Assembly (NCBI GenBank): GCA_025999455.1
Contig: AP024683.1
Location: forward strand, 1,557,501-1,621,500
Length of the DNA stretch: 64,000 bases
Direction of reading: 5' to 3'
Source: Geminicoccaceae bacterium
GTDB lineage: Bacteria; Pseudomonadota; Alphaproteobacteria; Geminicoccales; Geminicoccaceae
A model generated the notes under the pieces. That model did not search any database, had not been told where the DNA came from, and saw nothing but the letters and a program-made list of their open reading frames with translations. Positions within the stretch are counted from its first letter, which is position 1. Every line of letters begins with the position of its first letter. This document shows positions 1 through 64,000 of this stretch, in pieces. The position numbers and the translations under genes are program-made.

Positions 1-356
1 TCCACCGCCGCCAGTTCCGCCCGTTCCTCGAGCGGCAATCCGTCGACGTCGCGATCGTCGACGTGCCGTGGAACGGGATCCTCGAATCCGTCAAGATCGC
101 CGCCTTGTGCGAGACCTTTTCGGTCAATTGTGCGCCGCACAATTTCTACGGCAATCTCTCGACGGCGATGAGCGCGCATTTCTGTGCGGCGATCCCGAAC
201 TTCCGGATCATGGAGATCGACATCGACGACGTGCCGTGGAAGGACGAGGTCGTGACACCACCGCGCATCGAGAACGGCCATCTCCTGCTCGGCGACGCGC
301 CGGGTTGGGGGGTGGAGGTGAACGAGGCCGCCATCCGCCGCCACGCTCCCCGCTGA
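1..356 (+). CDS. Mandelate racemase/muconate lactonizing enzyme family protein (C-terminal fragment)
   Basis: Only the C-terminal end is in the window; the open frame enters at the left edge (reading frame from base 3) and stops with TGA at 354-356. The residues NCAPHNFYG and the following IPNFRIMEIDIDDVPWKD are typical of the enolase-superfamily barrel end, where the His of the PHN segment is usually the general acid/base. The family dehydrates or epimerises sugar acids and related carboxylates; the substrate cannot be told from this fragment. Family assignment is good, function is not. Confidence 0.8.
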   Translation, partial: HRRQFRPFLERQSVDVAIVDVPWNGILESVKIAALCETFSVNCAPHNFYGNLSTAMSAHFCAAIPNFRIMEIDIDDVPWKDEVVTPPRIENGHLLLGDAPGWGVEVNEAAIRRHAPR

Positions 357-410
357 AGCGACCGGCCGGGCGTGCTAGAGTAGCGTCGGTCGTGGCTCGG
401 AGGGCGGCCT

Positions 411-956
411 TTGGGCGAGGCGGCGGAGCAGCTCTGGACGGTCGAAGCCTTCTTGGCGCGCGGTGAGCGGCCGGGGGTTCGCGAGGAGCTCGTCGACGGG
501 CGGATCGTCGCGATGGCCCCGCCGCGCCCGGTCCACGGCGTCGTCGTCCAGAACACCGCCTTCGCGATCCGCAGGCGGCTCCGCCCGCCCTGTCGCCTGA
601 TCGGCGAGGCGGCGATCCGGATCGACGACCGGACACTTTTCGAAGCCGATCTCGCGGTCGCCTGCGGACGACCCGATCCGCGCGCCGAGACCGTCGATCC
701 GGTCCTCGTGGTCGAGGTGCTCTCGCCTTCGACCCGAGAGTTCGATCTCGGCCGCAAGGCTTACGCCTACAGCGAGCTGCCCTCCTGCCGCGAGATCTGG
801 CTCGTCGACAGCGAGCAGCGTTGGGTCAGGGTCTGGCGGCGGCTCGCCGAGGGCTGGAGCGTGAGCTTGCCGATGCGGGGCTCGGTCCGGTTCGAGAGTG
901 CCGTGCTCGGCGATTCGATCGAGCTCGACGCGTTCTACGAGGAGAGCGGGCTCTAG
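411..956 (+). CDS. Uma2 family (DUF820) restriction-endonuclease-fold protein, copy 1
   Basis: 181 aa from a TTG start preceded by GGAGG. It shows the Uma2 layout of a PD-(D/E)xK-like fold: Glu in REELVDGRIV near residue 25, Asp in ADLAVAC near 82, and the E-x-K pair in VVEVLSPSTREFDLGRKAY (residues about 100-118). Proteins of this family are common in multicopy in some phyla and have no well established role; nuclease activity is inferred from fold only. It is followed 60 bp later by a paralogue of identical length that is nearly the same at both ends and different in the middle, so a tandem duplication is clear. Confidence 0.85.
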   Translation: MGEAAEQLWTVEAFLARGERPGVREELVDGRIVAMAPPRPVHGVVVQNTAFAIRRRLRPPCRLIGEAAIRIDDRTLFEADLAVACGRPDPRAETVDPVLVVEVLSPSTREFDLGRKAYAYSELPSCREIWLVDSEQRWVRVWRRLAEGWSVSLPMRGSVRFESAVLGDSIELDAFYEESGL

Positions 957-1016
957 GGACCGCGGGTCGGCGGTTGCGGAGAGGGCGACGAGCGGAGTTT
1001 CTTCGGAGGAGAGCCT

Positions 1017-1562
1017 TTGGGCGAGGCGGCGGAGCGGTTCTGGACGGTCGAAGCCTTCTTGGCGCGCGGTGAGCGGCCGGAGGTGCGCGAGGAGCTCGTC
1101 GACGGGCGGATCGTCGCGATGGCCCCGCCGCGCGACCAGCACGGCACGATCGTCGCCAATGCGAGCTACGAGATCCGCCGTCGCCTGCGGCGACCCTGCC
1201 GGGTGGTCGCGGACACGGGCGTGCGGATCGACGAGACGAGCTTGTTCGTGCCGGATCTCGTCGTCTCCTGCTCGCCACGGGACGCCGACGGGCGGACGGT
1301 CGATCCGGTCCTCGTGGTCGAGGTGTTGTCGCCGTCGACGCGGGATTTCGATCTCGGCCGCAAGGCTTACGCCTACAGCGAGCTGCCCTCCTGCCGGGAG
1401 ATCTGGCTCGTCGACAGCGAGCAGCGCTGGGTCAGGGTCTGGCGGCGGCTCGCCGAGGGTTGGAGCGTGAGCTTGCCGATGCGGGGCTCGGTCCGGTTCG
1501 AGAGTGCCGTGCTCGGCGATTCGATCGAGCTCGACGCGCTCTACGAGGAGAGCGGGCTCTGA
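1017..1562 (+). CDS. Uma2 family (DUF820) protein, copy 2
   Basis: 181 aa, TTG start after GGAGGAGAG, same length as the upstream copy at 411-956. Residues 1-40 match copy 1 with about four differences and residues 99-181 with only two (E/D after STR, and F/L near the end), whereas residues 41-95 differ at many positions (for example QHGTIVANASYEIRRR versus VHGVVVQNTAFAIRRR). The E-x-K and acidic residues of the nuclease-like core are retained in both. The mosaic pattern points to a duplication with later gene conversion of the ends or selection for change in the centre. Function unknown. Confidence 0.85.
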   Translation: MGEAAERFWTVEAFLARGERPEVREELVDGRIVAMAPPRDQHGTIVANASYEIRRRLRRPCRVVADTGVRIDETSLFVPDLVVSCSPRDADGRTVDPVLVVEVLSPSTRDFDLGRKAYAYSELPSCREIWLVDSEQRWVRVWRRLAEGWSVSLPMRGSVRFESAVLGDSIELDALYEESGL

Positions 1563-1580
1563 GGGACGCGCATCGGCGGC

Positions 1581-2240
1581 TCAGAGCACGCCGTATTTCG
1601 CGAAGACCTCGGCGAGCTTCGCACCCTTGGCGAGCTCTTCGCGGGTGTGGTTCTCGCCGCCGATCTTGGCGAGGGCCGCCGTGATCACCTCCTCCTCGCG
1701 CTCGCGAGGGATCACCACGACACCGTCCACGTCGCCGAAGACGAGATCACCCGGGCGGACGAGCACGCCGCCGCAATTCACCGTGACGTCGCGTTCCATC
1801 ATCTTGCCGCGGCCCTTCGAATCGAGCGGGCCGATGCCGCCCGCGAAGACCGGGAAGCTCGCCTGGCGGATGTGGCGGACGTCGCGGACGAGCCCGTCGG
1901 TCACGCAGCCCACGGCACCTCTGGCCTTGGCGGCGGTGGTCAAGAGCTCGCCCCAGGGCGCGATCCGCTCGGTCGGGCCGCCACAAGCGAGGACCGCGAC
2001 CTCGCCCGGGCGCAGATCGTCGACGAGGGCGATCTCGACGGCATAGGGGTTCTCGCCCGGGACCACCTCCCAGACCGGCATGTAGAGGCCGGTCCGCGCC
2101 CGCCCGAACAGCACGAGGCCGTCGTCGAGCGGACGGACGAAGGGCCGCATCGCCTGGTTCGGTAGCCCCAGGGCATCGAGCGTGTCGGAGAGGACGGCGG
2201 CGTAGAGCACGCCTTTCAAGGAATCGACATCGAACGCCAC
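1581..2240 (-). CDS. RraA-like / 4-hydroxy-4-methyl-2-oxoglutarate aldolase family protein
   Basis: 219 aa with a GTG start at 2240 preceded by GGAGG at 6 nt spacing; the open frame continues further upstream but that part looks like a chance extension. The GGxGPLDSKGRGK region and DGLVRDVRHI, with the Arg-Asp pair used for Mg2+/pyruvate enolate binding, fit the RraA/HMG-aldolase fold, and the C-terminal GDLVFGDVDGVVVIPRE is a hallmark. Such enzymes cleave 4-hydroxy-4-methyl- or 4-carboxy-4-hydroxy-2-oxo acids to pyruvate in aromatic degradation, but many homologues have other unknown substrates; no aromatic genes adjoin it. A second RraA homologue lies at 51895-52593. Confidence 0.85.
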   Translation of the reverse strand: MAFDVDSLKGVLYAAVLSDTLDALGLPNQAMRPFVRPLDDGLVLFGRARTGLYMPVWEVVPGENPYAVEIALVDDLRPGEVAVLACGGPTERIAPWGELLTTAAKARGAVGCVTDGLVRDVRHIRQASFPVFAGGIGPLDSKGRGKMMERDVTVNCGGVLVRPGDLVFGDVDGVVVIPREREEEVITAALAKIGGENHTREELAKGAKLAEVFAKYGVL

Positions 2241-2380
2241 GCGCGCCTCCCACCTCGTCGCGACGCCGAGGCTAGCCGGCTCGGCGGCGGGACGGCAGGG
2301 GGCGCGGCGCATGCGCCGTTTGCCGCGCCGGACCGGGTGAGGCTAAGAGGCGCCGGCAGCTCGGGGGTGAGCAGCGGACC

Positions 2381-3343
2381 TTGGCCCGACATTTCCTCTT
2401 CGCGAGGCTCGGCGAGCAGCTCGCCGAAGGCGGTGCGCTCGAACGAGCGCTCTGGGCCTTCGAGGGCGGGCTCGCGGCGGGTGCTTGGCGGCTCTTCGCG
2501 AGCTTGCCGGTCGAACGGGCGTCCGAGCTCGGCGCCGCGCTCGGCCGGCGGCTCGGGCCGCGATTGAAGAAGCACCGCCACGTCCTCGCCAACCTCGCCG
2601 TGGCCCTCGCCGATCGTCCGCCCGAAGAGCGCGCCGCGATCGCCCGGGAGAGCTGGGCCAACGCCTTCCGCATGCTCGCCGAGCTGCCGCATCTGCCCGA
2701 CCTCGTCGCCGGCCGCAGCGGTGCTATCGAGGTGGTCGATCCCTTCGGTGTGCGGGCGGCGCTGCGCGGACGGCCGGCGATCTTCGTGACCGCGCATCTC
2801 GGCAACTGGAACCTGACACCGGTCGCCGCCGCCCGCGCCGGGATCCCCACGACGGTGATCTACCGCGCCCAGACCAACCCGCGGATCGAAGCTTTGTTCG
2901 TGCGGGCGCGCGCCGAGCTCCCCTGGCGCCACATCGAGGTCGAAAAGGCGGCGCGCGGGATGCTGCAGGAGCTCGACGCGGGCCGTTCGGTGGGCCTGTT
3001 GCCCGACCAGCGCTTCGAGGACGGCGTGCTCGTCCCCTTCTTCGGCCGGCCGGCCCCGACCCCGGTCGCCCCGGCGCGGATCGCCGTGCAGAGGAAGTTG
3101 CCCTTCGTGGCCGCGCGGGTGGTCCGGCTCGAGGGCTGCCGGTTCGAGATCCGGGTCGAGCCGCCGCTCGAGCCCGACCCAGCGATCAAGGACGCGCGCG
3201 AGCGGGCCTACGCCTTGACCGCGGCGCTCAACCGGCTCTTCGAGGGCTGGATCCGCGAGCATCCCGAGCAGTGGCTGTGCGCCAAGCGGCGCTGGCCGCG
3301 CACGGTCGCGGACCCACGAGCGGTGGAGAACGGCGGATCTTGA
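2381..3343 (+). CDS. LpxL/HtrB-family lysophospholipid/lipid A acyltransferase homologue
   Basis: 320 aa from a TTG start at 2381. The protein has an N-terminal hydrophobic/amphipathic segment, then VTAHLGNWNLTP (His139), a central segment with LLPDQRFEDGVLVPFFGRP resembling the acyl-acceptor pocket motif, and a C-terminal EQWLCAKRRWP typical of the LpxL family. The expected HX4(D/E) catalytic motif reads H-L-G-N-W-N, so the acidic residue is replaced by Asn144; activity may be altered. Family members transfer acyl chains to lipid A or related envelope lipids at the inner membrane. The stop overlaps the start of the next gene, an ELM1-family protein, suggesting a coupled envelope function. 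Confidence 0.85.
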   Translation: MARHFLFARLGEQLAEGGALERALWAFEGGLAAGAWRLFASLPVERASELGAALGRRLGPRLKKHRHVLANLAVALADRPPEERAAIARESWANAFRMLAELPHLPDLVAGRSGAIEVVDPFGVRAALRGRPAIFVTAHLGNWNLTPVAAARAGIPTTVIYRAQTNPRIEALFVRARAELPWRHIEVEKAARGMLQELDAGRSVGLLPDQRFEDGVLVPFFGRPAPTPVAPARIAVQRKLPFVAARVVRLEGCRFEIRVEPPLEPDPAIKDARERAYALTAALNRLFEGWIREHPEQWLCAKRRWPRTVADPRAVENGGS

Positions 3344-4533
3344 GCGATCGTCCCGGCATCGACCGGCCGCCCCGGACCTGGCTCATGCTCGGCCACAAGG
3401 TCGGCGACAACGGCCAGGTGCTGGCCTTGGCCGAGGGCTTGGGCTGGCCCTACGAGGTCAAGCACCTCGTCTACAAGAAGACCGAGCTCGTCACGAACCT
3501 GCTCGCGGGGCCGACGCTGCGCGGCCTCGTCGTCGAACGGTCGAGCCCGCTCGAGCCGCCTTGGCCCGACCTCGTGATCTCGGCCGGCCGGCGCAACGAG
3601 CCGCTCGTGCGCTGGATCCAGCGCGAGGCGGGCGGGCCCGGCAAGGTCCGGCTCGTCCACGTGGGCCGGCCCTGGGCGCGCCACGAATGCTTCGATCTCA
3701 TCGTCACCACGCCGCAATACCGCCTGCCCGAGAAGCCCAACATCCTGCACAACGAGGCGCCGTTGCACCGGGTGACGGCGGCGCGGCTCGCCGAGGCGCG
3801 ACGCCGCTTCGCCGACCGCTTGGCCCATCTGCCGCGGCCGCGGATCGCGGTGATCCTGGGCGGCAACGCCGGGCCCTACAGCATGGACCGCGAGAACGGC
3901 GCGGTGCTCGGCTGGTACGCGGCCGAGCGGGCGCGCGAGGCGGGCGGCTCGCTCCTCGTGACCTCCTCGGCGCGCACGCCCGAAAAAGCGGTCGACGCGC
4001 TCGAGGCCGAGCTCGACGTGCCGGCGTTCCTCTACCGCTTCCGCCGCGACGACCCCGACAATCCCTATCTCGGCATCCTGGCCTGGGCCGACGAGCTGAT
4101 CGTCACCTGCGATTCGATGTCGATGCTCGCCGAGGCGATCGCCACCGGCAAACCGGTCTTCATCTTCGACCTCGCCCGCGGCCGCGGCTCGCACCGGCCG
4201 CCCGTGCCGCCCGCCGTGCGCCGCCGCACGCTCCTCGAGCGGCTCGCCGACCTCCGCCTCCAGCCGATCGTCTACCGGCTCGGCATGCTCGTGGGCCCGA
4301 AGCGGCTCACCCGCGACGTCGGCATCATCCACCGCCGGCAGGTGGCGGCCGGCCGCGCCGTCTGGCTCGGCGATCCCTGGCCGCCGCCGGTCGCTCCGCC
4401 GGGCCCGCTGCGCGACCTCGAACGGGCGGTGGCGGCGGTCAAGCGGCTCTTCGACCCCGACTGGGTCCCACCCGAGCGCGTGCTGCAGGCGGGCTCGATC
4501 GGCAGCGAGCTCTTGGCGCGGCTCTTCCAGTGA
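3340..4533 (+). CDS. Mitochondrial fission ELM1 family protein (DUF1022; GT-B-like)
   Basis: 397 aa if read from the TTG at 3340, which overlaps the stop of the acyltransferase gene by 4 nt and is preceded by GGAG. Recognisable blocks are WLMLGHKVGDNGQVLALAEG at the N terminus, WPDLVISAGRRNEP, LVHVGRPWA, IAVILGGNAGPY and VTCDSMSMLAEAIATGKPVF. The last block is the nucleotide-sugar-binding style end of a GT-B fold, so a glycosyltransferase-like enzyme is plausible, but the biochemical role of the bacterial proteins is not established. The name comes from a plant homologue. Coupling to the LpxL-like gene suggests glycolipid or lipopolysaccharide work. Confidence 0.85.
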   Translation: MSDRPGIDRPPRTWLMLGHKVGDNGQVLALAEGLGWPYEVKHLVYKKTELVTNLLAGPTLRGLVVERSSPLEPPWPDLVISAGRRNEPLVRWIQREAGGPGKVRLVHVGRPWARHECFDLIVTTPQYRLPEKPNILHNEAPLHRVTAARLAEARRRFADRLAHLPRPRIAVILGGNAGPYSMDRENGAVLGWYAAERAREAGGSLLVTSSARTPEKAVDALEAELDVPAFLYRFRRDDPDNPYLGILAWADELIVTCDSMSMLAEAIATGKPVFIFDLARGRGSHRPPVPPAVRRRTLLERLADLRLQPIVYRLGMLVGPKRLTRDVGIIHRRQVAAGRAVWLGDPWPPPVAPPGPLRDLERAVAAVKRLFDPDWVPPERVLQAGSIGSELLARLFQ

Positions 4534-4596
4534 GCGGCGGGAGCCCGACTTGACGCCGGCCGCCCCGCCGCCACCTCTCCCGTCCGAGGAGGTCCC

Positions 4597-4953
4597 GTGA
4601 CGGGAAGCGGTGCGGCCTTCGAGCGGATCACGCTGCCGGAGCCTCTGGGCGTGATCCGCCCGGTGCGGTTCGAACGGCAGCACTGGCACCGGCTCGGCCG
4701 GGCCGAGGGCGAGCTTTCGATCGGCTACGACGCGGCCGACCGGCCGGTCCGGATCGAATATCATTGGATCCGCTGGTTGAGCCGCGCCAACCCGGCGCTC
4801 GCCGACGTCTACACGGCCGAGCTCTGGGCGCGCCGGCCGGCGGGCGACTGGCTCTACATCGTCCGCCCGGGGCTCGACCGGTTCGCGATCGTGGCGCACG
4901 CCGATCTGGCCCCGCTCCTGGCCCGCCATCTCGACATCGATCTCGGCGATTGA
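4597..4953 (+). CDS. Hypothetical protein, 118 aa
   Basis: GTG start at 4597 with GGAGG at 4 nt spacing. The product is soluble, rich in Trp and Arg, with no signal peptide or membrane segment; notable residues are RFERQHWHRLGRAEGELSI and RPAGDWLYIVRPGL. I do not recognise the family. It lies between the ELM1 gene and msrA on the same strand, with gaps of about 63 and 27 nt, so it is probably co-transcribed with them. Confidence 0.7.
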   Translation: MTGSGAAFERITLPEPLGVIRPVRFERQHWHRLGRAEGELSIGYDAADRPVRIEYHWIRWLSRANPALADVYTAELWARRPAGDWLYIVRPGLDRFAIVAHADLAPLLARHLDIDLGD

Positions 4954-4980
4954 GCCGGGCGAAGGGGAGGAGACACAGCC

Positions 4981-5637
4981 ATGTGGTTCGGCCGCAAGCC
5001 GCTCACCCTACCGAGCCCCGCGGAAGCCCTTCCCGGCCGCGCCGAACGGCCCGTCCCGCTCTCCGGCCGGCACGCGGTGAGCGGCCGTTCGATCTTGCCG
5101 CCCTTCCCCGAGGGCACGGTCACGATCCAGCTCGGCATGGGCTGCTTCTGGGGGGCCGAGCGCCTCCTCTGGCAGCTCCCCGGGGTCTGGGTGACGGCCG
5201 TGGGCTATGCGGGCGGGCACACGCCGAACCCGACCTACGAGGAGGTCTGCAGCGGCCGCACCGGCCACGCCGAGGTCGTGCTCGTCGTCTACGACCCCTC
5301 GGTCCTCGAGCATGCGGCGCTCTTGAAGGCCTTCTTCGAGGGCCACGACCCGACCCAGGGCATGCGCCAGGGCAACGATGTCGGGACCCAGTACCGGAGC
5401 GCCGTCTATTGGACCGTCGAAGCCCAGCGGATCGCCGCCGAACGGCTCGCCGCGGCTTACGGCGAAGCCCTCGCCCGCGCCGGCTACGGGCCGATCACGA
5501 CCGAGATCCGCGAGGCCGGGCCCTTCTGGTACGCCGAGGAGGACCATCAGCAATATCTCGCCAAGCGGCCCTGGGGCTATTGCGGGCTCGGTGGGACGGG
5601 CGTGCGCTGCCCGATGCCGGCGGGTGTCTCGTCGTGA
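4981..5637 (+). CDS. msrA: Peptide-methionine (S)-S-oxide reductase MsrA
   Basis: 218 aa, ATG start after GGGGAGGAG. It reduces methionine-S-sulfoxide in proteins with thioredoxin as electron donor. The catalytic motif GCFWG is at residues 54-58 (Cys55), followed by [31 protein letters not shown] and [26 protein letters not shown] with candidate resolving cysteines. The N-terminal 45-residue extension before the catalytic domain is typical of the longer MsrA form. The end overlaps the start of the following small gene by 4 nt (GTGA). Confidence 0.97.
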
Positions 5638-5963
5638 GCCGCGCCGGCGCGCTCCTGATCGTCCGCGCGGCCGTGCCGGATCCGGCCGACCGACCGGACT
5701 TCGACCGTTGGTACGAGGAGGAGCATCTGCCCGAGGCGGCGGCGGCGTTCGGCGCGCTCGCCGCGCGGCGCGGCTGGAGCGAGCACGACCCGGCCGTGCA
5801 CCTCGCGATCTACGAGCTCGAGAGCCTCGAGGCGGGCCGGGCGATCCTCGGCTCCGAGGCCCTGCGCGCACTGATCGCGGCCTTCGACCGGCGCTGGGGG
5901 GACCGGGTCACCCGGACCCGCGAGCTCGTCCGGCTCGTCCAAGCGCTCGGGCGAGGCGGCTGA
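5634..5963 (+). CDS. Small EthD/DUF4286-like dimeric alpha-beta barrel protein
   Basis: 109 aa from a GTG that overlaps the msrA stop, implying translational coupling. The sequence [35 protein letters not shown] resembles the first strand-helix unit of ferredoxin-like dimeric barrels, in which a conserved W-Y-x-x-x-H-x-P segment is common, and the rest ([32 protein letters not shown]) fits the second unit. Function is not known; a stress or oxidation role would be inference from its coupling to msrA. Confidence 0.7.
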
Positions 5964-6055
5964 GGGCGCCCGGCGCCCGGACCTCGAGCTCCGGCACGGG
6001 CGGCGGGGAGTGGCTGCGGAAAAATCCTTGCGTCGATCGATCGCCGAGGCGAATT

Positions 6056-7033
6056 GTGAATCTCTTCGTCTGTCGGAGCATCCGATCGGTGGAAAAAGAC
6101 CTCGTCGTTCGCCACAAAGACGAAATCGTCGCCCGCTACGGACCCTGGACCGCCCACGACATCGATCTCGGTCACGGCGTTCGCACGCTCGGCTTCGACT
6201 TCGAGGCGGACAAGCTCGCGCGCATCGTCCAGATCGTGGCCGATCTCGGCGGCGCCCCGTTCGAGCAGTTGCGAATCCTCGACTTGGGTTGCCTCGAGGG
6301 CGGCTACGCCGTCGAGTTCGCCCGGCGCGGTGCCGAGGTCGTGGCGGTCGAGGGGCGACGGGCCAATCTCGAAAAGGCCCGCTTCGCCAAAGAGGTGCTC
6401 GGCCGCGATCGGCTCGAGCTCGTGCTCGCCGACGTCCGCGAGGTCGACGTCGCCCGGTTCGGCCGGTTCGACGTCGTGCTCTGCCTCGGGCTCCTCTACC
6501 ATCTCGACGCGCCCGATTGCTTCGAGCTCGTCCACCGGATGGCCGAGCTCTCGACCCGGCTCGTCGTGATCGACACCTATGTCGGGACCGGGGCGCTCCG
6601 ACCCTTCGAGCATCGCGGGCGGACCTATTGGGGCCGGCCGATCCGCGAGCACGAGCCCGACGCCTCGCCCGAGGAGCGGCTCGCCGACCTCTGGGCCTCG
6701 CTCGACAATCCGCGCAGCCTCTGGCTCGCCCCGGGCTCGCTGCTGAACCTCTTGGCCGATGCCGGCTTTTCCTCGGCCTTCCGCTGCGAGCTGCCGTTCG
6801 AGCCCGACAAGCCCGCCGACCGGCTCACCCTCGTGGCGATCCGCGGTACGCGGCAGGCGCTCTTGGCGATGCCCGAGGCCTCGGCCGCGCTCGCCCAGGT
6901 CCGCTTGCCGCCGCTCGACCGGCGCCGCCCCTCGCGCAAGCAGCGGCTCTCCTTCATTCTCGCCGAGCGGGCGACCCGGCTCGTGCCGAAGCCGATCCGG
7001 CGGTTCGCCAAGCGGCTCCTGGGCCGCGCCTAG
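6056..7033 (+). CDS. Class I SAM-dependent methyltransferase
   Basis: 325 aa from the GTG at 6056, which has GAGG 6 nt upstream; a second GTG at 6089 is possible. Motif I is LRILDLGCLEGGYAVEFARRG, followed by the acidic end of strand 2 (VVAVEGR) and VLADVREVDVARFGRFDVVLCLGLLYHL as motifs II-IV. The C-terminal 80 residues are basic. The substrate is unknown; related proteins occur in polysaccharide or sugar-modification loci. It stands alone between the msrA group and the convergent dgcA gene, with stops meeting at 7030-7033. Confidence 0.85.
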   Translation: MNLFVCRSIRSVEKDLVVRHKDEIVARYGPWTAHDIDLGHGVRTLGFDFEADKLARIVQIVADLGGAPFEQLRILDLGCLEGGYAVEFARRGAEVVAVEGRRANLEKARFAKEVLGRDRLELVLADVREVDVARFGRFDVVLCLGLLYHLDAPDCFELVHRMAELSTRLVVIDTYVGTGALRPFEHRGRTYWGRPIREHEPDASPEERLADLWASLDNPRSLWLAPGSLLNLLADAGFSSAFRCELPFEPDKPADRLTLVAIRGTRQALLAMPEASAALAQVRLPPLDRRRPSRKQRLSFILAERATRLVPKPIRRFAKRLLGRA

Positions 7034-8016
7034 CCCCAGAGCTCGGGCGGCGGGGGCTGGACGAGGCTGCCCTGATATTTGAGCCCGGGCACGCGGTCCT
7101 CGGCCAACAGGAGCGGCCCGTCGAGATCGACGAAGGTGGCGCGCTGCGCCAACAGGATCGCCGGGGCCATGGCGAGCGAGGTGCCGAGCATGCAGCCCAC
7201 CATGAGGCCGAAGCCGAGCTCCTGCGCGCGCCGGGCGAAGGCCAGGCCCTCGGTGAAGCCGCCGGTCTTGTCGAGCTTCAGGTTCACGACCTCGTAGCGA
7301 CCGACCAGGCGGTCGAGGCTGTCGCTCGCGTGCACGCTCTCGTCGGCGCCGACCGGCACGGGATGGGGGATGTCGGCGAGCATGGCGTCCTGGCCCGCCG
7401 GCACCGGCTGCTCGACGAGCGCCACGCCACACTCGGCCATGACGTCGAGCCAGGAGGCGACCCGATCCGGGTGCCAGGACTCGTTGGCGTCGACCAAGAG
7501 CTTGGCCTTGGGGGCGGCGGCGCGCACGGCGCGGATCCGGGCGAGGTCGCCCTCACCGCCGAGCTTCACCTTCAAGATCGGGCGGTCGGCCGCTTGGCGC
7601 GCCGCTTCGGCCATCGCCTCGGGGGTACCGAGCGAGATCGTGTAGGCGGTCACCAGGGCCTTCGGGGCCTGGATCCCGGCGAGCCGCCAGACCGGCTTCT
7701 TGGCGAGCTCGGCCTCGAGGTCCCAGAGCGCGCAGTCGATCGCGTTGCGCGCCGCGCCCGGCGGCAGGGCCTTGGCGAGCTCGGCCCGGCTGCCACCGCC
7801 TTCGATCAGCGCCCGCACCCGCTCGATCTGGGCGAGCACGCTCTCCACCGTCTCGCCGTAGCGGGCGTAGGGCACGCCCTCGCCCCGGCCCTTGGCGCCG
7901 TTCTCTTGGATCTCGACCAGGACGACGTCGGCGTGGGTGCGGGTGCCACGGGCGATCGTGAAGGGCGCCTTGAGCGCGAACCGCTCGTGGCGGGCTTCGA
8001 GGCGGCGGGCGCTCAC
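7030..8016 (-). CDS. dgcA: N-acetyl-D-glutamate racemase-type enolase-superfamily enzyme DgcA (dipeptide epimerase-like)
   Basis: 328 aa from a GTG at 8016 that overlaps the dgcN stop by 4 nt. The enolase-superfamily catalytic set is visible: KVKLGG (Lys), LLVDANESW (Asp), ALVEQPVP (Glu), VGADESVH (Asp) and VNLKLDKTGG (Lys), the two-lysine arrangement of 1,1-proton-transfer racemases such as L-Ala-D/L-Glu epimerase. Because it is translationally coupled to a DUF1611/DgcN protein, the described DgcN-DgcA route is the better assignment: D-Glu is acetylated and the product racemised to N-acetyl-L-Glu. Pathway assignment rests on family knowledge, not on a test. Confidence 0.85.
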   Translation of the reverse strand: MSARRLEARHERFALKAPFTIARGTRTHADVVLVEIQENGAKGRGEGVPYARYGETVESVLAQIERVRALIEGGGSRAELAKALPPGAARNAIDCALWDLEAELAKKPVWRLAGIQAPKALVTAYTISLGTPEAMAEAARQAADRPILKVKLGGEGDLARIRAVRAAAPKAKLLVDANESWHPDRVASWLDVMAECGVALVEQPVPAGQDAMLADIPHPVPVGADESVHASDSLDRLVGRYEVVNLKLDKTGGFTEGLAFARRAQELGFGLMVGCMLGTSLAMAPAILLAQRATFVDLDGPLLLAEDRVPGLKYQGSLVQPPPPELWG

Positions 8017-9005
8017 CAGAGCGCGTCCGCGATGCGCCCGACCCCGGTGGCGATCGGGTCCACCGTCGGCAGGCCGAGCTCGTCCTCGACCCGGGCGAGA
8101 TAGGCCTCGCGGCGCGCCGGCTCGAGGAGATGGGTGTCGATCGCCACGCCGACCGCGCGGACCGCCGGGTTCGTGAGCCGGGCGGCGGCCAGGTTCGCCT
8201 CGAGACATTCGCGCAAGCCCGGCAGCTTCCGGTGCGGCAGGCCGCGCATGTGGGTCCGGGTCGGCTCGTGGCAGAGGACGATCGCGTCGGGCTGGCTGCC
8301 GTGGATCAGGCCGAGCGTGACGCCGGCGAAGGCCGGGTGGAAGAGCGAGCCTTGGCCCTCGATCACGTCCCAGTGATCGGGGTCGTTGTCGGGGCTCAGC
8401 CACTCCGCCGCCCCGGCGATGAAATCGGCCACTACGGCGTCGATCGCCACACCCCGGCCGGAGATCATGACCCCGGTCTGGCCGGTGCCGCGGAAGGTGG
8501 CCTTGCGACCGCGGGCCAGGAGCTCCCGCTCGAGGGCGAGGGCGGTGTACTTCTTGCCGCAGGAGCAGTCGGTGCCGACCGTCAAGAGCCGCTTGCCGCT
8601 GCGCTTGATGCCGGTCCCGGTCCGGAAGCGCTCCTTGGGGTGGCGGACGTCGAACAGGGCGCGGCCGTGGCGGGCGGCGGCCTCGGCCACGGCCGGGATG
8701 TCGGAAAGGCGCTGGTGCAGGCCCGAGGCGACGTCCATGCCGGCCTCGAGCGCCTCGACGATCACCGGGACCCAGTGCTCGGCGAGCCAGCCGCCGGAAT
8801 TCGCCACCGCGACGATCATCGTCCGGCAGCCCGCGGCCGCGGCCTCGCGGACGCTCATCTCGGGGAGGCCGCAATCGGCCTTGCAGCCGGGCAGGCGGAG
8901 CTGGGCGCGGCAGCGTTCGGGACGCCAGTCCACGAGGCCGTGCGCCGTCTTGGCGGCGAGCTGATCCTGGACGTCGCCGAGGAACAGCAGATAGGGGGGA
9001 TGCAT
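8013..9005 (-). CDS. dgcN: N-acetyltransferase DgcN (DUF1611 family)
   Basis: 330 aa with ATG at 9005. The DUF1611 family combines an N-terminal Rossmann-like region (MIVAVANSGGWLAEHWVP) with a P-loop-like segment GTDCSCGKKYT at residues 144-154 and a conserved CHEPTRTHMRG block. In marine bacteria the DgcN homologue acetylates D-glutamate as the first step of D-Glu catabolism; here the partner dgcA overlaps its stop. The pair would let the cell use D-Glu from peptidoglycan turnover or the environment. No dedicated transporter or regulator is adjacent. Confidence 0.85.
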   Translation of the reverse strand: MHPPYLLFLGDVQDQLAAKTAHGLVDWRPERCRAQLRLPGCKADCGLPEMSVREAAAAGCRTMIVAVANSGGWLAEHWVPVIVEALEAGMDVASGLHQRLSDIPAVAEAAARHGRALFDVRHPKERFRTGTGIKRSGKRLLTVGTDCSCGKKYTALALERELLARGRKATFRGTGQTGVMISGRGVAIDAVVADFIAGAAEWLSPDNDPDHWDVIEGQGSLFHPAFAGVTLGLIHGSQPDAIVLCHEPTRTHMRGLPHRKLPGLRECLEANLAAARLTNPAVRAVGVAIDTHLLEPARREAYLARVEDELGLPTVDPIATGVGRIADALW

Positions 9006-9109
9006 CCTGCTCGGGTCCGGCTCGAGGCGCGCGGGCTCGTCGCCCGACGTCGCCGATCGTAGCCCGCCCGAGGGCCGTCAGCAACTTGCGCGCCGTCCTC
9101 GGCCCCGGA

Positions 9110-9676
9110 TCAGAAACGGAAGAGGGTGAAGCGCGGTACCCGGCGCCATTCCTCGGGGGTCACGACGCCGTTGCGATCGAGGTCGGCGCGGACGAACTCG
9201 TCGGTCCGGGCGAGGCTGAACTCGAGCGCGCTCACCCGCCCGTCGCCGTCCCGGTCCATCTCGAGCCGCAGGCTCGACAGGCGCTCGAGCTCGGCCCGCG
9301 AGAGCCGACCGTCGCGGTCGCGATCGCCCGCCTCGACGAGCTGCCAGGCCTCGTGGCGGGAGACCCAGCCGTCACCGTCGAGGTCGAGGACGGCCAAGCC
9401 CGTGCGGATCTCCTCGAGGTCGAGCTTGCCGTCCCGGTTGCGGTCGAGCCGGCGGAAGGTCTCGCGGGTCGCCTCCTGCCAGCCCCGCGCTCGGTAGGGC
9501 CCACCGCCGGTCGGGGGAGGTTCGACGGCCGCCGGTTCGACGGCCGGGACGGTCGGGCCCGGCTCCGGCGTCGGTTCGGAACAGCCGACCGAGAAGAGGA
9601 GGGCGGCCGTGATGGCGAGAGCCCCGGGCGAGGTCGGCACTGCCGCGGCGAACGGGGGGAGGCGGCCTCCGACCAT
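9110..9676 (-). CDS. EF-hand lipoprotein with five calcium-binding loops
   Basis: 188 aa, ATG at 9676 with GGAG 8 nt upstream. Residues about 18-32 form a hydrophobic stretch ending in LLFSVGC, a lipobox with Cys32 as lipidation site. A Pro-rich linker (33-60) leads to five canonical EF-hand loops at about 78-89 (DRNRDGKLDLEE), 98-109, 118-129, 141-152 and 165-176. A surface-anchored calcium-binding or calcium-sensing protein is inferred. The concentration of five loops in about 100 residues is a calmodulin-like density. No partner gene is evident; downstream is dgcN on the same strand after about 100 nt. Confidence 0.85.
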   Translation of the reverse strand: MVGGRLPPFAAAVPTSPGALAITAALLFSVGCSEPTPEPGPTVPAVEPAAVEPPPTGGGPYRARGWQEATRETFRRLDRNRDGKLDLEEIRTGLAVLDLDGDGWVSRHEAWQLVEAGDRDRDGRLSRAELERLSSLRLEMDRDGDGRVSALEFSLARTDEFVRADLDRNGVVTPEEWRRVPRFTLFRF

Positions 9677-9715
9677 GGTGGCGGGCTCCGGCGGAAGGTG
9701 GCGGGCGAGCCCGGT

Positions 9716-10528
9716 TCAGGTGCCGACCGAGAAGGGCGCGGTCAAGCGGCGGAGTGCGGCGACGACGGAAAGCGCGGTGAGCCGTCCGGTGCGCGGGTTC
9801 TCGGCACTCGGGACGTTGGCGATCGTCATCGTGAAGGAGGCTTCCTCGGCCTCGACCTCGATCCGGTGGGTGTTGCGGGTCACGGTCGGATCGGCCCAGA
9901 TGCGAAGTCGCGTCCGGTCGGGGCCGATCCCGGCGAGCGCCAGGGCCGCGGCGACGTTGACGTTGGCCGGGAATCCCCGCGCACCTTCACGCGCCGTGCC
10001 GTCGAAGACGAGGAGCGGCTCGGCGAGGCCCGAAAGATCGATGCCGCGGGCGACGAGATGGGGGGCGCCCGCGAGCCCGGCGGGCGGCTTGCGCGTTTCC
10101 ATCGTGACCGAGCGGATCGTGCCCTCGGCCGCGGCGCGGACCGCATCGAGCCCCAAGAGCGCGCCGGTCGGCGGCAGGATGTGCGCGCCGGTCGTCCGCG
10201 CGAGCTCGACGAGGTCGAGATGGTCGAGAAGAGCGCCCACCGAGAGCGGTAGGAAGATCCGCCCGCGACGCACGGCGGGCTCGGCGACGTCGCGGAAGAC
10301 CGCGGCCGGCGCGCATTCGACGACGATCCGGGCCCGCTCGGCGAGCTCGGGAAGCGGCACGACCGGCACGGGTCGGGCGAGGCGGTGGGCCATCCGCGCC
10401 CGCGCGGCCTCGGGGTCGCGGGCGCTCACGGCCACGAGCGAAAGCCCCTCGATCCCGCGGTCGAGCCTTTCGGCGACGGTTGCACCGATCGCGCCGAAGC
10501 CGGCGATCGCGACGGTCGATTCCGGCAT
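9716..10528 (-). CDS. nadX: L-aspartate dehydrogenase
   Basis: 270 aa, ATG at 10528 with GGAGG 7 nt upstream. The N terminus carries the NAD(P) fingerprint VAIAGFGAIGATVAERL; the C-terminal domain has METRKPPAGLAGAP and the strongly conserved FPANVNVAAALALAGIG, with a His in NTHRIEVE. The enzyme oxidises L-aspartate to iminoaspartate (and ammonia/oxaloacetate), and can feed quinolinate synthesis for NAD. The quinolinate genes nadA and nadC are not adjacent, so a role in amino-acid catabolism is also possible. Confidence 0.9.
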   Translation of the reverse strand: MPESTVAIAGFGAIGATVAERLDRGIEGLSLVAVSARDPEAARARMAHRLARPVPVVPLPELAERARIVVECAPAAVFRDVAEPAVRRGRIFLPLSVGALLDHLDLVELARTTGAHILPPTGALLGLDAVRAAAEGTIRSVTMETRKPPAGLAGAPHLVARGIDLSGLAEPLLVFDGTAREGARGFPANVNVAAALALAGIGPDRTRLRIWADPTVTRNTHRIEVEAEEASFTMTIANVPSAENPRTGRLTALSVVAALRRLTAPFSVGT

Positions 10529-10674
10529 GGGTCACCTCCGAGGAGAACGCGCCCGCGCGAGCGACCGGACCGACGAGGCGCGGGTGTGCGCCCTGTCCCG
10601 GATGCGGAGGCTAGCCGCTGGACGGCGGCCGCGACAGCCGCCAGCCTGCGCGCGGGCAAGGGGGAGGGGAACCG

Positions 10675-12111
10675 ATGAGCGAACTCTGGCGGCTTCCGGC
10701 GCGCGAGCTCGTGCGCCGCTTGCGGGCGGGCGAGGTCCGGCCCACCGAGGCGCTCGAGGCGGCACTCGCCCGGATCGAGGCGGTCGAGCCGCAGCTCAAC
10801 GCGATCCCGACGCTCTGCGAGGCGCGCGCCCGCCGCCAGGCGGAGCGGATCGAGAAGGGCGAGATCGCCCCACCCGAGGACGGCCGCGGCTGGCTCGCCG
10901 GGCTGCCGATCGTGATCAAGGATCTGAACGACGTCGAGGGTGTGCGGACGACCTACGGCTCGCCCATTTTCGCCGACCACGTGCCGGAACGTTCGGGCTA
11001 CGAGGTCGAGCGGCTCGAGGCCAAGGGTGCCGTGATCCTCGGCAAGTCGAACACGCCCGAATTCGGCGCCGGGGCGCAGACCTTCAACGAGGTGTTCGGC
11101 GTCACTCGCAATCCCTGGAACACGGCCCTGACTTGCGGCGGCTCGTCGGGCGGGTCGGCGGTGGCGCTCGCCTCGGGTGAGGTCTGGCTCGCCAACGGCT
11201 CGGATCTGGGTGGCTCGCTCCGGACGCCGGCCGCCTTCTGCTCGGTCGTGGGGCTCCGGCCCTCGCCCGGGCGGGTGCCGCACGGGCCCGTCGCGAGCCC
11301 CTTCCAGACCCTGTCCGTCGAGGGCCCGATGGCCCGCGACGTCCGTGATCTCGCCCTCCTCCTCGACGCCCAGGCGGGCTTCGACCCGCGCGATCCCTTG
11401 AGCTACGACCCGCCCGCGATCGCTTACGTCGAGGCCGTCGAGCGGCCGCCGCGCCTGCGCCGCGTCGCGTTCTCGGCCGATCTCGGCGGGATCACGCCGG
11501 TCGACCCCGAGATCGCGCGGATCTGCCGGGCGGCGGCCGAGCGTTTTTCCGAGCTCGGCTGCGAGGTCGTGCTCGACGCCTGCCCCGACCTCGCCGATGC
11601 GGTCGAGGTCTTCCGCGTGCTGCGCGCCGAGCAGTTCGTGACCGCCCGGGCGCCCTTGCTCGAGCGGCACCGGGCGCTCCTCAAGCCCGAGGTGATCTGG
11701 AACATCGAGACCGGGATGAAGCTCACCGCCGAGGAGATCGGCCGGGCCGAGCGGCGGCGCGGGCAGATGCAGGCGAGTGCCGCGGCCTTCTTCGAGCGCT
11801 TCGACCTCTTGCTCTGCCCGGCGGCGATCGTCCCGCCCTTCCCGGTCGAGCAGCGCTACCTCGAGGAGCTCGGCGGCCACCGCTTCCCGAGCTACATCGA
11901 CTGGGTGGCGATCACCTACGCGATCACCTTGACGGGCCTGCCGGCGCTCTCGCTGCCCTGCGGCTTCACCGGCACGGGCCTGCCCGTGGGGCTGCAGATG
12001 GTCGGCCGGCCGCGCGGCGAAGCGGAGCTCCTGGCGGCCGCCGCCCGGCTCGAGGATCTGCTCGGCATCGCCCCCCTCGTCCCGATCGACCCGCGCCCGC
12101 CGCGCAGCTGA
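10675..12111 (+). CDS. Amidase signature family enzyme
   Basis: 478 aa, ATG at 10675 after AAGGGGGAGGGG. The Ser-cis-Ser-Lys triad is present: Lys82 in VIKDLNDVEG, the GGSSGGS block at 155-161, and the nucleophilic Ser181 in DLGGSLRTPAAF. The tail (ALSLPCGFTGTGLPVGLQMVGRP) is also typical. These enzymes hydrolyse carboxamides or act in amidotransfer; the absence of GatB and GatC neighbours and the divergence from GatA suggest a catabolic amidase of unknown substrate. It is convergent with gntK, leaving only 3 nt between the stops. Confidence 0.92.
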   Translation: MSELWRLPARELVRRLRAGEVRPTEALEAALARIEAVEPQLNAIPTLCEARARRQAERIEKGEIAPPEDGRGWLAGLPIVIKDLNDVEGVRTTYGSPIFADHVPERSGYEVERLEAKGAVILGKSNTPEFGAGAQTFNEVFGVTRNPWNTALTCGGSSGGSAVALASGEVWLANGSDLGGSLRTPAAFCSVVGLRPSPGRVPHGPVASPFQTLSVEGPMARDVRDLALLLDAQAGFDPRDPLSYDPPAIAYVEAVERPPRLRRVAFSADLGGITPVDPEIARICRAAAERFSELGCEVVLDACPDLADAVEVFRVLRAEQFVTARAPLLERHRALLKPEVIWNIETGMKLTAEEIGRAERRRGQMQASAAAFFERFDLLLCPAAIVPPFPVEQRYLEELGGHRFPSYIDWVAITYAITLTGLPALSLPCGFTGTGLPVGLQMVGRPRGEAELLAAAARLEDLLGIAPLVPIDPRPPRS

Positions 12112-12114
12112 GCC

Positions 12115-12645
12115 TCAACCGCCGTCCGGTCGCGCCGCGCCGAGCCGGGCGATGATCGACGCCACGATCGCCTCGGGCGGCCGATCGATCGGTTCGCGGA
12201 GCACGTCCGGCTCGCCCACCGGATCCTCGAGGGTGGCGAGCTGGGAGGGCAGGAGCGAGGGCGGCATGTAATGGCCGCGGCGGCCGGCGAGCCGGCGGGC
12301 GACGAGCTCCTCGGGGCCCACGAGGTGGACGAAGCGGACCTCCGGGCCGGCCCGGCGCAAGAGATCGCGATAGGCGCGCTTGAGGGCCGAACAGGCGAGG
12401 ACGACGGTGGCACCCGCGGCGAGCTCGCGGGCGAGTTCGGCCCGGAGGGTTTCGAGCCAGGGCCAGCGGTCGGCGTCCTCGAGCGGGATCCCGGCGCGCA
12501 TCTTTTCGACGTTGGCGGGCGGGTGGAAGGCGTCGCCCTCGAGGAAGCGGGCGCCGAGCCGCTCGGCCAGGAGCCGGCCGACCGTCGTCTTGCCGACGCC
12601 CGTGACCCCCATGAGCACGATCGCCCTGCCCCGTGGCCCGTTCAC
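12115..12645 (-). CDS. gntK: Gluconokinase
   Basis: 176 aa, ATG at 12645 overlapping the stop of gnd by 4 nt. Walker A is GVTGVGKTT at residues 13-21; the family motifs FLEGDAFHPPANVEKM and DRWPWL follow, then CSALKRAYRDLLR and GHYMPPSLLPSQLATLE. It phosphorylates D-gluconate to 6-phosphogluconate, the substrate of the upstream dehydrogenase, so the two genes form a compact gluconate-to-pentose-phosphate unit. Confidence 0.96.
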   Translation of the reverse strand: MNGPRGRAIVLMGVTGVGKTTVGRLLAERLGARFLEGDAFHPPANVEKMRAGIPLEDADRWPWLETLRAELARELAAGATVVLACSALKRAYRDLLRRAGPEVRFVHLVGPEELVARRLAGRRGHYMPPSLLPSQLATLEDPVGEPDVLREPIDRPPEAIVASIIARLGAARPDGG

Positions 12646-14039
12646 GCTCGTGCGCCGCGCCAGAGATCGTGGAACCGGCCGGGCCGGTCGATCCGCTCGA
12701 AGCCGTGGGCGCCGAACCGGTCGCGCATGGCCTGGACGAGATCGGCCGGCAGCCGCGGGCTCGAAAGCCCGTCGAGCCAGGCGAGGCTCGCCGAGAGAGC
12801 CGGCACCGGCACGCCCGCACGAGCGGCGTCGGCGACCGCGGTCCGCAGATCGGCGAGGCCGGAGAGGAGGAGCGCCAGGAGCTCGTCGTCGAGGAGCGAA
12901 AAGGGCAGCTCGGGGTCGCGCTCGAAGGCGCGGACGATCGGCGCCAGGAGGTTGCCGCGGAGGATGCAGCCCGCCCGCCAGACCCGCGGGATCGCGGCCG
13001 GCGGTCCGGGCCAGCCGCGCGCTCGGCGGGATTCGGCGAGGATCGCGAGGCCTTGGGCGTGCGCGGCGAGAAGGGTCGCGAGGAGTGCCCCTTCGAGATC
13101 CTCGGGCCGGCCGACCGGGCCCGTCGCGGCGGGCCGCGGCACGAGCCGCGCGAACTCGGCGCGGACCGCAACGGCCGAGAGCGAGCGGGCCTGCACGGCC
13201 TCGACGAGGGTCGGGGCCGGCACGCCGAGCTCGAGCGCCTCGATCGCCGTCCAGCCGCCGGTGCCCTTCTGCTCGGCCCGGTCGCGCACGAAGCCGAGGA
13301 GCGGCCGGCCGGTCTCGGGATCGCGGGTGCGCAGCACGCGGATCCCGGTCTCGAGGAGGAAGCCGCCGCAGGGGCCCTCCTGCCAGCTCTCGAAGAGATC
13401 GGCGATCGCCTTGAGCTCGAGGCCGTGGCCGCGGCGGGCGAGGTCGTAGACCTCGGCCAGCGCCTGCATGATCGCGTATTCGATCCCGTTGTGGACGGTC
13501 TTGACGAGGTGGCCGGCGGGCGGCGGCCCGAAGTGGGCCCAGCAGGGTGTGCCGTCCTCGGCGCGGGCGGCGACCGCCTCGAAGAGCGGCTGCACGCGGG
13601 CGAAGGCCTCGGGCTCGGCGCCGATCATGATCGCGGGGCCGAAGCGCGCCCCCTCTTCACCGCCCGAGATCCCCGCCCCCACGAAGGCGAGGCCGGCCGC
13701 GGCGAGCCGCGCCGCGCGCCGCTCGCTGTCGCGCCAGTGGCTGTTGCCGCCGTCGATCACGACGTCGCCCGGGGCGAGGTGCCGCGAGAGCTCGTCGAGC
13801 GCCGCGTCGACCGCGGGCCCGGCCGGCACCATGAGCAGGATGCAGCGGGGCGGCGGAAGGCCGGCCACGAGGCCGGCCGGATCGGCGGCGAGGGCGAGGC
13901 CGGCGTCCGCCGCCGCGCGGCGAGCGGGCTCGCCCGGATCGTAGCCGAGGACGGCCACGCCGCGGTCGCGAAAATTGAGGGCGAGGCTCCGGCCCATCGT
14001 GCCGAGGCCCACGAGACCGATCGTCCGGCTCGCCGTCAC
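12642..14039 (-). CDS. gnd: 6-phosphogluconate dehydrogenase, decarboxylating
   Basis: 465 aa, ATG at 14039. The N-terminal dinucleotide motif GLGTMG is at residues 11-16; VIDGGNSHWRDSERR and FVGAGISGGEEGARFGPAIM are family signatures, and the catalytic region GHLVKTVHNGIEYAIMQ provides Lys180, Asn184 and Glu187. The product converts 6-phosphogluconate to ribulose-5-phosphate with reduction of NADP+. It is the first gene of a two-gene unit with gntK and faces away from the hydroxyacid oxidase gene; about 98 nt lie between the two divergent starts. Confidence 0.96.
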   Translation of the reverse strand: MTASRTIGLVGLGTMGRSLALNFRDRGVAVLGYDPGEPARRAAADAGLALAADPAGLVAGLPPPRCILLMVPAGPAVDAALDELSRHLAPGDVVIDGGNSHWRDSERRAARLAAAGLAFVGAGISGGEEGARFGPAIMIGAEPEAFARVQPLFEAVAARAEDGTPCWAHFGPPPAGHLVKTVHNGIEYAIMQALAEVYDLARRGHGLELKAIADLFESWQEGPCGGFLLETGIRVLRTRDPETGRPLLGFVRDRAEQKGTGGWTAIEALELGVPAPTLVEAVQARSLSAVAVRAEFARLVPRPAATGPVGRPEDLEGALLATLLAAHAQGLAILAESRRARGWPGPPAAIPRVWRAGCILRGNLLAPIVRAFERDPELPFSLLDDELLALLLSGLADLRTAVADAARAGVPVPALSASLAWLDGLSSPRLPADLVQAMRDRFGAHGFERIDRPGRFHDLWRGARA

Positions 14040-14137
14040 CGGTGGAGGTCCCCTGCCGTTGCCGCAGCTTGTGGCCTGCGGCCCGGCATGCCACGGTCGA
14101 TCCCGTTCCGGAAGGGCCGTGCTTCGGGAGGTCGGCC

Positions 14138-15397
14138 TTGGACCGCGAGCTGCTCGCCCGCCGCTACTACAATGTCGAGACCTTGCGCCGGGCGGCCCGC
14201 CGGGTCCTGCCCCGGGTGATCTTCGACTTCGCCGACGGGGGTGCGGAGGACGAGGTCACGCTCCGCCGAAACGAGGGCGATTTCGACGCGCTCGAGCTCG
14301 TGCCGCGGATGTGCAAGGGCCCGGCCGAACGCGACCTTTCGGTCGAGCTCTTCGGCCGCCGGATCGAGCTCCCGGTGCTGATCGCGCCCACTGGGCTCTC
14401 GGGCATCCTCTGGCCCGCGGGCGAGATCCTCGCGGCCCGCGCGGCGCACGCCGCCGGCACGATCTACTGCCAGAGCCACGGCTCGACCTGCACGATCGAG
14501 GCGCTCGCCGAGGCGGCCCCCGGACCGCGCTGGTTCCAGGTCTTCCTCTACCGCGACCGCGGCCTCACCCGGGCGATGACCGAACGGGCCCAGGCGGCGG
14601 GCTGCGAGGCCTTGATCTTGACGGTCGACAACCAGGTGTTGGGCCAGCGCGAGCGCGATCTCGCGAACGGCTTTTCGATCCCGCCCCGGCTCGGGCTGCG
14701 CGGGGTGCTCGACATGGCCTCCCACCCGCGCTGGCTCCTGCGGATGAAGGCCGCGCGCGGCATCAGCTTCGCCAATTACCGCGGTGCCGCGGGCCACGAG
14801 GACGACATCGTCTCGCTCGGCGCCTACATCGCGAAGATGCTCGATCCCGGGCTTTCCTGGCGCGACGTCGCCTGGCTGCGCGGGATCTGGAAGGGGCCGT
14901 TCCTGCTCAAGGGCATCCTGCACCCCGAAGATGCCCGGATCGCGGCCGAGCACGGGGTCGACGGGCTGTTCGTCTCGAACCACGGCGGCCGCCAGCTCGA
15001 CGGCGCGATCTCGGCGATCTCGGCCCTGCCCGAGATCGCGGACGCGGTGGGCGACCGGCTCGTCCTCGTGCTCGACGGCGGGGTGCGGCGCGGGGTCGAC
15101 GTGGTGCGGGCGCTCGCGCTCGGTGCCCGGGCCGTGGCGATCGGCCGGCCGCACTGGTGGGGGCTCGCGGTCGCGGGCGAAGCCGGGGTGGCGCTCGTGC
15201 TCGACATCTTCCGCCGCGAACTCGATCGGGCGATGGCGCTTTCGGGCTGCGCGCGCCTCACCGAGATCGACCGCGGGCTCCTCGGGCCGGTCGGCCGCGG
15301 CGCGGGCGCGACCGCCCGACCCCGACGCGGGGCTCAGCCGCGCTTTTCCCAGATCGAGCCTTCGAGCCAGTCGCTCGCCTCGCCGAGCCGCTCGTAG
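14138..15397 (+). CDS. FMN-dependent alpha-hydroxy-acid oxidizing protein
   Basis: 419 aa from the TTG at 14138, chosen because GGAG lies 8 nt upstream; an in-frame ATG further upstream (14042) would sit in the gnd promoter region. The fold begins YYNVETLRRAARRVLPRVIFDFADGGAEDE, then LIAPTGLSGILWPAGE, and the active-site block FVSNHGGRQLDGA with the catalytic His, followed by GDRLVLVLDGGVRRGVDVVRAL for FMN binding. Candidates are L-lactate, glycolate or mandelate dehydrogenase/oxidase. The last 21 codons overlap the 3' end of the opposite methyltransferase gene by 64 bp, so the C-terminal tail after GRGAGATARP may be dispensable or acquired. Confidence 0.9.
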   Translation: MDRELLARRYYNVETLRRAARRVLPRVIFDFADGGAEDEVTLRRNEGDFDALELVPRMCKGPAERDLSVELFGRRIELPVLIAPTGLSGILWPAGEILAARAAHAAGTIYCQSHGSTCTIEALAEAAPGPRWFQVFLYRDRGLTRAMTERAQAAGCEALILTVDNQVLGQRERDLANGFSIPPRLGLRGVLDMASHPRWLLRMKAARGISFANYRGAAGHEDDIVSLGAYIAKMLDPGLSWRDVAWLRGIWKGPFLLKGILHPEDARIAAEHGVDGLFVSNHGGRQLDGAISAISALPEIADAVGDRLVLVLDGGVRRGVDVVRALALGARAVAIGRPHWWGLAVAGEAGVALVLDIFRRELDRAMALSGCARLTEIDRGLLGPVGRGAGATARPRRGAQPRFSQIEPSSQSLASPSRS

Positions 15398-15903
15398 ACG
15401 AGACAGCCGAGGGCGGGCTCGAGCGTCGCGCGCAGTTCGGCTTCCTCGAGGCAGAAGGCGGGGTCGAAGCCGCCCGTGCGCGCCCGCTCGCGGCCGAAGG
15501 AGCAGAGCAGGACGCGGCCGCCGGGGGAAAGCCGGGCGATCAGCCGGGCCCATTGCGCGGCCGTAGGTTTGTAGCGGACGACGACGAGCCCCGTGAACGG
15601 GCCGAGCCCGTCGAGGGCGGCCGGATCGTCGAGATCGGCGCAGCGCGTCGCGACCTCGACCCGCCTCCCGACGGCAGCGAGCGCGAGCTGCTCGAGGGCG
15701 GTCGGCGAAATGTCGAGGGCGGTGACGGGAAAGCCCTGGGCGGCGAGCCAGAGCGCGTTGCGGCCGGCGCCGGCCGCGACGTCGAGGACCGGTCCCTTCG
15801 GCAGGTGCCGGGCGTTGGCGACGAGCCAGGGCTCGGCCGGGCCGGGGTCGCCCTCCCGCTCCCGCCACCGCTTCTCCCAGCGCTCGCGATCGGCCGCGCT
15901 CAT
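15334..15903 (-). CDS. Class I SAM-dependent methyltransferase (TehB-like)
   Basis: 189 aa, ATG at 15903. ERWEKRWREREGDPGPAEPWL followed by motif I (VLDVAAGAGRNALWLAAQG) and VTALDISPTALEQL is the pattern of TehB/thiopurine-like small methyltransferases. A role in tellurite or thiol detoxification would be inference. Its 3' end overlaps the 3' end of the convergent hydroxyacid oxidase gene by 64 bp, so both stop regions are shared. Confidence 0.85.
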   Translation of the reverse strand: MSAADRERWEKRWREREGDPGPAEPWLVANARHLPKGPVLDVAAGAGRNALWLAAQGFPVTALDISPTALEQLALAAVGRRVEVATRCADLDDPAALDGLGPFTGLVVVRYKPTAAQWARLIARLSPGGRVLLCSFGRERARTGGFDPAFCLEEAELRATLEPALGCLVYERLGEASDWLEGSIWEKRG

Positions 15904-15928
15904 ACCCGTCGACGGGTCGAAGGCCGGC

Positions 15929-17680
15929 TCAAGGCGGCAGGCCCGCGCGCAGGAGGCCTTCGCGGAAATGCTCGCGTTCGGCCGGGTCGGTGTCGGGCTG
16001 GGTGGCGATCCAGTCGGAGACGGTGAAGCCCGGCTGGCGACGCAGGACGAGTTCGGCGTAGCGGCGCGCCTCGGCCGGCCTGCCGGCGAGCGCGTGGCTC
16101 GCGGCCAACAGCCGGCAGCCCTCGCTCGGATCGCGCATGCGGCCGATCACCGCCACGACCTCGTCGTAGCGGCGCAGCGCGAAGAGCGCATCGGCCTCGC
16201 TCCAGAGGTAGATGTCGGGATAATGCGGGTTGAGCCGCTTGGCGCGCGCCACGAGCGCGAGCGCTTCGGTCGGCCGGCCGGCGTAGACGAGCGCGTCGGC
16301 CATGAGCGCCAGGACGTCCGGATCGTTCGGGTTGAGGCGATGGGCGGTGCCGTAGGCGTCGAGGGCCCCCGCCACGTCCTTGGCGTAGAGCTTGACCCAG
16401 CCGAGCTCGGCATGGCCGCGGGCGTCGCTCGGATCGAGGGCGACCGCGCGCTCGGCGATCTCGCGTGCGACCTCGAGCGAACGGGGCGGATCGGCGCTCC
16501 AGCGGTAGCGCCAATCGTAGCTGTGGGTGCGGGAGAGCATGGCGAAGGCGCGGGCGTAGGCCGGGTCGATCTCGGCGGCGCGGAGGAAGGCGCGGCGCGC
16601 CTTCTCGTTGGCCTCGCGGGTGTAGCGGTAGAGCTCGCGCAGGCCCACGAGGAGGTGGCCGTAGGCCTCGAGCCGCCGGCCGCTGCCGCTCGCGAGGCGC
16701 CTCTGCTCGTACTCCTCGACCCGGCCGGCGAGGGTCGCGGCGAGCCGCCGGGCGAGGTCGGCCTCGGCCTGCAAGAGATCGACGACGCGCCGCTCGAAGC
16801 GGTCGCTCCAAGTGACCTTGCCGGTCGCGGTCTCGATCAGATGCGCGGTCAGCCGGACCCGATCGGCCTCGACGACGAGGCTGCCGTCGAGGGCGTAGTG
16901 GACCCCGAGTTCGTGGCCGACCGAGGCGGGCGAGCGGTCGCGGTCGCCGTAGGTGAAGGCGGTCGCCCGGCCGATCACGAAGAGGTCGCGGAAGCGCGAG
17001 AGATCGGCGATGACCTCGTCGGTGAGCCCCTCGGCGAGGAGCTTGGCGCGCGGGTCGACGCCGAGACCGCGGAAGGGCAGGACGACGATCGAGGGGACGC
17101 CGGGGAGCGCGAGCGCCCCGATCGCCCGCCGGCGGCCGGCGGTGTCGGCCGGCGCGTCGGCGCGGCGGACGCGGAAGACCGCGACCGGCTCGGGCAGGTT
17201 CTTGAGGCGGAGGAGGCCTTCCGCGGCGAAGGCGATCTCGGGTGTGGGCGGGACGCGCTCGCGCACGCTCGCCGAGACGAGCACTTCGCCGGGCTCGGCG
17301 ATCTCCTGGATGCGGGCGGCGCGGTTGACGGTGAGGCCGTAGAGCTCGTCGCCTTCGACGATGAGCTCGCCGTGGTCGAGGCCCACCCGGTAGCGCAGCG
17401 GCTCGAGGTCGGCGCGGCCCGCGGGCGGTTCGGCGAGCCGGGTCTGGATCGTGAGGGCGCACAGAACGCCGCTCTTGGGCTCGGCGAACTCGGCGAGCAC
17501 GCTGTCGGCGGCCTGGTTGACGACTCGGCCGCCGGCGGCGGCGACGCAGGCTTCGAAGACCGAGCGGCAGGTCTTGAGCGCGGCGACCGTGCCGTGCGGG
17601 TCGCGGGCCATGCGCCCGGTGTAGTTCTCGAGGTCGGCGTGGAGGACCGTGGCGGCGCGCTCGCTCGAGGTGGGTGGCAC
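15929..17680 (-). CDS. Nucleotidyl cyclase-homology domain protein with TolB-like and TPR regions
   Basis: 583 aa from the GTG at 17680 (GGAGG 10 nt upstream); a longer open frame to 17866 would overlap the tRNA gene and is rejected. Residues about 8-170 are a class III cyclase homology domain: TVLHADLENYT gives Asp16 and NQAADSVLAEF gives Asp59, the two metal-binding aspartates, although the usual Gly before the second is Ala. Residues about 195-320 (PSIVVLPFRGLG...AEGLTDEVIADLSR) match the TolB/FlgO-like domain found in such proteins, and about 340-570 are TPR helices. It may make cAMP or act as a sensor scaffold; no membrane segment is seen. Confidence 0.85.
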   Translation of the reverse strand: MPPTSSERAATVLHADLENYTGRMARDPHGTVAALKTCRSVFEACVAAAGGRVVNQAADSVLAEFAEPKSGVLCALTIQTRLAEPPAGRADLEPLRYRVGLDHGELIVEGDELYGLTVNRAARIQEIAEPGEVLVSASVRERVPPTPEIAFAAEGLLRLKNLPEPVAVFRVRRADAPADTAGRRRAIGALALPGVPSIVVLPFRGLGVDPRAKLLAEGLTDEVIADLSRFRDLFVIGRATAFTYGDRDRSPASVGHELGVHYALDGSLVVEADRVRLTAHLIETATGKVTWSDRFERRVVDLLQAEADLARRLAATLAGRVEEYEQRRLASGSGRRLEAYGHLLVGLRELYRYTREANEKARRAFLRAAEIDPAYARAFAMLSRTHSYDWRYRWSADPPRSLEVAREIAERAVALDPSDARGHAELGWVKLYAKDVAGALDAYGTAHRLNPNDPDVLALMADALVYAGRPTEALALVARAKRLNPHYPDIYLWSEADALFALRRYDEVVAVIGRMRDPSEGCRLLAASHALAGRPAEARRYAELVLRRQPGFTVSDWIATQPDTDPAEREHFREGLLRAGLPP

Positions 17681-17816
17681 GCTCGCGCAACCTCCGGTTC
17701 GGCGGACCCTCTCGTTTCTAACGGTGGGCGAGCCGGGCGGCAACCGGTCGCGGCGGCCGTGGCGGCGCGCGAGGGGCGAGCCGGCGGCGCGGTCGCGCTC
17801 GGGCTCGAGCGCGAGC

Positions 17817-17845
17817 TTGACGGTCGGAGCGGCGGGGCCTACCTG
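17817..17845 (+). promoter_or_regulatory. Probable promoter of the tRNA-Lys gene
   Basis: TTGACG at 17817-17822 is a near-perfect -35 box, followed after 17 nt by TACCTG at 17840-17845 as a weak -10. Transcription would begin just before the tRNA 5' end at 17859. The fit is by eye. Confidence 0.5.
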
Positions 17846-17858
17846 TCGCGCGTCCCGC

Positions 17859-17934
<76 letters not shown>

Positions 17935-18286
17935 ATCGAAAGGCTGTGGTCGCGCCGCGCCGGTTCGGCAGGTAGGCGGCGCGTCGGGTCGAGGCGCCCG
18001 GGCCGGTCTCCCGAGCACCGGCGTCAACTTTTTCTCAACCTTTCTCGCGCAGGATCGGCTTCGGCAGCCGGAGACCCCGATGGCCGAAGCGTTCTTCGTC
18101 CTCTCGACGCTGCTCGCCCTGGCGGCGCTCTTCCTCGTTCGTGCCGCGGCCGGGCTCGCAACCGTCGCGAGCGAGGCGATGCCGTCGTTCGGCTCCTCCA
18201 CCGGTCGTGCGGGCCGCGTCCAGCCGCATCGAGAGCCTCCGCCGGGACGGGCGACGCGCGGCCGGCCGGGCCCCCTCGCGCCGAGC
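17935..18286. other. Gene-poor interval between tRNA-Lys and purH
   Basis: 352 bp with no gene I can support. A start with GGAG at 18080 opens with a hydrophobic segment (FFVLSTLLALAALFLV) and could be the start of a small membrane protein, but the frame has no stop until 24877, running antisense to three genes. No clear terminator hairpin with a T-run is seen. Confidence 0.5.
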
Positions 18287-19834
18287 TCAATGGCGGAAGT
18301 GGCGCCGACCGGTGAAGACCATCGCCACGCCCGCCCGATCGGCGGCTTCGATCACCTCCGCGTCGCGTTTCGAGCCGCCCGGTTGGATACAGGCCGTGGC
18401 ACCGCCGGCGATCGCCGCCTCGAGCCCGTCGGGAAACGGAAAAAACGCGTCGGAGGCGACCACGCAGGGTCCGCGACCGGCCCCCCGCTCCATCCGCTCG
18501 ACCGCGTGGCGGGCGGCATCCACCCGGCTCGTCTCGCCCATGCCGATCCCGACCGTGGCACGGTCGCGGGCCAGCACGATCGCGTTCGAGCGGGTGTGCC
18601 GGACGACCTTCCAAGCGAAGGCGAGGTCGGCCCACTCGGCTTCGGTGGGAGCCCGACGGGTCACGACCCGCCAGGAGGCAGGGTCGTCCGCGCCGACGTC
18701 GCGCGTCTGGACGAGGAGTCCGCCGGCGAGCGAGCGGACCACGAGTCCGTGGTCGGCCGGGTCGGGCAGCCGGTCGAGCACGAGCAACCGGAGGCCGGGC
18801 TTGCGCGCGAAAAGGGCCGCCGCTTGGGGCTCGATGCCGGGTGCGACCACGACCTCGAGGAAGAGTGCGCCCATCGCCTCGGCGGTCGCGGCATCGAGCG
18901 GGCGGTTGACCGCGACGATTCCGCCGAAGGCCGAGATCGGATCGCAGGCGAGCGCCTTCTCCCAGGCCGCGCGCAGATCCGCCCCGACCGCCGCGCCGCA
19001 CGGATTGGCGTGTTTGACGATCACGACCGCCGGGTCGGCGTGCTCGACCACCGCTTCGAGCGCCGCATCGGCGTCGAGGAGATTGTTGTAGGAAGGCTCC
19101 TTGCCCTGGAGCCGCCGGGCGGTCGCGACCCCGGGCCGCGGCGGACCCCAGCGGTAGAGCGCCGCTTCCTGGTGGGGGTTCTCCCCGTAGCGGAGCCTTT
19201 CGATCCGTTCGGCGGCGAGCACGAGCCTTTCCGGGAAGCGTTCGCCGCGGGCCTCGTCGAAGAAGGCGGCGATCGCCGCATCGTAGCCGGCGGTGCGCGC
19301 GAAGGCTTTGGCGGCGAGCCGGCGACGCGTTTCGAGACAGGTGCCGCCCGCGCGCACGAGTTCGTCGAGGATCACCGCGTAGTCGGCCGTGTCGACGACC
19401 ACCGCGACCCGGTCGTGGTTCTTGGCCGCGGCCCGGATCATGGCCGGCCCGCCCACGTCGATCTGCTCGACGCATTCGGCGAAGCTCGCGCCGCGCGCGC
19501 GGGTCGCTTCGAAGGGGTAGAGGTTGGCGACCAAGAGATCGATGGGCGCGATCCCGTGGGCAGCCAGGGTCGAGCGGTGCTCGCCCGTGTCGGTCGCCAA
19601 GAGCCCGGCGTGGACGGCCGGGTGGAGCGTCTTGACCCGGCCGTCCAGGATCTCGGGGAATCCTGTGAGCGTGCTCACCTCGATCGGGGAGAGCCCGGCG
19701 TCGCGGAGCGTGCGGGCGGTGCCGCCGGTCGAGACGAGTTCGACGCCGCGCTCGGCGAGAGCGCGGGCGAACTCGACGAGGCCCGTCTTGTCGGAAACCG
19801 ACAGGAGCGCGCGGCGGATCGGCCGAAGGCTCAT
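18287..19834 (-). CDS. purH: Bifunctional AICAR formyltransferase/IMP cyclohydrolase
   Basis: 515 aa, ATG at 19834 with GAGGAG upstream. The N-terminal IMP cyclohydrolase part starts [20 protein letters not shown] with STGGTARTL and [15 protein letters not shown]; the transformylase part has [15 protein letters not shown], the catalytic [11 protein letters not shown] and [14 protein letters not shown]. Together they perform the last two steps of de novo purine synthesis (AICAR to FAICAR to IMP). The length is normal. It lies 24 nt downstream of rsmB on the same strand, a frequent arrangement in alphaproteobacteria. Confidence 0.98.
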
Positions 19835-19858
19835 GGGTGGAGCTCCTCGCGAGGCGGA

Positions 19859-21247
19859 TCAGGAAATTCGGGCCAAGCGGGCGATGTAGAAGCCGTCCAT
19901 GCCGCCCCGTTCGGCCCAGTGGCAGGGGAGGGTCCGGACCGCACCCGAGGGATCCGGCACGAGCGGGAGGCCGGCGAGCTCTTCCGGGCGGATCGGGTCG
20001 CGCCGGAGGCCGGGCGCCCGGGCGAGGAGGGCCTCGATGCGCGGGGCACCTTCTTCGGGTTGGAGCGAGCAGACGGCGTAGACGAGCCGTCCACCCGGCG
20101 CGAGCATCGCGGCGGCGGCGTCCAGGAGACGGTCCTGCAGGTCGGTCATCCGCGCGAGGTCCGCCGTTCGCTTGTGATGCAGGATGTCGGGGTGGCGGCG
20201 GATCGTACCCGTGGCGGTGCAGGGCGCATCGAGCAGCACGAACGGGGCCGGCGCGGCCGGTCGCCAGACCGTGACGTCGGCGTCGACGAGCTCGGCCTCG
20301 AGCCGCAGACGGGCGAGGTTGGCGCGGACCCGCTCGAGCCGCGGGGCCGACACGTCGACCGCGGTGACCCGCGCCCCGGCCGCCGCGAGCTGGAGCGTCT
20401 TGCCACCCGGTGCGGCGCAGAGATCGATCACCCGATCCCCGGGCCGCGGGCCCAAGAGGCGCGCGGGCAGGCTCGCCGCGACGTCCTGGACCCAGAAGCG
20501 GCCCTCGGCGAAGCCGGGCAGCTCCTCGATCGCGCCGCCGACCGGCCGCCGCACGACGTCCCGCCACAGCGGCTCGGCCTCGAGGTCGGCGGCGGCCTTT
20601 TCGGGGTCGCCGCGCACGACGAGGTCGAGCGGCGGTTCGCGGAGATGCACCTCGGCGATCGCCCGGGCGGTCGGCTCGCCATAGGCTGCGACCCAGCTCC
20701 GCCAGAGCCAGTCGGGGGTGTCGAGCCGAGGCCCGTCGAGTTCGGGAAGACGCGTCGCGGCGTGCCCGGCGACCCGGCGCAGGACGGCGTTGATCATGGG
20801 CACGGCCTTGGCGTGGCCGTGCCGAGCGAGCTCGACCGTCGTGTGGACGGCGGCGTGCGGCGGGGTGCCCAGGATCGCGAGCTGGGCGATCCCGAGGCGC
20901 AGGATGTGGCGCAGGCGTGGCGGCTCGGGAACGAAGCGCAGGAAGGGGGCGGCGAGTGCGTCGAGCTCGCCCATCCGGCGCAGCACGGTGACGACCAGGA
21001 GCCGAGCCAGCTGGCGGTCGCGCGGCGCGAGATCGCCGAGGGCCGGATGGTCGGCGAACGCCTCCTCGAGCCGGCGCCGTTCCGGCCCGAGCACCGCGTC
21101 GAGCACGTCGAGGGCGAGGGAACGGGCGCTCGGGGGCGGCCGTTTGGCGGTGAGGACCGGGGGGCCGCCATGGGCCGGTCCGCGGCGGGGTGGCGGGTCG
21201 GGCGGCCCCTTGCGGCGCCGAGGCGGCTCCTCGCTGCGGCCTCTCAT
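19859..21247 (-). CDS. rsmB: RsmB/NOP family 16S rRNA (cytosine-C5) methyltransferase
   Basis: 462 aa, ATG at 21247. A basic, Pro/Arg-rich N terminus (about 40 residues) precedes a NusB-like RNA-binding domain (ARSLALDVLDAVLGPERRRLEEAF to about residue 160) and a SAM methyltransferase domain with VIDLCAAPGGKTLQLAAAG, the first catalytic Cys in LLDAPCTATGT and the second in VYAVCSLQPEEG. It methylates cytosine in 16S rRNA (C967 in E. coli numbering). Co-oriented with purH downstream. The basic N-terminal extension may start further downstream than annotated. Confidence 0.93.
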   Translation of the reverse strand: MRGRSEEPPRRRKGPPDPPPRRGPAHGGPPVLTAKRPPPSARSLALDVLDAVLGPERRRLEEAFADHPALGDLAPRDRQLARLLVVTVLRRMGELDALAAPFLRFVPEPPRLRHILRLGIAQLAILGTPPHAAVHTTVELARHGHAKAVPMINAVLRRVAGHAATRLPELDGPRLDTPDWLWRSWVAAYGEPTARAIAEVHLREPPLDLVVRGDPEKAAADLEAEPLWRDVVRRPVGGAIEELPGFAEGRFWVQDVAASLPARLLGPRPGDRVIDLCAAPGGKTLQLAAAGARVTAVDVSAPRLERVRANLARLRLEAELVDADVTVWRPAAPAPFVLLDAPCTATGTIRRHPDILHHKRTADLARMTDLQDRLLDAAAAMLAPGGRLVYAVCSLQPEEGAPRIEALLARAPGLRRDPIRPEELAGLPLVPDPSGAVRTLPCHWAERGGMDGFYIARLARIS

Positions 21248-21892
21248 GGCGCGCTCCGCGCGAGGGTCCGACCGAGCCCGGATCGCGGATCCCGGATCGG
21301 CGAGCCCGGCCTCGTCATGCGGAGCCTCCCGGGCCGATCGGGTCGATGTCCCGGTGCCCCGCTACCCGATGCAGGTCCGTGTGCTGCTCGCGGCGCCACC
21401 GCCAAGAGGCGAGGCTTCGGCGTCGATCGGACGAGCGTGTCGCGTGTCGGTGCGCGCTGCGGAGCTGTCGATACCGGCGGTCCGACATCGACAGGTCCGA
21501 TGCTCGTCGCCTGTCCCGATCCGGCCGAGCTCGCCGATCGAGCGCGGCGCTCCGATGCGCTCGCGACCGAAAGTCGTGATCGCGACGGTGCGCCGGTCGA
21601 CCGTTGGCCGGTCGACGAACCGACGAGCCGATGCCCTCCCGGGCCGCCGACCGAGCGCGAAGGGCCAACTGGGCCTCCCGATCGGCTCGGACGCACGACC
21701 GGGGCTCGTCGCGCCGGGCCGAGTCCACCGGCCACGCGATCCGGGCTGCAGGGTCGCGAACCGTCGGCGCCGCCGGTCGCAACGCGAGGCGAGCCGCAGC
21801 GCGCGGCTCGGATCGCCACGGTGCGCGAGGCTCGCCCCGGCGATCCCGTCGCCGACGGTCGAGGCGTGCCGTCGACCTCGCGTTCCGAACCC
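21248..21892. other. 645-bp interval without a credible gene
   Basis: Located between the rsmB start and the lysK stop. Several frames stay open because of the extreme GC content, but none has a ribosome site plus a protein-like composition, and the sequence lacks the third-position G/C rhythm of the flanking genes. It should hold the rsmB-purH promoter; I see no clear -35/-10 pair or terminator hairpin. Confidence 0.5.
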
Positions 21893-23482
21893 TCATGCGG
21901 CCTCGCTCGCGCGGGCGAGGGCGGCGGCGATCAGGGCGCGGGTCTCGGCGATCCCGTAGAGCGCCACGAAGGTACCGAAGCGCGGCCCCTCCGACCGACC
22001 GAGCAACGTTTCGTAGAGCGCTTTGAACCAGTCGCGCAAATTCGCGAAGCCGTGCGCCTTGCCGATCTCGTAGAGCAGGTCCTGGATCGCCTCGCCGCCG
22101 GTGTCGGCCGGCAGGGCGGCGAGCCGAGCGTCGAGGTCGGCGAGCGCGGCCCGTTCCTGCGCCGTGGGTGCACGGAACCGGCGCGCCGGCAGGACGAAGT
22201 CGCGGCAATAGGCGAGGGCGTGCTCGACCAGCCGGGCGAGGCTCGGATGGCTCTGCGGTGTGACGCCGGGGGCGTAGCGGGTGATGAAGCCCCAAAGGAG
22301 CTCCGGCGACTGCGCGTTGAGCACGGCCGCGAGGTTCAAGAGCATCGAATAGCCGAGCGGCAGGTGCTCGACCGGCGGATCACCGTCATGGATGTGGAAG
22401 ACCGGGTTGGCGAGCTTCTTCTCGACGTCCTGCGAGGGAAAAGCTTCCAAGAGCTGCTGGTACTCGTCGACGTGCCGCGGGATCACGTCGAAGTAGAGCC
22501 GCTTCGCCGCCTTGGGTTCCTTGTACATGAAAAGGGCGAGGCTTTCGCGCGTCCCGTAGCGGAGCCACTCCTCGATGGTGAGGCCGTTGCCCTTGGATTT
22601 GCTGATCTTCTGGCCTTCCTCGTCGAGGAAGAGCTCGTAGGTGAACCCTTCCGGCGGCTCCCCGCCCAGGATCCGGCAGATCCGGGCGCCGAGCTTGACC
22701 GAGTCGATCAGGTCCTTGCCGGACATTTCGTAGTCGACGTCGAGGGCCACCCAGCGCATCGCCCAATCGCACTTCCACTGCATCTTGCAGTGCCCGCCGG
22801 TCACCGGCAGTTCGGTGAGCGTGCCGTCCTCGTCGCGGAACACGACCGTGCCGGACTCGGGCCGGGTCTCCAGGATCGGCACCTGGAGGACCCGGCCGGT
22901 CTTGGGCGAGATCGGCAGGATCGGCGAATAGGTCGCGCGGCGCTCGGGGCCGAGCGTGGGCAAGACGACTTGGCGGATGGCCTCGTGGTTCTCGAGCACC
23001 TTCAAGAGCGTCGCATCGAACCGACCGCTCTTGTAACACTCGGTGGCACTCAAAAACATGTAAGGAAAACCGAAATCGTCGAGGAACGCCTTGAGCCGGG
23101 CGTTCATGTGGTGGCCGAAGGATTCGTGGGTCCCGAACGGATCCGGGATCGCGGTGAGGGGCCGGCCGAGATGGCGTGCGACCATCTCGCGGGCGGGGAT
23201 GTTGTCGGGGACTTTGCGGAGCCCGTCCATGTCGTCGGAGAAGGCGACGAGCTCGGTCGGCAGATCGCAGAGCCGGGCGAAGGCACGCCGGACGAGCGTC
23301 GTGCGGAACACCTCGCCGAAGGTGCCGATGTGCGGCAACCCGGAGGGACCGTAGCCGGTCTCGAAGAGCACGTAACCCTTGGCGGGCGGACGGCGGCGCA
23401 CGCGCTCGACGACCTTGAGCGCCTCGACCACCGGCCAGGCTTTGCAGCGGGCGAACAGCTCGCGCGGGACGGGCTCGCTCAA
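21893..23482 (-). CDS. lysK: Lysyl-tRNA synthetase, class I
   Basis: 529 aa from the TTG at 23482 (GGAG at 7 nt spacing); an in-frame ATG at 23530 would add 16 Arg/Pro-rich residues and is less likely. The class I signatures are [12 protein letters not shown] (HIGH-type) and [12 protein letters not shown] (KMSKS-type); the CYKSGRF and [22 protein letters not shown] blocks are specific to the archaeal-type LysRS also found in alphaproteobacteria. It charges tRNA-Lys such as the one at 17859. The long open frame continuing upstream of the start runs through a repeat array and is not coding. Confidence 0.95.
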
Positions 23483-23884
23483 GGACGGGCTCCAGCTCGA
23501 CGGCCCGCGACCGCGGGCGACCGGCACCATAGCGTCTCCGTCGGCGGCGACCAGCGGGCGGATCGTCCCGTGCGCCGCCCGGGGGCGACGGGCGCGGCGG
23601 AATGCTCGGCGATCGATCGCACAGGTAGGAGCAGCGAGCCGGCTCGCGAAGGCCGCGCGGACGGTGACGGCCCTGGCCCGGGGGCTCGCTGCCCCTTCGT
23701 GGGTCCGGCGCCGGCCGGGCCGCTCGAAGCGGGGGCGGTCGAGCCCGGCACGGACAGGCGCGGCGCCGCTCTTCCTCCGTCCTTCGCTCCCTCCGAACAG
23801 CCCGAATGGCGCAAGGGCCCGACCCTGCGTTCCGCCGATCGGGGGCGAGCGCGCGGAGACGCAAGCCGGAGCGGGCAAGCGCGC
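23483..23884. other. Non-coding interval upstream of lysK
   Basis: About 400 bp between the lysK start and the first recognisable unit of the tandem array. Open frames here are Arg/Pro/Gly-rich and lack ribosome sites. It probably contains the lysK promoter, which I cannot pinpoint. Confidence 0.45.
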
Positions 23885-25073
23885 GCGTCCGACGACCGGG
23901 GCCCGACCCGTGATGCCGAGACGGTCGAAACGGCGGTCGACCCTGCCGGAGAGGACGGCTATCGACCGATCGGCACCCGCGTGCCGCCTCGTCGCGTTCG
24001 CCCGTCGGCTCGCAGCGGGGCCGTGGCTGGAGGGGAGGGTGGCGCGTCGCGGCAGCGTCGGGTCGGCCGGCGTGAGGTCTCGGCGGCGGCGCTTCCGCTT
24101 CGCGACGTCGACGTCCACGCGGAGGTCGACCCGACGAGCATGGAGACCGGTTCGCCAGGCGGTGCCCCGGCGCCGAATGGTTCTTCGCCGCGGTCGGGTC
24201 GCAGCGGGGCCGGAACCGTCGCGGAGGTCGGCGCATCGTGGGGGCGTCCGGGCGACTCGGACGAGGTCTCGGCGGTAGCGTTTCGGGTTCGTGACGCCGA
24301 CGTCGGGGCGGGGGCCGACGCGACGAGCGACGTGGCCGTCTCGCCCAGCGGCGACCCGGCGGCGCATCAACCGGCGGCGCATCAAAGTGCGTCGCGTTCG
24401 GCTCGCAGCGGGGCAGGAGCCGACGCGGAGGGCGATGTGTCGCGACGGCATCCGGGCGGCCCGGGCGCGGTGTCGGCGACGGCGCTTCCGGTTCGTGATG
24501 CCGACGTCGAGGCGGGCGCCGACGCGACGAGCGAGGTGACCGGCTCGCCGAGCGGTGTCCCGATGGCGCATGGTCCCTCGCCGCGGTCGGGTCGCAGCGG
24601 GGCCGGAACCGGCGCGGGGGTCGGCGTGTCGGGGCCGTGTCCGGACGATCGAAACGAGGTCTCGAAGTTCGCGCCTCCGCTTCGCGACGTCGACGCCGAG
24701 GTGGGGGGCGACGCGGCGAGCATGGAGACCGGTTCGCCGATCGGCACCCGCGTGCCGTATCGTCGTGCGTCCCGGTCTGATCGCGCCGAGGCCGGAACCG
24801 GCGCGGGGGTCGGCGCATCGCGGGGGGCGTCCGGGCGACTCGGACGAGGTCTCGGCGGTAGCGTTTCGGGTTCGTGATGCCGACGTCGGGGCGAGGGCCG
24901 ACGCGACTAGCATGGAGACCGGTTTGCCGATCGGCACCCGCGTGCCGTATCGTCGTGCGTCCCGGTCTGATCGCGCCGAGGCCGGAGCCGGCGCGGGGGC
25001 GGCGTGTCGTGGCGGTGTCCGGTCGACTCCCGGCCGGGCTCAGTCGACCCGTACGAGCTCGCGGCGGTAGCGC
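23885..25073. repeat. Diverged tandem array, roughly 189-bp unit, about six copies
   Basis: Using the landmark gaggtctcgg (or close variants), units begin at 24074, 24263, 24467, 24656 and 24846; intervals are 189, 204, 189 and 190 bp. An earlier degenerate unit covers about 23885-24073, recognisable by atcggcacccgcgtgccg. The 204-bp unit carries a 15-bp internal duplication around ggcggcgcatcaa. The next landmark, gagctcgcggcggtagcg at 25055, already lies inside the 3' end of the gamma-carbonic anhydrase gene and matches the unit start at about 27 of 34 positions. Differences between units fall at all three codon positions in the frames I checked, so I regard the array as non-coding satellite-like DNA. 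Confidence 0.85.
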
Positions 25074-25564
25074 TTCCAGTTGGCGACGTAGGCCCGAGTG
25101 CCGCGGGCCATCCGCTCGAGCTGGTCGGGCCGCACCTCGCCCACGACCTTGCCGGGAATGCCCATGACCAGGCTGTTGTCGGGGATCTCCTTGCCCTCGC
25201 CCACGAGCGCTTTCGCGGCGATCAGACAGTTGCGGCCGACCTTGGCACCCGTGAGCACCATGGCACCGATGCCGATCAACGAGCCCGCGCCGATCGTGCA
25301 GCCGTGCAGGACGGCGGCGTGGCCGACCGTCACGTCCGGCCCGACGACGAGCGGGTAGCCCGGGTCGGTGTGGCAGATCGTGCCGTCCTGGACGTTGGTC
25401 CGGGCGCCGATCTCGATCGGCTCGCCGTCGCCGCGCAGCACGCAGTTCCACCAGATGCTCGCCTCGTCGCCGAGCTTCACCTTGCCGATCAACACGGCGG
25501 TCGGTGCGACCCAGAAGGCGTCGGTCTCGGTCTCGAGCTCGTACTCTCCCAAGCGATAGATCAA
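25040..25564 (-). CDS. Gamma carbonic anhydrase family protein
   Basis: 174 aa from the TTG at 25564, which overlaps the argC stop by 4 nt and has GGAGGAGG 10 nt upstream. The left-handed beta-helix hexapeptide repeats run from [16 protein letters not shown] to [16 protein letters not shown]; zinc-type histidines are in [11 protein letters not shown] and [10 protein letters not shown]. Many family members (Paa Y/YrdA type) have no proven anhydrase activity. The last 15 codons ([14 protein letters not shown]) coincide with the beginning of the adjoining tandem repeats, so this tail is either the source of the array or was overwritten by it. Confidence 0.93.
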
Positions 25565-26496
25565 GGGCTCACCTCCTCCCGCGCGAGGCCGAGCATGAGC
25601 CGCAGGTTCTGCACGGCCGCACCCGAGGCACCTTTGCCCAGATTGTCGAGCCGAGCCACGAGCACGGCCTGCCGCCGGCCCTCGTTGGCGAAGACGAAGA
25701 GCTCGAGATCGTCGCGGCCGGCGAGGGCCGCGGCGTCGAGCCGGCCCTCGCGCGGCGCCGGGCGGAGGCGCACGAGCGGCGTTTCTCGGTACCGGTCGGC
25801 GAGCACGGCCTCGAGTTCGGCGGCTTTCGGCCGGGTCGGCAGTTCGTCGAGGTGGAGCGGCACGCAGACGAGCATGCCCTGGCGGAAATTGCCGACCGAG
25901 GGGACGAAGATCGGCCGCCGCGCGAGCCGGGCGTGATGCTGGATCTCGGGCAGATGCTTGTGCTCGAGGCCGAGGCCGTAGAGCTCGAAGGGCGGGGCGG
26001 TGCCCCCCTCGTACGCCTCGATCATGCTGCGCCCGCCGCCCGAATAGCCCGAGACCGCGTGGATCACGATCGGGAAGTCGGCCGGCAGGAGCCCGGCATC
26101 GACGAGCGGTCGCAGGAGCAGGAGGGCACCGGTCGGATAGCAGCCGGGATTGGCGACCCGGCGGGCGGCGGCGATCGCCGCGGGCTGCTCGGGGGCGAGC
26201 TCGGGCAGGCCGTAGACCCAGCCCGGGGCGACCCGATGTGCGGTGCTCGCATCGAGGAGGCGCGGCCCGCGCGCGCCGAGCTCCTCGACGAGCGCCACCG
26301 TCTCGCGCGCCGCCTCGTCGGGCAGGCAGAGGATCGCGAGGTCGACCGAAGCGAGGATCTCCCGCTTGGCCGCGGGATCCTTGCGCCGCGCCGGGTCGAT
26401 CGAGACGAGCTCCAGGCCCGGAAGGCGGGCGAGCCGGTCGCGGATGCCGAGGCCGGTCGTGCCCGCTTCGCCGTCGATGAAGATCCGCGCCGCCAT
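25561..26496 (-). CDS. argC: N-acetyl-gamma-glutamyl-phosphate reductase, type 2
   Basis: 311 aa from the ATG at 26496; the frame extends 11 codons upstream without a better start. The NADP-binding [17 protein letters not shown] opens the protein, LDASTAHRV follows, and the active-site Cys119 is in [11 protein letters not shown]. Length and the IDGEAGTTG motif mark the short type 2 ArgC of alphaproteobacteria. It reduces N-acetylglutamyl phosphate in arginine biosynthesis. It is translationally coupled to the gamma carbonic anhydrase gene, possibly because bicarbonate is a substrate of carbamoyl-phosphate synthesis (inference). Confidence 0.95.
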
Positions 26497-27878
26497 GGAG
26501 CCCGTCTCTGCGCCACCGCGCCCGAGCATAGGCGGCCGGCCGGCGACGGTCGAGGCAGGCGAGCGCGGACCCGTCCAGCATCGCCTCGCGGAGCCGATCG
26601 AGGGATGCCGGACGGATCGAGGGTGCCCGCTCCCCGCGCGACCGCGCCCTCAGGGATGCGACGCGTTCGACGCGCGCACGACGCGGGTTCCTTCGACGAC
26701 CGGGTCACGCCCCGGGGCCGACGATCCACGACCGGCGAAGCTCCGAGCGGCACGAGGCGCGGTTGCGGTTTTCCGGCGGGAGGCGTTCGGTCCCGCGCCT
26801 GCCGAGGCCGATCGCGGCCACCGCGCCACTCGGGCCCGAGCGCCCGACCTGCGGTGCCTCCGGTTCCACGCCCTCGGGCCGCAGGGCGACGGAGACCTCG
26901 CCGCGGTTCCGGCCAAACGGTCGGGCTCGAGCGTCGAACGGGCCGAGGCGCAGCGAGGTCGGCCGGTCCCGCGAGGGCGGGGGCTGGGTCGGGGCCGCCC
27001 GGCCCGGAGCCCGGTCCGAGATGTCCCGGCGCCGGGCGCACGGGCGGAGGGCAGCCGAGGGGCCGGGGACCGACCGGCGGCGGGCGAGCGGAAAGGCAGC
27101 GCCGGATCCGTACCGCCGATGCGGCGCTGCGCGACCGCCCGTGTGGCGGCGGGGCGCCGAGCTTCGCGCGCTTCGCGGGCGACATGCGGCCCTTCGTCGT
27201 GGATCCGGCTTGGACGGGTCGCAGCGCGTTCGGCCTTTGCGGATCCGGCGCGTCGGCGGGGCCTGTCGACGATGGGCCGCGACCGATCGTGGGAAAGGCG
27301 CGCGTCCGCCGAAGGTGGTGCGGCCGGCAGTCCCGTCTCGCCCCGCGCGAGGGCAGCCGGCGTCGAGGCGCCGACCGCTATTCCGCCGATGACCGGCACC
27401 CGACGCGACGACGCTCGGTTCGAGGGGCAGCGGCGGGATCCCGCTGGTCGTCTGCGAACGACCGGCGCGGCGCAGACGGGGTGCGCCGACCGTGCCGACG
27501 ACGTCCTGCGGGTCGCGCCGCCGTCCGGCGTTCGCGGGCCCACGGGCGCGTTGCCGCCCGGTGTTCGCCTGCCGTCGGTTCAGGCTCCTGCCGTCGGCTT
27601 CACGGCAACTGCACGAATCGTGGGCACGGGGCGCCTCTCGCACGGTCGTCGAGTCGCCGACGGCGCACGCCGCGTACGCGCCGGCGAAAGCGATCCGAGC
27701 CCGGATCCGCGGATCGCCGCGCCTCGGCGCGAGGGGCCACGTAACCGGCTCACCCGCGCGGGGCGGCGCACCGGACCCGGCCGGGGCGTATGCCGTCGGG
27801 CCACGGGATTGGGTCGCAGGCGAGGCGCGATCGAGGGGGCGGTGCCTGACCGGACGAGCCGGTTCGTCCGAGCGCACC
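26497..27878. other. 1.4-kb interval without a credible gene
   Basis: Between argC and the cyanate operon. Both strands have long open frames, but they are Arg/Ala/Pro-rich, lack ribosome sites and show no known motif, and third-position composition is not gene-like. It contains one copy (27036-27086) of a direct repeat whose second copy follows the cyanase gene. Similar compositional texture is seen in the 21.2-21.9 kb and 23.5-25.0 kb gaps. Confidence 0.55.
27036..27086 (+). repeat. Direct repeat copy A flanking the cyanate module
   Basis: About 51 bp; the core gcagccgaggggccgggga is identical in copy B at 31593-31646, and over the first 48 aligned bases the two copies differ at four positions. 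Both are in the same orientation, about 4.5 kb apart, on either side of the cyanate transport/cyanase genes. Confidence 0.8.
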
Positions 27879-27894
27879 TGGCAAGCTGTTTGCA
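27879..27894 (+). promoter_or_regulatory. Sigma-54 (RpoN) type -24/-12 promoter for the cyanate operon
   Basis: TGGCAAG-CTGT-TTGCA matches the consensus TGGCACG-N4-TTGCW with one mismatch and exact spacing of the GG and GC elements. Transcription would start near 27905, about 24 nt before the ATG, with AAGGAGG in that leader. This implies nitrogen control through an NtrC-type activator, which fits cyanate as a nitrogen source. Confidence 0.75.
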
Positions 27895-27928
27895 AAGCGG
27901 CCGCGCGTGCGGAAGGAGGCGGAGCGCG

Positions 27929-29332
27929 ATGGCCCGAAACGTCGACACCCGATTTGCCGATCCCGCTCTCATGACGACCTGTGGTTGCGGCTACGACCAC
28001 GCCCTGGACGACCAGGGTTGCGCGGCGCGCGCCGTCGACCCGGTCGGAGGCGGAACACCACGACCCTTGGCGCGCGACGAGGGCTCGCCGGTCGAACGAG
28101 TGATCGAGGCGTCGCTCCTCAAAGCCCTTTTTCCGAAGGAAACCGCTCGCCGCCAATTCCTGCGTGCGGTGGGTCGAGGCACCGCCCTGGCGGCGATCGC
28201 GAGCGTGGTGCCGCTCGCCGATTTGAAGGCGATGGCCCAAGAAAAAGCCCCACTCGAGAAAAAAGATCTCAAAATCGGCTTCATCCCGATCACCTGTGCC
28301 ACGCCGCTCATCGTCGCCCACCCGCTCGGCTCCTATGCACAGGAGGGCTTGAACGTCGAGGTCGTGAAGACGGCCGGTTGGGCGCTCATTCGCGACAAGA
28401 TGCTCAACCGCGAATACGACGCGACCCATTTTTTGTCGCCCATGCCGCTCGCCATCACGCTCGGTTTGGGCTCCACGGCGAGGCCGATGAACGTCGCCAC
28501 CGTTCAGAACACCAACGGTCAAGCCATCACCTTGGCACTCGAGCACAAGGACAGACGTGACCCACGCGAATGGAAGGGGTTCAAATTCGCGGTACCTTTC
28601 GACTATTCGATGCACAACTTTTTGCTTCGCTATTACGTCGCCGAAGCGGGCCTCGACCCCGACAAGGACATCCAGATCCGGGTGGTGCCGCCACCGGAAA
28701 TGGTCGCGAACCTCCGCGCCGGTAACATCGACGGCTTTCTGGGCCCCGATCCGTTCAATCAGCGTGCCGTCTTCGAGGAAGTCGGTTTCATTCATCTTCT
28801 CACGAAAGACCTGTGGAACGGGCATCCGTGCTGTGCGTTCGGCACGAGCACGGAATTCATCGAGCAGCATCCCAACACGTTCGCGGCTCTGTTCCGAGCG
28901 GTGTTGAACGCCGCCGCCACGGCGCGCCGGCCCGAGAACCGGCAGATGGTCGCGAAAATGATCGCGCCGAGCCAATACCTCAACCAGCCGGAGATCGTCG
29001 TCCAGCAGGTGCTCACCGGTCGGTTCGCGGACGGACTCGGCGGGATCAAGACGGTGCCCGATCGCATCGACTTCGACCCGGTGCCCTGGCACAGCATGGC
29101 CGTTTGGATGCTCACGCAGATGAAACGTTGGGGCTACATCAAAGACGACGTCGATTACGCGCAGATCGCCGAGCGCGTCTTCCTGCTGACCGAGGCGCAT
29201 CGGCACATGAAAGATTTGGGCCTGCCGGTCCCCGAAGGTCCGGGGTACCGGAAGCACGTCATCATGGGCAAAGAATTCGATCCGTCCGCCCCGGAGGACT
29301 ACGTCCGGAGCTTCGCCCTGCGCAGGATTTGA
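27929..29332 (+). CDS. cynA: CmpA/NrtA-family ABC transporter substrate-binding protein (cyanate type)
   Basis: 467 aa, ATG at 27929 after AAGGAGG. The first 65 residues contain a Cys/His cluster (Cys18, Cys20, His24, Cys31), then KETARRQFLRAVG with twin arginines at 74-75 and a hydrophobic run, i.e. a Tat-type signal set back from the start. The mature domain begins KKDLKIGFIPITCATPLIVAHPLG and has KTAGWALIRDKMLNREYDATHFLSPMP and FDYSMHNFLLRYYVAE, as in nitrate/bicarbonate/cyanate binding proteins. Because cyanase is encoded in the same operon, cyanate is the most likely ligand. More A/T at third positions than neighbouring genes. Confidence 0.9.
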   Translation: MARNVDTRFADPALMTTCGCGYDHALDDQGCAARAVDPVGGGTPRPLARDEGSPVERVIEASLLKALFPKETARRQFLRAVGRGTALAAIASVVPLADLKAMAQEKAPLEKKDLKIGFIPITCATPLIVAHPLGSYAQEGLNVEVVKTAGWALIRDKMLNREYDATHFLSPMPLAITLGLGSTARPMNVATVQNTNGQAITLALEHKDRRDPREWKGFKFAVPFDYSMHNFLLRYYVAEAGLDPDKDIQIRVVPPPEMVANLRAGNIDGFLGPDPFNQRAVFEEVGFIHLLTKDLWNGHPCCAFGTSTEFIEQHPNTFAALFRAVLNAAATARRPENRQMVAKMIAPSQYLNQPEIVVQQVLTGRFADGLGGIKTVPDRIDFDPVPWHSMAVWMLTQMKRWGYIKDDVDYAQIAERVFLLTEAHRHMKDLGLPVPEGPGYRKHVIMGKEFDPSAPEDYVRSFALRRI

Positions 29333-29340
29333 CGAGCGCG

Positions 29341-30213
29341 ATGTCGAGCGCGTTCGACGTCCGAACCACCCTCGCTTCGCTACTGTTGCTCCTGTTCGTC
29401 TTGGGTGGTTGGCAGCTCGCCACGGATGGGACCGGGAGTCGAGGCCCCGCGGTCGCCGTCTCGCTCTCCGAAGAGGAGCGCGAATATCTGCGGATGCTCG
29501 GCAAAGACCCCGATGCGGCGACGGCGAAACGCGACGGGTTCCCGAGCCCGATCACGGTGGCCCGATCGGCGTGGGAGCACCTCGCCGATCCGTTTTTCGA
29601 TCGGGGCCCGAACGACAAGGGGATCGGCCTGCAGCTGCTCTACTCGTTGGCACGTGTCGCGACCGGCTTCGGGCTCGCGGTGCTCGTGGCCCTGCCGTTG
29701 GGTTTCCTCATCGGGATGTCGCCTCTCGTGCGCGGGGCGCTCGATCCGTTCGTGCAGGTCCTCAAGCCGATCAGCCCGCTCGCCTGGATGCCGCTCGCGC
29801 TCTACACGCTCAAGGATTCCAACGTGAGCGGTGTGTTCGTGATCTTCGTGTGCTCGATCTGGCCGATGCTGATCAACACCGCGTTCGGTGTCGCCTCGGT
29901 GCGACGCGAGTGGCTCGCCGTCGCGGCCACGCTCGAGGTTTCGCGCTTGCGCAAGGCCTTCTGCGTGATCTTGCCGGCCGCCGCACCCACCATCGTCACC
30001 GGGATGCGGATCAGCATCGGCATCGCTTGGCTCGTCATCGTCGCCGCGGAAATGTTGGTCGGTGGTACCGGCATCGGTTATTTCGTGTGGAACGAGTGGA
30101 ACAATTTGAGCTTACCCAACGTCATCTTCGCCATTCTCGTGATCGGTGTGGTGGGGATGATCCTCGACAAAATGTTGGGCGCGCTGCAGCGTCTGGTGAC
30201 CTACGTGGAGTGA
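29341..30213 (+). CDS. cynB: ABC transporter permease (cyanate/nitrate type)
   Basis: 290 aa, ATG at 29341, 8 nt after the cynA stop. One N-terminal membrane segment (LASLLLLLFVLGGWQL) is followed by a periplasmic or linker stretch and the BPD_transp_1 domain: LARVATGFGLAVLVALPLGFLIG, the EAA-like loop KAFCVILPAAAPTIVTGMRI, and terminal helices FAILVIGVVGMILDKML. It forms the inner-membrane channel with the ATPase encoded next. The assignment to cyanate is by operon context. Confidence 0.92.
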   Translation: MSSAFDVRTTLASLLLLLFVLGGWQLATDGTGSRGPAVAVSLSEEEREYLRMLGKDPDAATAKRDGFPSPITVARSAWEHLADPFFDRGPNDKGIGLQLLYSLARVATGFGLAVLVALPLGFLIGMSPLVRGALDPFVQVLKPISPLAWMPLALYTLKDSNVSGVFVIFVCSIWPMLINTAFGVASVRREWLAVAATLEVSRLRKAFCVILPAAAPTIVTGMRISIGIAWLVIVAAEMLVGGTGIGYFVWNEWNNLSLPNVIFAILVIGVVGMILDKMLGALQRLVTYVE

Positions 30214-30216
30214 AGC

Positions 30217-31011
30217 GTGGCGCCCTTCCTCCAGGTCGAGAAGCTGAGCAAGGCGTATCAAGCCGATCGGCCCGTGTTCGCGGACGTCTCGTTCAGCGCG
30301 CAGCGGGGTGAGTTCGTCTGCCTGATCGGACATTCGGGTTGCGGTAAAACGACGATCTTGAACGTGCTCGCGGGCTTGGACAGCGCGACGACCGGCCACG
30401 TGTTCGTGGACGGGCGCGAGGTCCGCGGTCCCGGTTTGGAACGTGGGGTCGTCTTCCAGAACCACGCGCTCCTACCCTGGCTCACGGTCCGCCGGAACAT
30501 CGCCTTCGCGGTCAAGTCACGCTGGCCGTCTTGGAAAGCTGCGCAAGTGGACGAGCAGGTACGGAAGTACGTGGAGCTCGTGGGTCTCGGTCACGCCATC
30601 GACAAGAAGCCCTTTCAGCTTTCGGGCGGCATGAAGCAGCGCGTCGGGATCGCGCGGGCCTTCGCCATCGAGCCGAAACTTCTCCTGCTCGACGAGCCGT
30701 TCGGTGCGCTCGACGCCCTCACGCGGGGAACGATCCAAGACGAGCTCATGGCGATCGTGCGGCGGACCGGACAGACGGTGTTCATGATCACGCACGACGT
30801 CGACGAAGCCATTCTGTTGGCCGATCGCATCTTGCTGATGACCAACGGTGGTGACACGCCGGGCGGTTACCGACCCGGTGGCCTCGCCGAAGTCGTACGC
30901 AACCCGCTGCCGCGCGAGCGCAGCCGTGCCGAGCTCCACCGCTTGCCGGGCTATTACGAACTCCGCAATCACCTCGTCGATTTCCTCGTTTCCCGCGCGA
31001 AAGCGGCCTGA
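30217..31011 (+). CDS. cynD: ABC transporter ATP-binding protein (cyanate/nitrate type)
   Basis: 264 aa from GTG at 30217, 3 nt after the permease stop. Walker A GHSGCGKTT (residues 38-46), Q-loop FQNHALLPWL, signature LSGGMKQR, Walker B LLLLDEPFGALD and switch His in MITHDVDEA are all intact. The NrtD/SsuB-like subgroup energises import of nitrate, sulfonate, or cyanate. Ends 33 nt before cynS. Confidence 0.94.
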   Translation: MAPFLQVEKLSKAYQADRPVFADVSFSAQRGEFVCLIGHSGCGKTTILNVLAGLDSATTGHVFVDGREVRGPGLERGVVFQNHALLPWLTVRRNIAFAVKSRWPSWKAAQVDEQVRKYVELVGLGHAIDKKPFQLSGGMKQRVGIARAFAIEPKLLLLDEPFGALDALTRGTIQDELMAIVRRTGQTVFMITHDVDEAILLADRILLMTNGGDTPGGYRPGGLAEVVRNPLPRERSRAELHRLPGYYELRNHLVDFLVSRAKAA

Positions 31012-31044
31012 ACTCTTCCACCCCTACCCCGAGAGGAGGCTTCC

Positions 31045-31488
31045 GTGAACCGAGCTCGAGTCACCGAAAAGATCCTGTCCGTGAAGATCGCCAAGGGCCT
31101 CAAATGGAAGGACATCGCGGCGAAGGTCGGGCGATCGAAAGAGTGGACCACGGCGCTCTGCCTCGGCCAGATGACCGCTACGCCCGAACAAGCGAAGATT
31201 TTGGGTGAAATTTTCGACCTCACGGACGAAGAGCAAAAAATTCTGCAGATCGTGCCCTACAAAGGCTCTCTGCCGACCCAGATCCCGACCGACCCGCTGA
31301 TCTATCGATTCTACGAACTCGTGAACGTCTACGGCACGACCATCAAGGAGCTGATCCACGAAGAGTTCGGCGACGGCATCATGAGCGCCATCGATTTCGA
31401 GATGGACATCAGCCGCCAGCCGGACGCGAAGGGCGATCGCGTGCGCATCGTCATGTCGGGCAAGTTCTTACCCTACAAGGAATATTGA
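31045..31488 (+). CDS. cynS: Cyanate hydratase (cyanase)
   Basis: 147 aa, ATG-less GTG at 31045 with GAGAGGAGG upstream. Catalytic residues align with E. coli Arg96/Glu99/Ser122 as Arg88 and Glu91 (LIYRFYELVNVYG) and Ser114 (GIMSAIDF). It converts cyanate and bicarbonate to CO2 and carbamate, releasing ammonia. Placed last in the cynABD operon, it gives a complete uptake-and-detoxification/nitrogen module. A weak GATCGG/CCGATC hairpin sits right at the stop but lacks a T-run. Confidence 0.97.
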   Translation: MNRARVTEKILSVKIAKGLKWKDIAAKVGRSKEWTTALCLGQMTATPEQAKILGEIFDLTDEEQKILQIVPYKGSLPTQIPTDPLIYRFYELVNVYGTTIKELIHEEFGDGIMSAIDFEMDISRQPDAKGDRVRIVMSGKFLPYKEY

Positions 31489-31592
31489 TCGGACGGCACG
31501 AGCCGATCCCGTCCCGCGAGGCGGCGCACGGCGAGGACCTCGGCACGGGCGCAGCTCGCGCCGAGCGACCGGCCCGACGTCGACGGCTCGAG

Positions 31593-31646
31593 GCGCGCGG
31601 GTGGAGCGCAGCCGAGGGGCCGGGGACTGACCGGCGGCGGGGGGCG
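31593..31646 (+). repeat. Direct repeat copy B flanking the cyanate module
   Basis: Same orientation and same core (gcagccgaggggccgggga) as copy A at 27036-27086. It ends 16 bp before the start of the DNA helicase gene and about 105 bp after cynS. Confidence 0.8.
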
Positions 31647-31661
31647 CGCTAGATCGCGCCC

Positions 31662-34112
31662 ATGAGCCCCGTTCTCGTGCCCCCGCGACCCGGCGCCTCG
31701 CCGGTCGCGGCCGGTCTGCCCGAGCCCTTCGCCTCTTGGTTCGCCGCACGCGGCTGGCGGCCCAGGCGCCACCAGCTCGCGATGCTCGAGCTCGCGAAGG
31801 ACGGCCGCGACGTGCTGCTGGTGGCCCCCACGGGCGGCGGCAAGACGCTCGCGGGCTTCCTGCCGAGCCTCGTCGAGCTCGCCGAGCGGGGCGGGGGCGA
31901 GGGCATCCACACCCTCTACGTCTCGCCCTTGAAGGCGCTCTCGGCCGACGTCGCCCGCAACCTCGAGACGCCGATCCGCGAGATGGGCCTTCCCGTGAGC
32001 CTCGCCGTGCGGACCGGCGACACCAAGGCCGCGGCCCGCGCCCGCCAACGAAGGCGACCGCCCGACCTCCTCCTCACCACGCCCGAGTCCCTGGCGCTCC
32101 TCCTCTCCTACCCCGACGCCGCCGAGCGGTTCGCGAGCCTGCGCGCGGTCGTGCTCGACGAGCTGCACGCGCTCGCCGAGAGCAAGCGCGGTGTCCTCCT
32201 GGCGCTCGGGCTGTCGCGCCTGCGGAGCCTCGCGCCCGGGGCCCGGTTCGTCGGGCTCTCGGCGACCGTCGCCGACCCCGCGGCCCTGCGCCGCTGGCTC
32301 GCGCCCACACCCGAGCGGGTGGCCCTCGTCGAAGGCGAGCCCGGCGCGAAGCCCGAGCTCCTGATCCTGATCCCCGAGGGGCCGATGCCCTGGGCCGGGC
32401 ATTACGCGACGCACGCCGCCCCGGCCGTCCTCGAGCTCGTTCGCCGCCACCGCACGAGCATCGTCTTCGTCAACACCCGCGCCCAGGCGGAGGTGCTCTT
32501 CGGCCTGTTGTGGCGGCTCAACGCGGACAATCTGCCGATCGCGCTCCATCACGGCTCGCTCGAGGCCGAGCAGCGCAGGAAGGTCGAGGCGGCGATGGCG
32601 GCCGGCAAGCTGCGCGCGGTCGTGGCGACCTCCTCGCTCGACCTCGGGATCGACTGGGGTGACGTCGACCTCGTCGTGCAGGTGGGCGCACCCAAAGGTG
32701 CCGCTCGGCTCCTGCAGCGGATCGGCCGCGCCAACCACCGGCTCGAGGAGCCCTCGAAGGCCGTGCTCGTGCCGGCCAACCGTTTCGAGGTGCTCGAATG
32801 CCTGGCCGCGCGCGAGGCGGTCGAGGAGGGGGCCCTCGACGGCGGGACGATCGCACCGGGCGGGCTCGACGTCTTGGCCCAGCATCTGACGGGCATCGCC
32901 TGCGCCGGCCCCTTCGACGCCGACCGGGTCTTCGAGGAGGTCCGCGCGACCGCCCCTTACGCCGGCCTCGCCCGTGCCGATTTCGACGCCGTGCTCGACT
33001 TCGTCGCGACCGGGGGCTACGCGCTCGGCCGCTACGAGCGCTTCCGCCGGCTCGTGCGCGGGCCGGACGGGCTCTGGCGGCTGTCCGACCCGCGGCTCGC
33101 CCGGCAGTATCGGATGAACGTCGGCACGATCGTCGAAGCGCCGGTCATGAAGGTCCGGCTCGGCCCGCGCGGCCGGCGGCTCGGCGAGGTCGAGGAATAT
33201 TTCGTGAGCACGCTCTCACCCGGCGACACCTTCCTCTTCGCCGGCCGGCTCCTCGAATTCGTGGGCGTGCAGGAGGACGAGGTCATCGTGAAGAAGGGCC
33301 GGGGTGGCGAGCCCAAGGTCCCGGCCTATGCCGGCGGCAAGCTCCCGCTCACGAACGCGTTGTCGGCGCGCGTCAAGGCGATGCTCGCCGACCCGGCCCG
33401 CTGGGGCGAGTTCCCGGCCCCGGTGCGCGAATGGCTCGACGCCCAGGCCCGCCGCTCGACCACGGGCGCGCCGAGCGAGCTTTTGGTCGAGACCTTCCCG
33501 CGCGGCGGTCGGCAGTTCCTCGTGGCCTACCCGATGGCCGGCCGCAACGCCCACCAGACGCTCGGCATGCTCTTGACCCGGCGGATGGAGCGGCTCGGGC
33601 TCGCACCCTTGGGCTTCGTCGCCTCCGATTATTGCATCGCGGTCTGGGGCCGCCGGCCGGTCGAACGACCGCAGGAGCTCTTCACGGTCGATCTTTTGGC
33701 CGACGATCTCGAGGAGTGGATGGCCGAGAGCTCGGTCGTCAAACGCACCTTCCGCAACTGTGTCGTCGTGGCCGGGCTCGTCGAGCGGCGCCACCCGGGC
33801 CGGCAGAAGACCGGCCGGCAGCTCACGATGAGCGCCGATCTGATCTACGACGTCCTGCGCAAATACGAGCCCGACCACGTGCTGTTGCGCGCCGCGCGGG
33901 CCGAGGCGGCGCACGGCATGACCGACATCCGCCGGCTCTCCGACCTCCTGAACGCGGTCCAGGGGCGGATCCGCCACGTCCGATTGCCGCGCATCTCGCC
34001 CTTCGCGGTGGCGATCGTGGCCGGGATCGGCAAGGAGTTCGTGGGCGGCGAGGCGCTCGACCGGGAGCTCGAGGCGGCGGTCGAGGAGCTCGTCCGGGAG
34101 GCGATGGGGTGA
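31662..34112 (+). CDS. Ligase-associated DNA damage response DEXH-box helicase (Lhr-like)
   Basis: 816 aa, ATG at 31662. Motif I APTGGGKT (55-62), motif II VLDELHAL, motif III FVGLSATVAD, and RecA2 motifs ATSSLDLGIDWGDVD and RIGRANHR are intact; a winged-helix/beta-sheet C-terminal region with VGTIVEAPVMKVRL and YPMAGRNAHQTLGMLL follows, as in Lhr-core proteins. In bacteria this subfamily is encoded with an ATP-dependent ligase, an exonuclease and PdeM for DNA repair. Here only PdeM follows (stop/start overlap). Confidence 0.93.
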   Translation: MSPVLVPPRPGASPVAAGLPEPFASWFAARGWRPRRHQLAMLELAKDGRDVLLVAPTGGGKTLAGFLPSLVELAERGGGEGIHTLYVSPLKALSADVARNLETPIREMGLPVSLAVRTGDTKAAARARQRRRPPDLLLTTPESLALLLSYPDAAERFASLRAVVLDELHALAESKRGVLLALGLSRLRSLAPGARFVGLSATVADPAALRRWLAPTPERVALVEGEPGAKPELLILIPEGPMPWAGHYATHAAPAVLELVRRHRTSIVFVNTRAQAEVLFGLLWRLNADNLPIALHHGSLEAEQRRKVEAAMAAGKLRAVVATSSLDLGIDWGDVDLVVQVGAPKGAARLLQRIGRANHRLEEPSKAVLVPANRFEVLECLAAREAVEEGALDGGTIAPGGLDVLAQHLTGIACAGPFDADRVFEEVRATAPYAGLARADFDAVLDFVATGGYALGRYERFRRLVRGPDGLWRLSDPRLARQYRMNVGTIVEAPVMKVRLGPRGRRLGEVEEYFVSTLSPGDTFLFAGRLLEFVGVQEDEVIVKKGRGGEPKVPAYAGGKLPLTNALSARVKAMLADPARWGEFPAPVREWLDAQARRSTTGAPSELLVETFPRGGRQFLVAYPMAGRNAHQTLGMLLTRRMERLGLAPLGFVASDYCIAVWGRRPVERPQELFTVDLLADDLEEWMAESSVVKRTFRNCVVVAGLVERRHPGRQKTGRQLTMSADLIYDVLRKYEPDHVLLRAARAEAAHGMTDIRRLSDLLNAVQGRIRHVRLPRISPFAVAIVAGIGKEFVGGEALDRELEAAVEELVREAMG

Positions 34113-34843
34113 GGCCCGAACCGCTTCGTCTCGCCGGCCGGGAGCTGCTGCTCGACCCCGCGGGCGCGGTGTTCTGGCCCGAGCGGGCGATGCTCGTCCT
34201 GGCCGATCTCCATCTCGGCAAGGCCGAGGCCTTGGCGCGGCGCGGGCTCCTGGCGCCGCCGCACGAGCTCGCCGCCACGCTCGACCGGCTCGAAGCCCTC
34301 CTCGACCGCTACCGGCCGCGCCTCGCCCTGAGCCTCGGCGACGGGTTCCACGACGGCCGCGCCGCCCGCGCGCTCGAGGGCTGGGCGTTCGACCGGCTCG
34401 CCGCCCTCGTCCGCCGCCAGGACTGGCTCTGGATCACCGGCAACCACGACCCGGCGATCCCGCTTTCCCTCGGCGGGGCCGTGCTCGACCGGCTGGAGCT
34501 CGACGGGCTCACCTTCGTGCACGTCCCGTCCGGGGCGGCGGGCGAGGTCGCGGGCCATCTCCACCCCGTCGCGCGGATCGCGACCCGAGCCGGGCGGGTC
34601 CAGAGGCGGCGTTGCTTCGCCTGTGACGGGGTGCGGCTCGTCCTGCCCGCCACGGGTGCCCTCGCCGGCGGGCTCAACGTGCTCGACCCCGCGATCGCGG
34701 GGCTCTTCCCGTCCGGGTTCAAGGCGTTCCTTCTGGGCGCCGACCGGATCTTCCCGATCCCCGCCGAGCATCTCCTGCCCGACCTCGACCCGTACCGCCA
34801 CCGCCTGCCCGACGAGCGATCCCCGCGGCCGGCGGCGACGTAG
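34109..34843 (+). CDS. pdeM: Ligase-associated DNA damage response endonuclease PdeM
   Basis: 244 aa from a GTG overlapping the helicase stop. Metallophosphoesterase motifs: LADLHLGKAE (DxH), LSLGDGFHD (GD), ITGNHDP (GNHD), and VAGHLHP (GHxH). An N-terminal LRLAGRELLLDPAGAVFWP strand block is usual for PdeM. The calcineurin-like fold hydrolyses phosphodiesters with Mn2+. Coupled translation supports a joint role with the helicase. Confidence 0.93.
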   Translation: MRPEPLRLAGRELLLDPAGAVFWPERAMLVLADLHLGKAEALARRGLLAPPHELAATLDRLEALLDRYRPRLALSLGDGFHDGRAARALEGWAFDRLAALVRRQDWLWITGNHDPAIPLSLGGAVLDRLELDGLTFVHVPSGAAGEVAGHLHPVARIATRAGRVQRRRCFACDGVRLVLPATGALAGGLNVLDPAIAGLFPSGFKAFLLGADRIFPIPAEHLLPDLDPYRHRLPDERSPRPAAT

Positions 34844-34873
34844 AAGAGCGGCGTCACTCGGGGAGCGTTCGGC

Positions 34874-36316
34874 ATGGCTCGGCCGATCCTGGTCTGGTTC
34901 ACCCGCGATCTGCGCCTCGCGGACCATCCCGCGCTCGACGCGGCCGCGCGGGCCGGTCGGCCGATCGTCGCCCTCTTCGTGCTCGACGACGTCTCGCCGG
35001 GCCCTTGGGCGCGGGGGGCGGCCTCGCGCTGGTTCCTCGCCGGAGCGCTCGAATCGCTCGCCGACGCGATCGCCGCGCGCGGCGGCCGTCTCCTCCTGCG
35101 GCAGGGGCCGGCCGATCGGGTCGTGGCCGAGCTCGCCCGGGCGCTCGGCCCCGAGGCGGTGCACTGGAGCCGCGGCCTCGATCCGGCGAGCCGTGCGGTC
35201 GAGGCGCGGCTCGAGCGCAAGCTCACCGAACTCGGGATCGCCGCGCGCGCCTTCCCGGGCTTCACGATCCACGAGCCGCGCGCGGTCCTGCAACGCGACG
35301 GCGAGCCCTACCGGGTCTACACGCCCTTCTCGCGCGCCTGGCTCGAGCGCGAGCCGCCCGACCGGCCGCTCCCCGTGCCCGACCGGCTCGCCTTCCTCGC
35401 CCCCGAGCTCGAAAGCGAGACGATCGACTCGCTCGCGCTCAGGCCCACGAAGCCCGACTGGGCGGGCGGGCTGCGGGCGGCCTGGGACGCGTCGGAGCGC
35501 GGGGCGGAAGCGCTGCTCGAGCGGTTCCTCGACGGTGCGATCTGGAGCTACGGCCGGGCCCGCGATTTCCCGGGGCGGCCCGGCGTGTCGCGCCTCTCGC
35601 CGCATCTGGCGGTCGGCACGATCTCGCCCCGGCGGATCTATTGGGCAGCCCGGGCGCGGGCCGAGGCCGAGGGCCGCGGCTTTTCCGCCGCCTGGCCGTT
35701 CGTGCGCCAGCTCGTCTGGCGCGAGTTCGCCTGGTCGAACCTCTTCCATTTCCCGCAACTGCCGGACCGGCCGCTGCGCGCCGAGTTCGACCGCTTCCCG
35801 TGGGGCCCCGACGAGGCGGCGCTGCGCGCCTGGCGCAAAGGGCGCACGGGCTACCCGATCGTCGACGCCGGGATGCGCGAGCTCTGGACGACGGGCTGGA
35901 TGCACAACCGGGTTCGGATGATCACCGGCTCCTTCCTGACCAAGGATCTGTTGATCTCCTGGCAGGAGGGCGAGCGCTGGTTCTGGGACACGCTCGTCGA
36001 CGCCGATCTGGCCAACAACGCCATGGGCTGGCAGTGGGTGGCGGGCTGCGGGATCGACGCCGCCCCCTATTTCCGGATCTTCAATCCCGTCCTGCAGGCG
36101 AAGAAGTTCGACCCGGACGGCGCCTACGTCCGCCGCTGGGTCCCGGAGCTCGCGAAGCTCCCGAGCGAATGGATCCACGAGCCCTGGGCCGCGCCGCCGC
36201 TCGTCCTCGAGGAAGCGGGGGTGCGGCTGGGGGTGACCTACCCGCGGCCGACCGTCGACCACGGCCGCGCGCGCGAGCGGGCGCTCGCCGCCTTCGAGGC
36301 GATCCGCCGCGGCTGA
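34874..36316 (+). CDS. phrB: Deoxyribodipyrimidine photo-lyase (CPD photolyase, class I)
   Basis: 480 aa, ATG at 34874, 30 nt after pdeM. The N-terminal antenna domain begins ILVWFTRDLRLADHPAL; FAD-domain signatures are FVRQLVWREFAWSNLFHFP, TGYPIVDAGMRELWTTGWMHNRVRM, and NNAMGWQWVAGCGIDAAPYFRIFNP. It splits UV-induced cyclobutane dimers using blue light. Sitting behind the helicase and PdeM genes it extends this locus into a DNA-repair cluster. Confidence 0.96.
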   Translation: MARPILVWFTRDLRLADHPALDAAARAGRPIVALFVLDDVSPGPWARGAASRWFLAGALESLADAIAARGGRLLLRQGPADRVVAELARALGPEAVHWSRGLDPASRAVEARLERKLTELGIAARAFPGFTIHEPRAVLQRDGEPYRVYTPFSRAWLEREPPDRPLPVPDRLAFLAPELESETIDSLALRPTKPDWAGGLRAAWDASERGAEALLERFLDGAIWSYGRARDFPGRPGVSRLSPHLAVGTISPRRIYWAARARAEAEGRGFSAAWPFVRQLVWREFAWSNLFHFPQLPDRPLRAEFDRFPWGPDEAALRAWRKGRTGYPIVDAGMRELWTTGWMHNRVRMITGSFLTKDLLISWQEGERWFWDTLVDADLANNAMGWQWVAGCGIDAAPYFRIFNPVLQAKKFDPDGAYVRRWVPELAKLPSEWIHEPWAAPPLVLEEAGVRLGVTYPRPTVDHGRARERALAAFEAIRRG

Positions 36317-36396
36317 ACGCGCCGCCGCTTGGTCGCGCGCTCGACCCAGAGTATCGTCGGCCATCCTTCGAGCGCGCGCCTTCGGGGAGGCGGAGG

Positions 36397-36705
36397 ATGG
36401 GACGAGCGGGCGCGGCCTTGCTGTTCGTGGGGCTCGGGGTGGCCCCGGCGTCGGCGCACGATTGGTATCAGGGGTTGCGCAACCCCGCGGGCGAGCTCTG
36501 TTGCGGGGTCCGCGATTGCGCGCCGGTCGCCGAATGCGTCGTCGAGGGCCGGGAAGGGATCGTCCATCGCGGGGTGTGCGTGGCGATCCCGGCCGATCGG
36601 CTCGTGCCGATGCCCTCACCCGACGGGCGGGCGCATCTCTGCACCCGACCCCATCCGACACTCGGCGAGCGGATCGTTTGCGTGATCCTGCCCGGCAGCG
36701 CCTGA
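36397..36705 (+). CDS. Small secreted Cys-rich protein
   Basis: 102 aa, ATG at 36397 preceded directly by CGGAGG. A signal peptide ends at about PASA|HDW. The mature part has HDWYQGLRNPAGELCCGVRDC and four more cysteines (AECVVEG, GVCVAI, HLCTRP, RIVCVI), seven in total, so disulfides and an export role are likely. Related small periplasmic proteins of unknown function occur in alphaproteobacteria. It is separate from phrB by about 80 nt and convergent with the next gene. Confidence 0.75.
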   Translation: MGRAGAALLFVGLGVAPASAHDWYQGLRNPAGELCCGVRDCAPVAECVVEGREGIVHRGVCVAIPADRLVPMPSPDGRAHLCTRPHPTLGERIVCVILPGSA

Positions 36706-36711
36706 GGCGCC

Positions 36712-37734
36712 TCACTCGAGGCCGAGGTCCTCGGCGTAGGCGAAGAGCGCCGGCGTGCCGCCCGAGTGGAGGAAGATCACCCGCCGATCCTTGCCGATCC
36801 GGCCCTTGCGGATCGCGTCCACGAGCCCGGCCATGGCCTTGGCGGTGTAGACCGGGTCGAGGATCAAACCCTCGGTGCGGGCGCAGAGGAAGAGCGCCTC
36901 GCGGGCTTCGGGGGTGAGGATCCCGTAGCCCGGGCCGATATAGTCGTCGGTCGCGCCGACGTGCGCGGGGGTGACGCGCGTCGCGATGCCGAGATGTTCC
37001 GCCGTGGCGTTGGCGATCTCGGCGATGTCGACGTCCCTGGGCTTCGACCAGCGGATCGAGGTCACGGTGCGGAGCTCGGTGCCCGATCCGAGCGCCCGGA
37101 GCCCGAGCACGAGGCCGGCGGGCTGCATGTTGGCGCCGCACTGCCAGAGCTCGTGGAAGACGTGACCGGTCGCTTCCATCTGGTCGACGAGCTCCAGCGT
37201 GGCGGCGACGTAGCCGAGCGCGCCCAGGACGTTGCTGCGCAGACCGAGCGGCTCGACCACGTAGACCTTGCGGCCCCGGCGGCGGAGCTCCTCGGCGCGG
37301 GCGTCGATGAGCGGCTGGAGCTTTTCCATGGTGTCGAGGTCGACGATCTCGACCTCGGCGCCCATGAGCCGGTCCAGGAGCAGATTGCCCTGCAGCTTCG
37401 GGCCCTTCTGGCCGTGCAGCAGGATCAGGTGGATGGCGAGCCCGAGCCGCGCGCAGGCGGCGGTCATCTGCCGGCACCAGTTCGATTGGGTGTAGGCGCC
37501 GGCGATCACCGTGTCGCAGCCCGAGGCCAGGATGTCGGCGAACAGGAACTCGAGCTGGCGGGTCTTGTTGCCGCCGAAGGCGAGGCCCGTGAGATCGTCG
37601 CGCTTGACCCAGATCTCGGGCCCGCCGAGTGCTTCCGAGAGGCGCGGCAGCGGGTGGAGCGGGGTCGGCAGGCAGGCGAGCGGGACCCGCGGCTGGCGGG
37701 CGAGGGCGGCTTCGAGGTCGGCGCGCGGTGTCAT
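36712..37734 (-). CDS. PLP-dependent D-cysteine desulfhydrase / ACC deaminase family enzyme
   Basis: 340 aa, ATG at 37734. WVKRDDLTGLAFGGNKTRQLEFL contains the Schiff-base Lys57; GAYTQSNWCRQMTAACARLG and the phosphate-binding/C-terminal FLHSGGTPALFAY are family marks. Tryptophan-synthase-beta fold type II PLP enzymes of this group open ACC or release sulfide from D-cysteine; sequence alone does not decide. A divergent sufE-like gene starts 125 nt away, which mildly favours sulfur metabolism. Confidence 0.9.
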   Translation of the reverse strand: MTPRADLEAALARQPRVPLACLPTPLHPLPRLSEALGGPEIWVKRDDLTGLAFGGNKTRQLEFLFADILASGCDTVIAGAYTQSNWCRQMTAACARLGLAIHLILLHGQKGPKLQGNLLLDRLMGAEVEIVDLDTMEKLQPLIDARAEELRRRGRKVYVVEPLGLRSNVLGALGYVAATLELVDQMEATGHVFHELWQCGANMQPAGLVLGLRALGSGTELRTVTSIRWSKPRDVDIAEIANATAEHLGIATRVTPAHVGATDDYIGPGYGILTPEAREALFLCARTEGLILDPVYTAKAMAGLVDAIRKGRIGKDRRVIFLHSGGTPALFAYAEDLGLE

Positions 37735-37859
37735 GGTCGAGCTTTGGACCGGTTTCGGCCGCGGGTCGAGACCGGGCGTCGCATGGCTCCCGCGCGCCCG
37801 TCGCGGCCGGTTGAAGCGCGGCGCGGCCGGCGCCAGATTGCGCGGCGAAGGAGGACCCG

Positions 37860-38318
37860 ATGCCCGCCACGGCGACGATCGCGGAGGCGGCCGAGCAGAT
37901 CGCCGCCGATTTCGCGCTGTTCGACGAGTACCGCGACAAAATCGAATACATCCTCGACCGCGGCCGCGCCCTGCCGCCCATGCCCGAGGAGCTCAAGGTC
38001 GACGCGCATCTCGTCCCCGGCTGCCAGAGCCGGGTCTGGCTCGTGGCGCGGCGCGACCCCGCGACCGGCCGGATCCGCTTCCAGGCCGACAGCGACGCCT
38101 ACATCGTCAAAGGTCTGATCGCCCTCCTCCTCCAGCTCTACGACGACCGCCTGCCCGAGGAGATCCTCGCCAATCCGCCCAAGGTCCTGGACGAGATCGG
38201 GCTCACCCTCTTCTTGACGCCGGGCCGCTCGAACGGCCTCGCGAGCATGATCGCGAAGATCCAAGCCCACGCCCGGGCGCTGGCCGAGAGCTCGGCAGCG
38301 GCGCCGGCAGCGGCTTGA
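37860..38318 (+). CDS. sufE: SufE family cysteine-desulfuration protein
   Basis: 152 aa, ATG at 37860 with GGAGG 6 nt upstream. The sulfur-accepting Cys55 is in LVPGCQSRVWL, and the fold markers FDEYRDKIEYILDRGRALPPMP and LIALLLQLYDDRLPEEIL are present. SufE takes persulfide from the desulfurase SufS for Fe-S cluster assembly. The other suf genes are not adjacent, as is common for stand-alone SufE in alphaproteobacteria. Divergent from the PLP enzyme and convergent with the diguanylate cyclase. Confidence 0.94.
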   Translation: MPATATIAEAAEQIAADFALFDEYRDKIEYILDRGRALPPMPEELKVDAHLVPGCQSRVWLVARRDPATGRIRFQADSDAYIVKGLIALLLQLYDDRLPEEILANPPKVLDEIGLTLFLTPGRSNGLASMIAKIQAHARALAESSAAAPAAA

Positions 38319-38322
38319 GGGC

Positions 38323-39348
38323 TCAGTCGGCCTCGCGCTCGACCCGGTTGCGGCCCGAGGCCTTGGCCCGGTAGAGCGCCGCGTCGGCGCGGGCGAGGAA
38401 GCGGTCGAGCGGCTCGCCCGGGCGGAAGCGCGCCGCACCGATCGAGAGCGTGACGGTGCCGAGCCGGCGCCCGTCGGATTTCAAGACGACCTCGCGATCC
38501 CCGACCTCCGAGCGGATCCGCTCGGCGAGCTCGCAGGCGCTGCCGAGATCGGTCGCGGGCAAGAGCAGCGCGAACTCCTCGCCGCCGTAGCGGGCGGCGA
38601 TCCGCGGCGGCAGGGCCTTCTCGGCGAGCTTGGCGGCCACGAGCTTCAAGACGAGGTCGCCCACCGGGTGGCCCCAGGTGTCGTTGAAGCGCTTGAAATG
38701 GTCGATGTCGACCATGAGGAGGGAGAGCGGCGCACCCTGCTCGATCGCCTCGCGGGCGAGCTTCTCGAGCGCGCGGTCGAAGCGGCGGCGGTTGCCGATC
38801 CCGGTCAAGGGATCGCTGCTCATCGCGTCCTCGGCCTTGGCGAGGTCGACCCGCAGCGCGGCGAGTTCGGCGTCGCGCCGGCCGAGCTCCTGCTCGAGGG
38901 CTTCCGCGCGCGCCCGCATGGCCGCGGTGGCGGCCTGCAGCTCGGCCACGAGCCGCGCGATGCCGTCGCTCCGGCCGCTGCGCTCGAGCGTCGTGGCGGC
39001 ACCTTCGAGGGTCGCACCGTAGGCCGCGGTGTCGGCCCGGAACCCGCCGAGCTCACCGGCGATCGCCCCGAGCGCGCCGTCGGCCTTGCCGACCAGCTCC
39101 TGGATCCGCTCGAGCTGGGCGGTACGGCCCAAGAAGCGCTCGACGAGCTCGAGATGGCGGACCTCGTCCAAGGGCTCGCCCTTGGCCTCGAGCTCGCGGA
39201 TCGTCTTGCTCAGCGCCGGGTTCTGGCCGGCGTGATGGGTGAACCAGACGGCGTAGTTGAGGGCGGTGGGTGGGACCGCGTGGCGGCGCAGCGAAGCGAG
39301 CGCGCTTTCGGCAGCGGCCTGCAGATGCGCGAGATAGTCCCCGGCCAA
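38323..39348 (-). CDS. Diguanylate cyclase (GGDEF domain) with alphaproteobacterial N-terminal region
   Basis: 341 aa from the TTG at 39348, which has GGAG at 6 nt spacing; the frame upstream lacks another usable start until it enters the inositol-phosphatase region. Residues about 1-120 include ALNYAVWFTHHAGQNPALS, a conserved block in GGDEF proteins of this class; about 140-185 form a coiled coil; the GGDEF domain (SDPLTGIGNRRRFD to the end) has the active-site loop ARYGGEEFALLLP. The RxxD inhibitory site upstream of the loop reads LPPR, so product feedback is probably absent. Makes c-di-GMP; cytosolic. Confidence 0.85.
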   Translation of the reverse strand: MAGDYLAHLQAAAESALASLRRHAVPPTALNYAVWFTHHAGQNPALSKTIRELEAKGEPLDEVRHLELVERFLGRTAQLERIQELVGKADGALGAIAGELGGFRADTAAYGATLEGAATTLERSGRSDGIARLVAELQAATAAMRARAEALEQELGRRDAELAALRVDLAKAEDAMSSDPLTGIGNRRRFDRALEKLAREAIEQGAPLSLLMVDIDHFKRFNDTWGHPVGDLVLKLVAAKLAEKALPPRIAARYGGEEFALLLPATDLGSACELAERIRSEVGDREVVLKSDGRRLGTVTLSIGAARFRPGEPLDRFLARADAALYRAKASGRNRVEREAD

Positions 39349-39479
39349 GCCCGTCTCCGCCCGAGCACCGGCCGCGCCGCCGGCTCGCCATGCGTTCTCG
39401 GAACGCGTGTCATGCGGATTCGGCGGAATGTTTCGACGAATGTCAACTCTTGGTAGCGAGATTGCTCCGAAATTTTCGA

Positions 39480-40265
39480 TCAGCGCGGACGCGGGCCGTC
39501 GACGCCCTCGAGCAGGCGCACGAGCTCGACCGCGCCGGCCACGACCGTCCGCCGCTCGAGGAGCGGCCGGCCGTCGAGGAACGGCGTCACGCAGCCGCCC
39601 GCTTCCTCGACCAGCAAGAGCCCGCCGAGCACGTCCCAGGCGTTCGTGCGGAAGGCGATCGCCGCATCGAGCCGGCCGTCGGCGACGTGGGCCAAGGTCA
39701 AAGCGGCGGAGCCCATGCGGCGATGATCGACGCCCGCCTCGAGCAGCCGCCGCATCGCCTGGAGATAAGGTTCGGCCGGCGTCTTGAAATTGTGCGAGAA
39801 GCCGACGCAGGCCTGCGCGCGCGGCCGCGCCGCCACCCGCACGGGCCGTCCGTCGCGCGTGGCACCGCCACCCTTGCGGGCCTCGAACAGCTCGTCGTGG
39901 ACCGGATCGTAGGTGAGCGCGAGGCGGGTCGCCCCGTCGGCGACGAAGGCCAGGGCCACGCACCAATAGGGCAGGCCCTTGAGGAAGTTGGCGGTGCCGT
40001 CGATCGGGTCGATCACCCAGAGCCGGTCGGCCTCGACCCCACCGCCTTCCTCGCCGAGCACGGCATCGTTCGGGAAGAGGGCGGCGAGGCGGGTGCGGAT
40101 CAGCGACTCGCTCTCCCGGTCCGCCCGGCTCACGAGATCCTGCGGCCCCTTGGCTTCGATCGCGAGCGCGTCGCGGGCGCGGAAATGGCGCAGCGCCACC
40201 GTACCCGCCTCGCGCAGGATCGCGCGTGCCGCCGAAAGGCGCGCGTCGAGCTCGGCCTCGTTCAT
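39480..40265 (-). CDS. Inositol monophosphatase family protein
   Basis: 261 aa, ATG at 40265 overlapping the recD2 stop by 4 nt. Li+-sensitive phosphatase motifs: GEEGG (Glu72/73), WVIDPIDGTANFLKG (86-97) and the C-terminal WDVLGGLLLVEEAGG. It could be inositol-1-phosphatase (SuhB-like), 3'-phosphoadenosine phosphatase (CysQ) or another member; the sequence is insufficient to tell. Coupling to the helicase gene suggests co-expression, not shared function. Confidence 0.92.
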   Translation of the reverse strand: MNEAELDARLSAARAILREAGTVALRHFRARDALAIEAKGPQDLVSRADRESESLIRTRLAALFPNDAVLGEEGGGVEADRLWVIDPIDGTANFLKGLPYWCVALAFVADGATRLALTYDPVHDELFEARKGGGATRDGRPVRVAARPRAQACVGFSHNFKTPAEPYLQAMRRLLEAGVDHRRMGSAALTLAHVADGRLDAAIAFRTNAWDVLGGLLLVEEAGGCVTPFLDGRPLLERRTVVAGAVELVRLLEGVDGPRPR

Positions 40266-42418
40266 CGTTCCTCGGCTCCGTTCGTGGCCCGGCGCTCTTC
40301 GAGCACGGCGAGGCGGGCTCGGAGAAGGGTGTGGCGCGTCGCCCCGGCCCCCTCGCGGACGGCACGGGCGAGGGCGCCCGGCTCGACCACGAGCACGACG
40401 AGCCGGCGGGCCCGGGTCACGGCGGTGTAGAGGAGCCGGCGTTGGAGCATGCGGCCGTGCGAGCGACACAGCGCCACGACGACGGCCGCATATTCCGAGC
40501 CCTGCGCCTTGTGCACGGTGGCGGCGAAGGCCGGGGCGAGGGCGTCGAGCTCGTCGAAGCCGTAAGCGACCGGCCGGCCGTCGAAGACGACCTCGACCGT
40601 CCGCGCGGCCCGGTCGATCGCGGCGATGCGGCCGAGATCGCCGTTGTAGACGTCGCGCTCGTAATCGTTGGCGAGCTGCATGACCTTGTCGCCGACCCCG
40701 AGCCGCTGCCCGGCTCGCTCGAGCGCATCCGCGGGCGCGGGGTTGAGCCGCGCCTGCAGGAGCCGGTTGAGCTCGCGCACACCCGCCGCGCCCCGGTTGA
40801 CCGGGCTCAGCACTTGGATGTCGGTCCAAGGATCGAGGCCGAAGCGTTCCGGGATCCGCTCGGCCACGAGCTCGACGATGCGGGCCGCGGCTTCCTCGGG
40901 GCCGGCCGCCTTGATGCCGAAGAAATCGCCCGCCGGATCCTCACCGCGGGCGAATTCCGGGAGCTCGCCCCGGTTGATCCGGTGCGCGTTGCGGACGATC
41001 CCGCTCTCCTGGGCCTGGCGGAAGATCTCGCGCAGCGCCACGGCCGGGACCCGGCCGCTCGCGAGCAGATCGGCCAGGACCTGGCCCGGGCCGACCGAGG
41101 GGAGCTGGTCGGCATCGCCCACTAGCAGGAGGGCGGCGCCGTCGGGCAGGGCTTCGAGGGTCGCGCGCATCAAGAGCGTGTCGACCATCGAGACCTCGTC
41201 GACGATCAAGAGGTCGCATTCGAGCGGCCGGCCGCGCCGTCGCCGGAAGCCGCGGCCGGGCTCGGCTTCGAGCAGGCGGTGGAGGGTCTTCGCTTCCCGC
41301 CCGGTGCTGTCGGCCAGCCGCTTGGCCGCCCGGCCGGTCGGGGCGGCGAGGGCGACGCGCAGGCCCGGCTCCTCGAAGGCCGCCAGGATCGCGCGGACGA
41401 GCGTGGTCTTGCCGGTGCCGGGCCCGCCCGTGACGATCAAGAGCTTGGACGAGAGCGCGGCGCGCAGGGCGGCGCGCTGGCCGGGGGCGGGCTCGAGGCC
41501 GAGGCTCGCGGCGGCGCGCGCGAGCGTCGCTTCGGGGTCGGCGAACCGCCAGCCGAGCGGGACGGCGGCGAGCCGGCCGAGCTCGTGGACGATCGCCTCT
41601 TCGGCGCGGGCGAGCTCCGGCAGTTGGATCCAGCTCCGCCCGTCGACGTCGGTCGCGATCAGGAGCGCCTCGGCGAGGGCCCGGTCGAGCGCGGGCTCGA
41701 GCGGGGGCGGGTCCGGACCCAAGAGAGCCCGGGCTTCGGCGAGGAGCGTCGAACGGCCGAGGGCGGTGTGGCCCTCCTCGGCGGCGCGGCGCAGCGTCTC
41801 TTCGAGCGCGCCCACGAGCCGCACCGGTGCCGCCTCGTCGATTCCGAGGCGACGGGCGAGCGCGTCGGCGGTCCGGAAGCCGACCCCCGGGACCTCGCGC
41901 GCGAGCGCGTAGGGATCGGCCGTCACCCGCGCCATCGCCCCCTCGCCCCAGGCCTGGAGGACGGCACGGGCGCGGGCCAGACCCACCCCGTGGGCGTGCA
42001 GGAAAAGGAGGAGATCGCGGCCGGTCCGGTGCTCGCGCCAGGCCCGCACGAGCTCGTCGGCGAGGCCGCGCTTCAAGCCCTTCACCTCGGCGAGCCGTTC
42101 CGGGTGGCGCTCCAGGATCTCGGGCAGATCGCTCCCGAACCGGGCGACGAGCTTGGCCGCGGTCTTGGGCCCGAGGCCCGGGACGATGCCCGAAGCGAGA
42201 TAATCGGCCAGGGCTTCGGGCGAGCCGGGTGGGAGGATCTCGACGGCGCTCGCGACGAGCTGGCGGCCCCAGGCCGGATCGTCGCGCCAGGTGCCGCGGG
42301 CCCGGACGAGCTCACCCTCGCGCGGCTCGGGCAGGGTCGCGACGAGCGTCACGGGCGCCTCGGCCGTTCGATCGAGCCGCAGCACGGTCCAGCCGGTCTC
42401 CGGCCGGTGGAAGATCAC
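40262..42418 (-). CDS. recD2: RecD-like (RecD2-type) ATP-dependent DNA helicase
   Basis: 718 aa from the GTG at 42418. The usual N-terminal OB-like strand TVTGTIGRVIFHRPETGWTVLRL seems to extend about 9 residues upstream of this start, so translation may begin earlier at a non-ATG codon. Helix-hairpin-helix segments (GIVPGLGPKTAAKLVARFG) lead to the SF1B core: VTGGPGTGKTTLVRAIL, LIVDEVSMVDTLL, LVGDADQLPSVGPGQVL, and TVHKAQGSEYAAVVVAL plus LLYTAVTRARRLV. A RecBCD complex is not implied, since no recB or recC is nearby. It unwinds DNA 5'-3'. Confidence 0.9.
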   Translation of the reverse strand: MIFHRPETGWTVLRLDRTAEAPVTLVATLPEPREGELVRARGTWRDDPAWGRQLVASAVEILPPGSPEALADYLASGIVPGLGPKTAAKLVARFGSDLPEILERHPERLAEVKGLKRGLADELVRAWREHRTGRDLLLFLHAHGVGLARARAVLQAWGEGAMARVTADPYALAREVPGVGFRTADALARRLGIDEAAPVRLVGALEETLRRAAEEGHTALGRSTLLAEARALLGPDPPPLEPALDRALAEALLIATDVDGRSWIQLPELARAEEAIVHELGRLAAVPLGWRFADPEATLARAAASLGLEPAPGQRAALRAALSSKLLIVTGGPGTGKTTLVRAILAAFEEPGLRVALAAPTGRAAKRLADSTGREAKTLHRLLEAEPGRGFRRRRGRPLECDLLIVDEVSMVDTLLMRATLEALPDGAALLLVGDADQLPSVGPGQVLADLLASGRVPAVALREIFRQAQESGIVRNAHRINRGELPEFARGEDPAGDFFGIKAAGPEEAAARIVELVAERIPERFGLDPWTDIQVLSPVNRGAAGVRELNRLLQARLNPAPADALERAGQRLGVGDKVMQLANDYERDVYNGDLGRIAAIDRAARTVEVVFDGRPVAYGFDELDALAPAFAATVHKAQGSEYAAVVVALCRSHGRMLQRRLLYTAVTRARRLVVLVVEPGALARAVREGAGATRHTLLRARLAVLEERRATNGAEER

Positions 42419-42595
42419 CCGGCCGATCGTGCCGGTGACGGTCGCCTCGCCGGTGGCGGGCTCCAGCGGGCGCGTGGCGGTGACGGGCGGCGGCAGGGAC
42501 GGCTCCCTCGCTCGGCGCCGGCTTGCGTGGCGGCTCGGCCGGGCCTAACGGACGCGAACCTAGCGGAAGCGCCACGGGCGACGAAGGAGGGGGAG

Positions 42596-43399
42596 ATGCG
42601 CGGCAAGGGTTGGGAACCTTGGAAGCCGGGGCTGAAGTTGCCGCTGCCGGGTCTGCCGCGGGTCGTCGCCCATCGCGGCGCCTCGGCGGACGCGCCCGAG
42701 AACACGCTCGCCGCCTTCCGCCTCGCCCGCGAGCGCGGGGCCACGATGGTCGAGCTCGACACCCGGCTCACCCGCGACGGGGTGCTCGTCGTCATCCACG
42801 ATTCGACGCTCGACCGGACGACCGACGGCCACGGCCGGGTGATCGAGACCGACGCCGCGCGGATCGCCGCCCTCGATGCCGGGTCCTGGTTCGATCCACG
42901 CTTCCGCGGCGAGGCCGTGCCGACGCTCGAGGCCGCCCTGGAGCTCCTCGCCCGGCTCGGGATGGGGGTGAACGTCGAGCTCAAGGCCGATCCGGGCCAG
43001 GAGCGGCGGACCGGGGCGGAGGCGGCGCGGCTGATCGAGCGGGTCTGGCCCGCCGAGGGCCCGCCCGTGCTCCTCTCCTCCTTCGCCGAGGAGGCGCTCG
43101 CCGCGGCGCGCCGGGAAGCCCCGGACCTGCCGCGTGGGCTCCTGCGCGAGCGGGCCGGGCCGGATTGGCGGGAGGCTCTGGAGCGGCTCGCCTGCACGAC
43201 CCTCCATCTCGGGCGCGGCCATCTCGACGAGGAAACCCTGCGCGAGCTCGTGCGCGAGGCCGTGCCGGTGCTCGTCTACACGGTCAACGATCCGGCCGAG
43301 GCCCGGCGGCTCTTCGACCGCGGCGTCCGGGCGGTCTTCTCCGATCGGCCGGAGGCGATCGCGCCCGTGGCTCCGCCTCTGCCGCACGCCTGGAGCTGA
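42596..43399 (+). CDS. Glycerophosphodiester phosphodiesterase
   Basis: 267 aa, ATG at 42596 after AAGGAGGGGGAG. The GDPD signature VVAHRGASADAPENTLAAF and ELDTRLTRDGVLVVIHDSTLDRTTDGHG supply the Glu/His/Asp metal and acid/base residues; NVELKAD follows. No signal peptide, so cytosolic UgpQ-like release of glycerol-3-phosphate is likely. Divergent from recD2, with both starts within about 180 bp. Confidence 0.95.
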   Translation: MRGKGWEPWKPGLKLPLPGLPRVVAHRGASADAPENTLAAFRLARERGATMVELDTRLTRDGVLVVIHDSTLDRTTDGHGRVIETDAARIAALDAGSWFDPRFRGEAVPTLEAALELLARLGMGVNVELKADPGQERRTGAEAARLIERVWPAEGPPVLLSSFAEEALAAARREAPDLPRGLLRERAGPDWREALERLACTTLHLGRGHLDEETLRELVREAVPVLVYTVNDPAEARRLFDRGVRAVFSDRPEAIAPVAPPLPHAWS

Positions 43400-43439
43400 G
43401 GGCCGCCGCCGGGGCGGGTGCCCCGGTCGCGCCGGCCGG

Positions 43440-44165
43440 TCAGTAGCGGCGCAAAAGGCCCACGAGCTTGCCCTGGACCTTGACCTGGTGGGGGCCGAAG
43501 ATCCGGGTCTCGTAGGCCGGGTTGGCGGCCTCGAGGGCGATCGAGGCGCCGCGCTTGCGCAGCCGCTTCAAGGTGACCTCGCGGTCGTCGATGAGCGCCA
43601 CGACGATGTCGCCGCTTTCGGCCGTCTCGGTGCGGCGGATGACGACCCAGTCGCCGTCCTGGATCCCGGCCTCGATCATCGAATCGCCCACGACCTGGAG
43701 GATGTAGTGCTCGCCCTCGCCGAGCAGCGCGGCCGGCACGTCCATGGTCGTGCCGTGGTCGGCCAGGGCCTCGATCGGCGTGCCGGCGGCGATCCGCCCG
43801 TAGACCGGCAGATCGACGTTCCCGGCGACACCGGCGAGCAGCCCCCCGCGCCGCGGCGGGCGGAACTCGGCGCGCACCACGTTCGAGCCCACGATCGGTG
43901 CCGGCAGCGAGGGGGCCGGCCGCGCCGCCGGTCGGCTCCCGGCTGCCGGCTGGAGCGGCGGCTTCACGACCTCGAGGGCGCGCGCCCGATAAGCGAGGCG
44001 GCGGATGAAGCCGCGTTCCTCGAGCCCCGAGATCAGCCGGTGGATGCCCGACTTCGAGCGCAGCCCCAAGGCCGCGCGCATTTCTTCGAAGGAGGGTGGC
44101 GTGCCGTGCTCCTGCATGTACTGGTGGATGAACTTCAGGAGCTCGAACTGGCGACGCGTGAGCAC
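43440..44165 (-). CDS. lexA: LexA repressor
   Basis: 241 aa, ATG at 44165. The winged-helix DNA-binding domain is residues 1-65 ([38 protein letters not shown]). A Pro/Ala linker (70-95) precedes the cleavage site Ala127-Gly128 in YGRIAAGTP; catalytic Ser162 is in [10 protein letters not shown] and Lys200 in EVTLKRL. RecA* triggers autocleavage during the SOS response. An SOS box overlaps its promoter, so autoregulation is expected. The gene lies 105 nt downstream of moeA in the same direction. Confidence 0.97.
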
Positions 44166-44216
44166 GCCCGGCCTCCGTCGGTGGAGGGACCAACTTTTGC
44201 GGGAAATTCGCCGAAT

Positions 44217-44245
44217 GTTCTAAGGGTGTTCCGCTCGCCGGTCAA
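44217..44245 (-). promoter_or_regulatory. lexA promoter with SOS box
   Basis: On the minus strand: TTGACC (-35; 44240-44245), 17-bp spacer, TAGAAC (-10; 44217-44222). The direct repeat GAAC-accctta-GAAC (44217-44231, GTTC-N7-GTTC on the plus strand) covers the -10 and is the standard alphaproteobacterial LexA site. Distance to the ATG is about 50 nt. Confidence 0.9.
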
Positions 44246-44270
44246 TTCGGCAAACGGGCGACAGGGTGTT

Positions 44271-45479
44271 TCATGAAAGCCGCAGCGCCCGCTCCAGCGG
44301 CACGCAGGGGACCTCCGCCCCGGCCTCGACCGCAGGCGCGAAGGGTGGGCGCAGCACGAGCGCCTCGGCTCGGGCGAGCGTGGCGAGCATCGAGCTGTCC
44401 TGCTTCGGCGCGGGCTCGACGAAGCGGCGGCCGTCGCGCTCGAGGAAGTGGGCCCGGAGATGGTCGAAGCGCTCGTCGTTGGCGGGGAGCGGGCGGGCGA
44501 CCGGCAGCCGCTCGACCGGGAGCTCGGGCGCGAGCCCGAGCATCGCGAGCAGCATCGCGCGCAAGAAGACGATCCCGCACACGAGCGCCGAGACCGGGTT
44601 GCCCGGCACGCCGAGCACCGGCACCTCGGCGAGCCGGCCGAAGATCAAGGGCTTGCCCGGCCGCATCGCGACCTTCCAGAAGTCGAGGGCGAGGCCGCGC
44701 CCGCCGAGGGTCGAACGGACGAGATCGTACTCGCCGACCGAGGCGCCGCCCGAAGTGACCAGGAGGTCGACGGCGGCGAGGCGGTCGAGGGCGGCGGCGA
44801 GGCCTTCGGCCGTGTCGGGGGCGATGCCGAGATCGAGCGGCTCACCACCCAGGCGGCGGACGAGGGCGGCGAGGGCCACGCTGTTCGAGGAGGCGACCCG
44901 GCCCGCCACGACCGTCTCGCCCGGCCGCAGGAGCTCGTCGCCGGTCGCGAGGATCGCCACGCGCGGCCGGCGGCGGACCGGCAGCCAGCCGTGGCCGGCC
45001 GCGGCGGCGAGACCGATCCGGCGCGGATCGAGCAGGCTGCCGGCCGGCAGCAGGAGCTCGCCTGCGCGGAAGTCGAGGCCGGCCGGGCGGACGAACTCGC
45101 CCGGCCGGCTCGCGCGGGCGAACCGCACCCGGCCGTCGCGCGCCTCGGCGTTCTCCTGGATCGCGATCGCATCGGCACCCGGGGGCAGGGGTGCGCCCGT
45201 GAAGATCCGCGCCGCCTCGCCCGGGCCGAGCGGCCGGGTCCCGGGGCCGCCCGCTCGGGCCTCGCCCACGACGTCGAGCCAGCGGCCGGGCGGATCGGTG
45301 TCGGCGGCGCGCACGGCGTAGCCGTCCATCGCCGAGACGGCGGCCGGGGGCTGGTCGTGACGGGCGCGGAGATCCTCGGCCAGGACCCGGTCGAGGGCTT
45401 CGGGCAGCGTCACCCACTCGGTCCCGACCGGCCGGACGGCCGCCAGGACGCGGGTGCGTGCCTCCTCGAGGGCGAGCAT
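44271..45479 (-). CDS. moeA: Molybdopterin molybdotransferase MoeA
   Basis: 402 aa, ATG at 45479 overlapping the moaC stop (ATGA). The family blocks SAMDGYAVRAADT, ARIFTGAPLPPGADAIAIQE, VAILATGDELLRPGE and DLLVTSGGASVGEYD are present, with FGRLAEVPVLGVPGNPVSALVCGIVFLRAML. It inserts molybdate into adenylated molybdopterin in the last step of Moco synthesis. Read from the trp-moa operon. Confidence 0.97.
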   Translation of the reverse strand: MLALEEARTRVLAAVRPVGTEWVTLPEALDRVLAEDLRARHDQPPAAVSAMDGYAVRAADTDPPGRWLDVVGEARAGGPGTRPLGPGEAARIFTGAPLPPGADAIAIQENAEARDGRVRFARASRPGEFVRPAGLDFRAGELLLPAGSLLDPRRIGLAAAAGHGWLPVRRRPRVAILATGDELLRPGETVVAGRVASSNSVALAALVRRLGGEPLDLGIAPDTAEGLAAALDRLAAVDLLVTSGGASVGEYDLVRSTLGGRGLALDFWKVAMRPGKPLIFGRLAEVPVLGVPGNPVSALVCGIVFLRAMLLAMLGLAPELPVERLPVARPLPANDERFDHLRAHFLERDGRRFVEPAPKQDSSMLATLARAEALVLRPPFAPAVEAGAEVPCVPLERALRLS

Positions 45480-45955
45480 CACTCGGCCCGGAACTCGCCG
45501 GAGCGACCACCCGCCTTGTGCACGAGGCGGATGTCGCCGATCCGCATCGTGCGGTCGACCGCCTTGCACATGTCGTAGACGGTGAGGGCGGCCACCGCCA
45601 CGGCGGTCAAGGCCTCCATCTCGACGCCGGTCTTGCCGGTGAGCTTACAGGTCGCGGTGATCTCGACCGCGGGCGGCTCCTCGACGAGCTCGAGGCGGAC
45701 CTCCACCTTCTCGAGCGGCAAGGGATGGCAGAGGGGGACGAGATCGGGCGTGCGCTTGGCGCCCATGATCCCGGCGAGCTGCGCGACCGCGAGCACGTCG
45801 CCCTTCTTGAAGCCGCGTTCGGCGATCAGCCGGAGCGTCGCGGGGGCGACGAAGACCCGGCCCTTGGCGGTCGCCGTGCGGGCGGTCACCGCTTTCTCGG
45901 CCACGTCGACCATGACGGCGTTGCCGGCGGCGTCGAAATGGGTGAGCCCGCTCAC
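45479..45955 (-). CDS. moaC: Cyclic pyranopterin monophosphate synthase MoaC
   Basis: 158 aa, ATG at 45955 overlapping the trpC stop by 4 nt. [26 protein letters not shown] and [15 protein letters not shown] are diagnostic; the conserved Lys and Asp of the active site are in MCKAVDR. It converts 3',8-cyclo-7,8-dihydro-GTP to cPMP in Moco biosynthesis. MoaA is not in the window. Confidence 0.98.
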
Positions 45956-46752
45956 ACCACGGCTCCGAGCAGGCGACGGGTGGCGGCGAGCAGGTCCGGC
46001 TCGCGCATCAAGGATTCGCCGACCAGGAAGGCCCGCGCCCCGGCCTCCCGCGCGCGCAGGAGATCGGCATGCGTCGAAAGGCCGCTCTCGGCGACGCAGA
46101 GGCGATCGGCCGGGACCCGCGGCGCGAGCTCGAGCGTCGTCCGCCGATCGACCTCGAGGGTCTTGAGGTTGCGGTTGTTGATGCCGACGAGCGGCGTCTC
46201 GAGCGCGAGCGCGCGGTCGAGCTCCCGGGCGTCGTGGACCTCGACGAGGACGTCCATGCCGAGCTCGCGGGCGAGGCTCGCGAGCCGGGCGGCGGTGCGG
46301 TCGTCGAGGGCCGCCATGATCAAGAGGATGCAGTCGGCGCCCAAGACCCGGCTCTCGACCACCTGATAGGGGTCGAGGATGAAGTCCTTGCGCAGGACGG
46401 GCAGGCCCACGGCCGCCCGGGCGGATTCGAGATGCGCGTCCTCGCCCTGGAAGAAGGGCCGGTCGGTGAGCACGGAAAGGCAGGTCGCACCGGCGCGGGC
46501 GTAGAGCCGGGCGAGCGTCGGCGGATCGAAATCGGCGCGGATGAGCCCGCGCGAGGGCGAGGCCTTCTTGATCTCTGCGATCAGCGCGAGCTCGCCGCGG
46601 GCGGCGCGGTCGGCGAGCGCGCGGGCGAAGCCGCGCAACGCCGGGGCGCGGGCGAGCGCGCGTTCGAGCCCGGCGAGCGGCCGCGCGGCCCGCCGCCGCT
46701 CGACCTCGGCGCGCGTCGCGGCACAGATCCGCTCGAGCACGTCGGCGGTCAC
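45952..46752 (-). CDS. trpC: Indole-3-glycerol phosphate synthase
   Basis: 266 aa from a GTG at 46752 with GGAG and GAGG upstream. The (beta/alpha)8 barrel shows [59 protein letters not shown], and [12 protein letters not shown], carrying the catalytic Lys and Glu residues. It cyclises CdRP to indole-glycerol phosphate. Co-directional with trpG, trpD, moaC and moeA in a near-overlapping series. Confidence 0.98.
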
Positions 46753-46756
46753 GCCC

Positions 46757-47788
46757 TCACTCCCGGCGGTTGGTGATGCGCACGAGCCGCTCGAGCGTGG
46801 CGGCCGCCGCGCCGCTGTCGACCGCCTCGGCGGCGAGGCGCACGCCCGAGGCGAGATCGGCGACCCTCCCGGCCACGACGAGGGCGCCGGCCGCGGCCAA
46901 GAGCACGGCGTCGCGGTAGGGCCCGCGCACGCCGGCCAAGACGGCGCGGATCGCCTCGGCATTGTGCGCGGCGTCGCCACCCTTGAGATCCTCCGGCCGG
47001 GCGCGCGGCAGGCCCGCCGTCTCGGGGTCGACCTCGAAGGTGTGGACCGTGCCCCGGTCCCATTCGGCGACGAGCGAGGGGCCGGTCGTGGTGAGCTCGT
47101 CGAGCCCGTCCGAGCCGTGCACGACCCAGGCCCGTTCGGCGCCGAGCCGGCCGAGCACGCGGGCCAAGGGTTCGACCCAGCGGGCGGCGAACACGCCCAC
47201 GAGCTGGCGCTTGACCCCGGCCGGGTTGGCGAGCGGGCCCAAGAGGTTGAAGATCGTGCGGGTGCCGAGCTCGATGCGCGGCCCGGCGACGTGGCGCATC
47301 GCGCCGTGATGGCGCGGAGCCATCATGAAGCCGATGCCGGCCGTCGCGATCGCCTCCTCGATGACCGGGACGGGGGCGTCGATGTCGACCCCGAGGGCTT
47401 GCAGCACGTCGGACGAGCCCGAGCGGGAGGAGAGGCCGCGATTGCCGTGCTTGGCGACCGGCACGCCGCAGGCCGCGACGACGAGTGCCGCCGCGGTCGA
47501 GATGTTGTAGGTGCCGGCGCCGTCGCCGCCCGTGCCGCAGGTGTCGATCGCGCCTTCGGGGGCGCGGACCCGGACCATCCGCTCGCGCAGGACCGAGGCG
47601 CCGGCGGCGATCTCCTCGACCGTCTCGCCGCGGACCCGGAGGCCCATGAGGAAGCCCGCCATCTGGGCCGGCGTCGCGTCACCCGCCATCATGATGGCGA
47701 AGGCCTCGCGGGCCTCGTCGAAAGAGAGCGGTCGGCCGTCCGCGACGACCGCCAAGATCTCCTTGAAGCGGGTGAGATCGGCGCTCAT
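46757..47788 (-). CDS. trpD: Anthranilate phosphoribosyltransferase
   Basis: 343 aa, ATG at 47788 overlapping the trpG stop by 4 nt. [18 protein letters not shown] is the PRPP/Mg2+-binding signature, followed by [23 protein letters not shown] and [11 protein letters not shown]. It adds phosphoribose to anthranilate. Only 4 nt separate its stop from the GTG start of trpC. Confidence 0.98.
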
Positions 47789-48369
47789 GCCGGCACCGTC
47801 TCGCGGCAGAGGGCCAGGAAATTGCGCAAGAGCCGCTTGCCGACCCGGGTCTCGATGCTCTCGGGGTGGAACTGGACGCCGTGGATCGGCAGCGACCGGT
47901 GGCGCAGGCCCATGATCACCCCGTCCTCGCTGCGGGCGTTGACGAGGAGCTCGGCCGGGATCGTCGCCGGATCGGCGCAGAGCGAATGGTAGCGGGTCGC
48001 CTCGAACGGCGAGGGCAGGCCCGCGAGCACGCCCGTGCCGTCGTGCTCGATCCGGCTCACTTTGCCGTGCATCGGCACGGGGGCGCGGACGATCCGCGCG
48101 CCGAAGGCTTGGGCGATCGCCTGGTGGCCGAGGCACACGCCCAGGATCGGGCAACGGCCGGCGGCGGCGCGAATGAGCGGCAAAGAGATCCCGGCGCGGT
48201 CGGGATCGCAGGGCCCGGGTGAGATCACGATGCCCGCGGGCTTGCGGGCGAGGGCCTCTTGGACGGTGATCGCGTCGTTGCGCACGACCTCGATCTCGGC
48301 CCCCTGCTCGCCGAGATAGTGGTAGAGATTCCAGGTGAAGCTGTCGTAATTGTCGAGCAAGAGGAGCAT
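47785..48369 (-). CDS. trpG: Anthranilate synthase component II (glutamine amidotransferase)
   Basis: 194 aa, ATG at 48369. [20 protein letters not shown] opens the class I glutamine amidotransferase; the nucleophile Cys79 is in [15 protein letters not shown], with His/Glu in [11 protein letters not shown]. It supplies ammonia to TrpE, which is not adjacent in this window. It heads the run trpG-trpD-trpC-moaC-moeA and is divergent from the deacetylase gene. Confidence 0.97.
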
Positions 48370-48462
48370 GGGCGGCGGCCGGCGCGGGGTGCCTTCGAGC
48401 CGCGGGAGCAAACCCGAGGGCCGATCCCCCGTCAAGGTCGCGAGCCCCGGCCGGAGGAGAGC

Positions 48463-49743
48463 TTGCCCACGATCGAGCCGCCCGCGCCCCGCCCGAGCGG
48501 GCGATTCGCGACCCGGCCGGAGTACCGACGCCGCCGCTCGCGCCGCCGCACCCGCCGGCTCTGGAAAGCCGGCCTGCTCGCCGGCTGTGCGCTCCTGCTC
48601 CTCCTCCTGATGCTGGACCCACCGCCCACGCGCGAACGCCGCGCGAGCCCGCCCCCCGTGCCGAGCGAGGTCGCGATCGCCTTGCCCGTGCCACCGCCGG
48701 CCCCGGTCCCGCCACCGCCGGTCGCGACCCCTCCGCCTTCGACCGGAGCCGAGGCCCTGCCCGCGCCGGCCTCGCCGCCCGAGCCGCCGCCGCCCGTCCC
48801 CGTGGAGGAACGGTCCCGCCTCGCGGGCGAGCTCCCGCCACCCGTACGGACGGCGCCGATCGGGGCGGGCCTCCAGCGACCCGTGCCGGTGCCGGCGATC
48901 GAGCTCGTCCGGCCGGTCCCGGTGGCGTTCCCGGGCCCGCTCGTCCGCCGCCCGCGCGGGCCGGGCCCGGCGCTGTCGATCGTCGTCGACGATCTGGGCC
49001 TGAACGGGCCTGCCACCCGCCGGGCCATCCGCCTGCCGGGGCCCTTGACGCTCGCCTTCCTCCCCTACGGCGAGAGCACCCCCGAGCTCGCCCGCGAGGC
49101 CCGGGCGGCCGGCCACGAGGTCTTCCTGCACCTCGCCATGGAGCCCTCGGGTGGCGAGGATCCGGGGCCCATGGCGCTCCTTTCCGAGCTCGGCGTCGAC
49201 GAGCTGCGCCGCCGCCTGCACTGGGCGCTCGGCCGGGTCCCGGGAGCCGCCGGGGTCAACAACCACATGGGCAGCCGGCTGACCGCCGATCCGCGCGCTA
49301 TGACGATCGTGATGGGCGAGCTCGCCCGGCTCGGCCTGCCGTTCCTCGACAGCATGACGACCGGGGCGAGCGTGGCGGCGAAAGTGGCCCTCGCGGGCGG
49401 CGTGCCCGCCACGGCGCGCGACGTGTTCCTCGACAACGATCCGGCGCCGGCGGCGATCCTCGCCCAGCTCGAGCGGGCCGAGCGGCTCGCCCGGCGGACC
49501 GGCTCGGCGGTGGCGATCGGCCACCCCTATCCGAGCACGCTCCAGGTCCTCGCCGACTGGCTGCCGCGGGCCGTCGAGCGCGGGATCCGGCTCGTCCCGG
49601 CCACGGCGATGATCGAGCTGCGCGGCTGCGCGGGTGAGCTCGCCGAGCGCGCCGGCTGCCTGTTGCGCGCCGCGAGCGAACCGGACCCGGGCGAGCTCCT
49701 GCCCACCTGCGGCGAGCCGGGCTGCACGCCGCCGCCCGGCTGA
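48463..49743 (+). CDS. Divergent polysaccharide deacetylase family protein
   Basis: 426 aa from TTG at 48463, with GGAGGAGA 2 nt upstream. A short basic cytoplasmic stretch is followed by one membrane helix ([15 protein letters not shown]), then about 130 residues of Pro-rich linker, and the C-terminal domain [19 protein letters not shown]...[37 protein letters not shown]. This family (DUF610) resembles NodB but lacks some catalytic residues; it is often linked to periplasmic cell-wall functions. Membrane-anchored periplasmic location is inferred. Confidence 0.88.
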
Positions 49744-49761
49744 CCCCTCGCCGCCGCGAGC

Positions 49762-51057
49762 TCAATAGATCGGGAAGCGGGCGCAGAGCTCGGCGACCTC
49801 GGCGCGCACCCGCGCTTCGACCGAGGGATCGCCCTCCGGCCGCGCGGCGAGCGCGTCGAGCACGTCGGCCACGAGATGGCCGATCCTTTGGAACTCGGCG
49901 ATCCCGAAGCCGCGGGTGCAGCCGGCGGGCGTGCCGAGCCGGATGCCCGAGGTGACGGTCGGCTTCTCCGGATCGTTCGGCACGCCGTTCTTGTTGCAGG
50001 TGATGCCGGCCCGCTCGAGGGCTTCCTGGGCGGCTTTGCCGGTCACCCGCTTGGGCCGGAGATCGACGAGCATCAAATGGTTGTCGGTACCGCCCGAGAC
50101 GATCGCCGCACCCCGCTCGACCATGACCGCGGCGAGGGCCTTCGCGGTCGCCACGACGTTCTGCGCGTAGAGCTTGAACTCGGGCCTGAGCGCCTCGCCG
50201 AAGGCCACCGCCTTGGCGGCGATCACGTGCATCAAGGGCCCACCTTGGAGGCCCGGGAAGACGGCGCTGTTGATCTTCTTCGCGAGGGCTTCGTCGTCGG
50301 TGAGGACGAGCCCGCCGCGCGGCCCGCGCAGGGTCTTGTGGGTGGTCGAGGTGACGACGTGGGCGTGCGGGAAGGGGGAGGGGTGCACGCCCGCCGCGAC
50401 GAGCCCCGCGATGTGCGCCATGTCGACGAGGAGCCAGGCCCCCACCTCCTCGGCGATCTCGCGGAAGCGGGCGAAGTCGATGATCCGCGAATAGGCCGAA
50501 GCGCCGGCGATGATCATCTTCGGCCGGTGCGCGCGGGCGAGGTCGCGGACCTGATCGTAGTCGATGAAGCCGCGCCCGTCGAGCCCGTAGGCCACGGCGC
50601 GGAACCATTTGCCGGAGAGCGCCGCCTTGGCGCCGTGGGTGAGGTGGCCACCGGCCGCGAGGTCCATGCCGAGGATCGTGTCGCCGGGCTCGAGCAGGGC
50701 CAGCATGACCGCGCCGTTGGCCTGGGCGCCCGAATGCGGCTGGACGTTGGCGAAGCGGCAGCCGAACAGCCGCTTGGCCCGTTCGATCGCGAGCGCCTCG
50801 GCGCGGTCGACCTCCTGGCAGCCGCCGTAATAGCGCCGGCCCGGATAGCCCTCGGCATATTTGTTCGTGAGCACCGAGCCCTGGGCTTCGAGCACGGCGC
50901 GGCTCACGATGTTCTCGGACGCGATGAGCTCGATGCCGTCGCGCTGACGGCGGAGCTCGGCCTCGACGACGGCGGCGACCTCGGGGTCGGTCTCGGCGAG
51001 GCCGGCGCGGAAGAAGGCGGCCGGACTCGGCTCGGCGGCGCGAAGGGCATCGGCCAT
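49762..51057 (-). CDS. glyA: Serine hydroxymethyltransferase
   Basis: 431 aa, ATG at 51057 after [46 protein letters not shown], the PLP block [15 protein letters not shown] (Lys241) and [17 protein letters not shown] are family hallmarks. It interconverts serine and glycine while charging tetrahydrofolate. The length is normal. The gene is followed downstream by the convergent deacetylase gene and preceded by an SEL1-like gene in the same direction. Confidence 0.98.
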
Positions 51058-51143
51058 GCGGGGGCTCCCTCGGGGTCGATCGGCGAAGCGGATCTATCGC
51101 AGGCGGCGGCCCGGGTCCACGTGGCGGGGCACCGAGGCGGCGC

Positions 51144-51887
51144 TCACGGCGGAAGGCCGAGCTCGGCGCGGATCGCCGCCGCCCGCTCCGGCGGGAGGGC
51201 CGCGGCGGCCCGGTCGCGCAGCGGCACGGCCGCGGCCTGGCCGGCTGCGGCGGCGAGCGCGAGCCAGCGATAGGCGGCTTCGTAATCGGGCGGGCGGAGC
51301 CGGCCCTCGAGGTAGAGTGCGCCCAGATGGAAGCGGGCGCGGGCGTTGCCGCTCTCGGCGAGCGGCCGCCAGATCGCCTCGGCGCGGGCATAGTCGCCCG
51401 CCTGGTAGGCGAGCACGCCGTCGCGCACGGTGGGTGCGGCCGGGGTCGGTCGGTCGGGCGAGGCGGGCGTGAGCGCGGGCGCGGGAGCCGGCGTCGGCGA
51501 CGGTGCGGCGACCGTCGAACCCGGCGGTTCGACGGCGGCTCCGCTCGGCGCCGGCGGGCTCGGCGGCGCCGTGGTCGGCGGGGCGGTCCCGGGCGCCGGC
51601 TCGGCCGGTGGCGAGGGCTCGGCGGGTGGGAGTGCTGCCTCGAGTTCGGCGAGCCGTTCGGGTGCCGGCGGGGGTGCCGGCCGCGGGACGAAGGGGCGCG
51701 CCTGCCGTTCCGGCGGCGGCTCCGGGACCGGCAGCAGGACGACCGGTTCGCGTGGTGCGGGCCGCGAGCGGGCGTCGATCAGGATCGCCGCGAGCGCGAG
51801 CGCCGCGGCGAGCGCCACGAGCCGGAGCCCGCGCACGGTCGCCGAGGCCGAGGACGGGCCGGGCCGAGGCGGTGCCGGGCGCGCCAC
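51144..51887 (-). CDS. Membrane-anchored SEL1/TPR-like protein with Pro-rich linker
   Basis: 247 aa, ATG at 51887. One N-terminal membrane helix (LRLVALAAALALAAILID) leads into about 110 residues rich in Pro, Ala and Ser, then a C-terminal SEL1-like unit: VLAYQAGDYARAEAIWRPLAESGNARARFHLGALYLEGRL and YEAAYRWLALAAAAGQ. It has the layout of envelope adaptor proteins. Function unknown; 7 nt separate it from the RraA-like gene upstream. Confidence 0.75.
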   Translation of the reverse strand: MARPAPPRPGPSSASATVRGLRLVALAAALALAAILIDARSRPAPREPVVLLPVPEPPPERQARPFVPRPAPPPAPERLAELEAALPPAEPSPPAEPAPGTAPPTTAPPSPPAPSGAAVEPPGSTVAAPSPTPAPAPALTPASPDRPTPAAPTVRDGVLAYQAGDYARAEAIWRPLAESGNARARFHLGALYLEGRLRPPDYEAAYRWLALAAAAGQAAAVPLRDRAAAALPPERAAAIRAELGLPP

Positions 51888-51894
51888 CGACTCC

Positions 51895-52593
51895 TCAATC
51901 GACCCAGCGGACCCGGTCGGAGGCCAAGAGCGCCTCGACCCAGCCCGGAACCTGGAGGCCGGCGCGGACCTTCGCCAGGGTCTCGGCTTCCGCGGCCTCG
52001 ATCTCGGCGAGCCGGGCGAGGACCGCGTCGGCCTCGGCGAGCGGCACGGTCACGACCCCGTCCTCGTCGGCGAGGAGGAGGTCGCCGCTCTGCACGGACC
52101 GGCCGCCCACGACCACCGGCAGGCCGACCGTGCCCGGCCCCGAGCGGACGCAGGAGGCGGGGTTCACGGCCGACGCGAAGACCGGCAGGCCGGCCTCGCG
52201 CAGGCCCGCGATGTCGCGCACCGCCCCGTCGACGACGAGACCCGCGATGCCCTTGTTGCGCATCATCCCGGCCAACAGGTCGCCGCACACCCCGCTGCCC
52301 TCGAAACCTTCGGCCGCGGCGACGATCACGTCGCCGGGGCGGGCGAGCGCCAAGGCCGCGGCGATCGCCAGATTGTCGTCCGGGCCGCACCAACAGGTGA
52401 GCACGGTGCCGGTGCAGCGGGAGAGCTTCGGATCGTGCGGGAAGAGCGGCTTGATGCGCGGGCCGAGCGAGCCGCGACCGTTCTGCGCGTCCACGAGCCA
52501 GCCCGTCGTGGCGCGCGCGACCGCGGCGAGCTGGGCGGCGGTCGGCCGGGGGAACTCGCGGCGCACGGTGAGAAGCGGCGGTTCGTGGATCAT
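51895..52593 (-). CDS. RraA family protein (second paralogue)
   Basis: 232 aa, ATG at 52593. The region GLVVDGAVRDIAGLREAGLPVFA contains the RraA Arg-Asp pair, and GDLLLADEDGVVTVPLAEAD is the common C-terminal block. It is clearly different from the homologue at 1581-2240 (an N-terminal extension and a Cys-containing VLTCWCGPDDN segment), so the two are not recent duplicates. Possible oxo-acid aldolase; the substrate is unknown. Confidence 0.82.
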   Translation of the reverse strand: MIHEPPLLTVRREFPRPTAAQLAAVARATTGWLVDAQNGRGSLGPRIKPLFPHDPKLSRCTGTVLTCWCGPDDNLAIAAALALARPGDVIVAAAEGFEGSGVCGDLLAGMMRNKGIAGLVVDGAVRDIAGLREAGLPVFASAVNPASCVRSGPGTVGLPVVVGGRSVQSGDLLLADEDGVVTVPLAEADAVLARLAEIEAAEAETLAKVRAGLQVPGWVEALLASDRVRWVD

Positions 52594-52716
52594 CGGCGGG
52601 CTCCGCGGCCGCAGGAATGATCGGGCGGCCTTCGACGTCGATAGTGCGGCGGGCGCAGGTCGCCTGTGAAGGGTTCGTTAACCAATGGCTGGCAAGATGG
52701 GCGCGGCCGAGCGGGG

Positions 52717-52745
52717 TTGACCTGCCCGGTCGGCCCGTGCCTAGT
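52717..52745 (+). promoter_or_regulatory. Possible promoter of the gsp cluster
   Basis: TTGACC at 52717-52722, 17-bp spacer, CCTAGT as a poor -10, about 28 nt before the gspC-like ATG. The -35 is good and the -10 is not. Confidence 0.3.
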
Positions 52746-52773
52746 CCCGTCCACCGGGGTCGACGATCGTCGC

Positions 52774-53307
52774 ATGAGCAGTTGGCATCCCTCGAGCAAG
52801 ATCGTGGTCGCGTGCGGCACGCTCGCGATCGGCTGGCTGCTGTTCGAAGGGTCGAGCGAGGCGCCGGCGACGGTCGCAGCCGCTCGTCCGCGGCCGCCGG
52901 GCGAGGCGGTCCGCGCGCCGACCGACCCGGCGCTCGGCGCCATCCTGCGCGCCACCCAGCGGTTCGACCTGCCGCCGCCCGAGGCCTTCGAAGCGGTGCT
53001 CGAGCGGCCGCTCTTCACGCCGTCTCGGCGGCCGGCCCGCGCGATCGTCCCGGTGGCGGCGGTCGCCTCGGACCCCGAGCCCGAGCTCGAGGCCGAGACG
53101 AAGGTCGAAGAGCCACCCTTCCGCCTGGTCGGGACGGTCAGCTGGCGCGGCCGCAGCGAGGCGCTCGTGGCGCCCACGGGCGGCGGCGAGCTCGCCCGCC
53201 TCGAGCCGGGTGCCGAACTGGAGGGCTGGGTCGTCACCGAGATCGGTCCCGATCATGTCGAGGTCGAGCGCGACGGCGTGCGCCGGCGCCTCGAGATCCT
53301 CCGCTGA
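52774..53307 (+). CDS. gspC: Type II secretion system protein C-like
   Basis: 177 aa, ATG at 52774. A short cytoplasmic start (SSWHPSSK) and a single membrane helix (IVVACGTLAIGWLLFE) precede a periplasmic part with a variable Ala/Pro/Glu linker and a C-terminal domain FRLVGTVSWRGRSEALVAPTGGGELARLEPGAELEGWVVTEIG, which has the fold pattern of the GspC homology region. The PDZ/coiled-coil end is missing, as in many GspC/GspN-type short forms. Identification rests mainly on its place at the head of the pseudopilin genes. Confidence 0.75.
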   Translation: MSSWHPSSKIVVACGTLAIGWLLFEGSSEAPATVAAARPRPPGEAVRAPTDPALGAILRATQRFDLPPPEAFEAVLERPLFTPSRRPARAIVPVAAVASDPEPELEAETKVEEPPFRLVGTVSWRGRSEALVAPTGGGELARLEPGAELEGWVVTEIGPDHVEVERDGVRRRLEILR

Positions 53308-53321
53308 GCCGCGGGCGGCCG

Positions 53322-53801
53322 ATGCGGCACGAAGAGGAAAGCCCGACCCGGCCAGCTGGCGGCGAGCCGGCGGGGCCGCCGCGTCGGCGCGGCGAGCGCG
53401 GCTTCACGCTGATCGAGCTCCTCGTCGTCCTCGTGATCCTCGGGCTCTTGGCCGCCCTGGCCGGGCCGCGGGTGCTGGGCTATCTGAGCGGCGCCCGGGC
53501 CGATGCGGCGCGGCTGCAGCTCCAGAGCCTCGAACAAGCGCTCGACCTCTACCGGCTCGACACCGGCAGCTACCCGACCACCCAGCAGGGGCTGCAGGCG
53601 CTGATCCGCGATCCGGGCGGGGTGCGCGGCTGGCGGGGCCCCTATCTCGATGCGGCGAGCGTGCCGCTCGACCCGTGGGGCAACGCCTACGTCTACAAGA
53701 GCCCGGGCGAGCGCGGTCCCTACGATCTCCTCTCCTTGGGCTCGGACCGGGCCCCGGGCGGCACCGGGGAGGCCGCCGATGTCGTGGCCGGGCGGCGCTG
53801 A
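53322..53801 (+). CDS. gspG: Major pseudopilin GspG
   Basis: 159 aa, ATG at 53322. The prepilin peptidase site is ERG|FTLIELLVVLVILG with the Glu5 of the mature protein, after an unusually long 27-residue basic leader. The soluble domain shows QALDLYRLDTGSYPTTQQGLQALIRDP and the DPWGNAYVYKSPGERGPYDLLSLGSD C terminus with the calcium-site residues of GspG. Main subunit of the T2SS pseudopilus. Confidence 0.96.
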   Translation: MRHEEESPTRPAGGEPAGPPRRRGERGFTLIELLVVLVILGLLAALAGPRVLGYLSGARADAARLQLQSLEQALDLYRLDTGSYPTTQQGLQALIRDPGGVRGWRGPYLDAASVPLDPWGNAYVYKSPGERGPYDLLSLGSDRAPGGTGEAADVVAGRR

Positions 53802-54168
53802 GCGCGGCTTCACCTTGCTCGAGCTCCTCGTCGTCCTCGTCGTGCTCGGGCTCGTGCTCGCCGCGGTCGCGCCGCGCTTCGGGCCGCGCGAGGCCGGGCT
53901 CGACGCGGCCGCTCGGGCACTCGCGGCCGAGCTCGAGCGGGCGCGCGGCCGCGCCGTCGACGGCGCCCGGATCGAGACGGTGGGGCTCGAGGCCCTGGCG
54001 CGGGTGGTTCCGGCGGGCCTGCGGCTCGTCGCCGAGGGGCCCGTGCCGCTCCGCTTCTTCCCGGACGGCTCGGCCGCCCCCGGCCGGCTGCGGCTCGAGG
54101 CGGGCGACGGCCGGGCGCTGCTCCGGGTCGAGCCCACGACCGGTCGGGTCGTCCGCGGTGACGGCTGA
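53779..54168 (+). CDS. gspH: Minor pseudopilin GspH-like
   Basis: 129 aa, ATG at 53779 within the last codons of gspG (23-nt overlap). The leader SWPGGAERG|FTLLELLVVLVVLGLVLAAVAPRFG carries the processing site and Glu5. The rest (LAAELERARGRAVDGARIETVG) fits GspH/FimT. The C-terminal domain is short. Confidence 0.88.
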   Translation: MSWPGGAERGFTLLELLVVLVVLGLVLAAVAPRFGPREAGLDAAARALAAELERARGRAVDGARIETVGLEALARVVPAGLRLVAEGPVPLRFFPDGSAAPGRLRLEAGDGRALLRVEPTTGRVVRGDG

Positions 54169-54559
54169 CCGCGCGCGCGCGCCGGGCTTCACCCTGATCG
54201 AGGCGCTCGTCGCCCTCGCCGTGCTCGGCGTGGCGTTGGGCGGGGCGCTCGCCGCCGGCAACGGGACCCTGGGCGTCGCCGAGCGGGGTCGGCACGAGGC
54301 CGCCATGGCGCTGCTCGCCGAATCGCTGCTCGAACGGGCCGGCCTCGATCTGCTCGTCGAGGAGCCGGTCGCCGAAGGGACGGTCCGGGGCTTGCGCTGG
54401 CGGCTCGAGCGGACGCCCTTCCGCGAGGCCGCGGCGGAAACCCCGACGCCGCGACCGGGCGAACGCCGGGCGCAGCTCTGGCGGATCGAAGCCCGGGTCG
54501 AGGACGGCACGGGCGGGATCGTGACCCTTTCGACCCTCGAGCTCGCGGCTCTTCGATGA
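54158..54559 (+). CDS. gspI: Minor pseudopilin GspI-like
   Basis: 133 aa from GTG at 54158, overlapping gspH by 11 nt. The leader ADRARAPG|FTLIEALVALAVLGVALGG is a type IV prepilin signal with Glu5, and the body is Arg/Glu-rich (GTVRGLRWRLERTPF), in keeping with GspI. Ends overlapping the gspJ start by 4 nt. Confidence 0.9.
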   Translation: MTADRARAPGFTLIEALVALAVLGVALGGALAAGNGTLGVAERGRHEAAMALLAESLLERAGLDLLVEEPVAEGTVRGLRWRLERTPFREAAAETPTPRPGERRAQLWRIEARVEDGTGGIVTLSTLELAALR

Positions 54560-55197
54560 GCCGGCGCGGCTTCACGCTCCTCGAGCTCCTCGTGGCGCTG
54601 GCCGTGGTGGCACTCGCCGCGTCGGTCGCGGCGGGCGGCCTCGACGTGCTCGGCCGGGCGCTCGCCCGCGAGCGGCGGGCGGCCGAGGAGAGCCGGGCGA
54701 TCGCCCTCGCCCACGAACGGCTGCGCCTCGAGCTCGCCCGCGCTCTGCCGCTCGATTGGGGCCCGCCGCAGCGGCCGCTCGTGGCGTTTCTGGGCGAGCC
54801 CGAGCGTGTGCGGTTCGTGGTCGCCCCGCCGCCCTATCGCGCCGAGGCGGGGCTCGAGCTCGTCGAGCTCGCGCTCGAGGGGCGCGGCGGCGCGCGGCTC
54901 TTGACGCTGCGCCGAACCGCGCTCGTGCGCGACGGCTCGGGCTTCGCCCGGCTCGACGCGGTCGAACCCGTGCCGCTCGCAACGGTCGCAGCCGATCGGA
55001 GCTTCGCCTATTTCGGCGCGCGCGAGGGACGACGCGAGGCGCGCTGGTGGCCGGACTGGCCGCCGAGCCCGCGGCTTCCCGCGGCCGTCCGGCTGGGTGG
55101 CGAGGCGGACGAGCCGGGCCTCGTGATCCGCCTCGCGATCGACACGCCGATCGCCTGCCTCGGCGAGCGTGCCCGCGGAGGCGCGGCGTGCGGCTGA
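54556..55197 (+). CDS. gspJ: Minor pseudopilin GspJ-like
   Basis: 213 aa, ATG at 54556. Prepilin signal SRRG|FTLLELLVALAVVALAA, then an extended soluble domain with LAHERLRLELARALPLDWG and LVELALEGRGGARLLTLRR, as in GspJ. The last 10 nt overlap the GTG start of gspK. Confidence 0.9.
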   Translation: MSRRGFTLLELLVALAVVALAASVAAGGLDVLGRALARERRAAEESRAIALAHERLRLELARALPLDWGPPQRPLVAFLGEPERVRFVVAPPPYRAEAGLELVELALEGRGGARLLTLRRTALVRDGSGFARLDAVEPVPLATVAADRSFAYFGAREGRREARWWPDWPPSPRLPAAVRLGGEADEPGLVIRLAIDTPIACLGERARGGAACG

Positions 55198-56096
55198 GGC
55201 GTGGGCGCGACGGCCGGCGCGGGGCAGCGTTCCCGATCGTCCTCTGGTTCGCCGTGGCGGCGACCGGGCTCGCGCTCGCCCTGCTCGAGACGACGCGCGG
55301 CTCGGCGCCCGACGGCCGCCGCGCGGTCGAGGCGGCGCGGCTGCGGGCGGCCACGAAGGCGGCGGTCCATCTGGCGGCCGAGCGGCTCGCCGCCGAGCGG
55401 CCCGAGCTCGGCGCGGAAGGCGGCCGGCTGCGCGCCGCCCTCGACGGGGTCGACCTCGAGGTCGAGGTCCGGGCCGAAAGCGGCCTCGTCGATCTCGCCG
55501 CCGCCTCGCCCGACCTTTTGCGCCGGCTCGCGCGGGCGAGCGGGTTCTCGTCGGAGCGGGCGGAAACCCTCGCCCTCGCGATCGAGCGGGCGCGCGACGG
55601 GCGCGGCGAGGCGGGGGCGAGCGCACCGGTCGGGCCGGACCGTGCCCCCGCCGAGATGCTCCGACCGCCGGCGAAGCCCGGCCTCGACCATCCGATCGAA
55701 GCCTCGGCGCTGGCCGGTGTCGCGGACGCCGGGCCGGGCGAGATCGCGGCGCTCGAGCGCTGGCTCGCCGTCACGACCCTCGGCACCGGCCGTGGCGAAC
55801 CCTCGCCCGAGTTCGCACCGGCGCTCGTTCGCGCGGCCCTCGCCGACCGGGCGAGCACGCAGGCCGAAGCGCCGCGCCCGCAAGCAACCGGCGCGGCGGA
55901 ACCAGCAGCGGCACGGCGGAGCGATCCCGCCGGGCTCTATCGGCTGCGGATCGTCGCTCGGACGGAAGGTGGGCGCGTCGCCGTCCACACGGCACGGATC
56001 GCGCTGCGCGCGGGCGAGACGCGGCCGGTGCGCATCGTGGACTGGTCGGCGCCGCTGGTGCTACCCGACCGCGAGTTGGGTGCGGAGGGATCCTGA
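55188..56096 (+). CDS. gspK: Minor pseudopilin GspK-like
   Basis: 302 aa from GTG at 55188 with GGAGG upstream. The N terminus RLRRGRDGRRGAAFPIVLWFAVAATGLALALL is a prepilin-like segment whose Gly-Ala-Ala-Phe site lacks the usual Glu5, normal for GspK. The helical domain ARASGFSSERAETLALAIERARDGRG is GspK-like. It caps the pseudopilus tip with GspI and GspJ. Confidence 0.82.
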   Translation: MRLRRGRDGRRGAAFPIVLWFAVAATGLALALLETTRGSAPDGRRAVEAARLRAATKAAVHLAAERLAAERPELGAEGGRLRAALDGVDLEVEVRAESGLVDLAAASPDLLRRLARASGFSSERAETLALAIERARDGRGEAGASAPVGPDRAPAEMLRPPAKPGLDHPIEASALAGVADAGPGEIAALERWLAVTTLGTGRGEPSPEFAPALVRAALADRASTQAEAPRPQATGAAEPAAARRSDPAGLYRLRIVARTEGGRVAVHTARIALRAGETRPVRIVDWSAPLVLPDRELGAEGS

Positions 56097-57233
56097 ATGG
56101 CGCTCGCCGGTGCCGCCGAGACCGGCCGGGGCGGTGGCTTCCTCGCCTGGTGGCTCGAGGAGCTGCGCGCGCTCGCCCCGACCCGACGCGTGCGTCGCTC
56201 GAGCCGCCGTCGGTCGACCGTACTGTTCTGGGAGGACGGCACCGTCCGGGTCTTCGAGGCACGGCGCGCCGGAATCGCCGAGATCGGGAGCTTCCTCCTG
56301 GACCCCCCGCGCGGCGCTTCGGGGCGACTGCCGGCGCGGCTCGATCAGCTCGCGCCCACCGCCCTCTTGGCCGAGCTGCGCGGCCGGCGTGGCCTCCTGC
56401 TGCGCCTTTCGAGCGCCCACGGGCTCCTCGCCCGCGACCTGTTGCCGGCCGAAGCCGAGCCCGAACTGCGGGCGATCGTCGCCAACCGCCTCGACACGCT
56501 CACCCCCTGGACGGCCGAGCGCGCCGCCTTCGACGTCGAGATCAGCGGCCGCCGGCCGGACGGCCGGCTCGAGGTCACGGTGGCGGCGGTGCCGCGCGCG
56601 CTCCTCGAGCGGGTCCGCGAGCGGCTCCTCGAGCTCGGGATCCAGGTCGAGGGGGTCGATCTCGGCGAGGCCGACGCCCCGCCCGTCGCCCGCTTCGACC
56701 TCACGGGCGAGCGGCCGCGCGGCTCGGGCTCGTTCCTGCGGATCCTCGCGGTCGGGATCCTCGCGCTCACGGTCGTCGCGGGGGCGGCGCTCGCCGGCTC
56801 GGAGATCCACGCCCGCAGCGTCGTGCTCGCCGACCGCGAACGCGCCGCGGCCCATTTGGAAGCGCGGCTTTCCGACCTGGGCGAGCTGCGCGCGCGGCTC
56901 GAGACCTTGCGCCGCGAGGCCGGCCTCGTGGCCCAGCGGCTCGCCGCGGCCCCGTCGGCACTCGCCGTGCTCGAGGCGTTGAGCCGTGCGCTCCCCGACG
57001 AGGCCTTCTTGAGCGAGCTCCTCCTGTCGGGCGACCGGCTCGAGATCGCGGGTTACGCCACGAACGCCGCGCCGCTCGTGCCGCTCCTCGAGGAGCTGCC
57101 GGTCCTCGAGGACGTCCGCTTCCGAGCGCCGTCGAGCAAGACGATCCTCGACGATCCCGAGCTCGGGCGGCGCGAGGTCGAGCGCTTCGTGCTCGCCGCA
57201 CGCGTGGTCGGATCGCGGGGAGGGCTGCCGTGA
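56097..57233 (+). CDS. gspL: GspL-like inner-membrane platform protein (PilN-like C terminus)
   Basis: 378 aa, ATG at 56097 directly after the gspK stop. The N-terminal cytoplasmic part includes RSTVLFWEDGTVRVFEARR and LLPAEAEPELRAIVANRLDTLTPWTAERAAFD, typical of the actin-like GspL/PilM region, then one membrane helix (FLRILAVGILALTVVAGAALAG), a coiled coil, and a PilN-like periplasmic domain (ALSRALPDEAFLSELLLSGDRLEIAGYA). It would bridge ATPase and periplasmic parts of the T2SS. Confidence 0.85.
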   Translation: MALAGAAETGRGGGFLAWWLEELRALAPTRRVRRSSRRRSTVLFWEDGTVRVFEARRAGIAEIGSFLLDPPRGASGRLPARLDQLAPTALLAELRGRRGLLLRLSSAHGLLARDLLPAEAEPELRAIVANRLDTLTPWTAERAAFDVEISGRRPDGRLEVTVAAVPRALLERVRERLLELGIQVEGVDLGEADAPPVARFDLTGERPRGSGSFLRILAVGILALTVVAGAALAGSEIHARSVVLADRERAAAHLEARLSDLGELRARLETLRREAGLVAQRLAAAPSALAVLEALSRALPDEAFLSELLLSGDRLEIAGYATNAAPLVPLLEELPVLEDVRFRAPSSKTILDDPELGRREVERFVLAARVVGSRGGLP

Positions 57234-57784
57234 GGCGGTTGCCGCCCGCGCTTCGCCGCGCTGCGGCCCTGGCGCTGCTCGCGGGCGTACTCGCGGGCGT
57301 GGCGCTCCTCGCCTGGGCGCCGGTGCGCTGGATCGCGCATCAGGAAGCCAGGCTCGCCGCGCTCGAGGCGCGCTTGGCCGAACTGCGCGACCGGCTCGCC
57401 GAGCGCGAGCAGCTCCTCGCCGAGCGGCGGCTCCTCGAGGCCGCGCTCGGCGACGAGACGCTCTTCGTGCGCGCCGCCACCCCGGCGCTCGCCGCGGCCG
57501 AGCTCCAGGGCCTCGTCACGGCGGCGATCCGCGCCCGCGGCGGTGAGCTGCGCACCGTCCAGGTCCTGGAGCCGGCCGAGGCGCCCCCGTTCCTCGAGAT
57601 CGGCTTGCGGCTCACGCTGCGCACGGGGCTCGACGGGCTCGTAGGCCTCCTGCACGCGATCGAGACGAACCGACCACTCCTGCTCGTGCGTTCGCTCCAG
57701 CTCGTGGCCGAGGAGAGCGGGGCGGCGGCGGAGCGGAAGCTCGACACGGTGGTCGAGCTCGTGGCCTTCGCGCTCCGGAGCTGA
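57230..57784 (+). CDS. gspM: GspM-like protein
   Basis: 184 aa from a GTG at 57230 overlapping the gspL stop. One N-terminal membrane helix (AALALLAGVLAGVALLAW), then a coiled coil (QEARLAALEARLAELRDRLAEREQLLAERRLLE), and a small alpha/beta domain (GLVGLLHAIETNRPLLLVRSLQL) fit GspM/PilO-like T2SS subunits. Last gene of the cluster. Confidence 0.8.
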   Translation: MRRLPPALRRAAALALLAGVLAGVALLAWAPVRWIAHQEARLAALEARLAELRDRLAEREQLLAERRLLEAALGDETLFVRAATPALAAAELQGLVTAAIRARGGELRTVQVLEPAEAPPFLEIGLRLTLRTGLDGLVGLLHAIETNRPLLLVRSLQLVAEESGAAAERKLDTVVELVAFALRS

Positions 57785-57871
57785 GATCGTGGGCGCGGGG
57801 CCGGCTCGTCGCGCGAAGGGATCCGGTGACGGCACCGCTCGGCTCGAGCGGTGGGGCGGAGGGGAAAAGGG

Positions 57872-58237
57872 ATGAGCGAGGTCACCTACCGACCGGGCGA
57901 CGCCGACGAGCGACCCTGGGGCCGCTGGCGGGTGCTGGACGTCGGGCCCGGCTTCGCGGTCAAGCGGATCACCGTTGCACCGGGCGGGATCCTCTCCCTC
58001 CAGCTCCACCGACACCGGAGCGAGCACTGGTTCGTGGCCGCGGGCACCGCGCGGGTCACGCTCGGCACGCGCGAGTTCGACGTGTCGGCGGGCGGCCACG
58101 TCGACGTGCCGGTCGGCACCGCGCACCGGGTCGCCAATCCGGGCACCGAGCCGCTCGAACTCGTCGAGGTGCAGCACGGCGAGCGGCTCGACGAGGCCGA
58201 CATCGTCCGGCTCGAGGATCGCTACGGACGCAACTGA
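57872..58237 (+). CDS. Cupin, mannose-6-phosphate isomerase type II C-terminal-like
   Basis: 121 aa, ATG at 57872 with GGAGGGGAAAAG upstream. A stand-alone copy of the C-terminal cupin of bifunctional PMI/GMP enzymes: PWGRWRVLDVGPGFAVKRITVAPGG, LQLHRHRSEHWFVAAG (metal His residues) and VPVGTAHRVANPG. It may isomerise mannose-6-phosphate for GDP-mannose synthesis. Confidence 0.88.
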   Translation: MSEVTYRPGDADERPWGRWRVLDVGPGFAVKRITVAPGGILSLQLHRHRSEHWFVAAGTARVTLGTREFDVSAGGHVDVPVGTAHRVANPGTEPLELVEVQHGERLDEADIVRLEDRYGRN

Positions 58238-58351
58238 GCCCCGCACCCGGCGCCGGGCCGAACCGGCGCGCAAGGGGGCGCGGCGGGACGCCCCGTTGCC
58301 CGAACTTTCGAGGTCTCTTAACCGCGGCCAAACGGTGGTGGAGGAGGCTTC

Positions 58352-59098
58352 ATGGGCAAAGTGGTTCTCGTGACCGGCGGGTCGCGCGGCATCGGTGCCG
58401 CGGTCTCCCGGCTCGCGGCGCGCGACGGTTGGGACGTGGCGATCGCCTATCGGGCGCGGGCGGATGCGGCCGAGCGGGTCGCCGAAGACGTCCGCTCCCT
58501 CGGCCGCCGGGTGATCACGATCGCCTGCGACATCACCGACCCGCGCGCGGTCTGCCGCATGTTCGACCAGGCCGCCGCGGAGCTCGGCTACGTCGAGGCG
58601 CTGGTCAGCAACGCCGGGGTGATCCACCGGGCGGCACCGCTCGTCGAGATCCCGACCGAGGAGATCCGGCGGATCGTCGAGACCGACCTCGTCGCGCACA
58701 TCGTCTGCAACCGCGAGGCGGTCCGCCGGATGGCCCGCTCGCGCGGTGGCCGCGGCGGGGTCATCGTCAACATTTCCTCCATGGCCCCCGAGCTCAAAGG
58801 TGCGGGCGGCTTCGTGCCCTATGCCGCGGCCAAGGCCGGGATCGACGTGTTGACCGAGGGGCTCGGCAAGGAGGTGGCGCACGAGGGCATCCGGGTGAAC
58901 GGCCTCAGACCCGGGCTCATCGACACCGACATGCAGGCCGACACGGGCGTGCCCGAGCGGATCCAGCGCTTCGGCCCGACCGTACCGCTCGGCCGTGCCG
59001 GCCGGCCCGAGGAGGTCGCGGAGGCGGTCGTCTGGCTCCTTTCCGACAAGGCGAGCTACGTGGCCGCCACCGTCTTCAACGTGAGCGGCGGCCGCTGA
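58352..59098 (+). CDS. Short-chain dehydrogenase/reductase (FabG-like)
   Basis: 248 aa, ATG at 58352 with GGAGGA upstream. Cofactor motif VTGGSRGIGAAVSRL, NAG in LVSNAGVIHR, catalytic Ser in NISSMAPELKG and Tyr-x3-Lys in VPYAAAKAGIDVL. C-terminal ATVFNVSGGR is typical of classical SDRs. Could be 3-oxoacyl-ACP or sugar/aldehyde reductase; substrate not deducible. Confidence 0.92.
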   Translation: MGKVVLVTGGSRGIGAAVSRLAARDGWDVAIAYRARADAAERVAEDVRSLGRRVITIACDITDPRAVCRMFDQAAAELGYVEALVSNAGVIHRAAPLVEIPTEEIRRIVETDLVAHIVCNREAVRRMARSRGGRGGVIVNISSMAPELKGAGGFVPYAAAKAGIDVLTEGLGKEVAHEGIRVNGLRPGLIDTDMQADTGVPERIQRFGPTVPLGRAGRPEEVAEAVVWLLSDKASYVAATVFNVSGGR

Positions 59099-59123
59099 GC
59101 CCGGGACCGCTCGACGGCTGCGA

Positions 59124-59441
59124 TCAGCGCCGCGCGAGGCTCTCGATGAAGGCCAGGAGATCGGCGATCGCCTCGGGCTCGAGCCGGGCCTCCGGCATCG
59201 CCGGATGTCCGGTCACGAGCCCTTCGGCCAACCCTTCGGCTAGGCTCTCGATCGGGTAGCGCTCGTGGAGCGTCCGGAACGGCGGCGCCTCGGCCATCGG
59301 GCTCGAGCCGGTCGGCCCGAGCGCGTGGCAGCGGCCGCAGAGCGCGCTCGCGAGCTCCTTCCCGCTGGCCGGATCGCCGGCCGCGAGCGCCGGCCCGGCG
59401 AGCAGGGCGAGGGCGACCGGTGCGGTGAGGATCCCCCTCAC
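59124..59441 (-). CDS. Small secreted c-type cytochrome
   Basis: 105 aa from a GTG at 59441 overlapping the TAXI gene stop. A signal peptide ends at about GPALAAGD; the haem site is Cys35-Gly-Arg-Cys38-His39, and a likely axial Met lies in GHPAMPEARL. Class I cytochrome c, periplasmic. Translational coupling to the TAXI protein suggests that binding or uptake of its ligand is linked to redox chemistry (inference). Confidence 0.9.
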   Translation of the reverse strand: MRGILTAPVALALLAGPALAAGDPASGKELASALCGRCHALGPTGSSPMAEAPPFRTLHERYPIESLAEGLAEGLVTGHPAMPEARLEPEAIADLLAFIESLARR

Positions 59442-60394
59442 TGGCTCGCGAGCCACCGCTCGACGACCTCGAGCCGCTGCCAACCGGGCACGGTGGCGCG
59501 CGGGTCGACCGCCTTCCACTTCGGGTGGTAGGCGTCGGTCTGCAGCACGGGCAGCGCATCCAGCATTTTGCGGACGAAGCGCGCGACCCGATCGTGCCGG
59601 CTCGTCCCCGGCTTCCAATTGTAGGCCGCCATGACCGCACCCACGGCGATCGTCGGCACCCGCTCGCCTTCCGGGATCAGGTTCGGATAGTCGCTCGAGC
59701 GCAGCTCGGCATCGGTGTAGGTGTCCTCGAGGCCCTTGCCGAGCTCGAGCGGCAAGAAGCGCAGGCCGTGCTCGCTGGCGATCTCGCGGAAATACGTGGC
59801 GGGCTTGCCGACCACGAAGACCGCCGCGGCGATCGCACCGGACTTCAAGGCGGCGAGGGCCTCGGAGTTCGACAGGTTCAAAGGCTCGACCGGGATGTCC
59901 TCGGCGTCGAAGACGATCTTGGCGGTCATCGCCGTGCCGCTGCCCTTGGGGCCGAAATTGACCCGCCGCCCGGCGAGATCCTTGAGGGTCGCGATCTCCG
60001 GGCGGGCGAGCACGTGGACCTCCTCGTCGTAGAGGCGGACCACGTAGCGGATCTTGTTCTCGAGGCCCGGGAACACCTTGTCCTCGCGCAAGAACCGCAG
60101 CACGTCCGACTGCACGATCGCGACGTCGACGTTCCGCAGATAGAGCAGATCGGCGATGTTCTGCACCGAACCCTTGCCGAGCATCGCCACGACCCGGAGC
60201 TCGCCCGGGGCGTCGAGGGCGTCCGAAAGGTCCTGGGCGAAGCGGGCGTAGGTGCCGGACACGCTCCCCGCGACGATCCCGACCGTGTCGCGGTTGGCAC
60301 GCTCGACCTCGCCGGCCGCCCGAACCTTCCCCGGTCCCATGAGCAAACCCGCCGCGACCAACGCCGCGACGCCGAACATCGTCCGCCGACGCAT
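59438..60394 (-). CDS. TAXI-family TRAP-type solute-binding protein
   Basis: 318 aa, ATG at 60394 with GGAGG 8 nt upstream. An N-terminal signal peptide (FGVAALVAAGLLMGPGKVRA) precedes DTVGIVAGSVSGTYARFAQDLSDAL, LGKGSVQNIADLLYLRNVDVAIVQSDVL, and FGPKGSGTAMTAK, typical of TAXI proteins, which bind glutamate-like or other carboxylates. No TRAP membrane subunits (DctQM fusion) are next to it, so it is an orphan binding protein here. The cytochrome c gene follows immediately. Confidence 0.88.
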   Translation of the reverse strand: MRRRTMFGVAALVAAGLLMGPGKVRAAGEVERANRDTVGIVAGSVSGTYARFAQDLSDALDAPGELRVVAMLGKGSVQNIADLLYLRNVDVAIVQSDVLRFLREDKVFPGLENKIRYVVRLYDEEVHVLARPEIATLKDLAGRRVNFGPKGSGTAMTAKIVFDAEDIPVEPLNLSNSEALAALKSGAIAAAVFVVGKPATYFREIASEHGLRFLPLELGKGLEDTYTDAELRSSDYPNLIPEGERVPTIAVGAVMAAYNWKPGTSRHDRVARFVRKMLDALPVLQTDAYHPKWKAVDPRATVPGWQRLEVVERWLASQ

Positions 60395-60534
60395 CGCCGT
60401 TTCCTCCCGCCTCGCTCGCTCCCGGCTTCTGCCCGAGCCCGCCGGCGGGCGCAACCGGTCGATTGTCGCCGTGATCTGGAAAGGACAGACGAGTGCGAAT
60501 AGAGTGCGAGGCGGTGGGAGAGGAGGACGCGGCG

Positions 60535-61290
60535 ATGTTTCGGGCGATTTCTTTGGCCGTCTTTCTACTCGCTTCTACGGTGACCGGGGTCGGAGCGCGG
60601 GCGGACGAGCGCAGCGAGGCGATGGCGCTCCTGCGCGAGGCGTTGGCCGCGGTCGAGCGGGCCGAAGCGGCGGCCTCGCCCGCGGAGCGTCTCGGCTTGC
60701 TCGAGCAGGCGGCGGCGATCGTCGCGCGCCTCGGCCGCGACTACGCCTCGACCTATGTCGGGTTGCGGCTCGCCGCCGGGCAGCCGATCGGGGCGCTCGA
60801 TCCGGTGGCCCTCGAGCGGCGGCTCGCCGAAGCTCGGGCGGCGGGCGCCGAGCCGCGGCGCGCCCCGCGGCCGATCGAGCCGGTCCGTCCGACCGCCGTG
60901 GCCGAGGCGCGGCCCTGTGATCGCGGCCCGGTCCCGGCCGCCCGGCGCGGCGAACCGGGCACCAGCCTCGCCGAGGTGATCGCCGATTGCCGCTCCGCCC
61001 TCGCCTTCGAGCCGGGCTCGGCGAAGCGCCGCTTCCAGCTCGCCCGGGCGCTTTCGGAGCGGGCCCAGCCGGGTGATCGGGAAGAAGCCGTGCGGTTGCT
61101 CGAGGCCGCGGCTGCCGACGGCTGGACGCCCGCCAAGGCCGAACTCTGCGCCCGCTACTGGTGGGGGATCGGCACCGCCAAGGACCCGGCCCGCGCCCGG
61201 GCCCTGTGCGAGGCGGCGGCGGCCGAGGGCAACGAGCAGGCCCGCGCGCTGCTCGCTCGTGGCGGGGCTTTGGCCGCCGTCCAGCGCTGA
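60535..61290 (+). CDS. Secreted SEL1-repeat-like protein
   Basis: 251 aa, ATG at 60535 with AGGAGG 9 nt upstream. A signal peptide (FRAISLAVFLLASTVTGVGARA) precedes an Ala/Glu/Arg-rich helical domain and two SEL1-like units near the C terminus (AVRLLEAAAADGWTPAKAELCARYWWG and ARALCEAAAAEGNEQARALLA). Four cysteines lie in the second half. Function unknown. Divergent from the TAXI gene. Confidence 0.78.
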   Translation: MFRAISLAVFLLASTVTGVGARADERSEAMALLREALAAVERAEAAASPAERLGLLEQAAAIVARLGRDYASTYVGLRLAAGQPIGALDPVALERRLAEARAAGAEPRRAPRPIEPVRPTAVAEARPCDRGPVPAARRGEPGTSLAEVIADCRSALAFEPGSAKRRFQLARALSERAQPGDREEAVRLLEAAAADGWTPAKAELCARYWWGIGTAKDPARARALCEAAAAEGNEQARALLARGGALAAVQR

Positions 61291-61323
61291 ACCCGCCACT
61301 TTCCGACGCCGAGCGCTTAGCCA

Positions 61324-61352
61324 TTGACGAATTTTTTAGCGTGGCCTAACTT
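61324..61352 (+). promoter_or_regulatory. Promoter and operator-like palindrome of the metal transporter
   Basis: TTGACG (-35, 61324-61329), 17-bp spacer, TAACTT (-10, 61347-61352). The inverted repeat TTAG-cgtggc-CTAA (61336-61349) covers the spacer and the start of the -10, a layout expected for a repressor site of the DtxR/MntR kind (TTAGGC-like half sites). Repressor identity is inference. Confidence 0.6.
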
Positions 61353-61408
61353 TCTTCGAGCCGACTCGACCGCCCGGACCAGGCCGAGCCGCCTCGGGGG
61401 ACGAGGCC

Positions 61409-62362
61409 ATGCTGCGACGTCGCGCACTCCTGGCACTTCTCGCTTCCTCCGCCCTGGCGAACACGGCGCAGGGCGGGGCCCCCCTGCAGATCGTCGCGAC
61501 GATCGGCCAGATCGCCGATCTCGCGAGCCGTCTCGCCGGCGAGCGTGCCGTCGTGCGCGCGCTCATGGGCGAAGGGGTCGACCCGCACACCTACCGCCAG
61601 ACCCGGGCCGACGTCCTGACCCTCCGCCGAGCCGATCTCGTGCTCGCCGTCGGGCTCTGGCTCGAGGCCCAGCTCGTCGATCTGTTGACGGCACTCGCGA
61701 CCGAGAAACCAGTGCTCCTCCTCGCCGAGCGACTGCCGCCCGAGCGGCTCCTCGCGCACCCCGATTTCCCCGGCAAATTCGACCCGCACGTCTGGATGGA
61801 CGTGGCGCTCTGGAGCGAGCTCGTGCCGATCCTCGAAGTCGAGCTCGCCCGGCTCGACCCGGCCGATGCGGCCGGCTACCGCGAGCGGGCGCGGGCCTAC
61901 CGGGCCGAGCTCGCCGCGCTCGAGCGTTACGTCCGCCGCGTGCTCGCAACCGTACCGCCCGAGCGGCGGGTGCTCGTCACCGCCCACGACGCCTTCGGCT
62001 ATTTCGGCCGTGCCTACGGCTTCGAGGTGCACGGGATCCAGGGGCTCTCGACCGAGAGCGAGGCCGGGCTCGCCGAGATCGAGCGGCTCGTCCGGCTGAT
62101 CGTCGAGCGGCGGATCGGGGCGGTGTTCGTCGAGAGCTCGGTCGCCGAGCGCAACGTCCGGGCGCTCGTCGAGGGTGCGGCCGCCCGCGGCCACGAGGTC
62201 CGGATCGGCGGCCAGCTCTTCTCCGACGCGATGGATGCACCCGGCACCTACGAGGGGACCTATGTCGGGATGATCGACCACAACGTGACGGTCATCGCCC
62301 GGGCGCTCGGGGGCGAAGCCCCGCCGCGCGGCATGAACGGCCGGCTCGCGACGGTCGGCTGA
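61409..62362 (+). CDS. Metal (Mn/Zn) ABC transporter substrate-binding protein
   Basis: 317 aa, ATG at 61409. Signal peptide (RRRALLALLASSALANTA) then the TroA/ZnuA-type domain LQIVATIGQIADLASRLAGE; metal ligands His60 (GVDPHTYRQ), His127 (KFDPHVWMD), His193 (TAHDAFGYFG) and the late acidic MIDHN region. No His-rich loop is present, which favours manganese over zinc. First gene of an SBP-ATPase-permease operon. Confidence 0.93.
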   Translation: MLRRRALLALLASSALANTAQGGAPLQIVATIGQIADLASRLAGERAVVRALMGEGVDPHTYRQTRADVLTLRRADLVLAVGLWLEAQLVDLLTALATEKPVLLLAERLPPERLLAHPDFPGKFDPHVWMDVALWSELVPILEVELARLDPADAAGYRERARAYRAELAALERYVRRVLATVPPERRVLVTAHDAFGYFGRAYGFEVHGIQGLSTESEAGLAEIERLVRLIVERRIGAVFVESSVAERNVRALVEGAAARGHEVRIGGQLFSDAMDAPGTYEGTYVGMIDHNVTVIARALGGEAPPRGMNGRLATVG

Positions 62363-62369
62363 GCGGACG

Positions 62370-63173
62370 ATGCTCGCGACGACCGACGACGCGGCGGGCC
62401 CCGGCGGGCGGACCTTCGGCGATCCCGGAAGCCCACTTTCGGTGCGCGGGCTCACGGTCGCCTATCACGACCGTCCGGTGCTCTGGAACGTCGACTTCAC
62501 CGCCCCGCCGAACGGGCTCGTCGCGATCCTCGGGCCCAACGGCGCCGGCAAATCGACCTTCCTCAAAGCGGTTCTCGGCCTCGTGCCGACGCTTTCGGGC
62601 GAGGTCCGCTTCTTCGGTCGGCCGCTCGACCGCAAGAGCGGCCTCGTCGCCTACGTGCCGCAGCGCTCGAGCGTCGATTGGGACTTCCCGATCAGCGCGG
62701 TCGAGGTCGTCGCGATGGGCCTCTACCACCGGATCGGCTGGCTGCGGCCGGTGCGCCGCCGCCACCTCGAAGCGGCCCGCGCCCAACTCGACCGGGTGGG
62801 CCTCGCCGATCTCGCCGACCGGCAGATCGGCCAGCTCTCGGGCGGCCAGCAGCAGCGCGTCTTCCTCGCCCGGGCGCTCGCCCAGGACGCCCGCGTCTAT
62901 CTCCTCGACGAGCCTTTGGCCGGGATCGACGCGGCGAGCGAGCGGGTCGTCGTCGATCTGTTGCGCGAGCTCGCCGCCGCCGGCCGGACGGTGATCGTGG
63001 TCCACCACGACCTCGAGAGCGTGGCCGGGATCTTCAGCGAGGCGCTGCTCTTGAACGTCCGCCGGATCGCAGCCGGCCCGGTCGCTCGGGTGTTGACGGC
63101 CGCGAACCTCGCCCGCGCCTACGGTGCCACGCTCGACCTCGAGGCGCGCCGAGCGGTCGCCGTCGCCGGCTGA
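62370..63173 (+). CDS. Metal (Mn/Zn) ABC transporter ATP-binding protein
   Basis: 267 aa, ATG at 62370, 7 nt after the SBP stop. Walker A GPNGAGKST, Q-loop VPQRSSVDWDFPISAVEVV, signature LSGGQQQR, Walker B VYLLDEPLAGID, switch HHDLESV. The sequence PQRSSVDWDFP is characteristic of the MntB/TroB/SitB Mn/Zn group. Confidence 0.94.
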   Translation: MLATTDDAAGPGGRTFGDPGSPLSVRGLTVAYHDRPVLWNVDFTAPPNGLVAILGPNGAGKSTFLKAVLGLVPTLSGEVRFFGRPLDRKSGLVAYVPQRSSVDWDFPISAVEVVAMGLYHRIGWLRPVRRRHLEAARAQLDRVGLADLADRQIGQLSGGQQQRVFLARALAQDARVYLLDEPLAGIDAASERVVVDLLRELAAAGRTVIVVHHDLESVAGIFSEALLLNVRRIAAGPVARVLTAANLARAYGATLDLEARRAVAVAG

Positions 63174-63182
63174 CCCGAGCCC

Positions 63183-64000
63183 ATGGAAACACTCGTCGCG
63201 GCCCTGGTGCTCGGCGCGGGCTGGAACAGCGCGGTCGCGACCGTCGGCGCCGCCTTCCTCGGCGCGGCGGGCGGGGTGGTCGGCACCTTCCTGCTCCTCC
63301 GCCGGCGGGTGATGCTCGCCGATGCGGCGAGCCACGCCACGCTGCCCGGCCTCGTCCTCGCCTTCCTCGCCGGCCTCGCGCTCTTCGGCGAGGGCCGGAT
63401 GCTGCCGCTCCTCCTGCTCGGTGCCGGGGCGAGTGCCGCCCTCGCGAGCCTCGCGGTCCAGGCCACGGCCGCCACCCGGCGGATCGGCGAGGATGCCGCG
63501 ATCGCGAGCGTGCTCGCCGTCTTCTACGGCGCCGGCACCCTGCTCTTGAGCTACGTCCAGAGCCTCCCCGTCGGCGGGCGTGCCGGGCTCGAGCGCTTCC
63601 TCTTGGGCTCGGCCGCCGGCACGCTGCGCGCCGAGGCCGAACTCGTCGCCACACTCGCGCTTTTGCTCCTCCTGCTCGCCCTCCTGCTCGGCAAGGAGCT
63701 CCGGCTCCTCTGCTTCGACCCGGGCTTCGCCGAAGCCCACGGCTGGTCGACCGGCCGGCTCGACCTCCTGCTGATCGGTCTCCTGCTCGCCTTCCTCGTG
63801 ATCGGCCTGCAGATCGTGGGGCTCGTCCTCGCCCTCGCGCTCCTGGTCGTGCCGCCCGCCACGGCGCGGCTCTGGACCGACCGGCTCGGCCGGATGCTGC
63901 CGCTCGCCGCCGTGACGGGCGCGCTCGCCGGCTGGCTCGGCGCGGCGTTCTCGGCGGCCCTGCCGCGCCTGCCGACCGGCCCCGCGATCGTCCTCGTGGC
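63183..64000 (+). CDS. Metal (Mn/Zn) ABC transporter permease (3' truncated by window)
   Basis: At least 272 aa; ATG at 63183 and the frame runs off the window edge. FLGAAGGVVGTFLLLRRRVMLADAASHATLPGLVLAF and MxLADAxSHAxLPG-like segments match the ABC-3 family, with about seven hydrophobic helices visible. The remainder of the gene and any second permease or regulator lie beyond 64000. Confidence 0.93.
   Translation, partial: METLVAALVLGAGWNSAVATVGAAFLGAAGGVVGTFLLLRRRVMLADAASHATLPGLVLAFLAGLALFGEGRMLPLLLLGAGASAALASLAVQATAATRRIGEDAAIASVLAVFYGAGTLLLSYVQSLPVGGRAGLERFLLGSAAGTLRAEAELVATLALLLLLLALLLGKELRLLCFDPGFAEAHGWSTGRLDLLLIGLLLAFLVIGLQIVGLVLALALLVVPPATARLWTDRLGRMLPLAAVTGALAGWLGAAFSAALPRLPTGPAIVLV

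Follow-up and report, generated by a model that had tools for sequence, protein, structure and literature searches.

A lineage-specific tandem array between genes for a putative γ-carbonic anhydrase and lysyl-tRNA synthetase in a Geminicoccaceae bacterium, probably seeded by a gene tail

Genes and layout of the array

The window analysed here is a 64,000-nucleotide stretch of the 3.76 Mb, single-contig genome of a Geminicoccaceae bacterium (G000:C1:1557501-1621500), and positions given without a genome or locus label refer to it. On its minus strand an argC-like gene, a gene for a hexapeptide-repeat protein (gCA; 25040-25564, stop codon at 25040-25042), a tandem array and lysK follow one another. 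The gCA product is putatively of the γ-carbonic anhydrase kind, a name taken from an initial annotation of the window, the Pfam match itself being Hexapep (PF00132, E = 3e-13); the gene was matched in 30 of the 31 family genomes at an E-value of 1e-20 or better. The next gene downstream, lysK (21893-23482, minus strand), encodes a class I lysyl-tRNA synthetase (PF01921, E = 3.7e-131), and its gene model begins at a predicted TTG start at 23480-23482. Measured to this predicted start, the gCA-lysK spacer is 1557 bp long.

The array in this spacer is confirmed to be real. TRF reports it at 24004-25029 with a period of 189, 5.3 copies and 73% matches, together with a 204 bp variant at 24189-24571. 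The top 40-nucleotide self-match in the gap is perfect (40/40), compared with at most 30 across 40 shuffles. The units have a G+C content of 72-79% and are head-to-tail copies of one sequence, as in bacterial intergenic tandem repeats or minisatellites. Similarity extends from 23966, and not from 23885 as initially annotated, up to the gCA stop codon. A 44-nucleotide block recurs at spacings of 189, 204, 189, 190 and 209 bp; the 209 bp step reaches into gCA, and the sixth copy of the block (25045-25088) lies inside the gene, in register with the array.

In gene direction, with every feature on the minus strand, the order begins with the gene tail (block copy 0, 25045-25088) and a 21 bp piece that holds the stop codon and has GTCGAC at both edges (25024-25044). 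Then come body 1 (144 bp, 24880-25023), tail copy 1 (24836-24879, identical to the gene tail at 34 of 44 positions), body 2 (146 bp, 24690-24835, in the 190 bp unit), tail copy 2 (24646-24689, 30/44), body 3 (145 bp, 24501-24645), tail copy 3 (24457-24500, 30/44), body 4 (160 bp, 24297-24456, in the 204 bp unit), tail copy 4 (24253-24296, 35/44), body 5 (145 bp, 24108-24252), tail copy 5 (24064-24107, 32/44) and partial body 6 (98 bp, 23966-24063), the outer limit of the recognizable array. The length of the 204 bp unit is accounted for by an exact 15 bp duplication inside body 4 (24356-24385). The array thus consists of five full units, a 98 bp partial unit and the gene tail; the initial description gave about six 189 bp units, one of 204 and one of 190 bp. 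Its statement that the units end exactly at the 3' end of the gene needs a correction, since the 21 bp piece, which is missing from all units, sits between the gene tail and the first unit.

The remainder of the spacer up to lysK (23483-23965, no strand assigned) is G+C-rich and non-repetitive: its best self-match (26/40) was equalled by 21 of 40 shuffles, a search against its own genome found only itself, and it shows no similarity to the array unit. A CRISPR array was considered for the repeats and rejected: divergence is spread over the whole 189 bp unit, unlike in an array of short, near-exact repeats with unique spacers.

Coding potential and possible roles

The initial annotation noted that the gCA peptide YRRELVRV is echoed as YRRDLVRV in the units; the echo is present at 24253 and 24836, in only two of the five units. 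In G+C-rich genomes, with their long open frames, a peptide echo next to the gene that it resembles does not have to be coding sequence. Could the array nevertheless encode, or once have encoded, a repeat protein, or extend gCA at its C terminus or LysK at its N terminus? The unit lengths 189 and 204 bp are divisible by three and several frames are open; frames cross the array without a stop on either strand, and one of these is in frame with lysK. However, open frames are also listed for the non-coding gaps of the window, and the 190 bp unit disrupts the frame. The G+C content by codon phase differs by only 0.07-0.15 within the units, compared with 0.41-0.48 in the neighbouring genes, and in the six informative unit pairs mismatches show no preference for any phase (P = 0.11-0.66), the other four, which include unit 24836, having too few in-phase sites for this test. 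The codon-phase signal that a repeat-protein gene carries in its composition and substitutions is therefore lacking on both counts. Three open frames through the array gave no match in Pfam or PHROGs at E = 0.1. The gene model also leaves the array non-coding, but it was trained with this gap as non-coding and is not independent evidence. A coding origin is accordingly highly improbable, and the initial view that the array is non-coding stands, its proposed check of the substitution pattern having come out in favour. A lack of coding constraint is also what is seen in minisatellites.

A structured RNA was rejected: Rfam has a single match in the whole window, a tRNA, and none in the array, and folding is not in excess (z-scores of -1.65 to +0.86 for five units on both strands). 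The array might instead act as a regulatory spacer, the number of units setting lysK expression or gCA mRNA stability. It lies directly upstream of a housekeeping gene and in the same direction, and in Mycobacterium tuberculosis, according to PMC2734929 on the fpg1 repeats, the expression of a gene correlates with the repeat region before it, which is confined to one species complex. Against this, the folding scores are unremarkable, conservation of the tail block (74%) does not exceed that of the body (77%), and some 480 bp of non-repeat sequence separates the array from lysK. A crude scan found no σ70-like promoter in the array and one terminator-like site where 0.3 are expected, which is nothing of note. 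We regard a regulatory role as unlikely; most likely the array does nothing beyond lengthening the spacer.

Relation to the gCA tail and growth of the array

The likeness between the unit start and the gene end that was initially reported is borne out, with 30 to 35 of 44 positions identical between the gene tail and the units; the match fades about 44-48 nucleotides inside gCA. As a control, the final 60 nucleotides of 396 genes, taken from the window plus 400 kb of the same genome, were aligned with the array; the gCA tail ranks first (score 43, with the runner-up at 33), and 3000 random coding 60-mers scored 38 at most. The gCA tail is taken as the seed of the array because it belongs to the repeat register; the control scores and the conservation of the tail peptide in relatives point the same way.

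Two directions had been proposed: that the gene tail was duplicated repeatedly, or that repeats replaced the original tail. The suggested comparison of the C terminus in relatives was carried out at 110 gCA loci, of which the 80 beyond the family matches were taken from named genomes, three (L042-L044) seem to repeat the congeners G023, G020 and G021, and five had less than 700 bp of downstream sequence. The C-terminal tail motif is widespread among these relatives, but an array behind gCA was detected by TRF at one locus of the 110, that of the window; it is absent from the five congeners and from 104 other loci. In all five congeners lysK follows gCA directly, the lysK alignment starting 103-138 bp past the gCA stop codon. 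These genomes are draft assemblies in which gCA and lysK share one contig, and copies as diverged as those of the array would hardly have collapsed during assembly. The conserved motif, the occurrence of the array at one of 110 loci and the congener spacers of about 0.1 kb identify the tail as ancestral and the array as a later gain. This comparison of sequences supports the view that the gene tail would have seeded the array and that repeats did not replace the tail, relatives keeping the motif without an array. The initial annotation had held that homologues with the same C terminus and no array would imply a separate origin; such homologues exist, and what they show is that the tail predates the array. 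Confinement to one lineage and absence at the same place in near relatives are also features of minisatellites.

Could the array be a mobile or repetitive element from elsewhere that resembles the gCA tail by chance or through later gene conversion? The congener spacers gave no source for the body: none of 25 local alignments (five bodies against five spacers) scored above shuffles, and strong body scores were obtained only with the sequence behind the stop codon in its own genome, which is part of unit 24836 itself. However, the match to the tail is well above the controls and in register. Elsewhere in its own genome the array was matched by one further scrap of 48 bp (80% identity, 42.8 bits; 40 of 306 first-look candidates scored), and of the 30 further genomes of the family, 12 contain scraps of 41.9-46.4 bits and nothing longer (at most 13 candidates scored per genome). 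An arrival from elsewhere is thus very unlikely. Recombination could have imported a ready-made array, for which no source was found among the genomes searched.

We consider it probable (about 0.83) that this is a lineage-specific, non-coding, minisatellite-like tandem array in which a segment of about 189 bp, combining 44 nucleotides of gCA tail with about 145 bp of gCA-lysK spacer, was duplicated repeatedly. The first tandem duplication may have occurred through replication slippage or unequal recombination. The 145 bp body would derive from the old spacer, whose lysK-side end is not recognizable in 23483-23965. The 21 bp piece with the stop codon lies between two GTCGAC copies in the flank of gCA itself, and its absence from the units is most simply accounted for by a deletion between these repeats in a founding copy, that is, in one daughter unit after the first duplication. 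Unequal crossing-over or gene conversion would then have enlarged the array and mixed its units, which would meanwhile have decayed neutrally.

The units themselves carry traces of such mixing. Variation is present in 84 of the 188 comparable columns, and 74 of these have only two states. Two pairs of units are identical over runs of variable sites, 20 in one pair and 28 in the other, neither of which was reached in 5000 permutations; the remaining eight pairs gave P-values of 0.03-0.48. One of the long-run pairs, 24253 and 24836, is non-adjacent. Mosaics of this kind are the mark of unequal crossing-over or gene conversion. Full units are 70-84% identical and differ from one another by 16.5-30% (ten pairs). 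The fourfold-degenerate divergence from G020 is 31% over six genes, that from G021 and G024 37-38% and that from G022 and G023 47% (six genes; five for G023). The differences between units do not exceed the divergence from G020, and growth after the split from G020 therefore needs no unusual rate. The comparison covered one genome per species. The locus is a well-polarized example of how a bacterial intergenic repeat begins: the gene tail shows the seed, the five congeners with their spacers of about 0.1 kb show the empty state, and the array itself shows the grown one. It is otherwise ordinary, a tidy case of common repeat growth.

Two observations concern the neighbourhood. The 5' end of lysK and the stretch upstream of it (23400-23560) are closer to G024 than to G020-G023, despite G020 being the nearest congener overall; local recombination or retention of an old form are possible explanations. 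Inserted genes at 28064-31488 separate argC from the gene at 31716; the matching interval measures 16-415 bp in G020-G023.

Known repeats and other long gaps

The array is of an already known sort, an intergenic tandem repeat, with clean polarity. A close parallel is ETR-F / VNTR3239, the rnc-fpg1 repeats of M. tuberculosis. According to PMC2734929 the spacer with these repeats measures 279-358 bp, compared with 1-54 bp in close relatives; isolates differ in repeat number, which correlates with expression. In both cases repeats fill a spacer between two genes that is minimal in relatives and do so in one lineage only. The present units differ in being 189 bp long and 16.5-30% diverged, in containing a gene tail and in being known from one strain. 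MIRU of M. tuberculosis likewise sit between genes, but the same paper places these 40-100 bp elements in 41 places of one chromosome, whereas the present array is essentially at one place: related units at many sites of its own genome were not found beyond the single 48 bp match among the candidates scored. The tandem repeats of archaeal Borg elements are perfect copies, enriched in A, that occur throughout the element; here a single array holds G+C-rich copies that are neither perfect nor A-enriched. We found nothing on the gCA-lysK array in the literature searched and make no claim that it is absent from print.

The initial annotation suggested that three other gaps of the window have the same texture and that the genome may carry a family of expanding intergenic sequence. 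The gaps at 21158-21898 and 26509-28063 and the stretch behind a tRNA at 17940-18289 do share high G+C content and an absent codon phase, but not repetition (their self-matches were reached by 32-38 of 40 shuffles) or sequence, the other long gaps of the window having no similarity to the array. For gaps of more than 700 bp the rate per 100 kb is 2.5 in the sample of the source genome and 4.7 in the window, compared with 2.0 in G023 and G024, 0 in G022, 3.1 in G021 and 0 in G020; the G021 and G020 rates rest on 32 and 13 kb, and all come from a home-made gene finder trained on the window, which makes them rough for congeners of other G+C content. With one 48 bp scrap, non-repetitive other gaps and a long-gap rate not clearly above that of the congeners, the proposed genome-wide family is not borne out.

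The gaps before argC and after lysK (26509-28063 and 21158-21898) are long here and in G024 (L127:3202-5950 and 9143-10045) and short in the other congeners compared. The window and G024 gaps align over just 89 bp, next to a gene end. In the 40-nucleotide self-match test two long gaps of G024 show weak repeats above all 40 shuffles, and the larger of the L127 gaps holds weak repeats of 108 bp. We take the long gaps beside argC and lysK as a local peculiarity and not as a repeat family.

Gene edges were surveyed in 864 kb (about 23% of the genome, window included), giving 80 gaps of at least 250 bp and 160 edge tests. The gCA-lysK gap ranked first (z = 7.7), and six edges beat all controls where about two are expected by rank. 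A family of tail-seeded gaps was rejected: of four other top edges inspected (the fifth, in L150, was left out), three did not convince, their matches being gapped, inverted or very short. The fourth, in L140, echoes its adjoining gene at 26 of 31 nucleotides and is a weak lead. It is improbable, though, that a gene 3' end more generally serves as a nursery for intergenic DNA, with loss of the stop-codon piece letting the unit spread and the resulting spacer uncoupling lysK from gCA or tuning lysK by unit number; if it does, the L140 echo beside a 292 bp duplication would point to a recurrent route of spacer lengthening in this genome.

At a TRF score of 150 or more, no non-coding arrays were found in 565 kb of the five congeners, and the others in the 864 kb are the L140 duplication and two CRISPR-like arrays, in L147 and L188. 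The weak repeats in the two G024 gaps speak against this contrast between the genomes. The first is a 292 bp tandem duplication, 91% alike, in a 1.9 kb G+C-rich non-coding gap of the source genome (L140:11517-13421). The CRISPR-like arrays, recognized by eye, lie at L147 ~19719-20000 and L188:1-9356 (G000:C1:2900001-2909356); their repeat unit, spaced about 71-72 bp apart, contains GAAGAAGGGATTAAGAC or its complement. TRF counts about 130 copies in the L188 array, which is cut by the start of the stretch. A called gap of at least 3.9 kb with 76% G+C (L191:1-3875, G000:C1:3620001-3623875) holds no TRF array at score 150. Coding tandem repeats also occur in the source genome, with units of 135 bp in about 25 copies at L133:7449-10881 and of 132 bp in about five copies at L139:1141-1853.
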